A DNA stretch of 33,694 nucleotides from a virus. Location: IMG/VR virus record IMGVR_UViG_3300050015_000298, positions 1-33,694 of that record; one strand, given 5' to 3'. The notes beneath the pieces are model-generated. The model was not told the DNA's origin. It searched no databases and worked only from the letters and a program-made list of their open reading frames with translations. Every line of letters starts with the position of its first letter. The stretch's first letter is position 1. Made by a program: the position numbers and the translations under genes. Positions 1 to 33,694 of this stretch are shown here, piece by piece.

Positions 1-930
1 GCTTCACAGATATTCGAAGCGACTCAGAGCTTTTTAGCAAAGAATCCACCTAAGAGACTGTACCTACTCTCCGCCACGCCGGTGCCAAAACCCATGAGCA
101 TGTGGGCGATAGGAACCTTGTTCGGAGCCAAGTGGGATTTCAACCAGTTCAGAGAAACGTATTATACAGAAATCAGAATGGGATTGAGAAGAGTCTGGAT
201 ACCCAAGAAAGGAGACGCCATAAAGCAGAGGCTAGCCGGTGTGGTCCAGAAATTCGGATACACAGGTGGGCTCAACGACTTCTTCGATGTCCCAGAGCAG
301 ACCCATAAGGTCGTCGAGATTGAGCTCAGCGCAGAGCAAAAGAGGGCAGTGGCTAATCTTATGTTCGAGGAGGCAGACCCGCTTGTAAGGCGCTCCAGGC
401 TTCGTACGATCGAGAATGGAGTGCTATACGGCAAGAAGGTTGACCAGATAGACGAAAAAACCGACCAAATGAGCAAAAAGACGACCATTTTCAAGTCCAA
501 TAAGATAGATTATATCCTAGAAAGGGCTATGGAGTTCCCCAAATTACTGATTTTCGCTAATTACACGGCTCAGATTTTAGAAATTGAGAAAGCCTTGAAG
601 GACGAAGGGTACAATGTTTCTACTTTAACCGGCGCAACAAAAGATAGGACTTTCCTCAAAACGGTCGACGAGAGTCCAGAACCGCATATCATTGTCGCCC
701 AGAGCTCCATATCGGCGGGGTACGAATTACCAAGTTTCCCTTGCGTGATATACGCCTCAAAGAGTTGGAGGTTTGTGGACTACGAGCAAAGCCTGGGCCG
801 GGTGCTGCGCGCAAACCATTTAAAGAAGAATTTATACATCCACCTCGTTGTCCCGGGGTGCGACAAAGATTGTCATGACACCATTATGGGTGGCCAAGAC
901 TTTCAAGAAAAATTAACATTAAATATATGA
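1..930 (+). CDS. Superfamily 2 DNA helicase, C-terminal part (5' truncated by window edge)
   Basis: The reading frame is open from base 1, so the gene starts upstream of the window. The first in-frame ATG (82) lies inside the helicase core: it is preceded in frame by LYLLSATPVPKP, a typical motif III (SAT). The RecA-like second domain follows, with LLIFANYTAQILEIEKAL (motif IV region), IIVAQSSISAGYELP (motif V region) and YEQSLGRVLRANH, which fits motif VI (QxxGRxxR) with its arginine finger. This is the layout of SNF2/DEAD-like ATP-dependent helicases that phages use in replication, recombination or promoter melting; the substrate cannot be told from this part. The stop overlaps the next start in an ATGA, so the two genes are translationally coupled. 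Confidence 0.85.
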   Translation, partial: ASQIFEATQSFLAKNPPKRLYLLSATPVPKPMSMWAIGTLFGAKWDFNQFRETYYTEIRMGLRRVWIPKKGDAIKQRLAGVVQKFGYTGGLNDFFDVPEQTHKVVEIELSAEQKRAVANLMFEEADPLVRRSRLRTIENGVLYGKKVDQIDEKTDQMSKKTTIFKSNKIDYILERAMEFPKLLIFANYTAQILEIEKALKDEGYNVSTLTGATKDRTFLKTVDESPEPHIIVAQSSISAGYELPSFPCVIYASKSWRFVDYEQSLGRVLRANHLKKNLYIHLVVPGCDKDCHDTIMGGQDFQEKLTLNI

Positions 931-1115
931 ACGAACCAAAATTTAAATTAGGCGAGGTAGTCGTATACAAAAATCCGGATAGTTCTTATTACCGTCAGTA
1001 TACGATAAGTAGCGCAGAGTATGAGTCGCAAATTACGAGACCACGATGGCGATATTTTCTTAGCGACACTCATTTCTACTTTGTAGAAGAAGACGATTTA
1101 ATCAAAATTAATTAA
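927..1115 (+). CDS. Hypothetical protein, 62 aa
   Basis: A 62-residue protein starting inside the stop of the helicase gene (ATGA overlap), which supports both the frame and the start. The N-terminal part (KFKLGEVVVYK) reads like a short SH3-like or KOW-like beta barrel: a lysine-rich strand, then GEVV and several aromatic residues (YYRQY, WRYFL, FYFVEE). No family is recognised. It probably acts as a small accessory protein of the replication operon. Confidence 0.7.
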   Translation: MNEPKFKLGEVVVYKNPDSSYYRQYTISSAEYESQITRPRWRYFLSDTHFYFVEEDDLIKIN

Positions 1116-1119
1116 AATT

Positions 1120-1302
1120 ATGTTTAAAGATTTACCAGAGGGAGAAACACATTCATTTTTAGACAAAGACTGGGTCAGCGACTGTTGCGGTTCTGAAATA
1201 TGGCAAAGAGAAGCGGTCGGTGGCAGTCCTTTTGTCTGTGGCAATTGTGGAAAACAATGCCAACCTAAACAATTACATGATATTAAAATTGAAAAAGCAT
1301 GA
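1120..1302 (+). CDS. Small zinc-ribbon-like protein, 60 aa
   Basis: A 60-residue protein with two cysteine pairs, DCCGSEIW near residues 21-28 and VCGNCGKQC near residues 39-47. The spacing suits a single zinc-binding knuckle or ribbon, which commonly binds nucleic acid or protein. The second CxxCGK knuckle is the clearer one. The start lies 4 bases after the previous stop, behind an A/T-rich stretch with no SD. Its stop overlaps the following ATG as ATGA. The function is not known. Confidence 0.65.
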   Translation: MFKDLPEGETHSFLDKDWVSDCCGSEIWQREAVGGSPFVCGNCGKQCQPKQLHDIKIEKA

Positions 1303-1373
1303 AGATACAAATAACAGGAGTCGTTAGTAATAAAAAGATGCCTTGGGATTTGTTGGAGAAATTAGAGAAATAA
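1299..1373 (+). CDS. Possible micro-ORF, 24 aa
   Basis: An ATGA overlap with the previous stop opens a 24-residue frame reading MKIQITGVVSNKKMPWDLLE and ending in KLEK. The coupling geometry matches its neighbours and the frame ends just before the next gene, so it fits the operon. The peptide is very short and no family is recognised. It may instead be a chance frame. Confidence 0.35.
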   Translation: MKIQITGVVSNKKMPWDLLEKLEK

Positions 1374-1387
1374 TTAAATAAAACAAA

Positions 1388-1537
1388 ATGAAAACCCTAA
1401 ATTTCGTTGTAGAAGAAAATGTACCGGTTGAAGATTGGTTCAAAGACAATAAATACTCCGCACATAAAATTCCTGACCTCCCCGATACATTTGCGATTGT
1501 GAAGGTTGAGGAGGTTAAGGCGGAGGAAAAGATATGA
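1388..1537 (+). CDS. Hypothetical acidic protein, 49 aa
   Basis: A 49-residue frame starting MKTLNFVVEENVPVEDWF and ending VEEVKAEEKI. It lies between two coupled genes with no spare space, and its TGA overlaps the next ATG (ATGA). The N-terminal strand, acidic middle and Val/Glu-rich tail suggest a small folded protein. No family is recognised. Confidence 0.55.
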   Translation: MKTLNFVVEENVPVEDWFKDNKYSAHKIPDLPDTFAIVKVEEVKAEEKI

Positions 1538-1800
1538 TTATAAATGGATTACATTATAGTGAGTTCTGTAATTGCCGAGAATGTAAACTTGCAAGAGTCG
1601 GAACGCAGGAAATAGAAATAGGGTCTACGAAATTAAAAATAAAGAAAATGAATAAAGAAAAAGAAACTAAAATTGCAGAAGCTTTATACGAAATTGCCAG
1701 AGCAGTAGCAAGATTGAAGAACAATGAATGTGGCAACAGTGGAGAAATTTGGTTTAATGATTTAGACCAAGACTATTTAGAAGCCATTTTAGAAGAATAA
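1534..1800 (+). CDS. Hypothetical protein, 88 aa, Cys-rich start and helical body
   Basis: An 88-residue protein with an N-terminal CNCREC cluster (residues 12-17), then a charged helical region (NKEKETKIAEALYEIARAVA) and an acidic C-terminus (LDQDYLEAILEE). The start is fixed by the ATGA overlap with the previous gene. An internal ATG at 1648 could give a 50-residue protein without the cysteines. No family is recognised. Confidence 0.6.
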   Translation: MIINGLHYSEFCNCRECKLARVGTQEIEIGSTKLKIKKMNKEKETKIAEALYEIARAVARLKNNECGNSGEIWFNDLDQDYLEAILEE

Positions 1801-1837
1801 TAATTAACTCCATTTATTTGGAAAACATTTTAAGGGT

Positions 1838-2107
1838 ATGAATCAAGAATATAATAAAATGAAAGGATATTTAATAATGTCAAGTGAGGGGTTAAGACAG
1901 GTTGGGATAAAAGGTAGAGTTGATAAGCTAAAAGAAGATTTGAGGATAAAGTTGCTTGAAATATCTTCTGAATATCTGGCATTAAGTAAAATCAGAGACC
2001 ACGAAGATAGGGGCAAAAAAGTCCACCGAAGTCATCACGATTTGTTTAATGATTATACGGAAAAAGTTTACAAATTGTTTAGAAAAATAAATAATACTTA
2101 TTATTAA
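1838..2107 (+). CDS. Hypothetical charged helical protein, 89 aa
   Basis: An 89-residue, mostly helical and highly charged protein (KLKEDLRIKLLEISSEYLAL, then a His-rich KVHRSHHD segment). The start is uncertain: ATG at 1838 follows a weak AAGGG purine stretch, and ATG at 1859 would give MKGYLIMSSEG. Its TAA is followed directly by a run of nine C bases, odd in this A/T-rich stretch. No family is recognised. Confidence 0.55.
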   Translation: MNQEYNKMKGYLIMSSEGLRQVGIKGRVDKLKEDLRIKLLEISSEYLALSKIRDHEDRGKKVHRSHHDLFNDYTEKVYKLFRKINNTYY

Positions 2108-2116
2108 CCCCCCCCC
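2108..2116. repeat. Homopolymer run of nine C
   Basis: Nine consecutive C bases directly after the stop codon of the preceding gene, in an otherwise A/T-rich region. It lies outside any frame called here. It could be a slippage-prone tract or a sequencing or assembly artefact. Confidence 0.6.
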
Positions 2117-2149
2117 ACATTTAGAGATAAAATTAAATTAAAAAAGAAG

Positions 2150-2284
2150 ATGAAAAAAGAAAAGAAAAAGCCAAAAGTAAAAAGGCATAGGCATAAATGG
2201 GAGGTTGTAGATTATGTTGATTGTCCAAAATGCGGTTTTTCAGGAGAGGTTGTTATGTGTGAGTGTGGAGAGGAAAAAGAATAA
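2150..2284 (+). CDS. Small basic zinc-knuckle protein, 44 aa
   Basis: A 44-residue frame opening with a very basic stretch (KKEKKKPKVKRHRHKW), followed by DCPKCGF and, ten residues on, MCECGEE. Two CxxC-type pairs make a compact zinc ribbon with a basic tail, a usual design for a nucleic-acid-binding protein. The ATG follows an AAAAAAGAAG purine stretch. It lies in the run of tiny genes between the helicase and the sugar dehydratase. Its specific role is unknown. Confidence 0.6.
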   Translation: MKKEKKKPKVKRHRHKWEVVDYVDCPKCGFSGEVVMCECGEEKE

Positions 2285-2320
2285 CCCCTAAAAAAGACAA
2301 ACCGCAATAATAATTAAAGA

Positions 2321-2332
2321 CTCCGCAAGGAG
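2321..2332 (+). promoter_or_regulatory. SD sequence in a CTCC-GCAA-GGAG hairpin
   Basis: CTCC and GGAG pair across a GCAA tetraloop, a stable GNRA loop. The GGAG is also the SD of the gene starting at 2343, so the ribosome site can be hidden in a small hairpin. Confidence 0.5.
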
Positions 2333-2342
2333 AAGAAATAAT

Positions 2343-2498
2343 ATGGAAAAAATAACAACGTACAAAGCAACAGTGATACAGCAACCAGATATTTATGATG
2401 CAACAGATTTTAGATTACAAAAAGTTATTGAAAAAATCAATGAAATAGTAGAGTGGATAAACAAAATAGAGAATAGAGGTATTGTAGTATTAAATTAA
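2343..2498 (+). CDS. Hypothetical protein, 51 aa
   Basis: A 51-residue frame starting MEKITTYKATVIQQPDIYD, with a central amphipathic helix (QKVIEKINEIVEWINKIEN). The SD AAGGAG lies 10 bases before the ATG and is part of a GCAA-loop hairpin, which supports a real, possibly regulated, start. No family is recognised. Confidence 0.55.
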   Translation: MEKITTYKATVIQQPDIYDATDFRLQKVIEKINEIVEWINKIENRGIVVLN

Positions 2499-2500
2499 AA

Positions 2501-2521
2501 CCTCCTCGTATAAGGTGGAGG
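2501..2521 (+). promoter_or_regulatory. SD sequence in a CCTCC/GGAGG hairpin
   Basis: CCTCC at 2501-2505 can pair with GGAGG at 2517-2521, which is the SD for the dehydratase gene at 2534. The 11-base loop makes it weaker than the hairpin at 2321, but the design is the same: the SD forms the 3' arm. Confidence 0.45.
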
Positions 2522-2533
2522 AAGAAGAAATAT

Positions 2534-3556
2534 ATGAAAAGAGTTTTACTTACAGGAGCTTCCGGTGCGATTGGCGTGCACGTGATGGCTCATTTAATGG
2601 AGTGGACTGACTGGAGCATTGTGGCTTTAGACAGTTTTGACATAGACCACAAGGGATATTTCGACAGAATTACCAGGATCTGCAAAAATCACTCTAATTG
2701 GGTTCCAAAAATAAAGATATTTACCCATGATTTAAACGCACCAATAACCGACAGGGAGATAGAGCAGATTGGCCATATAGATTATATCCTTAATTTAGCT
2801 TCTAGGTCTGATGTACAAAATTCAATAGTAGACCCGGCGCCATTTGTCAAAAATAACGTCAACCTGATGCTGAATATTTTGGACTATGCCGTTAAAGCCA
2901 AGCCGGAAGTCTTCTTGCACTTCTCAACAGACGAAGTCTATGGCCCGGCGCCTAAAGACTCCCCCGGGCATCCAGAGTGGGATGTCATACTCCCCTCTAA
3001 CCCGTACAGCGCCTCTAAAGCCTGTCAGGAGGCTCTAGCGATAGCGTGGTGGAGGTCTTATGGGCTGCCGTTGATAATTACGAACACCATGAATAACTTT
3101 GGAGAAATGCAGGCGCCCTCTAAATTCCCAGCTTTCATTCAGCAGTGTATAGAGCACGACGCGTTTATCCCAGTCCATGCCTCAAAAAGCGGTGAAATAG
3201 GTTCCAGATATTATATCCATTCCAGAAACACGGCCGATGCTATCCTATTTATTTTGAAAAATATAAAACCAACTGTACACGGGCTCGGGGAAATAGATAG
3301 GCCGACAAGGTTAAATATCGTTGGCGATAAACAGATTGATAATATGGAGCTGGTACATATTATTGCCGGACTAATGGGTAAAGAAGCTAAGCCTGGGTTA
3401 GTTTATTTCCATGACGGCAACCCCGGGCACGATTTGCATTACGGATTAGACGGAACAAAATTAAAAGAGCTGGGGTGGAAATCCCCGGTCTCGTTCGAAG
3501 ATAGTATGAAGCATACAATTAATTGGCAGAGGCAAAACCCCGAATGGATGAGCTAG
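2534..3556 (+). CDS. NAD-dependent sugar-nucleotide dehydratase/epimerase (RmlB-like extended SDR)
   Basis: A 340-residue extended short-chain dehydrogenase/reductase. The Rossmann NAD-binding motif TGASGAIG is at residues 7-14. The active-site strand STDEVYG (T132, D133, E134) is the signature seen in dTDP-glucose 4,6-dehydratases, and the catalytic pair Y158/K162 sits in PYSASK. Length and motif order match the full-length family, so the enzyme should be active. It would oxidise C4 of an NDP-hexose and lead to 4-keto-6-deoxy sugars; an epimerase or decarboxylase role on a related sugar is possible. It has a strong GGAGG SD within a hairpin. A sugar enzyme is unusual among replication genes and may supply a donor for the two-domain glycosyltransferase at 18431-20146 (inference). 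Confidence 0.85.
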   Translation: MKRVLLTGASGAIGVHVMAHLMEWTDWSIVALDSFDIDHKGYFDRITRICKNHSNWVPKIKIFTHDLNAPITDREIEQIGHIDYILNLASRSDVQNSIVDPAPFVKNNVNLMLNILDYAVKAKPEVFLHFSTDEVYGPAPKDSPGHPEWDVILPSNPYSASKACQEALAIAWWRSYGLPLIITNTMNNFGEMQAPSKFPAFIQQCIEHDAFIPVHASKSGEIGSRYYIHSRNTADAILFILKNIKPTVHGLGEIDRPTRLNIVGDKQIDNMELVHIIAGLMGKEAKPGLVYFHDGNPGHDLHYGLDGTKLKELGWKSPVSFEDSMKHTINWQRQNPEWMS

Positions 3557-3559
3557 CTA

Positions 3560-3588
3560 TTGACAGCGACACCGACATAGAATATAAT
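3560..3588 (+). promoter_or_regulatory. Consensus sigma70 promoter
   Basis: TTGACA at 3560-3565, a spacer of exactly 17 bases, and TATAAT at 3583-3588: a perfect match to the housekeeping-sigma consensus. It begins 4 bases after the dehydratase stop and lies in an 85-base gap. The expected transcript start is near 3595 and would drive the operon from 3642 to 6511. Confidence 0.75.
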
Positions 3589-3641
3589 TAAAGAGAACTG
3601 GTGAATAGCGACTAAGGTGAAAAAGGACAACCGTCTATTTA

Positions 3642-4064
3642 ATGACTTATCAACCTTATAAGATGGTCAGCCAGTATCATAAACTAATGAGCAAGCCTGA
3701 AGCCAAGTGGCAGATCGTTTTCAACCAATATTTGAGAGAGAAAAAGTTCCATGGGTTCTTCGAGCTCAAGCAAACCCTCTCTGAAATATTCCCATTCTCT
3801 AAGATCGAAACTGTACAGTGGGAGGGTCTGCAAGCAACAGAAAAAAATGGGCTAGTGTGGAAAATATCAGACGAAGACCAGAGACAAAAGCCATGCGATT
3901 GCCTAAGTATCCCGCCGCTACCTTCTTACCTAGTTATAAAATTCAAAGATGGGTTTTATGTTATCCGGTTTAAAAAGATAGTTGATTTGCGGGACAAGGG
4001 AGTTATATCTATAAGTCGAGTAGATGTAGCAAAAATAGCAGAAAAAATAATTAAAATAAATTAA
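3642..4064 (+). CDS. Probable PD-(D/E)XK nuclease, RecU-like Holliday junction resolvase
   Basis: A 140-residue protein whose layout fits small phage RecU-type resolvases. An N-terminal helix carries a glutamate (E20 in PEAKWQIVFNQYL), followed by a strand with an ExK triad (FFELK, E41 and K43). A glutamine comes next (ETVQW, Q59), then KISDEDQRQKPCDCLSI (D86 in the KPxDC position) and LPSYLVIKFKDGFYVIRF. Such enzymes cut branched DNA during replication and packaging. The match is by motif pattern only and the protein is short, so a related PD-(D/E)XK nuclease without resolvase activity is possible. It is the first gene after the consensus promoter, and its stop is followed by the one-base junction TAACATG. 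Confidence 0.5.
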   Translation: MTYQPYKMVSQYHKLMSKPEAKWQIVFNQYLREKKFHGFFELKQTLSEIFPFSKIETVQWEGLQATEKNGLVWKISDEDQRQKPCDCLSIPPLPSYLVIKFKDGFYVIRFKKIVDLRDKGVISISRVDVAKIAEKIIKIN

Positions 4065-4065
4065 C

Positions 4066-4257
4066 ATGAATGTAAAAGTTGAAAGAAGTAAAAAGCTTCG
4101 TGAGGCAGCGATGCCAGAAGTCAAAAAATTAGTTAAAAAGTTTGGCAGGTCTACGGTCTCTGGCTGTCTGCAAAGACTGAGAGACTACGAGAAAAAAGTC
4201 GAAATATTAAAACAAAAAAAGCAAGAAATTGCTCAATTAGAAAAAGAAATAAAATAA
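4066..4257 (+). CDS. Hypothetical basic coiled-coil protein, 63 aa
   Basis: A 63-residue, lysine-rich, all-helical protein. Residues 17-38 (PEVKKLVKKFGRSTVSGCLQ) could form a small helix-turn-helix. The rest (DYEKKVEILKQKKQEIAQLE) is a clear coiled coil. Start and stop sit in TAACATG junctions on both sides, marking it as part of a translationally linked operon. It may bind DNA as a dimer, but no family is recognised. Confidence 0.65.
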   Translation: MNVKVERSKKLREAAMPEVKKLVKKFGRSTVSGCLQRLRDYEKKVEILKQKKQEIAQLEKEIK

Positions 4258-4258
4258 C

Positions 4259-4492
4259 ATGCCAAAAGAAATAAAAGAAACCGAAGAACAGAGAATTTAT
4301 AGGGAAACAATAGAAAAGATAGCTGGCAACATCTCTTCGCTTGCAAAATCAGTTCATTCCTTATTGAGCGGTCCACTAAAGAAAAAAGCATTGATTGTTT
4401 TATTGGCAAGCAGCGCTCGTTTGCCACAAAACACAGTCGAAGCCGTTTTGGTCGCTTTAGAGGATTTAGAGAAAGATTGGTTAAATAAATAA
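4259..4492 (+). CDS. Hypothetical helical protein, 77 aa
   Basis: A 77-residue helical protein: a charged N-terminus (KEIKETEEQRIYRETIEKIA), a Ser/Leu-rich helix, and an Ala/Val/Leu-rich C-terminal half (KKKALIVLLASSARLPQNTV, then EAVLVALEDLEKDWL). The segment around residues 39-65 resembles a small helical bundle or HTH fold, but no family is recognised. It sits between two TAACATG junctions. Confidence 0.65.
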   Translation: MPKEIKETEEQRIYRETIEKIAGNISSLAKSVHSLLSGPLKKKALIVLLASSARLPQNTVEAVLVALEDLEKDWLNK

Positions 4493-4493
4493 C

Positions 4494-4658
4494 ATGAAAA
4501 GAATATCCGCACCAATGACAAGGGTAAACACGAGGATTACCCCCGAGCAACATAAATTTATTAAGGACCAGGCCAAGAAAACTAAGCGGACAGAGGGAGA
4601 GGTTTTCAGGTTGGCTCTTGATACTTATATAAATAGAATATTTGACCTTAAAAAATAA
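4494..4658 (+). CDS. Ribbon-helix-helix DNA-binding protein, 54 aa
   Basis: A 54-residue frame with the classic MetJ/Arc/CopG plan. A short basic strand (TRVNTRI, residues 9-15) is followed by helix A (TPEQHKFIKDQAKKT) and, after a turn, helix B (TEGEVFRLALDTYI). Such proteins dimerise and place the strand in the DNA major groove, usually as repressors. The protein could therefore regulate its own operon, for example at the promoter at 3560-3588 (inference). Start and stop are set by TAACATG junctions, and the stop lies one base before the next ATG. Confidence 0.7.
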   Translation: MKRISAPMTRVNTRITPEQHKFIKDQAKKTKRTEGEVFRLALDTYINRIFDLKK

Positions 4659-4659
4659 C

Positions 4660-4962
4660 ATGAAAACAATAGCGAACATATATGATGAGTACGCTACCTT
4701 AGACTCTAAAATCAAACAGTTAACCTCTCTCAAAGACGAGCTAAAGGCTAATATTATAGAGGATATGGTGGCAAGAAACCAAGACAAAGCAGAAATGGCT
4801 GTCGGGAGCTTCACTATTGCCAAATTAAAAACTTGGACTTACACCAAGAAGGTAGCCGAGCTCGAAGAGGAATACAAGGCTCGCAAAGCCCAAGAAGAAA
4901 GCACGGGAGATGCCACATTCGTGGAGAAACCCTCGTTAAGATTTACTCAAATTAAATTATAA
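4660..4962 (+). CDS. Hypothetical coiled-coil protein, 100 aa
   Basis: The protein reads MKTIANIYDEYATLDSKIKQ and continues with a long helical region (LTSLKDELKANIIEDMV), a short strand segment (VGSFTIAKLKTWTY), a second helix (KKVAELEEEYKARKAQEES) and a terminal strand (LRFTQIKL). ATG at 4660 is preferred over an upstream in-frame TTG at 4642 because it forms the same TAACATG junction as its neighbours. The helix-strand-helix-strand plan recalls small phage recombination or nuclease-inhibitor proteins, but this is not strong enough to name it. Confidence 0.7.
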   Translation: MKTIANIYDEYATLDSKIKQLTSLKDELKANIIEDMVARNQDKAEMAVGSFTIAKLKTWTYTKKVAELEEEYKARKAQEESTGDATFVEKPSLRFTQIKL

Positions 4963-4966
4963 AAAC

Positions 4967-5488
4967 ATGAAAAATGTAAAAAAAGTATCAAAAGAACTAA
5001 GTGCCAAGTTAGTATCTAAGCCCAAGCCAACAGTTACTATGATTTCGTATAGTATGAAGATGGTAATTCCAACTGGACAATATGCGAATATCCAACCAGA
5101 GATAGTCGTTAAAGCTTCTAACCCTGAAGAGGCCCACGATTATATTGCTAAGCACATGGATAAAATGTGGAAGGAGTATTTTATGGTCAACGAAAGAGTT
5201 AACCAAGAGGCACCAAAAGTGGTTCAACCCATACTTACTCCCGAGGTTATGGCTCCAACTGGTCCGACCGGACCGGTCGCAGAAGCTTCCCCAACCAGTA
5301 ATGTGGCTGTAATTAAAGCCACACAAGCTATTGAGTCCTGCATGAGTCTTGAGGCTTTGGATTTAATTAAAAATCAGATTGAACTATCAGTCAAGTTGGA
5401 TAAAACAGAAAAGCCAAAATTGCGTGACATGGTTACAAATAGGTTTAATGAGTTAAATGCAGATGCCTTTGTCAAAAGAAACTCCTAG
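4967..5488 (+). CDS. Hypothetical recombination-operon protein, 173 aa
   Basis: A 173-residue protein with three parts. A beta-rich N-terminal domain (residues 20-70, ISYSMKMVIPTGQYANIQPE followed by EEAHDYIAKHMDKMWKEYF) comes first. A Pro/Gly/Thr-rich linker follows (MAPTGPTGPVAEASPTS), and the C-terminal part is helical (CMSLEALDLIKNQIELSVK). The N-terminal domain looks like a conserved fold, but I do not recognise a named family. Its end overlaps the nuclease gene by 32 bases, so the two are probably made together and may act together on DNA. The GPTGP linker resembles the late collagen-like genes but is far too short to form a triple helix. Confidence 0.7.
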   Translation: MKNVKKVSKELSAKLVSKPKPTVTMISYSMKMVIPTGQYANIQPEIVVKASNPEEAHDYIAKHMDKMWKEYFMVNERVNQEAPKVVQPILTPEVMAPTGPTGPVAEASPTSNVAVIKATQAIESCMSLEALDLIKNQIELSVKLDKTEKPKLRDMVTNRFNELNADAFVKRNS

Positions 5489-6104
5489 GTTAATCCTCCC
5501 GCGCACATATTTGTCTTGGTCCCAAATGAACTGCTTTTTAACGAGCCCGGCTCGTTTTAGGAAAGAGTATTTTGAGAATGGGCCAAGACTCACTTCCAAG
5601 TATTTGTCTTTTGGAAAAGACGTCCATAAATTAATTGAGGACAACAAGCATAAAGACATTCTCCCCGATTTGGAAGTTTACGACGTGAGAGAGTTAGAAA
5701 TAAAAGTTAATGTCAGGGAAGTGCCAGTTTTAGCTTATATTGATAGCTACGACCCTGATAAGAACGTATTCCGGGACACAAAGACCGGCATAGCACCGTG
5801 GGACAAGGTAAGAGTTATCAAGCTTGGGCAGTTGCCCTTCTACGCCGTCGCGCTAAAGTATAAATACGGTAAAGCCCCAGAGTATTGCCATTTAGATTGG
5901 CTGCAATCCAAAGAAGGGAAGAAAGAAGATGCGGTTGTAGACGACTTTTGGAGGACTAATGAGACTGAATTAAACCTGACCGGGTATATGAAATCATTCC
6001 AAAGGGATTTTGACAAGAGGGAAATTGAAAAAATGGAGGACCTCATTGTAAAAACAGCATGGGGAATCAGCGAGGCATATCAATTATTTTTAAAAGAAAT
6101 CTAA
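5457..6104 (+). CDS. PD-(D/E)XK nuclease, Cas4/RecB-like exonuclease
   Basis: A 215-residue nuclease of the PDDEXK_1 (Cas4/RecB) type. It opens with the usual LSWSQMNCFLTSPARFRKEY, which marks the SxxxxxxxCP-like start of RecB nuclease domains, but no iron-sulfur cysteine set is visible. FGKDVHKLIE gives the helical histidine (H57). YIDSYD gives D96 and FRDTKTG gives D107 and K109, so the triad is D-DxK. GQLPFYAVAL (Q125) is the QxxxY helix. It would degrade or trim DNA ends, probably with the partner protein encoded just upstream. The gene starts inside the previous gene; MPLSKETP, two codons on, is an equally possible start. Confidence 0.8.
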   Translation: MQMPLSKETPRLILPRTYLSWSQMNCFLTSPARFRKEYFENGPRLTSKYLSFGKDVHKLIEDNKHKDILPDLEVYDVRELEIKVNVREVPVLAYIDSYDPDKNVFRDTKTGIAPWDKVRVIKLGQLPFYAVALKYKYGKAPEYCHLDWLQSKEGKKEDAVVDDFWRTNETELNLTGYMKSFQRDFDKREIEKMEDLIVKTAWGISEAYQLFLKEI

Positions 6105-6105
6105 C

Positions 6106-6333
6106 ATGAATCCAGAAGAAATGCAGAAAAAAACTGCTGAAAAAATACAAGCAATAAGCACCCTGTGCAAACAACTGGAGGTTACAATTACTGCCGAGCA
6201 AATGGTGACCGAAAACGGTATTATAAAAACTGTTGTTTTTTACCACGACGAAGAAAAATATGAAGTCGACAAAGAAGAAATTAAAGAACCAAAAAAAAAT
6301 GATTCTCCCAATTTACGGAAAAAAAACGATTAA
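6106..6333 (+). CDS. Hypothetical charged protein, 75 aa
   Basis: A 75-residue protein with an N-terminal helix (QKKTAEKIQAISTLCKQLEV), a beta hairpin (TENGIIKTVVFYHDEEKYEV) and a disordered Lys/Glu/Asn tail. It starts one base after the nuclease stop (TAACATG). Its tail crosses an A9 run (6291-6299) and an A8 run, and overlaps the next gene by 35 bases. No family is recognised. Confidence 0.65.
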   Translation: MNPEEMQKKTAEKIQAISTLCKQLEVTITAEQMVTENGIIKTVVFYHDEEKYEVDKEEIKEPKKNDSPNLRKKND

Positions 6334-6511
6334 GCTGGCTTTCGAATTCGGCCTAGTCTTAGCTGAGGTGGCTAAAGAAAAGAAAATTGAGATGACCCCA
6401 GAGCTGTCCCTGAGAGCTGAGAGCGTGTTTATAAAAGAAATAAATGAGCAGGGTTTAAAGAGCGTAGCTTGCCAATTTGTCCCTCTCATACTTGCGTGTT
6501 TTGAGGTATAG
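6299..6511 (+). CDS. Hypothetical helical protein, 70 aa; last gene of the left arm
   Basis: The preferred start is ATG 6299, giving MILPIYGKKTIKLAFEFGLV. An ATG at 6233 would add 22 low-complexity residues from the out-of-frame overlap with the previous gene. The body is helical (LAEVAKEKKIEMTPELSLRA, then VFIKEINEQGLKSVACQFVP). The start codon comes directly from the end of an A9 run. A +1 slip there would fuse it to the previous frame, so the two could be one gene if a base was miscalled. No family is recognised. Confidence 0.6.
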   Translation: MILPIYGKKTIKLAFEFGLVLAEVAKEKKIEMTPELSLRAESVFIKEINEQGLKSVACQFVPLILACFEV

Positions 6512-6537
6512 ATTTATAATAAAGTAGAATAAGGCTC

Positions 6538-6619
6538 TCGATGTTTCGCTACGGTGTTTGGGCTACTCGTCCTAGATGAGTAAGAACTAACATCGATGAC
6601 TCGAACACCATGAGTTCTT
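6538..6619 (+). ncRNA. Candidate structured RNA with crossing helices (pseudoknot)
   Basis: Helix A pairs TCGATGTT (6538-6545) with AACATCGA (6589-6596). Helix B pairs GGTGTTTG (6553-6560) with CGAACACC (6602-6609), with one G-U. Helix C is a local hairpin, TACTCGT (6564-6570) with ATGAGTA (6576-6582). Helix D pairs AGAACT (6583-6588) with AGTTCT (6613-6618). The order is A-B-D-A'-B'-D', so A, B and D cross each other and may be alternatives rather than all form together. Wobble pairs are G-U on the + strand and would be A-C on the - strand, which favours a + strand RNA. It lies 26 bases after the last left-arm gene and matches no RNA family I recognise. Confidence 0.45.
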
Positions 6620-6627
6620 TGTGGAAA

Positions 6628-6695
6628 AAAAAACACCTTACCGTTACCTGATGCAATATTTTTTAATAATACATCTGCGAACATAGGTGTTTTTT
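6628..6695. terminator. Bidirectional terminator-like inverted repeat between convergent operons
   Basis: AAAAAACACCT at 6628-6638 is complementary to AGGTGTTTTTT at 6685-6695. The A and T runs give a U-tract on either strand. The position, between the last + strand gene (ends 6511) and the end of the - strand operon (6699), is where a two-way terminator is expected. The 46-base loop is long and holds a weak inner GATG/CATC stem, so efficiency is uncertain. The AACACC/AGGTGTT arms could also compete with helix B of the upstream RNA. Confidence 0.55.
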
Positions 6696-6698
6696 GAT

Positions 6699-9600
6699 TT
6701 AGATTGGATTGTATCTGCTGGACGAAGATCCAGAGGATTTCGGAGTGGATTTGTTATAATAAGATTGTCCTTGGTCAGTGTAAGATTTACCGAATAAGCC
6801 GGCTCTGACATAATTCATTGGGGTACTAGGTATGCTATACTGATAGGCACCCTGAGGGTGTGCCTTAGTCGGCGAACCCCTCGAAGCCCCTTGGGATACG
6901 GCTTTAAGACCTTCATAGGTTCTTTTTATTTGAGCGCCGCCCGGAACTACATTGGTGAATAAAGAGTTGCCAACTGTCCGCAGTCTAGAGGAGACACTCG
7001 GGACATTCCCGTATTGGTCTTTAGCTCCGGTAATTGCATTGAATGTGTCTATACCAAATTGGATGGCCGGTGGCATGCCAAATCTCAAAGGCATCCATGA
7101 GTCGGTCCATTTCATTCCGAAGGCTGAACCTATGTATGAGAATAGAAGCATTGACGAAACAAGATACCTTACCAGCTTCCACCAATTTCTCTGGCCAATC
7201 ATTTCTATTATAAATTCACTCTGCTTCAACCCAAAACTTTGGAACTGAGCTGCCATCTTTGCGATATCGCTGTTCAATCCGACCGGCGTGTCCAGTGGAC
7301 CGAATAAGAACTGGGTTTTACCGGCAACAAATTTTCCATAGTGGATGGCGTCCTCCATAGTTGGAGTGTAGCCAGCCGGCATCGGTTTTCCGAAAGCTTC
7401 CCGATATTCTTTTGGAGTCGTTCTGCCATTCAGGAATTTTGCTTTAGCTCCATAGTATGCCGCCCCCCTGTTTACCATTTCAGAGGCTGTCATGTTCAGG
7501 AATAACACATTGTCGAACTTCTCAGCCATCTTTTTTACAGCGCTGTAAGTCCTATCCTCAATGAACGGGGCGATCAAAGCGCCGTTCTCTTTTAACTCTT
7601 TCCCGCCATATCTGACTAAATCCAAATATCCCTTCATGGTATAGCGCGTCCCTAACTCGGCGTAGGTGTTGACTCCCTGAGTTAAGTTTTTGGCAAACGA
7701 GGTCATAGAACCTCCGATCTTCGCCCTAGAAATCATCATTCTTACGAATCTGGTGATAGCTGCGGTCGGTCTGGCCCCGAATAAATATCCTACTCTTTCT
7801 TTAATGTGGTTATCGATCAGGGTATCTAGCTCTGTGGGCCTCAAGTTAACGGCCCCAAGGTATCTGTTGAGATAATTTAGTTGGCTAGTATCAGTCATCT
7901 TCGACGTGGCTGCCTTGAGTTCAGCAAGGGCCGGGTCCATGTTAACCTTCCTAGTAGCCCTCTTAACATAGGCATCGAGCGCCTTCCAGGTGTTTTTTAG
8001 GTATCCTTCAGCTCCTTGTCTCTGTAGCAAGAAAGGGTTGTAAACGCTCCCGGGAATTTTTTTGTTGATTAGGAACGAAATTTCTTCTGGGATTTCTCCA
8101 CCCTTACCAAGTGGGAAAATGTGGGTTATGTATTCAGAAATCCTAGCATCGGGTTTCATGCCTAGTCTATCCGCCCATTCGCTTAGCCAAGTCTTTATTT
8201 CTCCGGCCACCTTGGTTTCCTCTGGAGTCAAAGAAATTTTCTCTCCATCTAACGCGCGGAAAATTCTCTCATTGCTCGCCGCAGGCACTTGTTTTGACCA
8301 TGCAGTTATTTTGTCAATATTTTTAGGTAACTCTTTAACGTAACCTTCATACCCAGACAACAACCTCTCGTATTGAGGTCGGATTTTCATTCTCTCAAAT
8401 ATCTTCCAAGGAGTTCTTAGGTAGTCTAGGAACCTCACCCTTTCCTCCATGGGCGTTCGTTCAGACCCCATCATAACTTTTTCCAGTGGGTCAATAGGTA
8501 TGTCCGGCGGAAGATTTGCCTTGGCTGTTTCTAATATTTTTGCGGCTAAATCAATCGGCGCGCCCTCGGTAGGGAGAGGAGTTGATTTAGAAAATGTAGG
8601 CGTAACTATTTTGGCTGGACGATTAGTCCCGGAGGTTGCAAGCGTTGGGCTTTGTGGCTTCACAAAAATACCGTTAGCGTTGGGTTCAGCCGGTCTGGGA
8701 GTCTTCTCCAGTAGTGCTTGTAAGTCTTTTTTGAAGCTTGGGGGACTGCTGAAGTCAGAAAGAGGAGTTGTCTTGTCTCCTTTTAATATTTTCTCAAAAA
8801 GCGGCCTCATGGCCATAACTGCGGCTTCTTCCTTTCTAAATACTAGCCTCTTGAGTGCATCGAAAAAGGTCACCCCTAACTTCCTGAGTAATGGCTCCAT
8901 CTGTAGCGCCGGTAATTTATTCTCAAATACATAATTAGCGAAACTCTCTGCAAAAAATTCTTGTGGATTTTTGGCATAGTAAGAGGCACTGCCATTTTTT
9001 CCGCTCAATCCTCCTTCAAAAAGGTTTATCCTTCCAGTTCTCTTCATTTGGGAGTAAACCGTATCCACTATTTGCCTCTCAGAGTTTGTTAAAATTAGAT
9101 AATACCCCGCGTGGCCGTATTCGTGAGCGAATACTTTCGCTGGCTCAGCAGTAGCGTAATTATTCCCTGTTCCCACTAACCCTTTACGTAAATTGAGTTT
9201 GTTTGTATACGGAATCGCCATCCCCATGCTGGTTTGCGCAGAAAATCTCCCCGAGGTTCTCATCCTGGCATTTTCTCCAATATTTAACAGGCTTAGGTAT
9301 TTGTCGTTGGTTCCTTCGAAAAGGGTCTTTAAGATAGTCGCATCTTCTGGGCGGATTGTATTGTTCTTGACCATTGTATCCAGTCTTTTTGTGAGACCTT
9401 GATACCCCGGCCCTTGAGTTGCGGTTGACTCGCTTGCCAGTGGCTTAGTAGTCGTTTTTCCTAAGTCTCTAACTGCAATATTGTGGTCGTTGATTGCGCT
9501 AGGAATATTGTCTGTGAAGGTTACCCCATCTATCCTAGGCAACCTAGAAACTATGCTCTGTATGTCGGGATAACTGACACCGTTACTAGTTAGTTTTTTT

Positions 9601-11309
9601 TCTATAGCAGCAATCGTTGTCTTCCCCTCCTCCATGCCATCTACCACATTATATGGAACTTTTGTATTCTCTGGCGTGACAGGGATGCCTGGGATAGTCG
9701 AACTACCATCAACAGTCATTATCGTTTGTTTCCCAGTTGGAGAAACAGCTCCAGGAGTCGTAATCGCTGGGGGAGTTGCTGGAGTATTAGACGGGACATT
9801 TATGGGGTCGCTAGCAGACCCGGGCACCTCATTATTGATTATCGGCTTATTAGCATTGAAAATACTTTGTGCCACGCCGGGCTCTGCCGCACTCGCAGCT
9901 TGAGAAATGGGGCCAGAGGTAGCTGGTGGGTTTGTTTCAACCGGTTGCGATTGGGCTATATCGGTTGCTGGAGCAGCGCCTGTGACTTCCCCGGGTATCG
10001 CTCCCTCTGGTATCCCGGCTGACTTCTCCCAGCCAGATAAAAACGTAACTAATTTATTATATAAAGAAGGTTCCGATTTGAACATTTCGACCTGCACTTT
10101 CGTCATGTCTGGGACAGTTTTGGCTTCTACCCCTTTGTATCCATCTGGGACAACGTCTAGAACTGCTTTGCCGGAAGTGCTCGTTGTGACTTTCAATAAG
10201 ATACTTGGGTCATCTGGATTTTTGAAATAGACTTCTTTCGGTTGAGAGAACACCTGTTCAGGCGTAGTCCCATCCGGAAGCATGCTTTTGGCCTGCTCGG
10301 CAACCTTTGTGCCTTCTACTGTGTTGCCCATTTTGTACCAAACTGGTCTAAAAAATGAAGTTACTGGATATGCTAGCGTGTCAAAAGCTAAAAAAGTTTT
10401 ACCTGCACTCAGTGCGTTTTGAACCCTTTCATTTATATTACTAGCCTTCGAAATGAGCCCTCCAACGAATCCGGTTCCATAGGCCTTAGCGGCGTTCACC
10501 GGGTTGAATATATTCCTTGTGATCACGCTCTTTTGCATTGCATCGGTGGCTACCTTAACTGCCGCTTCTCCGCCCGGGATTGCTTCGGTTACTGCCCCTG
10601 CTACCGGTCCTAAAAACTTTCCAAGAGTCATCCAGCCCACTATGCTTCCTGCCAGTTCCATGCCTTTCTGTGACAACGTAACTGCGGGGGCTTTGTTGTC
10701 ATACCCCACGTTTCCGGCGTATCCAAAACTCATGCCTCTTTGGAAGTATTCGTCCGGGGCGATTTTGGCGGCCTCAATTTTTTGGTTTAAAATGTCAGCC
10801 TCTTGTTGTTTTTGTGTTTGCCATGCCTGCGCCTCAGGGGTTGGTATTTCTGGCTTGGCAGTGGAGATGGTTAAGCTCTTGTCTGGGACGAATGGTTTAA
10901 CTGACCCAATTTTTGATAAATCTGTCCTGTTCCCATACTTATCAGTGTAAATATTGGGTTCAGTTACCGGCTGGACGTTGGTTTTAACGTCTCCTAAGAC
11001 CGTAGAAATTGTTTTTACTGGGTATGGGCTGGTTGGCTGGGCCTTCTTAGTATCAGCCGGGCTCATCATTGTTTTTTCTTTAGGAGTGTATCCCGTGAAA
11101 TAATCCTCAATCCCCGATTTCAAGCTATCGAACCAATTCATTTTAGGCTCAGCAGCGGGCGTAGGATAGCTTTTTTGTTGGTCCGCCGTAGGCTGGTATG
11201 GTTTCGTCGCAGCAAAAATATCTGGTACAGCTGAAACCGTAGATATGGGGTTATATCTATTGCTTCCTACCGTGGCAATTGGATTATACTTGGTTGAAGT
11301 TGTCGCCAT
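6699..11309 (-). CDS. Giant ejection (internal virion) protein with HExxH metallopeptidase domain, 1536 aa
   Basis: The last and largest late gene, in the place where short-tailed phages encode their big DNA-ejection proteins. Residues 1-190 are Pro/Thr/Lys-rich and look disordered. A Gly/Ala-rich, membrane-friendly region follows (about 200-330), then a long Pro/Thr/Ala linker (about 450-560). A zinc-peptidase domain is next: VFAHEYGHAGYY gives H729, E730 and H733, and NPQEFFAESFANYV offers E784 or E788 as the third ligand, as in lethal-factor-like gluzincins. Residues 960-1460 are helical, with a hydrophobic stretch (LVRYLVSSMLLFSYIGSAFG) near the C-terminus. The motif K/RYNPI occurs at residues 7-11 and 18-22 and again as the last five residues. 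The peptidase may cut virion or host proteins during entry (inference). Confidence 0.75.
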   Translation of the reverse strand: MATTSTKYNPIATVGSNRYNPISTVSAVPDIFAATKPYQPTADQQKSYPTPAAEPKMNWFDSLKSGIEDYFTGYTPKEKTMMSPADTKKAQPTSPYPVKTISTVLGDVKTNVQPVTEPNIYTDKYGNRTDLSKIGSVKPFVPDKSLTISTAKPEIPTPEAQAWQTQKQQEADILNQKIEAAKIAPDEYFQRGMSFGYAGNVGYDNKAPAVTLSQKGMELAGSIVGWMTLGKFLGPVAGAVTEAIPGGEAAVKVATDAMQKSVITRNIFNPVNAAKAYGTGFVGGLISKASNINERVQNALSAGKTFLAFDTLAYPVTSFFRPVWYKMGNTVEGTKVAEQAKSMLPDGTTPEQVFSQPKEVYFKNPDDPSILLKVTTSTSGKAVLDVVPDGYKGVEAKTVPDMTKVQVEMFKSEPSLYNKLVTFLSGWEKSAGIPEGAIPGEVTGAAPATDIAQSQPVETNPPATSGPISQAASAAEPGVAQSIFNANKPIINNEVPGSASDPINVPSNTPATPPAITTPGAVSPTGKQTIMTVDGSSTIPGIPVTPENTKVPYNVVDGMEEGKTTIAAIEKKLTSNGVSYPDIQSIVSRLPRIDGVTFTDNIPSAINDHNIAVRDLGKTTTKPLASESTATQGPGYQGLTKRLDTMVKNNTIRPEDATILKTLFEGTNDKYLSLLNIGENARMRTSGRFSAQTSMGMAIPYTNKLNLRKGLVGTGNNYATAEPAKVFAHEYGHAGYYLILTNSERQIVDTVYSQMKRTGRINLFEGGLSGKNGSASYYAKNPQEFFAESFANYVFENKLPALQMEPLLRKLGVTFFDALKRLVFRKEEAAVMAMRPLFEKILKGDKTTPLSDFSSPPSFKKDLQALLEKTPRPAEPNANGIFVKPQSPTLATSGTNRPAKIVTPTFSKSTPLPTEGAPIDLAAKILETAKANLPPDIPIDPLEKVMMGSERTPMEERVRFLDYLRTPWKIFERMKIRPQYERLLSGYEGYVKELPKNIDKITAWSKQVPAASNERIFRALDGEKISLTPEETKVAGEIKTWLSEWADRLGMKPDARISEYITHIFPLGKGGEIPEEISFLINKKIPGSVYNPFLLQRQGAEGYLKNTWKALDAYVKRATRKVNMDPALAELKAATSKMTDTSQLNYLNRYLGAVNLRPTELDTLIDNHIKERVGYLFGARPTAAITRFVRMMISRAKIGGSMTSFAKNLTQGVNTYAELGTRYTMKGYLDLVRYGGKELKENGALIAPFIEDRTYSAVKKMAEKFDNVLFLNMTASEMVNRGAAYYGAKAKFLNGRTTPKEYREAFGKPMPAGYTPTMEDAIHYGKFVAGKTQFLFGPLDTPVGLNSDIAKMAAQFQSFGLKQSEFIIEMIGQRNWWKLVRYLVSSMLLFSYIGSAFGMKWTDSWMPLRFGMPPAIQFGIDTFNAITGAKDQYGNVPSVSSRLRTVGNSLFTNVVPGGAQIKRTYEGLKAVSQGASRGSPTKAHPQGAYQYSIPSTPMNYVRAGLFGKSYTDQGQSYYNKSTPKSSGSSSSRYNPI

Positions 11310-11311
11310 AA

Positions 11312-12289
11312 TTATAGTTGAACTAGTGGTTGTCCGGTTACGGCTCTATTCCATATTTTAGAGAACCAACTTTCTTTTACCACATCAGTGAGCGGTAATT
11401 GGTCGATATAATAATGCTTGACCGATTCTGGCAGTGTGCTAGCCGCGATATCGGCTGCTACGTCTGCAGTCTTTTTGTCTCCCTTTTTAACTGCAGCAAT
11501 ATCCTCCTTAAAGAAGCTATCGATTGTCTTGGTCTGCCCAGTTATATCATCCTTGGCTGTAGGTGGCTGGATAAAATAGTTTTGCAAATCCTCATCTAAT
11601 TTTGAGAATCCATCGATTGTCATGCCAGCGTTTCTTGCTCCATTGTTCAATTGAGTTTGGGTAAATAGGTCCGAATTGCCACCACCCTTAGACCCGGTTG
11701 TAGCCTTCCATTGACGGATACTTTCATTGGTTTGAAAAATTTCGTCCTCCCTCTTGGCTTTTGCGGCGTCAGCTGTCTGTTTGTCTTTTAATCTGGCGAA
11801 GACATCATTCAACGCCGGGTCGTAAATACCAGCATAAGCTTTTTCAATAGCTTTCAATTCTGTCGGACTGTAAGCAATTCCTGATTTATTTCCTACGTTA
11901 TATGGGTCAGTAGTCCCTGTGGCAATATCATTTCTGGTATTGTTTAAATCCCTTGCAGTTGCCTGTAGGTCAGTGGCAGATTGGTCGGGGTTGGTCATAG
12001 CGTCGCCTGCGTACTTCGGGATATCCCCGCTCACGGGAATCTTCGTAGCAACGTAATTGCCATAATCTGCGGCAGTTTTAAAATACTGGCCCGTCTTAGG
12101 GTCTATGTATTTTGAACGAGTAACCGGCGCAGTGGGGACTATAGCCGAAGCAGGGTTAGAGTTCATAAAAGAACTCTGTGCGGGAATCACCTTGCCGTTA
12201 GCATCATATCCGGGGGAAGCCGTTCCTATTGGATAAGATTTCTGCTCTTTTTCGTTTATATATGCTCCTGAAAATAGTGGTGTTGCCAT
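11312..12289 (-). CDS. Probable ejection/internal virion protein, 325 aa
   Basis: A 325-residue, hydrophilic, Ala/Thr/Asp-rich protein encoded between the LysM protein and the giant peptidase protein. The N-terminus is low in structure (residues 1-100). The middle is helical (PTELKAIEKAYAGIYDPALN, then ARLKDKQTADAAKAKREDEI), and the C-terminal third is again helical. It has no recognised domain. Size and position fit the middle of the three ejection-protein genes of short-tailed phages, so the role is inferred from context only. Confidence 0.6.
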   Translation of the reverse strand: MATPLFSGAYINEKEQKSYPIGTASPGYDANGKVIPAQSSFMNSNPASAIVPTAPVTRSKYIDPKTGQYFKTAADYGNYVATKIPVSGDIPKYAGDAMTNPDQSATDLQATARDLNNTRNDIATGTTDPYNVGNKSGIAYSPTELKAIEKAYAGIYDPALNDVFARLKDKQTADAAKAKREDEIFQTNESIRQWKATTGSKGGGNSDLFTQTQLNNGARNAGMTIDGFSKLDEDLQNYFIQPPTAKDDITGQTKTIDSFFKEDIAAVKKGDKKTADVAADIAASTLPESVKHYYIDQLPLTDVVKESWFSKIWNRAVTGQPLVQL

Positions 12290-12293
12290 GGTT

Positions 12294-13211
12294 TTATAAT
12301 TGGTTATTATAGCCTGTTGATAATAATTTGTTCCCCTTGTTCGCTAAGTAACCTGCCGCTCTTGAATTGGCCGCAGCCTTTCTAGCAACATTTTGTGTGC
12401 CCTGGAATGTATATTGGCTAGGATTATAAATACTAGAAAGACTTCCAACCCCTACGCCTCCGCTCGCCACACTAGGGTTATAGGTGTTAGATCCCAAATT
12501 GTAATATTGAGACAACCCGTTGGCTGCATCGTTCCCATACTGATATTGATAGTCTCGGGCGGTGTTTCCGATATCTCTGCCGTAACTGGCGAGCTTAGAA
12601 GCTTGTTCTCGTTGATAAGAAGTCTGGAGTTTCTGCTCTTTCTGGTTCCTGGCAGTCGAAAAAAGCATGCCGGTATCTGATGCGTTTTGGTCTAAAGTTG
12701 TCTTATCTTTTTGAAAATTTTCGCCAGAGGAAACCAAATAGTCCTGATAGTCGGAAGTTTTTTGAGCTAAATCACTCTCGGCCTTAGCCTTGTCGTTAGC
12801 CTGTTGGGCCTCATAAAACAGTCTATTATCCTCCATCCCTTGAGCCAGGGCATCCTGTTGCTCCTGCAAGGTAAATGGCTGACCGTTTTCATTGACCAAT
12901 CCGCTCAAGTCCCCGGAAGTAGCAGCGTACTGCAAGGCGTCAGAAGTATTCCCTTTGGCTATTCTGGCCGCATTAACGGGGTTACTCGTTACCCCGGCTT
13001 CATATTCAGCGTCAGTGAGAAGCTGATTCGGGTCAGTTTTCCCAGAAGAACCGGCAGAACTGGTAACAGGGAGATTCAAAGAAGCGCCAGCCTGAATTTT
13101 ATTAGCATCTTTTATATTAGGATTGGCAGCCATAATAGCAGCAACTGTGGTACCGTTAGCTAGGGCTATTTTCGACAGACTATCTCCTGGTTTTATTTGA
13201 TATGAAGCCAT
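12294..13211 (-). CDS. LysM-domain virion protein, probable ejection protein, 305 aa
   Basis: Residues 1-48 are a clear LysM domain (SYQIKPGDSLSKIALANGTT, ending IQAGASLNLPV), which binds peptidoglycan or chitin-like sugars. Residues 60-230 are a long charged, Gln-rich helical region (LQEQQDALAQGMEDNRLFYE and following), and the tail is Gly/Asn/Tyr-rich. It is the first of three consecutive large late proteins and probably anchors the entry machine at the cell wall. The tail carries GSNTYNP (240-246) and IYNPS (261-265), recalling the GSNRYNP of the giant protein, and GYLANK (287-292), matching the N-termini of two collagen-like proteins. It starts one base after the previous stop (TAACATG). 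Confidence 0.75.
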   Translation of the reverse strand: MASYQIKPGDSLSKIALANGTTVAAIMAANPNIKDANKIQAGASLNLPVTSSAGSSGKTDPNQLLTDAEYEAGVTSNPVNAARIAKGNTSDALQYAATSGDLSGLVNENGQPFTLQEQQDALAQGMEDNRLFYEAQQANDKAKAESDLAQKTSDYQDYLVSSGENFQKDKTTLDQNASDTGMLFSTARNQKEQKLQTSYQREQASKLASYGRDIGNTARDYQYQYGNDAANGLSQYYNLGSNTYNPSVASGGVGVGSLSSIYNPSQYTFQGTQNVARKAAANSRAAGYLANKGNKLLSTGYNNQL

Positions 13212-13212
13212 G

Positions 13213-13563
13213 TTATTTTATTAACTTTTTTAATTCATCTATTTGATTTTGAAGATCGTTACACCTATGGGCGAAAATAAGATATAAATCCTGCTTACTC
13301 TCATACATCCCAATCATTTGTCCCTCCCTAATTTCTTTAGGTCTTATCCCAAAGGTAGGGAGTGTTTGCGGGGGGACAACTCTTGCCCTGTCTGAAACTT
13401 CTTTTTCATCTGGGGTGGCGATAGGGTCAAAATTATCAGGATCAAAATTAGCGTCTGGGTTCATCATTTTCTCCACGGACTTTTTCAACTCAAGTTTCCT
13501 CACTGCTAAGGTTAACGTCTTGTCTAAATATTTTGGTAAATCTTTTGGTAAATCTTTTGCCAT
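13213..13563 (-). CDS. Hypothetical small virion-operon protein, 116 aa
   Basis: A 116-residue protein. The N-terminus is basic and carries a short DLPKDLPK repeat. The middle is acidic and Asp/Pro-rich (DANFDPDNFDPIATPDEKE), and the C-terminus is a coiled coil (HRCNDLQNQIDELKKLIK). It lies between the fibre and the LysM protein genes, with only a few bases on either side. It could be a chaperone or connector for those proteins, but no family is recognised. Confidence 0.6.
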   Translation of the reverse strand: MAKDLPKDLPKYLDKTLTLAVRKLELKKSVEKMMNPDANFDPDNFDPIATPDEKEVSDRARVVPPQTLPTFGIRPKEIREGQMIGMYESKQDLYLIFAHRCNDLQNQIDELKKLIK

Positions 13564-13567
13564 ATTT

Positions 13568-14689
13568 TTAAAATGCCGTCATATCGACTGTTCCAATCCA
13601 ACCACTTGATTGCCTCCCGACAAAATACGAGCTACCCGACCTAGATTCGTACCACAGGGCGCCTGTAGAACTTGTGGGGTGATAAGTCCAAAGCGTTGTG
13701 AAGACTAGTGCGTTAGCCACTCCGATGAATGTACTAACCACCAATCCCCCCGTTATACCCACTGACCCATCCATAATTATAATCGCTCCTCCGGAATAGC
13801 CTCCATAAATTGACCCTGCAATGTTGTTAAAGGCATCCCTAAAGACAATAGATGTCGTGTCTATCTTCACCCTCATATAAGAAGCGTCCCATGCCTGCAG
13901 AAAATTAGAACTATCAAGTTGCACCCTCGCACCGCTCGCTGCGGTTCTTATCGTCTTTCCAGTAATATATGTTCCAGAAATATTCTCGGCTGCAACGCTC
14001 CCGGCAACCACAGATAGAGCGTTTACAAATCCCGTTGTAACCGTATTCCCTATGATTGTCGTCACGCCACCCGAGGTAACGGCCGTTCCTTGCCCGACGT
14101 TCGTACCTACGATTAATTGTCCTGTGGTTATTTTACTGGCATCAATTGAGTTAGCTAAAATGTTATCTCCAACTATTTGTGTTGCTTCAGAAAGGTTATA
14201 TGTGGCGCTCCCTGAGCCGGAATTCTGGGCTACTGCGATCAAGACTTTTCCCACGCCTACGGCCAAAGATGGATTTGTTGTCACCTGATAGGCGGTCGAC
14301 GAGACGTTCAAATCTAGATAAATATAAGTTTTACTGCTCATCACCCCGGTATTCCCCGATGAGATGGCATAGACTGCTCCGTTAGCGGAAGTAAAAGTTC
14401 CAGCGCCCCACCCTACTTGGGTGGAACTAGTTGGAGAGAACGCGCTTGTTTGTCCCCATCCCCAGTTAGAAACGTCAAGAGTGGCGGGAGGAATGGACCC
14501 GGGTTCCAATTGTGCCCCATTAATTAAAGTGTTGCTCGTATTGATATCTTGAGCTGCTCCTCCAGCCGCAACGGCTGGCACAGTTGCCGGGACCACATTT
14601 GAAGAATCATAAACAGCGTCCTTCGTTGTAATGTCTTGAAGGGGGGTTTTGTACAGCCACCGGTTGAGGAGAAGTTCCGTAAGTTTCAT
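13568..14689 (-). CDS. Tail fibre / receptor-binding-type protein, 373 aa
   Basis: A 373-residue, Gly/Ser/Thr/Val-rich protein with almost no charged stretches. The first 15 residues (MKLTELLLNRWLYKT) are a likely docking segment. Long beta-repeat stretches follow (GDNILANSIDASKITTGQ, and NISGTYITGKTIRTAASG), typical of trimeric phage fibres. The C-terminal part is aromatic (TLWTYHPTSSTGALWYESRS) and may be the tip domain. The start overlaps the previous stop as TAATG. The role is inferred from composition and its place next to the tail-hub gene. Confidence 0.65.
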   Translation of the reverse strand: MKLTELLLNRWLYKTPLQDITTKDAVYDSSNVVPATVPAVAAGGAAQDINTSNTLINGAQLEPGSIPPATLDVSNWGWGQTSAFSPTSSTQVGWGAGTFTSANGAVYAISSGNTGVMSSKTYIYLDLNVSSTAYQVTTNPSLAVGVGKVLIAVAQNSGSGSATYNLSEATQIVGDNILANSIDASKITTGQLIVGTNVGQGTAVTSGGVTTIIGNTVTTGFVNALSVVAGSVAAENISGTYITGKTIRTAASGARVQLDSSNFLQAWDASYMRVKIDTTSIVFRDAFNNIAGSIYGGYSGGAIIIMDGSVGITGGLVVSTFIGVANALVFTTLWTYHPTSSTGALWYESRSGSSYFVGRQSSGWIGTVDMTAF

Positions 14690-16134
14690 TAGTTTTTTTC
14701 CAATCCTTTTACCTGAATTGAGAGCAACTCAATCCCGTGAAAGATGATTGGTGTTCCAGTCGTATTCCCGTGAAGTCGCAGTCTTATATTATTGAAATCA
14801 TCGGTTGAGGCGTTTGGGAAAAGGGCGTCATATTTGTCTCTAACCATATCGATATCCGCCCAAACGTCTACCGGGGTTTTCTCGGTTTGATACTGTAGCC
14901 TCATTCCAGCGCCATTCTCTGTCATAACCATCATACCGCTAATATTTTTAGACTGAGAGTACATATCAGTAAAAGACCTCCATCTGTCGATGATTTCGTA
15001 ATAAATAGGTGAGGTAAAATCTTTAGTGCCCGAATCTAACTTCCCAACCAATCCGCTGGAAGTCCCGGCGACCTGTTCAATCGTTGTTGAATTATCGTAG
15101 CTTATCAGAGAAGTGATGGTCGTTCCGGCGTAATCATAAATTGTCCATACCTGAGTCGAAATAGAATATCTCATCTGACAGTTCGCATAGGTTACGCCCT
15201 CAACAGTTACAGAACCTATTGACCATCTTACTGCGTCGAACCCGTCGTAAACTCCAACTATATTTTCATAGCTAGTTCTAGGGATTGCTTTGACAAAATC
15301 AAGAACCCTGCGGGATATTTCAGTTGGCTGAGAGTCGTAGTTAAATTTGTAAAATCCGGAAGAATGGTGGAAATAGATTCCATCCTTGGCCTGCACAATA
15401 GATTCTTGCGAGTACGTTCCTACGTTATATGCCGGGTATGGGTCAATATTTTCTGCGCTATAAATTCTGTAAATATGGTTCTGCTTGAAGACTAGAAGGG
15501 CCTTCGGAACCCTAAATAATCCGGTAAAAGATTCTCCATCTTGAGGAGAAATGTTTTGAAAACTGGTGGCGCTATAAGTTATAGAATAAGTTTGCGTGCC
15601 AACATTGAATTGTACTTGGTCAGAATAATAAATAGTATCTGCGGTCTTATTGGCAACCCATATCCTTCCATCAAAACCTGCATTTACGTAGTCTCCAACG
15701 GGCATTGCTGTTGCGGGTACAAACCCCGCAGTGGCGGCAAAGTTGCCTCCGTCTGAACACTGTAATGCGTCGGTGCCGTTAACCATATAAATATGGTTCA
15801 GCCATTGAGAATATCGGGCTTTTGTCGCGACCGTTGTCGTTCTTTTTGTAACCCAAGAGGTACCGTCCCATGCCTGGATAGTTGTACCAAATTGAGCGAA
15901 TAACCTTTTAACACCTCCCTGGATATTAAGAGTCCCAAAAGAAGTAACACTCCCTCCTAGTGTCGTTGCATAGGTCGCAATTCCCGGTCTGGTTTGAATG
16001 GCTCCTACCCTGTCAAAATTCATGTTCATCGCTAACTGGACAGAATTTTCAGGGGTGACGGTATCGTTCAGTTGAGAAGATCTGATAACGCCTTCAGTGG
16101 GATACGGGATTTTAATATTTTTTAATGTTGGCAT
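14689..16134 (-). CDS. Tail-hub/stabilisation protein (P22 gp10-like), 481 aa
   Basis: A 481-residue, beta-rich protein. The early segment NSVQLAMNMNFDRVGAIQTR followed by PG is the 'N-x-D-x-x-G-x-x-x-x-R-P-G' pattern common in podovirus tail-hub or DNA-stabilisation proteins. Repeated blades follow (FAQFGTTIQAWDGTSWV, LNHIYMVNGTDALQCSDGG, FDGRIWVANKTADTIYYSDQ, FKQNHIYRIYSAENI), pointing to a beta-propeller-like fold. Such proteins close the neck after packaging and connect to the needle or fibres. The assignment is by pattern and gene order. Confidence 0.65.
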   Translation of the reverse strand: MPTLKNIKIPYPTEGVIRSSQLNDTVTPENSVQLAMNMNFDRVGAIQTRPGIATYATTLGGSVTSFGTLNIQGGVKRLFAQFGTTIQAWDGTSWVTKRTTTVATKARYSQWLNHIYMVNGTDALQCSDGGNFAATAGFVPATAMPVGDYVNAGFDGRIWVANKTADTIYYSDQVQFNVGTQTYSITYSATSFQNISPQDGESFTGLFRVPKALLVFKQNHIYRIYSAENIDPYPAYNVGTYSQESIVQAKDGIYFHHSSGFYKFNYDSQPTEISRRVLDFVKAIPRTSYENIVGVYDGFDAVRWSIGSVTVEGVTYANCQMRYSISTQVWTIYDYAGTTITSLISYDNSTTIEQVAGTSSGLVGKLDSGTKDFTSPIYYEIIDRWRSFTDMYSQSKNISGMMVMTENGAGMRLQYQTEKTPVDVWADIDMVRDKYDALFPNASTDDFNNIRLRLHGNTTGTPIIFHGIELLSIQVKGLEKN

Positions 16135-16151
16135 TTATAATAGTTACTTAT

Positions 16152-16180
16152 CCTTGCCCCCAAAAAAGTTGGAGACAAAG
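16152..16180 (-). terminator. Strong hairpin between the short collagen-like gene and the tail-hub gene
   Basis: CCTTGCCCCCAA (16152-16163) pairs with TTGGAGACAAAG (16169-16180) over 12 positions, counting G-U pairs on the - strand, with a 6-base T-rich loop. No T-run follows on the - strand, so it is more likely an attenuator or mRNA stability element than a full terminator. Confidence 0.4.
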
Positions 16181-16190
16181 GAAGGAATTA

Positions 16191-16526
16191 TTATGAGTGT
16201 CCTGTATAGCCAGTGTAGCCAGTCGGGCCAGTGTAGCCAGTTGGTCCAGTTACTGATGGGCCGGTGTATCCTGTATACCCTGTCACTCCAATAGGGCCAG
16301 TCGGGCCAGAACCAATATCTGACCACGATGGTACCGCAACCGAACCAGAGTTTCTATATACGACTCCGGTATCTAGTCTTAGTAACTCGCATCCTAGAGA
16401 GAACAGCCCGGCGTACGCTGAGCCGGATGGGAGTGCTCCGTCGGACGTACCTCTCGAGATATATCCGGTGGTGGGACTTTGCTCTTGAATATTTACAAGA
16501 GGAATTAAGGGATTTGAATGTGCCAT
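16191..16526 (-). CDS. Short collagen-like virion protein, 111 aa
   Basis: A 111-residue protein. The N-terminal 75 residues form a small domain ending in a Trp-containing segment (SGSVAVPSWSDIGSG). The C-terminal third is Gly-X-Y triplets, mostly Gly-X-Thr ([16 protein letters not shown] and [16 protein letters not shown]), broken once by a PSVT interruption. Collagen-like tails trimerise and extend from virions. It lacks a C-terminal cap domain, so it may be a short spike or a peptide that co-trimerises with the longer collagen-like proteins. It lies between the HNH endonuclease and tail-hub genes. Confidence 0.75.
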   Translation of the reverse strand: MAHSNPLIPLVNIQEQSPTTGYISRGTSDGALPSGSAYAGLFSLGCELLRLDTGVVYRNSGSVAVPSWSDIGSGPTGPIGVTGYTGYTGPSVTGPTGYTGPTGYTGYTGHS

Positions 16527-16544
16527 GTTTTTTGTTTTGATTAA

Positions 16545-17006
16545 TTATTTTATTTTATGGGAAAGGGTTTTCTCGATAGACCAACCGAGTTTGTAATATC
16601 TTACTGCTAAAGTTCGTCTATTTATTTTTAACTCCCTTGCCCATTCTGCTAATGTTTTACCTTTGAATAGCTTTGTATTGCTTTTATTACTTTGGTTCTC
16701 ACTATGAGTGACCCATCTACAATTCTTTTTCCAGTATCCTTTATCGTTGTTTATCCTATCTAATTCTGTATCCTTACCAAACTTTTCTATATGGTCAGAG
16801 TATGAACCCCACATATCTATAAAAAAGTTTTCAAAATCTTCCCAATGCACGCAAACGCTTATGCCCCTATCTACATAGCGAGCCTTTGTATGAGGATTCT
16901 TCCCCATACACCTGTCTCTCATAGCAATCCATGCTTGGTAGAATTTTACTTCTGCTCTATTAGGATTACGATAAGAACGATTTATCTTGAATGTAGGTAT
17001 TGACAT
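16545..17006 (-). CDS. HNH homing endonuclease, 153 aa
   Basis: A 153-residue free-standing HNH-type endonuclease. The N-terminal part (FYQAWIAMRDRCMGKNPH, then YVDRGISVCVHWEDFENFF) and the core ELDRINNDKGYWKKNCRWVT followed by ENQSNKSN match the phage HNH family that reads DRIdN..GY..xNCRWvt...Q..N. The C-terminus (TLAEWARELKINRRTLAVR, then LGWSIEKTL) is a small HTH that would give DNA specificity. Such genes are selfish elements inserted into phage operons. This one fits its place exactly: its ATG overlaps the neck-protein stop as TAATG. Its DNA looks more A/T-rich than the flanking structural genes, in keeping with transfer. Confidence 0.85.
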   Translation of the reverse strand: MSIPTFKINRSYRNPNRAEVKFYQAWIAMRDRCMGKNPHTKARYVDRGISVCVHWEDFENFFIDMWGSYSDHIEKFGKDTELDRINNDKGYWKKNCRWVTHSENQSNKSNTKLFKGKTLAEWARELKINRRTLAVRYYKLGWSIEKTLSHKIK

Positions 17007-18400
17007 TATGATGTGATTATGGTGGTATCTTGACCAGTATATAGGTTATTGAATAAGGCAAGAACGAGGTCCTCGAATTTCTTCAAATCTGGGTCTGCAC
17101 TCGGTAATAAAATATCCTTTCTATACTTGATAGCATATCTCAAGTAAAACTTATAGATTTCCCTGTAGTGCTCTGGGAGCACTTGAGACAAATCTGCGAC
17201 AACGGTCATTAGTTGGTAATAATCAATGTAGAGGTTGTAACCCTGCATTGAGTCTGGGAGTATCCTATCAAAAACCAACTTGTCAGAATACACTGTATAG
17301 TATATTGGCTGAGAAATTGTGGGTCTCGACCACACCCTCGTCCCCGATGGGATATCTCTTGTAATTCCAGTTACTCCAAGTAACTGATTCGTTGTTAAAT
17401 CAACACTCGTGTAGGCAATCTGCATTATCGTCTGGGTGAACCCTGTGGTAGCCACATACGCTACTCCCGCCGCGACATTTGGAAAATCTCCTGCACTGTC
17501 TAGAGTGATAGATACCGCCCCAGTCAGGGCGACGGATTGAGTGGTCCCGCCCATGACTGAGAAGGCAATCTGGTTCCAGCTTCGTTTGTCAATATATTTT
17601 AGATTGAAAGGTGTCAGTACATTTCCAATCATAAACCTTGCAGCCAATACTGAACGGTCGGTTTCGTTATAGTCAATGTCATTCGGCAAGGCAACAGAAT
17701 TTGTACCGGCCAGCATCTTAATCGGGAATTCAAACTTTTGTTGCCATGCATGTCTAATGCCATATAGCTTTGCTTCGGTGTACTTCCTGGCGTCATCTAC
17801 GGCGCCAAGGCAGAAATCAATTGTTATTTTAGGGTCGTTTTCTGAAACGCCCATGGCTTTTAATACCGGGTAGACAATATTAGCCACTGAATTTACGGGG
17901 TAAGCAGTAACGCTGATTGGGTCTGAAGCCGACGAAAGCGCCCCAGTGAGAGAATTTTTCCATTGGATTTTATAATAATCAGTAGATAACCCGGCCGCGT
18001 CATATATGATTGTATTTTGTTGGGTAACAAAGAATGTCTGGGTGGCAAAGGTGGCGTACGTTCCATCTATTGTTGCGCACTTTGATATCACGATTTGGTC
18101 GTATTTTGTCTCGCTGACCGAATCCCCTCGGTTGTGAGCCATCAATGTGGCCAAGGTGACAAAAGATAGGGTTGTGTGTGAGGCAGAGGTTACTATTTCA
18201 GCGTTTTCGTTACCGATAGAAGACAACAATAACAATATTTGTCCAGTAGTGAAATCAGTTGAATTGTCAACAGGGACAGCCAAAACACCAGAAGCAATGT
18301 TGTCGCTCATATAGGTGACGGTCTTGATATCAAGTTCATTCGGGATACTGATGGTATTCCCTATATTGTGCTTGACTAAAATTTGCGGGAATGTGTTCAT
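17006..18400 (-). CDS. Probable neck/head-tail adaptor protein, 464 aa
   Basis: A 464-residue protein. The N-terminal half is beta-rich and Thr/Ser/Val-rich. From about residue 170 the protein has helices (IVYPVLKAMGVSENDPKIT, then GAVDDARKYTEAKLYGIRHA) followed by strands. The C-terminal end (VLPEHYREIYKFYLRYAIKY and DPDLKKFEDLVLALFNNLY) resembles the helical end of podovirus adaptor or tail-tubular-A-like proteins. Gene order (next to the tail-hub gene) supports a neck role. The extra N-terminal domain is unusual for such adaptors. No catalytic motif is seen. Confidence 0.5.
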   Translation of the reverse strand: MNTFPQILVKHNIGNTISIPNELDIKTVTYMSDNIASGVLAVPVDNSTDFTTGQILLLLSSIGNENAEIVTSASHTTLSFVTLATLMAHNRGDSVSETKYDQIVISKCATIDGTYATFATQTFFVTQQNTIIYDAAGLSTDYYKIQWKNSLTGALSSASDPISVTAYPVNSVANIVYPVLKAMGVSENDPKITIDFCLGAVDDARKYTEAKLYGIRHAWQQKFEFPIKMLAGTNSVALPNDIDYNETDRSVLAARFMIGNVLTPFNLKYIDKRSWNQIAFSVMGGTTQSVALTGAVSITLDSAGDFPNVAAGVAYVATTGFTQTIMQIAYTSVDLTTNQLLGVTGITRDIPSGTRVWSRPTISQPIYYTVYSDKLVFDRILPDSMQGYNLYIDYYQLMTVVADLSQVLPEHYREIYKFYLRYAIKYRKDILLPSADPDLKKFEDLVLALFNNLYTGQDTTIITS

Positions 18401-18430
18401 ATACTTAATTATAATATTTAATAATAGAAA

Positions 18431-20146
18431 TTACAATTCTGCTAATTTTTTCTTCAAAAGTTCCCTATCTTGGTCAACGTGAGACCAACCTGTCTGATAG
18501 GTCTTGTCATATACGGCACCTTTGGAGAAATGATAATGGTTTACCACGGCTTTTTCGGCTCTAACAAAAATACCCAACTTATCCATCTTAGCTGAAAGCA
18601 AATTGTCACACCCTGCGTGCCAGAACTCAGTATCAAAAACCTCTCCAATTTTAGCTATAATATCCTTTCTTATCATAAAATGCTCATTTCTGTTCCCGCC
18701 ATCGGGCAATAGTACTCCGGTGTTGAAGGCGACAAAGCCTTCTGCGCCGACTTTCAAAGCTTCGGTCAAGCTATTTATTGTAAACTCTGTGTCGTCGGAG
18801 GCGAACACTATCCACTCTCCGGTAGACCCTGTCACTCCGTTTTTTACTAGTTGGGGGACCCCGATTCGAGTCTCTCGGCTATCTTTTTTAATTAAAACCT
18901 CTATCTTGTCTTGAGGATAATTAAGGTTTTTTATTGAAGTTAAAAGTCTCTCCATCCCTTCCGGGCGTTCCCCTAAAGTTGGAATAACGAATGAAATTTT
19001 TGGTAAATAGAACTGACCATCCTCAATATATTTTTGGTTAGTTGGACAGAAGGCTATGGCTTTTTTCCAGTGCTCTTCGCTTTTTTGTTTATTGCCTTCC
19101 CACCAATAAGCCACATATAAAAACTCGTGAGGCACGTGCTCGTAGTACGGCTGATGATTCGAATAGAATGGGAGTTGAGTGACCGTAAGCGCGGCCTCAG
19201 AATAGGCAATCGTCTGCTTATACATTGCCTTAAAAAAGTAATATTCGGCTAGTCTCATCATTGGTTCTCGCCGAGCCTCTTTCTCGAAAGATTTAACCCA
19301 CCACTCAAAAGCCCTCCCAATGTCTCCTAAATATTTATAACAATCACCGACAAAAAGCATCGACTGAGAAGCCTCAGTCGGCCATCGGTTCATTGAAATA
19401 TGATTCTCGAGCTCCTTAATAGCTGATCTAAAGCGCCCGGTGTACATCATCTCTCTAGCAAAATAGTGGCTATTTCTGTCATTGTCTGGGTTGTTGTAGC
19501 AATCGACGGCAAGTCCTTTTAAGTAACCAGTCCTATTAGTCTTTTCATTTTGATAATGTTCCAAAAGGATTGTGGACTCATCGAGATAGACTTTCTTCGC
19601 TTCTCCGACCAGAACCTCGTGGATTATACCTTTCCATTTTAACTTTTTTCTATTGTAAAACTTACAGTGCATAAACTTCACGACAGGGTGACCTAGGTCG
19701 TCATGAGAGAAAACAAACTGGTACTCTAGTTGCTCAGCGCCGTCAGCGATAACTTTTTGGACTTTATCCAAATCTAATTTAGTATATATTTCATCACAAT
19801 CAGGGGTAGCTATGACGTCGTTTGAAGAGAAGTCAGCTATATAATTTCTAGCTGAGGCGAAATCAAAAAGAGACTCACCGTCTTTTACTACCGGGGCGTC
19901 TCCATCAACTACGAATTTTTTATTAATTTTTTCGGCTAGTTCTTGGTCTATATTTATCCTGAACTTGTCTCCGACCTCGATGACCTTACATCCTAGGTTG
20001 GTAGCGACTTCAGGGGTTTTATCTGTAGACCCAGTGTCTAGAACCAAAATTTCCCCACCTCTAGATTGGAATTCTTTGAGAGAGCCAATCATCCTTGGCA
20101 AGGTAGCCTCTTCGTTTCTTGCAATGAGGACTACGGAAAAATTCAT
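18431..20146 (-). CDS. Two-domain GT2 glycosyltransferase with helical-repeat linker, 571 aa
   Basis: Residues 1-220 are a family 2 (GT-A) glycosyltransferase: VVLIARNEEATLP, then LDTGSTDKT (D37, D42) and FDFASARNYI before TPDCDEIY (D116, D118, E119, the metal-binding DxD-like site). Residues 225-370 are helical repeats of TPR type (RNSHYFAREMMYTGRFRSAI and similar). Residues 375-571 are a second GT2 domain (ISFVIPTLGERPEGMERLL, then SDDTEF and a late WHAGCDNLL). GT2 enzymes joined to TPR repeats are known to modify peptides and proteins. It would transfer sugars from nucleotide donors in the cytoplasm before assembly. It lies two small genes downstream of the large collagen-like gene, whose Gly-X-Thr triplets are plausible targets (inference). 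Confidence 0.85.
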   Translation of the reverse strand: MNFSVVLIARNEEATLPRMIGSLKEFQSRGGEILVLDTGSTDKTPEVATNLGCKVIEVGDKFRINIDQELAEKINKKFVVDGDAPVVKDGESLFDFASARNYIADFSSNDVIATPDCDEIYTKLDLDKVQKVIADGAEQLEYQFVFSHDDLGHPVVKFMHCKFYNRKKLKWKGIIHEVLVGEAKKVYLDESTILLEHYQNEKTNRTGYLKGLAVDCYNNPDNDRNSHYFAREMMYTGRFRSAIKELENHISMNRWPTEASQSMLFVGDCYKYLGDIGRAFEWWVKSFEKEARREPMMRLAEYYFFKAMYKQTIAYSEAALTVTQLPFYSNHQPYYEHVPHEFLYVAYWWEGNKQKSEEHWKKAIAFCPTNQKYIEDGQFYLPKISFVIPTLGERPEGMERLLTSIKNLNYPQDKIEVLIKKDSRETRIGVPQLVKNGVTGSTGEWIVFASDDTEFTINSLTEALKVGAEGFVAFNTGVLLPDGGNRNEHFMIRKDIIAKIGEVFDTEFWHAGCDNLLSAKMDKLGIFVRAEKAVVNHYHFSKGAVYDKTYQTGWSHVDQDRELLKKKLAEL

Positions 20147-20392
20147 TTATTTATCTAAGTCTTCTGCGTCTGCCGGCTCGTTAGTTTCTTCGGCCGTACC
20201 TAAACACTCGTCGAGTTCTTCCTGCTGAGCCTTGGCTTCAGCTTCTCTCGCTGCCTGAGACCCACTAACTAAAATTTTAATAAGGTTTTTGTGCTCTTTG
20301 ATGAAGTCTTTTTCGGTCATTTCTGGAGCCATTTTAGTTCCCTTAACCTTATTTTTTTGAGACTCATTGTACACCTCGGCTATTTTTGCCAT
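20147..20392 (-). CDS. Hypothetical charged protein, 81 aa
   Basis: An 81-residue protein with a basic N-terminal half (NESQKNKVKGTKMAPEMTEK), a central helix and an acidic, Ala/Glu-rich C-terminus (AREAEAKAQQEELDECLGTA). It abuts the glycosyltransferase gene with no spacer (TAAATG). The charge split suggests a small adaptor or chaperone, but no family is recognised. Confidence 0.6.
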   Translation of the reverse strand: MAKIAEVYNESQKNKVKGTKMAPEMTEKDFIKEHKNLIKILVSGSQAAREAEAKAQQEELDECLGTAEETNEPADAEDLDK

Positions 20393-20396
20393 AGTT

Positions 20397-20585
20397 TTAT
20401 AGGGCGTTTGCCTCGTTAATTGTATTTTGTAACTCAGTTATTTGCGGGTCGAAAGAATCGTTCGTTTTTTGAATCATAGATGCCTTCATTACCACTAGGG
20501 CGTCGAGTTTAGCCTGTAAGTCTGCGACCACAAGTTCTCCGTTCACTAAATAATTTTTGCCGTCTACTCCTTTTATTATTGCCAT
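20397..20585 (-). CDS. Hypothetical small coiled-coil protein, 62 aa
   Basis: A 62-residue protein with a beta hairpin N-terminus (IIKGVDGKNYLVNGELVV) and a helical remainder (DLQAKLDALVVMKASMIQKT, then QITELQNTINEANAL). It follows the collagen-like fibre gene and has no SD; the leader is A/T-rich with a C just before ATG. It could be a fibre-assembly factor by position only. Confidence 0.6.
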   Translation of the reverse strand: MAIIKGVDGKNYLVNGELVVADLQAKLDALVVMKASMIQKTNDSFDPQITELQNTINEANAL

Positions 20586-20602
20586 GTTTTTTATTTTTAA
20601 TT

Positions 20603-21859
20603 TTAAAATGCTACTGCTCTTACAGCGATTGCTATTGAAAGTGTCCCGGGTGTTCCTCCAGTTTGGAAGGCTGTAATTGTAATATTAGTTGCGTCTTTAG
20701 AAACATTCAGAGCATAGTAGTTAGAACTATTCGGACCTAATAATAATGCTCCTACGCCTGGTCCGCTTGAACCGTCACCGAGTCGTCCACTCTGTGCATT
20801 ATTGAAAGCAATCGATTCTGAAGAATCACCAAAACAAAATATATGTACGTCAACTAATGTCGGAGTCTTCCCCAATCCGTGAGCGATAACAATGGGGGAC
20901 GAAAAGCTAGTAGTTGCTCCAGTTGTGGAAGAATAAACTGTGGGAGCAGTGGCCGCCCCAGTATATCCGGTCGCTCCTGTGGCACCGATAGACCCGGTAT
21001 ACCCCGTCGCTCCAATCGGACCAGTGTAACCAGTGACCCCGATAGTACCGGTGTATCCTGTGAAACCAGTGTATCCTGTCGGACCAGTCGGACCGGTTGA
21101 ACCCTGCGGACCGGTATATCCGGTTGGGCCTGTCGGACCTAACGGCCCAGTATATCCAGTAAAATTGCCCGGCCCGGTATAGCCTGTCGGACCAGTGGCT
21201 CCAATCGGCCCGGTGTATCCGGTCGCTCCAGTGGAAGCCACAGCTCCCTGTGGGCCAGTATAACCGGTGGCTCCTGTCGGTCCTAACGGTCCAGTATATC
21301 CAGTAAAGTTGCCTGCTCCGGTATATCCAGTCGGTCCAGTCGCTCCGGTGGGTCCTAATGGCCCAGTATAGCCGGTGAAATTGCCTGCCCCGGTATAACC
21401 TGTAAATCCGGTCGCGCCGATGGGGCCGGTATACCCAGTTGGGCCAGTTGCTCCCTGCGGGCCGGTGTAACCAGTGGCTCCAGTCGGACCAATAGGCCCG
21501 GTATAACCAGTTGGGCCAGTTGACCCGGTAGAAGATGCTCCTCCCGACGCTCCAGTATATCCGGTATAACCAGTTGGACCGGTGTAACCTGTAAAGTTTC
21601 CGGGACCAGTAAAGCCAGTGTACCCGGTTGGACCAGTGGCTCCTGTCGGTCCTAACGGTCCAGTTGGACCCGTTGGAATATTTATTTTTGAATCAACCCA
21701 CGCAGAGGTATCGGTATCCCAGACCCAAATAGAGTCTGTTGTACCGACTATTGCAAAATAGCCGGCGGCTCCAGTCGGGTACGCCGCAGCCAATGCCGCG
21801 GGGGTTGCGAAAAACCCTAAGTCGTTTGCATCTTTTAATCTATTAGCTAAGTATCCCAT
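20603..21859 (-). CDS. Large collagen-like tail or head fibre protein, 418 aa
   Basis: Residues 1-60 are a folded N-terminal domain ([18 protein letters not shown], then [20 protein letters not shown]) that probably docks to the virion. Residues 62-301 are about 80 Gly-X-Y triplets dominated by GPT, GYT and GAT. The triplets are broken by four N-F-T interruptions (N88, N160, N184, N232) and by S109 and A208. Residues 302-418 are a beta-rich C-terminal domain ([20 protein letters not shown]), which could start trimer folding and bind the receptor. The interruptions are spaced 72, 24 and 48 residues apart, all multiples of 24. The first six residues match the 166-aa collagen-like protein at 25373-25873. 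Confidence 0.85.
20957..21676 (-). repeat. Collagen-coding tandem repeats with a 72-bp super-repeat
   Basis: Nine-base Gly-X-Y coding units form a long repetitive block. On top of them lies a larger unit beginning at each GNFTGYTGP copy. Copies start at residues 87, 159, 183 and 231, so spacings are multiples of 24 codons (72 bp). This points to growth and shrinkage by unequal recombination or slippage. Confidence 0.75.
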
Positions 21860-21894
21860 ATATATTAATTATACTGTACTTTTAATAATCTATC

Positions 21895-21920
21895 CATGCC
21901 GTCTTTTTAGTGGCGGCGTG
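21895..21920 (-). promoter_or_regulatory. GC-rich hairpin upstream of the large collagen-like gene
   Basis: CATGCCG (21895-21901) pairs with CGGCGTG (21914-21920) over 7 positions with one wobble, around a 12-base loop. It stands out in an A/T-rich gap, after the small membrane-protein frame and about 35 bases before the collagen-like start at 21859. No T-run follows, so it is a candidate attenuator or mRNA processing or stability site. Confidence 0.4.
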
Positions 21921-21929
21921 GGCAAATTA

Positions 21930-22007
21930 CTACCTTTTACGTCTAGAATTTAATCTATAAATTAAGTAGATAACTGCTATTATTAAGATGAGTTCTAATA
22001 AGCTCAA
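21930..22007 (-). CDS. Possible 25-aa single-span membrane peptide (TTG start)
   Basis: A TTG overlaps the TGA of the upstream holin-like gene (TTGA), opening a 25-residue frame. It reads LSLLELILIIAVIYLIYRLN after the start codon's Met and ends in the basic SRRKR. One hydrophobic helix with a positive C-terminus is the design of small lysis or toxin-like membrane peptides. Location right after two holin-like genes supports a lysis role. The non-ATG start and short length leave doubt. Confidence 0.45.
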   Translation of the reverse strand: MSLLELILIIAVIYLIYRLNSRRKR

Positions 22008-22213
22008 AGTTTGCTTGCGTCGCTCCCCCCACCTATTTGCTCTCCAATCTTATCTGTTGTTTTTACAACTACGAATCCGCCAGTTATTGTTGCGATTAAA
22101 AGCATTTCTGCCTCTCCAATATATCCCTTTGTTTTAAGATAGATGGAAAATGCACCAATAACCATTGCCCAAAATCGGGTAGAGGTTATAAATTGTAATT
22201 TTTCTGGAATCAT
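22004..22213 (-). CDS. Small membrane protein, holin-like, 69 aa
   Basis: A 69-residue protein with two hydrophobic stretches (RFWAMVIGAFSIYLKTKGYI and AEMLLIATITGGFVVVKTT) and a polar Gly/Ser-rich end. Size, two membrane spans and position directly after the endolysin and another membrane protein suit a holin, which times lysis by making membrane holes. The start follows an A/T-rich leader without SD. The specific holin family is not recognised. Confidence 0.6.
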   Translation of the reverse strand: MIPEKLQFITSTRFWAMVIGAFSIYLKTKGYIGEAEMLLIATITGGFVVVKTTDKIGEQIGGGSDASKL

Positions 22214-22217
22214 AAAT

Positions 22218-22400
22218 TTATTTTAAGCTGAATATCGCTGGACCACCTAAAACTAATTCTAAGATGTAAATAACCACAAGGAATATTACTATTCCAAAGA
22301 TTATTTGCTTGTATGGTTCCACGATTGGTAAAAAGTTTAACAACCATAGAGCGAAACCTACGACCACGAGAAGAATAATTATACTTAAAATTGCGATCAT
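22218..22400 (-). CDS. Small two-span membrane protein, 60 aa, holin candidate
   Basis: A 60-residue protein that is almost entirely two membrane spans (AILSIIILLVVVGFALWLLN and QIIFGIVIFLVVIYILELV), joined by a short Pro/Glu/Tyr loop. It resembles small bacterial membrane proteins of the Thivi_2564 type and also fits a class II holin. It lies between the endolysin and a second holin-like gene, so it is probably part of the lysis cassette. Confidence 0.6.
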   Translation of the reverse strand: MIAILSIIILLVVVGFALWLLNFLPIVEPYKQIIFGIVIFLVVIYILELVLGGPAIFSLK

Positions 22401-22416
22401 TTGTTTTTTATTTTAA

Positions 22417-23376
22417 TTATAAACTATTTAATTTCGTCCTTGTGGCGAGGGCGACCAGTTTCCCGCCATTCCAAGTTAATACTATCGGGTTTGCCACCTT
22501 GTATGCCCACTGAAACTTGCTAACAGCTATTTTCGTCAAAGGTCCGTAATATCCGGTATCTAGCCCTACACTCAAAAATCCTAATTTTATTAGCTTCTGC
22601 TGTAAATATTTCACCTCTATATCTTTCATCCCCAGAGAAAGATCTTTAGTAATCGGTGGGATATTTGTCGGTTGGATAGTTTTCGGTTGCACAACTATTT
22701 TCATTAACCAGGGCATTGAATAAGTCAGAGGATTTTTAACTAGTCCACCGTTGTAAGTATCAAAAACATAAACAAATTGGTCATCTATTTTATAAACTAC
22801 CGTGGCATGTTCACAGTTACACATCCCGGAACTGTAGCTAGTCGCTCTTTGCAACGGCGCCTGTCTCAACTGAATCTTGAGAAAGTTTAAATCTGGATGG
22901 CAGTCTCCGGTGTTTGCCCATTCGTACTTTACCTCCCAATTAACCTTAGCTAAGTTTTGAAGAGCCTTATCTTTTAGGGCTTGTGGAATTTCTTTATAGT
23001 ATTCTTCCGGGGTCATATCGGCAGAGAACGGATAATCTTCTTCTAGAAGCCAACCATCATGAGTAATTGAGTAAAGTACGTCCGTAAGTTGCGCTCCCTG
23101 CGGAGTAGTCCCGCACATTTTTGCCGTAAACCTGTCGCTTAAGTTCACCTCAATCCCTGTCTGTTGTTTTATTTGGAACTCGATAGTATTGAGAGCCGAA
23201 AAAGTAGCACAAGCTTGAGTGGCTGTCTTATTTTTTTGCTGAGCTTCGTACGTAGGTATAAATGGTGTCCAGTCAGGACAATTGTCTTTCCAAACTATAC
23301 CGGTATCACCGGATGTTCTCCAGTCGGTAGGTTTGATGATGGGTTTTAATACGCCCGTGTTAACTTGATTTTTCAT
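22417..23376 (-). CDS. Endolysin candidate: papain-like cysteine peptidase plus peptidoglycan-binding domain, 319 aa
   Basis: Residues 15-235 look like a papain-fold (C1-like) peptidase. TQACATFSALNTIE carries the likely nucleophile C56 in the position of papain's CWAFSA..E. CNCEHATVVYKI gives H190, and YVFDTYNGG gives N209, so the Cys-His-Asn order is kept. Residues 247-295 are a PG_binding_1 domain (DLSLGMKDIEVKYLQQKLIK, then LGFLSVGLDTGYYGPLTK). The combination with the following holin-like genes makes a cell-wall-cutting endolysin the best guess. A papain-like fold is uncommon for endolysins, which are more often CHAP or NlpC/P60. No signal peptide is seen, so export would need the holin. 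Confidence 0.7.
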   Translation of the reverse strand: MKNQVNTGVLKPIIKPTDWRTSGDTGIVWKDNCPDWTPFIPTYEAQQKNKTATQACATFSALNTIEFQIKQQTGIEVNLSDRFTAKMCGTTPQGAQLTDVLYSITHDGWLLEEDYPFSADMTPEEYYKEIPQALKDKALQNLAKVNWEVKYEWANTGDCHPDLNFLKIQLRQAPLQRATSYSSGMCNCEHATVVYKIDDQFVYVFDTYNGGLVKNPLTYSMPWLMKIVVQPKTIQPTNIPPITKDLSLGMKDIEVKYLQQKLIKLGFLSVGLDTGYYGPLTKIAVSKFQWAYKVANPIVLTWNGGKLVALATRTKLNSL

Positions 23377-23397
23377 ATATTAACATCTGTTAATTGT

Positions 23398-23465
23398 AAA
23401 AAATAGGGTAGGCCACTAGGCGACATTTGACTTGTTGGTCTTAGTCGTGGTCTCGCAACCTACCC
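23398..23465 (-). terminator. Terminator-like structure after the two-gene cassette
   Basis: GGGTAGG (23406-23412) pairs with CCTACCC (23459-23465). Inner pairing of CCAC (23413-23416) with GTGG (23447-23450) and of GAC with GTC extends the stem. On the - strand the stem is followed by TATTTTTT. It ends the cassette holding the HNH-like and Cys-rich genes and precedes the endolysin gene. Confidence 0.55.
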
Positions 23466-23477
23466 ATTACTGAGATA

Positions 23478-23672
23478 CTATGTGATGATACCTTTCCAGA
23501 AAGTCCTCTTAAGGGCTTCCAGAGCTTCGTGGGGCGTCATATTGCCAAATAGGCGGTGATACAGCTCGTGCATCTTCTCGTCCACCCAGACGATGTTGTG
23601 CTTACGACTGTGCCGTCTTCGGCTTCTAGGAATAACGTGATGTTTGTTCATACCATTCCTTCTATGGCACAT
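23478..23672 (-). CDS. Small HNH-like (His-Me finger) protein, 64 aa
   Basis: A 64-residue basic protein: MNKHHVIPRSRRRHSRKHNI, then VWVDEKMHELYHRLFGNMTPHEALEAL. The pattern HHxIPRSR...N-I-V...H-x-x-Y-H-x-L-F-G-N-x-T-P-x-E matches a short HNH-like family, with the central histidine pair, the Asn and a late His in place. At this length it lacks extra DNA-binding parts and may bind or nick DNA only with partners. The start is set by a strong AAAGGAG SD 8 bases upstream, unlike most late genes here. The DNA is clearly more GC-rich than its neighbours. Confidence 0.7.
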   Translation of the reverse strand: MCHRRNGMNKHHVIPRSRRRHSRKHNIVWVDEKMHELYHRLFGNMTPHEALEALKRTFWKGIIT

Positions 23673-23685
23673 TGGCTTACTCCTT

Positions 23686-23886
23686 TCAGCTTTGCCTGTG
23701 TTCCATAGCTTCCGCCACAGTATCCTCTGTCACCATTCTGCTTGCAATTTGGTGCAGGTCTCTGTTGGGGCAGTTCTGGAAGTCACAGTAGCAAAGTCCA
23801 TACTCGCCCCGCTGGTCGCAGGTTTTGACGTCACAAGCGACAAGTCCCAAATCGTGTTTTTGTCCGTCTGTCATTTCGCCTCGCAT
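23686..23886 (-). CDS. Cysteine-rich small protein, 66 aa
   Basis: A 66-residue protein with five cysteines: ACDVKTCDQRGEYGLCYCDF followed by QNCPNRD (C18, C23, C32, C34, C39), a likely zinc-binding core. The C-terminal half is helical (HQIASRMVTEDTVAEAMEH). A perfect AAAGGAG SD sits 6 bases before the ATG, directly after the 3' arm of a long leader hairpin. It pairs with the HNH-like gene in a GC-rich cassette. No family is recognised. Confidence 0.65.
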   Translation of the reverse strand: MRGEMTDGQKHDLGLVACDVKTCDQRGEYGLCYCDFQNCPNRDLHQIASRMVTEDTVAEAMEHRQS

Positions 23887-23899
23887 ATTAATCTCCTTT

Positions 23900-23999
23900 A
23901 GTTAGCGGTTAGTAGGGAAAGTGGATTCTGGCTAAATAGCATTGCAGACATCCACGAATCTATGCTGCCTTAACGCCTTTCCCCTATCAACCGCCAACT
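23900..23999 (-). ncRNA. Structured leader RNA of the two-gene cassette
   Basis: On the - strand a roughly 20-bp closing stem forms between 23976-23999 and 23900-23921, with AGTT/AACT, GCGGTT/AACCGC and AGGG-type blocks. The breaks in the + strand stem are mostly A-C pairs, which become G-U pairs on the - strand, so the RNA form is nearly continuous and belongs to the gene-coding strand. The inner part can form GTGGA/TCCAC, GATTC/GAATC and AGCAT/ATGCT stems that exclude each other in part. The SD AAAGGAG of the Cys-rich gene begins right after the stem. It may be a regulatory leader; a TATAAA-like -10 lies just upstream (23999-24004). Confidence 0.5.
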
Positions 24000-24009
24000 T
24001 TATAAAGAA

Positions 24010-24384
24010 CTAAAAATTCGTTGTATCAATCCCGTTCTTAATTGCTAATGCTATTAAAAGTTTCCATATTTTTCTTTCGTCTTGGTCGTGCAACGCTAAT
24101 TTGTCGCTGACATCTTTTATGGCAGTTGGTAGGTGATTTGAAACTTGCAACCTAATAAATTCCATATCTTTTTTTAATTCAGCTAAACACACGTCTTGCT
24201 GATTGTTTGTCTTACTTAAATCTTTTGCCACTTCGTCTGTGTCATCTTTTCTGTCCTCGTCTCTTATCACAAGTGTTTCTGCTTTTTTTTTGCTATTAAA
24301 ATAGAGGTAAGCGATAATCACCACTACAAAAAGTGATGAAATCCCATTCTGAAGAAGTATTTGCGTGAAGTCTATCTCTGCCAT
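24010..24384 (-). CDS. Membrane-anchored coiled-coil protein, BhlA/UviB-like holin candidate, 124 aa
   Basis: A 124-residue protein: a short N-terminal polar stretch, one membrane span (SSLFVVVIIAYLYF, about residues 16-29), then a basic stop (NSKKKAE) and a long charged helical tail (DEVAKDLSKTNNQQDVCLAE, then HDQDERKIWKLLIALAI). This plan fits BhlA/UviB-type holin-like proteins. Position near the endolysin supports lysis, but the cassette at 23390-24000 separates them. The ATG follows the previous stop by one base (TAAGATG). Confidence 0.55.
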   Translation of the reverse strand: MAEIDFTQILLQNGISSLFVVVIIAYLYFNSKKKAETLVIRDEDRKDDTDEVAKDLSKTNNQQDVCLAELKKDMEFIRLQVSNHLPTAIKDVSDKLALHDQDERKIWKLLIALAIKNGIDTTNF

Positions 24385-24385
24385 C

Positions 24386-24580
24386 TTACTCAGTAAATAA
24401 TGCCTTAATTCTATTTAATTTATCAATTTGACTCTGTGGAGGTGGTATTTTAGCAGTCAACATCATTTCAACCAATGTCGGGATGAAGGCCTGAGCATAA
24501 GTTATTTCCCCTTTGTCATCTGTCATAACCAACACTACGATATTTTTATCTTGAATTTTTATTAATGATTCTGTTTGCAT
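24386..24580 (-). CDS. Hypothetical protein, 64 aa
   Basis: A 64-residue protein with a beta-rich N-terminus (ESLIKIQDKNIVVLVMTDD) and a helical C-terminus (PQSQIDKLNRIKALFTE). It starts without an SD behind an A-rich leader and ends one base before the membrane-protein start, so it belongs to the late operon. No family is recognised. Confidence 0.6.
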   Translation of the reverse strand: MQTESLIKIQDKNIVVLVMTDDKGEITYAQAFIPTLVEMMLTAKIPPPQSQIDKLNRIKALFTE

Positions 24581-24596
24581 GTTTTTTTGTTTAATT

Positions 24597-25373
24597 TTAA
24601 CCTACAAAGCCTATTGCCGTGCTACTTGTTGCTACGGGCACAACTATATAATTACTGTTAATAGTGAAATTGCCCTTAGCATTTAATAATGTGTTAGAGA
24701 TACTGCCGATTTCTGCCCCACCAAAAACATTCGTACCATTTGGCAACGAACCTGTCTGGAAGTAACCATATAAATTCACTACTCCGTCGAAACCACCAAG
24801 TGCCCCACCAAAAATCTGTGCAAATATGTTAGCTGAAGCTCCTGAAACCGTTCCATTTGGAACAAAGTTTTGTAACTGGCCATAGACAGTAAGAACCCCG
24901 GTGAAATCTCCAAAACTGAATGATGGCGACGAGCCGCTCTCTACTGCTATACTATGGAAATTACCAGACAGTATCTGGTGCGAATTCCCACTCTGAACGT
25001 CTGTGAGCCCTGCAACCGAAGTATAATTCAAATATCCTCCTCCGCCGACATTACCATTTAGAGTCAAAGTACCTCCGATCACGCCGAGGGTTAAGCCAAA
25101 ATTGCTTGGCGAGCCACCAGCATAATTTACGTTGCCAGTGACATTAATCCCATTAACTCCAATATCGGTATATCCATCCCAACCACTATCACTGATGTCC
25201 AGGGAAGCTAAGGTCAACGCTCCTGTCGGGGCAATAGCGCATAGGTTCGTATTTGGAATAACGGTCGAGGTCATTATGACATCGTCGCCGTTTACCGGCA
25301 CCGTCAGTGTATCCCAGCTTAACGCATCGTTCCAATCGTTTGAATTGGCCCCTGTCCACGTTTTTGTTGGCAT
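24597..25373 (-). CDS. Beta-repeat virion surface protein, 258 aa
   Basis: A 258-residue, Gly/Asn/Ser/Thr-rich protein with few charges. The N-terminus (KTWTGANSNDWNDALSWD) is the W-TG..S.DW....NW pattern that begins many beta-helix or autotransporter-like surface proteins. The repeat body (LTLASLDISDSGWDGYTDIG, then INVTGNVNYAGG) fits a parallel beta-helix. It overlaps the stop of the collagen-like protein as TAATG, so the two are coupled and may form one appendage. Confidence 0.65.
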   Translation of the reverse strand: MPTKTWTGANSNDWNDALSWDTLTVPVNGDDVIMTSTVIPNTNLCAIAPTGALTLASLDISDSGWDGYTDIGVNGINVTGNVNYAGGSPSNFGLTLGVIGGTLTLNGNVGGGGYLNYTSVAGLTDVQSGNSHQILSGNFHSIAVESGSSPSFSFGDFTGVLTVYGQLQNFVPNGTVSGASANIFAQIFGGALGGFDGVVNLYGYFQTGSLPNGTNVFGGAEIGSISNTLLNAKGNFTINSNYIVVPVATSSTAIGFVG

Positions 25374-25873
25374 TATAAGGTGTAACTAATAGTAATCGTG
25401 AGTTTTGTCACTGTTCCAGACATTGCTGAGGAAACATAATGAAGTTCATTTCCAGCAGATAAGGTCCCTCCTGTAACGGTAAGTGTTGTTCTCGTAGTTG
25501 AAACAACCGTAGCGGCACATACATCCGAACAACTGGCTCCATTGGAGTCGCATTTGGTAAGCTTTATAGTAATCGATGTTCCGTCTTCGGCTCTCGCGCT
25601 TATCGCAGATATTGTAGCTCCAGCTGGAAATGATGTCACTAAAAAATCATCAGACGTTGTCGGATTACTTACTGGTATTGATAAGATTAGAGTGGGATTT
25701 GGTCCCGTCGGTCCTGTGGCTCCTGTTGGACCAGATGAGCCGGACGGTCCGGAAGCTCCCGCGGGTCCAGTGTATCCAGTAGGCCCTGTAAATCCTGTTG
25801 GACCGGTAGCTCCGGTGTATCCTGTTGACCCTCCACCTCCGGTACTCCCTGGCTTATTAGCTAAATATCCCAT
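25373..25873 (-). CDS. Collagen-like fibre protein, 166 aa
   Basis: A 166-residue protein in three parts: a short N-terminal docking motif ([15 protein letters not shown]), about 14 Gly-X-Y triplets ([16 protein letters not shown] and following), and a C-terminal beta-sandwich-like domain ([20 protein letters not shown]) that includes a [12 protein letters not shown] cluster. The motif MGYLAN is shared with the 418-aa collagen-like protein, suggesting the same attachment site. The C-terminal domain may start trimer formation or bind the cell. Confidence 0.8.
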
Positions 25874-25882
25874 AGTTTTATA

Positions 25883-26488
25883 TTATTTATGTTTATTAAG
25901 AGGAATTTTTCCGATAACTTGTCTTTTGGCCTCAACCAGCAATCTAGGAAGTTCTGAAATTACCTGGTTTGCCTTAACGACAGTCTCTTCACTTTTCGAA
26001 ATTATTTCTGAAAACAATCTACTGATTTCCTTGGCAACCCCTTCAATACTGACTACGTTATTCTTGCTTACGTCAGTAACGTGAGCAACAACCTTGTCTA
26101 GCAATTCCGCCTTACCGGTTATTTTGTTGAAAATATCAGTTAAAAATAACACATCTGCGGTGAGATCTGCTTTTCTCTGGCATAATTCGAATACCTCTTT
26201 TTTGAAATTAGAGACCTCTACCTCGAGAATAGACCTATTTTTAGTTAGCTCGACAACCTCTTTTGATACTTTTTGGGACAACTCAGCATCCATCTCTTTT
26301 ATCCCGGATATTTTTCCAACTGCTTCTCTCATCCTATTCTCGATTTCAACATTGGACAAAGCCAGACCGCTGTTTTTCTTTTCCAATAATTCATTCTCGG
26401 ATTTTAGCGCAGCTATCGACGCCAAGAGGGCGTCACGCTGCTCGGCCCACGTTTCTAGTTGCTTTTGTTGCTCTGGGAGTTGTGCCAT
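25883..26488 (-). CDS. Long coiled-coil protein, 201 aa
   Basis: A 201-residue protein that is almost entirely heptad-repeat helix (LETWAEQRDALLASIAALKS through KEVFELCQRKADLTADVLFL and further). It has no catalytic motif. Location after the coat gene and before the collagen-like fibre suggests a fibre or whisker shaft, or an assembly chaperone. The start has no SD. Confidence 0.65.
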   Translation of the reverse strand: MAQLPEQQKQLETWAEQRDALLASIAALKSENELLEKKNSGLALSNVEIENRMREAVGKISGIKEMDAELSQKVSKEVVELTKNRSILEVEVSNFKKEVFELCQRKADLTADVLFLTDIFNKITGKAELLDKVVAHVTDVSKNNVVSIEGVAKEISRLFSEIISKSEETVVKANQVISELPRLLVEAKRQVIGKIPLNKHK

Positions 26489-26496
26489 TTTATTAT

Positions 26497-26826
26497 TTAA
26501 TATCTAATACTATAGTCGATTGAACCCTTAAAGGTGGACCCAGCTGAAAGTGTAAGAACCAAAGCCTCCCCCGGCTTGCACTGGAATCTTGGGACGCCTG
26601 GGTTGCCCGGTTCGTCTGTTAGTGTTATTCCTTGGCCAGCGTCTAGGTCGAACGAGCCCTTAGAAACCGCTCCACAACTCACTGTGAGTGTGCCGTTGAC
26701 ATCCAAGTCTCCCATAATTTCATGGACATAGATATATCCATTAGTTATGGCGGCTATAGCTGTATTGGCTCCCGGGACAGCTATTACCGGAATTGATATT
26801 TTGGCCGTGTGCGCGTCGTTTATCAT
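26497..26826 (-). CDS. Small beta-rich protein, possible head decoration, 109 aa
   Basis: A 109-residue protein with alternating strands (AKISIPVIAVPGANTAIAAI, then IYVHEIMGDLDVNGTLTVSC and LVLTLSAGSTFKGSIDYSI). It looks like a jelly-roll or beta-sandwich. It directly follows the major coat gene, where decoration or minor head proteins are common. No family is recognised. Confidence 0.6.
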   Translation of the reverse strand: MINDAHTAKISIPVIAVPGANTAIAAITNGYIYVHEIMGDLDVNGTLTVSCGAVSKGSFDLDAGQGITLTDEPGNPGVPRFQCKPGEALVLTLSAGSTFKGSIDYSIRY

Positions 26827-26851
26827 TTTATTTTTTATTTAATTAATTTAC

Positions 26852-26890
26852 CCATCCCTGTCCCCCCGATTTTGTATAGAGACAGGGTGG
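26852..26890 (-). terminator. Hairpin after the major coat protein gene
   Basis: CCATCCCTGTC (26852-26862) and GACAGGGTGG (26881-26890) form a 10-bp GC-rich stem with one bulge, 16 bases after the coat gene's stop. No T-run follows on the - strand, so it may be an mRNA-stabilising hairpin or a partial terminator that sets coat protein above downstream genes. Confidence 0.5.
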
Positions 26891-26905
26891 ATAGACTAGT
26901 TTAGA

Positions 26906-27937
26906 CTATGACCCAGCACCTGTGGACCACATCCAGCCCCTGAGGTCGGATGCACCCATTTGTGCCAAAGAGTTGAAGTTCAACACTAAATCTTGGTTAC
27001 CCAATAGATCAACAACAGCAGGTTCTGCCCTTGTTGGTAAGGCTTCGATGTACAAGAAACCAAAATCTTGGTTCATCATATTCGAATCCATCATACCCCA
27101 CATCAAACCATTCATGGCCAAATTCTCGTATGGAGACAATTCGACTACCTTGAATGTATCTGTAGCTGGAGCGTTATTGAATAAGTTTGTTTGCTGAGGA
27201 GCTAATCCTTTATCGATAGTTCCCTTGATTGTCTTAGCAAACTGTGCAGTTGTTGAACCTCTGCGACAAACCAAAGTATCCAATTCAGAAATCAATGGAT
27301 TTCCTCTTCCATCTTTTTTAACCGACTGTTGTCTCCTTGCGGCTAACAAAGCAGAGTAAGTAAATTGTGGATTGGTTGTTGCGCCATCAACAATAATGTT
27401 TGACCAGGCTGCACCTCCGTCTTCTCGAGGGTGAGTCGCTGACCAATATTGTACAGCATCGGCACCAATTGTTGAAATTGGAGTAGGTGTTCCTACTGCA
27501 TTGATAGGTACCCATGTGAACGATGTTGCTGTTCCTTGAGCTAACAAAGACTGAGCAAGATAGTTTTTTGCATGCTCAATCGCATTTTTTCCTTCGAGAA
27601 CTTTCTGTTTGACTGAGCTCTTTATTTTAGCGGCTGCCGATTCAAACAAGAAGAAGTTCGATTGGAATGTCAAACGTACCTTTTTGGTAAAGTGCATTTG
27701 GACATAATTTTTCGAGAAACCTTGTATTGGGGCATCAGAAACTCCGATACCTCCATCTGGGATTATTTCAGCCATTCCCAATCCTGTTACTCCAATATCT
27801 GTATAAATTCTTTCGTTGTTATCCACTTTATACATAAAGTCGAGATACTCGGCTTTTACTGTTGGGGAAACTTTGGGAGCAATGTGCTTCAACACATTGT
27901 TTACGATGACCGCATAATCATTAATTGTTCCGAACAT
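26906..27937 (-). CDS. Major capsid protein, Mu gpT/HK97-type, 343 aa
   Basis: A 343-residue coat protein. The N-terminal arm is helical (FGTINDYAVIVNNVLKHIAP), followed by the long E-loop-like strands (GFSKNYVQMHFTKKVRLTF), a spine helix (AAAKIKSSVKQKVLEGKNAI) and the P-domain segments (PQFTYSALLAARRQQSVKKD). The tail reads QDFGFLYIEALPTRAEPAVV. The pattern fits Mu gpT-like major head subunits, which share the HK97 fold. Order (portal, scaffold, decoration, coat) is the usual head module. The start lacks an SD but has an AAAAAC leader before ATG. Confidence 0.75.
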   Translation of the reverse strand: MFGTINDYAVIVNNVLKHIAPKVSPTVKAEYLDFMYKVDNNERIYTDIGVTGLGMAEIIPDGGIGVSDAPIQGFSKNYVQMHFTKKVRLTFQSNFFLFESAAAKIKSSVKQKVLEGKNAIEHAKNYLAQSLLAQGTATSFTWVPINAVGTPTPISTIGADAVQYWSATHPREDGGAAWSNIIVDGATTNPQFTYSALLAARRQQSVKKDGRGNPLISELDTLVCRRGSTTAQFAKTIKGTIDKGLAPQQTNLFNNAPATDTFKVVELSPYENLAMNGLMWGMMDSNMMNQDFGFLYIEALPTRAEPAVVDLLGNQDLVLNFNSLAQMGASDLRGWMWSTGAGS

Positions 27938-27961
27938 GTTTTTGTGTTTATTTAATAATGA

Positions 27962-28372
27962 TTATATAAATGAGACGATTATTTTCTTGTCTGCGGCTGC
28001 ACCGTATACTCCGACTTGTTTAACAACTCCTACGGCGCTTGTGGTGCCGGTGTTGTTAATAGTATGTGCATTAGCTCCGATGATCATAGCTTGACCGTTA
28101 TGTGTAGCATCGGAGTTGTTTGTTGAATCTACAACAAAAGTATCGTTCTTTCCTGGGACGATGATTGGTACTATTGTCAAGGCTTCTGCGGCCGCAATCG
28201 TTTGGTTACAAATGCCACAAATTGTAGCAATTGTTGAACTGGAAGTTGCGTCAACAGCCAGACCTGCTGTTAGGTCCATTATATAGCCTTTAGTAGTAAC
28301 AACGCTGGCACCCTTATTCTCTTCCTTGAGAAGTCTGGTGTTCTTCACAACAGCTTGTAATACTTCTGACAT
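27962..28372 (-). CDS. Probable head decoration/stabilisation protein, 136 aa
   Basis: A 136-residue, Ala/Thr/Val/Asn-rich beta protein (GYIMDLTAGLAVDATSSSTI, then ALTIVPIIVPGKNDTFVVDS). It is encoded between the scaffold and major coat genes, where capsid-stabilising proteins usually sit. Composition and length fit decoration proteins such as the DUF2190 type, but the match is by pattern and context. Confidence 0.6.
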   Translation of the reverse strand: MSEVLQAVVKNTRLLKEENKGASVVTTKGYIMDLTAGLAVDATSSSTIATICGICNQTIAAAEALTIVPIIVPGKNDTFVVDSTNNSDATHNGQAMIIGANAHTINNTGTTSAVGVVKQVGVYGAAADKKIIVSFI

Positions 28373-28400
28373 TTTTTTTATTATTATTTAGAGCAGTATC

Positions 28401-29333
28401 CTACTCTGACATAAGTTCGATGGCTTTCTCCTCTGACATCCCAGTAGCGACGAGTTCTTTTATAGAAGCGGCTACTTCTGGGGAGACTTCAGTTTTTGCA
28501 ATAGTCCCGCCCGGGAACTGCATTGCATTAACTTTCTCCTGAACATTTGCACCCTTCAAAACTCTCTCTTGGATAGTCTCCGATGGTTTAAACATGCTTT
28601 CACGAGCGAGTTCTAGAACAGTCATTAATTCTTTACCACTTTTGTTTTGCCAATTATAGTTAGAATCAACGAAGTCAAAGAAAACCTCCCTGGTGTCTTC
28701 ATCCTTAAATTCAACGTGTCTATCAACGAATTTATCTAAGGTGCTCTTAACTTCCCCGGCTAAGCGTTCTTTTTGGACCATCTCTGCGATGTCCTCCTTA
28801 GTCGCTCCTCCAAGTTGTTTAAGACGTTCCCTGTCAGCTTTTAAAAGTTCATCTTCTTCTGCCTTTCCGGCTACCACTTCACTCTTTTGATCGAGTGGGT
28901 TAATAAATTTATCAGTTCCATTAAGGTTTTTTAATTGACCCCTGGTCTCCTTAATTTCCTCTGATAATTGTTTACGTTGCTCGTCCGTAACAGCGGCTTT
29001 TCTTTTCTTCACCAAATCCATGAGTTCGACTCTTTTTTCATAAACTTCGTCTGATTCGAACTTTCCTTTTTTGTCAGGTTTTCCCGGGGTTGGTAGTTTA
29101 AATTCTTCCACTGTTTTCTTACCAGCATCGTCAACTGGAGGGGTGCTGTTGTCCTCCGCCTTAGGAGCCTCCGGAGCGACCTCCTTCTTCTCTTCGGGCT
29201 TGACTTCCTCTTTTGGAGAAAGTTCTTTACCAGCTTGGACAGACTTTATCGATTCCGCCAAACTTTTATCAAGTTCAGCATCCTCGGCTACATCTGGCTT
29301 TATCACCTCTTCTTGTTTTGTTGGTTCATCCAT
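28401..29333 (-). CDS. Probable scaffolding protein, 310 aa
   Basis: A 310-residue, highly acidic and Lys/Glu/Pro-rich protein. Residues 1-100 look disordered (KEEVKPEEKKEVAPEAPKAE). The middle forms long coiled coils (ELMDLVKKRKAAVTDEQRKQ, then KADRERLKQLGG), and the C-terminal end is a compact helical domain (VAASIKELVATGMSEEKAIE). This plan, right before the coat genes, is typical of capsid scaffolds. It has its own putative promoter (29382-29410) and the repeated 43-bp leader with an AAGGCGG SD, so it may be strongly expressed. Confidence 0.7.
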   Translation of the reverse strand: MDEPTKQEEVIKPDVAEDAELDKSLAESIKSVQAGKELSPKEEVKPEEKKEVAPEAPKAEDNSTPPVDDAGKKTVEEFKLPTPGKPDKKGKFESDEVYEKRVELMDLVKKRKAAVTDEQRKQLSEEIKETRGQLKNLNGTDKFINPLDQKSEVVAGKAEEDELLKADRERLKQLGGATKEDIAEMVQKERLAGEVKSTLDKFVDRHVEFKDEDTREVFFDFVDSNYNWQNKSGKELMTVLELARESMFKPSETIQERVLKGANVQEKVNAMQFPGGTIAKTEVSPEVAASIKELVATGMSEEKAIELMSE

Positions 29334-29371
29334 ATATTTACCGCCTTAACGTGGCTTGGACACGATGGTTT
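29329..29371 (-). repeat. 43-bp direct repeat, copy 1 (leader of scaffold gene)
   Basis: Identical over 43 bases to 29926-29968. It spans the leader and the start codon of the scaffold gene (CAT at 29331-29333). On the - strand it reads an imperfect CGTG/CACG hairpin followed by the SD AAGGCGG and then ATG. Confidence 0.85.
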
Positions 29372-29381
29372 TACTATCTTA

Positions 29382-29410
29382 ATTATATAATGTCCTAAAA
29401 AAACTTGCAA
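29382..29410 (-). promoter_or_regulatory. Putative sigma70-type promoter of the scaffold/coat genes
   Basis: On the - strand TTGCAA (+ strand 29405-29410) is followed after 17 bases by TATAAT (29382-29387). The -35 matches 4 of 6 and the -10 matches 6 of 6. It lies in the gap upstream of the 43-bp leader and would start a transcript near 29375. Confidence 0.5.
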
Positions 29411-29411
29411 A

Positions 29412-29930
29412 CTATCTATCGTCAAAGTTACAAAACCTCGGGATCCTTTCTAACTTCATTCTTAACGTGTCTAGGTTTACTGACCCTTCGTTCAAAAAAG
29501 ATATAGCATGCTTTTGGAAATCACCTTCTAAGGAGTTGTTAGACTCTCCCACAGATTTAGAATATTTTATTGGGACAATTACCAAATAAACCTCCATCCC
29601 CACTGCCTTGTAGAACAGAAAATTGTCTAATGGCTTAAATACTTTGTTGAATACTGATAATATATCCTCTCTATCTACTGGAGCCCCGCATGTCTTTTCA
29701 AACCCTGGGGCAACGACGCCCTTGTAGAAATAATCTTCTTGTGGGACTTCCTTACCAGAAGAATTTATTAGAACTATTCTCTTTGATGTATTCGGGGTTG
29801 TTTTTGCAACAAATACCGGGTCTTTTTTATCAACGCTGTCCGATGACCCCTTACAGAATCTCATATGCGCCCCTAAATTTGTACACTCTTTACCGCACTT
29901 CTCGCACTTAACTTTTGGCTTTGTTTCCAT
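29412..29930 (-). CDS. Zinc-finger protein in head module, 172 aa
   Basis: A 172-residue protein. Residues 9-26 are a zinc finger (CEKCGKECTNLGAHMRFC, a C-C-H-C arrangement). A short loop and then a mixed alpha/beta domain follow (KRIVLINSSGKEVPQEDYFY, then PVDREDILSVFNKVFKPLDN). No family is recognised. Its leader and start are a perfect copy of the scaffold gene's 43-bp leader, so the two may be controlled together. It could bind DNA or the portal, but this is a guess. Confidence 0.6.
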   Translation of the reverse strand: METKPKVKCEKCGKECTNLGAHMRFCKGSSDSVDKKDPVFVAKTTPNTSKRIVLINSSGKEVPQEDYFYKGVVAPGFEKTCGAPVDREDILSVFNKVFKPLDNFLFYKAVGMEVYLVIVPIKYSKSVGESNNSLEGDFQKHAISFLNEGSVNLDTLRMKLERIPRFCNFDDR

Positions 29931-29968
29931 ATATTTACCGCCTTAACGTGGCTTGGACACGATGGTTT
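29926..29968 (-). repeat. 43-bp direct repeat, copy 2 (leader of zinc-finger gene)
   Basis: Identical over 43 bases to 29329-29371, offset by 597. It spans the start codon (CAT at 29928-29930) and leader of the zinc-finger gene and reaches two bases into the end of the upstream gene at 29967. It carries the same imperfect hairpin and SD. Confidence 0.85.
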
Positions 29969-30455
29969 ATTTAATTTTATTTTTGCTATCTAACTTTACA
30001 TTTTTAAAACTCTTGTAAAACGCATTCAAGAATTTTTCTTGCTCCGGACTAACTTTTTTTAGAGCCTCCTCTATATACTCCCTAGTTAAACTAAATACCG
30101 GAACATCCATATTTATTTTCGCGATACCGTAAACCTGTTCTATAATAGCAAATTCCAACGGATATGGATGCGCATAATTTATGTTTATTTTAGCCCCCTT
30201 TTTCATGTCTTCTGTCAACTCACATTGTAGTTGTCTTCCGACCTCCACAACATCTATTCTGGAAGACTCAACAAAAGTGGCTGATAACACCTCAGAATTT
30301 ACTCCACCAATAAGCATAGAAGACATTTCGTCGGCGCTGATTTCAAATTCATCACCGGACTTAGTGATAAACTTCATCAGCTTTTTCTCCTTGGCTTCAT
30401 CAGAATATCCTATCTGAACCGTGTAGTCTTTCTTTTTTAATTCTACTGCTTTCAT
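29967..30455 (-). CDS. Hypothetical head-module protein, 162 aa
   Basis: The preferred start is ATG at 30455 (MKAVELKKKDYTVQIGYSD), just after the upstream stop. A longer frame reaching back to 30557 would overlap the small basic gene by about 100 bases. The protein is mixed alpha/beta: a beta-rich first half (KLMKFITKSGDEFEISADEM) and a helical C-terminus (EYIEEALKKVSPEQEKFLNA). It has no recognised family. Confidence 0.6.
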   Translation of the reverse strand: MKAVELKKKDYTVQIGYSDEAKEKKLMKFITKSGDEFEISADEMSSMLIGGVNSEVLSATFVESSRIDVVEVGRQLQCELTEDMKKGAKININYAHPYPLEFAIIEQVYGIAKINMDVPVFSLTREYIEEALKKVSPEQEKFLNAFYKSFKNVKLDSKNKIK

Positions 30456-30459
30456 TGTG

Positions 30460-30645
30460 TTATTTCTTAGATGTATGCGTACTCCCGTGATAATTTTTTT
30501 GACCGGGTGCCGCTTGGGCTTTCCTAGCCAAGTTGCCGATAACTCCTCCCGGAACACCCTTTGCCTTTAACTGCGCTGCTCGACCTCCATGCCCCAAGGT
30601 ATTGCTTTTACCTTCGAACTTTCCTGTTTTTTTTATTGATGCCAT
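30460..30645 (-). CDS. Small basic Gly-rich protein, 61 aa
   Basis: A 61-residue, basic, Gly/Ala-rich protein (KSNTLGHGGRAAQLKAKGVP, then GNLARKAQAAPGQKNYHGS). The His/Gly-rich GHGGRAAQL segment looks conserved in style and the protein may bind nucleic acid or package with the genome. It is encoded one base after the previous stop (TAATATG). No family is recognised. Confidence 0.65.
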   Translation of the reverse strand: MASIKKTGKFEGKSNTLGHGGRAAQLKAKGVPGGVIGNLARKAQAAPGQKNYHGSTHTSKK

Positions 30646-30646
30646 A

Positions 30647-30880
30647 TTATTTTGGTTCGTGTAAAACTCCTTTTCTAATATCTTCTAGATAGTCAACCAT
30701 GGCCCGGAGCATCGTGCTCTGGGTATCTAGGGTAATCGTATTAACAATCGTTTTCCACTCGCTCTTCTCGTCCACTAATGGAATTTGGGACATAATATCT
30801 TTCATTAGTTCTATAATAACGGGCGCGTGTTCGCTTTGAGCGAGGGCTATCTTCTTCTGTATCAAACTTTGGTCTGCCAT
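30647..30880 (-). CDS. Hypothetical helical protein, 77 aa
   Basis: A 77-residue helical protein (LIQKKIALAQSEHAPVIIEL, then LDTQSTMLRAMVDYLEDIR). It lies between the transglycosylase-like and small basic genes with one-base junctions (TAATATG) on both sides. The helical-hairpin plan could suit a small chaperone or portal-associated protein, but nothing specific is seen. Confidence 0.6.
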   Translation of the reverse strand: MADQSLIQKKIALAQSEHAPVIIELMKDIMSQIPLVDEKSEWKTIVNTITLDTQSTMLRAMVDYLEDIRKGVLHEPK

Positions 30881-30881
30881 A

Positions 30882-31427
30882 TTATTTTGAATTATAATTT
30901 ATATTAAATTTATTCACGTAATCCGGATTCTGATAATTGGCGGAGCCTGGCTTATGGTTAGAGGCTGAAGCAGTCTGTAAAACTCCGGTACCCTTATTAT
31001 GGAAGTCGGCTATTTGCTGAGGGGTATATCCTTGGGCCGCCATGGCTAACGCACGGTTAGTCATGTACTTATCCTGTAACGCAGGACTATTTTGAAAGTC
31101 TTTCGCCGTGACTTCTGGAGACAAGTACCTACCCTTTAAGCGGTTAAAGTCCGCCTCGGTCACCCTGTATGCGCCCATTGCTTGACCATAACCAGGTTTG
31201 CCAGATGGCTGAGATGACAAATACGGGTCGCCCCTGACAATGCTTGTCTCGTTGGATTTTATAGCAGAAAGAAACTTAGGAATGTTTATGTTTATGGCCC
31301 CAGCTTTATTGGCGTCCTCTAGCGTAGGAGATTGAGCGGTGGGAGCAAAAAAACTACCAATAGATCCCCCCACCTTACCGGCAGTCTTTTTAGCTCCATT
31401 TAAAATATCGCTTAATTTATTAGACAT
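30882..31427 (-). CDS. Lytic-transglycosylase-like virion protein, 181 aa
   Basis: The preferred start is ATG at 31427 (MSNKLSDILNGAKKTAGKV), 4 bases after the portal stop; a longer frame from 31460 would overlap the portal gene. Residues 1-45 are a Gly/Lys/Ser-rich lead. Then FLSAIKSNETSIVRGDPY gives a likely catalytic E60. GYGQAMGAYRVTEADFNRL matches the GAYQ(I/F)T motif of goose-type and SLT transglycosylases, and QQIADFHNKGTG resembles their later A-x-x-Y/H-N-x-G motif. It would cut peptidoglycan during DNA entry. A rare location for such an enzyme is directly after the portal. Confidence 0.55.
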   Translation of the reverse strand: MSNKLSDILNGAKKTAGKVGGSIGSFFAPTAQSPTLEDANKAGAININIPKFLSAIKSNETSIVRGDPYLSSQPSGKPGYGQAMGAYRVTEADFNRLKGRYLSPEVTAKDFQNSPALQDKYMTNRALAMAAQGYTPQQIADFHNKGTGVLQTASASNHKPGSANYQNPDYVNKFNINYNSK

Positions 31428-31431
31428 ATTT

Positions 31432-33621
31432 TTATTGTCCCGGGAAGAATCCAGAACCATTCCCGGTGAGGCTTGTTACTGCAGCCCTACCAATAGAAGC
31501 GTCTATCGCAGAGGTGACTGGGGCCTGTGGTCTAGGGACCTCGTTTGGATTTTGCGGTTGCATTGGATTTGTTCCATCCGGAGACATTTTTTGTCCAGGA
31601 GACATGCCGCCATCCCCAGAAGGTGCTGCCCCCCCGCCCGCTTTTGCCTGCATCGCGGTGTTCTGAGCGTCGCGCTTCATTTGTTCTTGTTGCATCTGTT
31701 GTTGCATGACCGATGGCTGTTTACCCAAGATAGAGTCATAATCCGCTTTAGAAATATAGTCATAAATATCACCGCCTTGGATATCGAGGAGTTTTTCCAG
31801 CGCCATCAGCTGAGAAGCCGCGGCTTCGGGGTCCTGATTCCTCATGGAATAAATCAAAGTAATTTGATTCGTGATGACCGGAAACAAAGCCATAAACGTC
31901 TGCTTCTGTATTTCTAACGAGGGCAATAACATAGAATCGGGATCAATAACAAAGTCTATGTAGTCGCTCATGTTCCCGGTGTTCTTCAGTTCGTCCATTA
32001 AGCCCTTCGCAGAAATTTGTCTAGTCGGAACATTGTCCATGACCTTCCCCTCTGCCGTAAAATCAAAGTTTAACCTTAAATTTTTAGAAGCGGCAACGGC
32101 GTACCCAACAGGCACTCCATTATCATCTAGGACTTCCTGGGACTCTACGAAGTAGTCGGGGTTCTGCTTAGAAAATTCCGCCAACTGATCTTCCGAATCA
32201 ATCATAAAAATCTTATCAACAGAATATAATTGCTTCATCCAAGTATTCGCGATATGGGCGTCCAACTCTAGACCAGCAATCATGGAGTTCTTTGGAGGAG
32301 TTAATCGGTTATACGCGGCCTCCTTCAAGATGACGGTAGAACCCAGAGTCGTCTCAGATTGGGTGCCCGCAACAATATTATTTACTCCAGTATTCTGCTC
32401 AATAGCTTCTTTCTGCTTGTCAGCGAATATAATTCCCTGTTGGACGTTACCGGAGGTCTTTATGACGTCGATATCGGTTCCGGGGTGTTTGGGGTTTACG
32501 ATATTCGGACCTCTCTTGTACGAGGCAGAGCCGTTCTGAACCTGGGCCCCGAATAGCAATGGAAAGATTTCCGCTTCAACTTGCTGGGCGTTCAAAGAAT
32601 TTATATATGTGAAAATAGCAGTGTTTCCACGCATCATCTCATATAATCCAACCCCGTATGGGTCATTCAAATCTTTTACGAAACACCTGACAGTGACGAT
32701 GGACCCGTGAGACCCATCGTTCGGGAGTTCTCCATCGTATATGACTTGCTTCCCGCAAGCTACTATATATCGGTTAGACAAATAGTTTTCATAATACCCA
32801 ATAGTGACGCTAGTGTGCGCCTTCTCGCTATTCTCGTCTTTTGCCTCTTCCGAAACTGAGCAATACTCCAACTTCTTTTTACTTTTCTTGGCGTCAGGGT
32901 ACATTCTGTAAAATTCTTCCTTGGACAAGTCCCTCTCGTAATACGCCTCCCCCCAAGACCAACAATCTCCATGGTTGAATCCAATACCGAGCCAAGTCCT
33001 GCGACAATCCATCGGCTCTCTATATACGTCGTCAAACATTATCTTGGTTACGCCCTTTCTTTGTGTTTGTACTCTGCGCGGGTAAACTCTCCAGGCTGCC
33101 CAACCGAAAGTGAATAGGTTTTGATAAGTGAGTCCCAACGTGTTTGCTCCATTCCCTCCCTGCATACTCCAACTTCTCTTCCATAATTCGTATGAAGCCT
33201 TGGCGTAAATCTTATTATCGGCGATAACTGTTGCGTCTGGCAACTTCCCGCCTAGGACCGAAGCAGCAATTAAAATTTTAGCAAAGGCAATAGGCTCCTG
33301 TGATACGGGAACCCCGGACCTATTCTGGTCCCTATCTGTAAGCTTTTGGGGGTAAACATTGATATCATACGCCCCATTCGCCATTTTATTATAGAAAACC
33401 ATTGACCCCCACCCAGATTTTTCGTAAAGTTTCTGCCCGAAATTCACGGCAGTATTCATCAAATTTTGTTGGATCTCAGAGGCCAGCGCATCGAACTTTT
33501 CTCGATACTGACTCTTCTTCATCTCCTTCTTTTTGTCGGTTAGAAACTTAATAGCATCAGACTTCCCACTTTTTTGCGAAGTCATGTTATCTGTTTCCAC
33601 GGGAGTCATATTATCTGCCAT
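31432..33621 (-). CDS. Portal protein, 729 aa
   Basis: A 729-residue, podovirus-size portal subunit; twelve copies would form the DNA gate at one capsid corner. The N-terminal helical part (DKKKEMKKSQYREKFDALAS) leads into the wing (YQNLFTFGWAAWRVYPRRV). The stem and clip region has DPYGVGLYEMMRGNTAIFTY, then LNAQQVEAEIFPLLFG and GSTVILKEAAYNRLTPPKN. The C-terminal 60 residues are Gln/Met/Pro-rich and low complexity. It is the first late gene in the window, behind an A/T-rich leader without SD. The terminase genes should lie further right. Confidence 0.8.
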   Translation of the reverse strand: MADNMTPVETDNMTSQKSGKSDAIKFLTDKKKEMKKSQYREKFDALASEIQQNLMNTAVNFGQKLYEKSGWGSMVFYNKMANGAYDINVYPQKLTDRDQNRSGVPVSQEPIAFAKILIAASVLGGKLPDATVIADNKIYAKASYELWKRSWSMQGGNGANTLGLTYQNLFTFGWAAWRVYPRRVQTQRKGVTKIMFDDVYREPMDCRRTWLGIGFNHGDCWSWGEAYYERDLSKEEFYRMYPDAKKSKKKLEYCSVSEEAKDENSEKAHTSVTIGYYENYLSNRYIVACGKQVIYDGELPNDGSHGSIVTVRCFVKDLNDPYGVGLYEMMRGNTAIFTYINSLNAQQVEAEIFPLLFGAQVQNGSASYKRGPNIVNPKHPGTDIDVIKTSGNVQQGIIFADKQKEAIEQNTGVNNIVAGTQSETTLGSTVILKEAAYNRLTPPKNSMIAGLELDAHIANTWMKQLYSVDKIFMIDSEDQLAEFSKQNPDYFVESQEVLDDNGVPVGYAVAASKNLRLNFDFTAEGKVMDNVPTRQISAKGLMDELKNTGNMSDYIDFVIDPDSMLLPSLEIQKQTFMALFPVITNQITLIYSMRNQDPEAAASQLMALEKLLDIQGGDIYDYISKADYDSILGKQPSVMQQQMQQEQMKRDAQNTAMQAKAGGGAAPSGDGGMSPGQKMSPDGTNPMQPQNPNEVPRPQAPVTSAIDASIGRAAVTSLTGNGSGFFPGQ

Positions 33622-33640
33622 GTTTTTGTAAAAATATTAG

Positions 33641-33670
33641 ATTATATACACTAATTATCGTTCTTTTGAA
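33641..33670 (-). promoter_or_regulatory. Possible promoter of the late operon
   Basis: On the - strand a perfect -10 TATAAT (+ strand 33641-33646) is preceded by TTCAAA (33665-33670) with an 18-base spacer. The -35 matches 4 of 6. It stands in the A/T-rich gap ahead of the portal gene, where a CACTAA/TTAGTG inverted repeat (33649-33654 and 33684-33689) overlaps it and could be an operator. A/T richness makes chance matches likely. Confidence 0.35.
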
Positions 33671-33694
33671 AAAAAAATGCAAGTTAGTGATTAA

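Follow-up and report, generated by a model that had tools for sequence, protein, structure and literature searches.

The convergent junction of this phage genome most plausibly holds a separate small-RNA gene (~6527-6697, plus strand): among relatives the promoter goes with the RNA and the fold is nested, and the crossing helices proposed in a preliminary description of the sequence are not conserved; on balance, we lean towards this being a non-coding RNA gene of its own in a group of uncultivated phages. The window, by which we mean the whole stretch of DNA analysed, is a 33.7-kb virus record. No relative of it was found among named phages, either by nucleotide search with the junction or by tblastn with the 1536-aa protein encoded next to it. 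Promoter and terminator together would delimit a unit of ~170 nt, and the junction is laid out as follows.

6299..6511, plus strand: 70-aa ORF (MILPIYGKKT...LACFEV) that closes the rightward block, with homologues in 19 or more related phages
6492..6497, plus strand: TTGCGT as the -35 element, within the 3' end of the 70-aa ORF
6515..6520, plus strand: -10 element TATAAT, an exact match in non-coding sequence directly after the stop codon
6527..6697, plus strand: proposed small-RNA transcription unit, ~170 nt, its start placed ~7 nt after the -10 element and its end at the terminator T-run
6529..6622, plus strand: domain 1, irregular nested hairpin, from fold and pair probabilities, with a geometry like that of homologues
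6529-6534/6617-6622, plus strand: P1, outer stem of domain 1, followed by a 2x2 loop CU/UU
6537-6539/6612-6614 and 6541-6543/6609-6611, plus strand: P1b of domain 1
6545-6548/6602-6605, plus strand: core TTCG/CGAA of domain 1
6552-6558/6589-6595, plus strand: P2 of domain 1
6565-6571/6575-6581, plus strand: P3 of domain 1
6628..6697, both directions: domain 2, bidirectional intrinsic terminator hairpin AAAAAACACCT...AGGTGTTTTTT
6643-6645/6680-6682 and 6650-6653/6672-6675: extended inner hairpin of the terminator
6699..11309, minus strand: 1536-aa gene with a HEYGH zinc-peptidase-like motif, last of the leftward block, converging on the junction

Neither the 70-aa ORF nor the 1536-aa late protein has a match in Pfam or PHROG, and the window holds no tRNA or tmRNA. 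Elsewhere in the window, an NAD-dependent sugar epimerase/dehydratase gene (2534-3556, plus strand) lies within the block of replication genes, and collagen-like GPTGYTG repeats occur in three virion-region ORFs on the minus strand (16191-16526, 20603-21859 and 25373-25873).

A nested hairpin at the junctions of related phages

The 1536-aa protein, helicase, exonuclease and 70-aa ORF of the window were used as queries to gather related contigs, and the small ORF served to mark the junction. In 17 distinct junctions, the window's included, a hairpin-forming insert of 90-155 nt precedes the terminator; 10 others (L002, L006, L015, L018, L023, L025, L041, L056, L077 and L088) have a plain short terminator only, and four more distant loci carry a different sequence at this position. 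For all but one of these 17 inserts, the plus-strand fold beats the mean of the insert's own shuffles, and most of them form a single irregular, unbranched hairpin. From the outside inwards this hairpin usually consists of an outer stem, a 2x2 loop (often UU/UU), a stem with a mismatch, a small asymmetric loop, a TCG/CGA core, an internal loop and a variable inner stem.

Both sides have changed in 9 of 18 nested pairs in a seven-member alignment that was not fitted to the model, and in 12 of 18 in an 11-member alignment, which leans towards the model because it was fitted to it; MAFFT alignments containing the window were left out of these counts because they misplaced it. Among the 11 members the covariation score is 0.546 against 0.266 for shuffled controls (0/500 as high), and sliding the partner lowers it to 0.23 or less. 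Nested pairs are also stronger with a phage's own partner strand than with that of another phage (z -5.0 and -2.6; 11 homologues), and RNAalifold, unaided, returns the same outer helices. A covariance model built from seven members, with L003, L013 and L026 left out, recovers these three with E values of 1e-5 to 6e-4 and at the junction only. Judged from these alignments, the nested structure in homologues is maintained by compensatory changes in the best-aligned members.

Covariance model R2 finds a single copy per record, and scans of viral contigs with core-motif patterns returned known members and chance matches only, the latter including L030 and L031, which lie inside coding genes, and L093, L095 and L096, which do not match the model. 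Strict patterns run against IMG/VR gave matches confined to this phage group, apart from chance ones. Scanning 84,980 bacterial and archaeal genomes for promoter plus motif gave no match, and neither did a helicase search of genome contigs. Sequence comparison supports the promoter, the strand, the fixed locus with its single copy and, in homologues, the nested fold; transcription itself and independence from the upstream gene are what we infer.

A promoter that accompanies the RNA

Of the 17 RNA-bearing junctions, 12 have, over the stop codon of the upstream gene, TTGC followed after 19 nt by a TATAAT-like element, compared with none of the 10 RNA-less ones; a -10 element agreeing in 5/6 or more positions lies near the stop in 16/17 and 2/10, respectively. 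The window has the exact form (6492-6520), with 17 nt between TTGCGT and TATAAT. Allowing up to one mismatch, the same form occurs at 12 sites in the window against 3.6 expected, some of them just upstream of late genes, as at 29382-29410 and 33654-33682 on the minus strand. TTGC/TTGA - 19 nt - TATAAT sites upstream of genes also include 3560-3588 (plus strand) and 18408-18436 (minus strand). This suggests that TTGC/TTGA - 19 nt - TATAAT is a promoter class of the window phage.

In the scenario we propose, this sigma70-type promoter, which shares its upstream part with the 3' end of the 70-aa ORF, would start a plus-strand transcript at ~6527, two bases before the outer stem. The transcript would then fold as a long, irregular nested hairpin and end at the extended terminator hairpin, which would also stop the opposing late operon. 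One may instead assign the hairpin to the 3' UTR of the rightward operon, as a stabiliser or processing site beside an incidental promoter-like sequence, as its position just past the last rightward gene and its end at that operon's terminator would allow. However, a promoter at fixed distance accompanies the RNA and is missing where the RNA is missing, and the -10 element follows the stop directly, outside coding sequence, so we hold the 3'-UTR reading to be unlikely.

The terminator

The terminator arms, 6628-6638 and 6685-6695, are flanked by an A-run and a T-run that suit both directions. A terminator hairpin lies at the same place in relatives; it is short in RNA-less phages, and its loop is extended only where the RNA is present, the whole extended hairpin measuring 51-71 nt as cut out. 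The long loop of RNA-bearing phages seems to contain another structured domain of weak conservation, such as TTAGCAAAT.. in L010-L012 and CGATCGCA.. in L071, L072 and L075.

The preliminary description had noted that words of its helix B recur in the terminator and had suggested that the terminator could compete with the RNA. The repeat is real, a 7-nt match between 6553-6559 and 6631-6637. The words AACACC/GGTGTT are also found in the terminators of RNA-less relatives (L002 and L023), and by this comparison they belong to the terminator, whether the RNA is present or not. The suggested competition found no comparative support: over 17 members, the hairpin domain matches its own terminator arm over 4.9 nt and a swapped one over 5.2 nt. 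An antiterminator pairing of the terminator arm with helix B, being no better than the swapped control, was rejected.

The crossing helices of the window

The same description had read the segment as three helices in the order A-B-hairpin-D-A'-B'-D', which must cross, with wobble pairs appearing as G-U on the plus strand alone. Both the order and the wobble assignment are correct, and every helix was found in its place.

6538..6619, plus strand: crossing helices A, B and D, exact in the window and not conserved
6538-6545/6589-6596, plus strand: helix A, TCGATGTT with AACATCGA, 8 Watson-Crick pairs
6553-6562/6600-6609, plus strand: helix B, GGTGTTTG..CGAACACC, extending to 10 pairs, two of them G-U
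6582-6588/6613-6619, plus strand: helix D, AAGAACT with AGTTCTT, 7 pairs
6564-6571/6575-6582, plus strand: local hairpin

Whether such an arrangement is unlikely to arise by chance, as had been claimed, depends on the comparison. Scored as three mutually crossing helices within 85 nt, the segment has a stacking energy of -40.4, which none of 1500 dinucleotide shuffles reached, so against local shuffles the claim stands. Across the genome it does not: when 1562 windows on both strands were scanned, about four other places equalled or beat this value, and one such find is accordingly expected across 33.7 kb. The crossing alone, found by reading 33.7 kb, is not beyond chance. Equally strong sets occur inside coding sequence at 2992, 21310, 31415 and 3852 (minus strand), and are probably chance themselves.

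In homologous junctions the pairings are neither kept nor compensated, which is the outcome that the preliminary description had itself named as refuting its crossing topology. In the other 16 junction RNAs we found no notable triple crossing (at least 25/200 shuffles as good, against 0/200 for the window), and across 11 homologues the equivalents of A, B and D show no excess of own over swapped complementarity (z -1.3, +0.3 and -1.1). A triple-crossing pseudoknot of the plus strand in this phage, a switch between such a knot and the nested hairpin, or a dimer joined in trans by A, B and D can appeal to helices that are long and nearly all Watson-Crick, to the shuffle result, and to the window pairings X1-Y1 and X2-Y2, which are thermodynamically stronger than the nested ones (-10.3/-12.1 against -7.1/-8.4). 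Against these readings stand the lack of the crossing in the 16 homologous RNAs, the lack of covariation, the equal scores elsewhere in the genome, and the 3-nt link 6597-6599, which would be very short to cross an 8-bp helix. Moreover, the crossing complementarity of the window exceeds the nested because segments CGATGTTTCG and CGGTGTTTGG, which form the 5' strands of A and B, nearly repeat each other, so that both crossings come from one coincidence. We therefore find the pseudoknot, switch or dimer improbable. The greater strength of the crossing complementarity makes a lineage-specific alternative fold or dimer possible, if unsupported; that the window lineage acquired crossing helices on top of the others, through which the RNA switches between the ancestral nested rod and a triple-crossing fold or dimer, seems to us a long shot. 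The knotted shape occurs in the window phage only and is probably not the actual fold of the RNA. What holds of the preliminary description is thus a structured plus-strand RNA of no known family with a bidirectional terminator after it, without the crossing topology or the competition; it saw the helices and overlooked the promoter and the nested fold.

Membership of the window copy

In a nested-only ensemble the window RNA has pair probabilities of 0.92 for P1, 0.94 for P2 and 0.99 for P3, and of at most 0.002 for A, B and D; the folding programs used cannot score pseudoknots, and nested and crossing states are here not on equal terms. A short ATG ORF within the hairpin (6541 onward, ~12 codons) was disregarded after inspection by eye, no equivalent being apparent in homologues.

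The window copy is, like the others, an insert at the convergent junction that follows the stop of the 70-aa ORF and precedes the terminator; it has the exact promoter form at the upstream stop codon, and folds as an unbranched nested hairpin with a 2x2 loop, a mismatch or bulge, a TCG/CGA core and an inner stem. Its loop geometry, by tree distance, is matched by 2/300 shuffles, and its structure-alignment score against the family by 0/160 plain shuffles and by 4/240 single-hairpin shuffles, the strictest null (p ~0.02). The conserved letters of the family are ATCG ... ACGAC..YTGGT; the window has TTCG ... TCGAACAC (TTCG..TCGAAC), which partly matches ATCG..ACGAC, and the group L068-L075 also departs from it. 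Five other junction RNAs, L068, L071, L072, L073 and L075, are not significantly detected by the covariance models.

It may be argued that the window hairpin is unrelated to the family of its relatives and merely sits at the same place, as covariance models R1 and R2 both miss it and its sequence alignment to the family varies with program settings. The locus, promoter spacing, size and terminator are nevertheless the same, the loop geometry is similar, and in the helicase tree a branch with support 93/96 sets the RNA-bearing phages together with the window, all of which leads us to consider an unrelated hairpin quite unlikely. In the exonuclease tree, by contrast, the window sits on a long branch and groups with RNA-less phages; this conflict between trees (5457-6104 against 82-930 of the window) may reflect a mosaic genome or a long-branch artefact. 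We take the window copy to be a divergent member of the family, and call this only probable because the covariance model of core members misses it.

Comparison with known RNAs

At the gathering threshold of Rfam 15 no family matched the window or 11 relatives, and matches below it were at chance level. The junction RNA would be a new, previously undescribed family of stand-alone phage sRNA, which is itself a known kind. The phi29 pRNA, ~170 nt long, is likewise a phage-encoded structured RNA kept in a phage group by structure, not sequence. It has a three-way junction and interlocking loops, whereas the junction RNA is one unbranched hairpin plus a terminator and is absent from 10 relatives. 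A packaging RNA of the phi29 type was rejected, members being mostly single unbranched hairpins with no Rfam match.

Motifs of the kind described by Weinberg and colleagues from phages and metagenomes (manA, wcaG, c4) were also comparative-genomics finds, their function unknown at discovery (PMC2864571). Those are listed families, several of them 5' UTR elements, whereas the junction RNA lies at an operon 3' end, has its own promoter and matches nothing in Rfam. Lambda OOP RNA (77 nt) resembles it in being small, with its own promoter and a terminator between opposing transcription units; OOP is an antisense RNA to cII (PMC12197685), whereas the junction RNA is longer, forms a conserved irregular rod and overlaps no opposite-strand gene.

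Pairing is the mode of action of most characterised phage sRNAs, such as OOP, sar and c4 (reviewed in PMC12197685), and an ordinary antisense-type regulator acting on phage or host mRNAs is thus a natural thought. Yet a conserved single-stranded seed is missing from the junction RNA, conservation lies within the stem, and no gene on the opposite strand is overlapped; we give base pairing a rather small chance. The invariant letters fall in internal-loop elements, namely the AUCG/CGAC core and the UU/UU and G.G mismatches, and the terminal loops are free in length and sequence across members; this suggests binding by a protein and not pairing through a seed. The small RNA, transcribed independently as we propose, would then act in trans as a stable protein-binding RNA, perhaps a decoy or a scaffold.

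The case also illustrates that a striking pseudoknot found by hand can be a lineage accident atop a real nested RNA. A clade that has lost the RNA but retains the genes around it offers a natural comparison. A structured RNA gene with compensatory changes over a diverse set of uncultivated phages, its own promoter, a single copy and a fixed place probably matters to infection.
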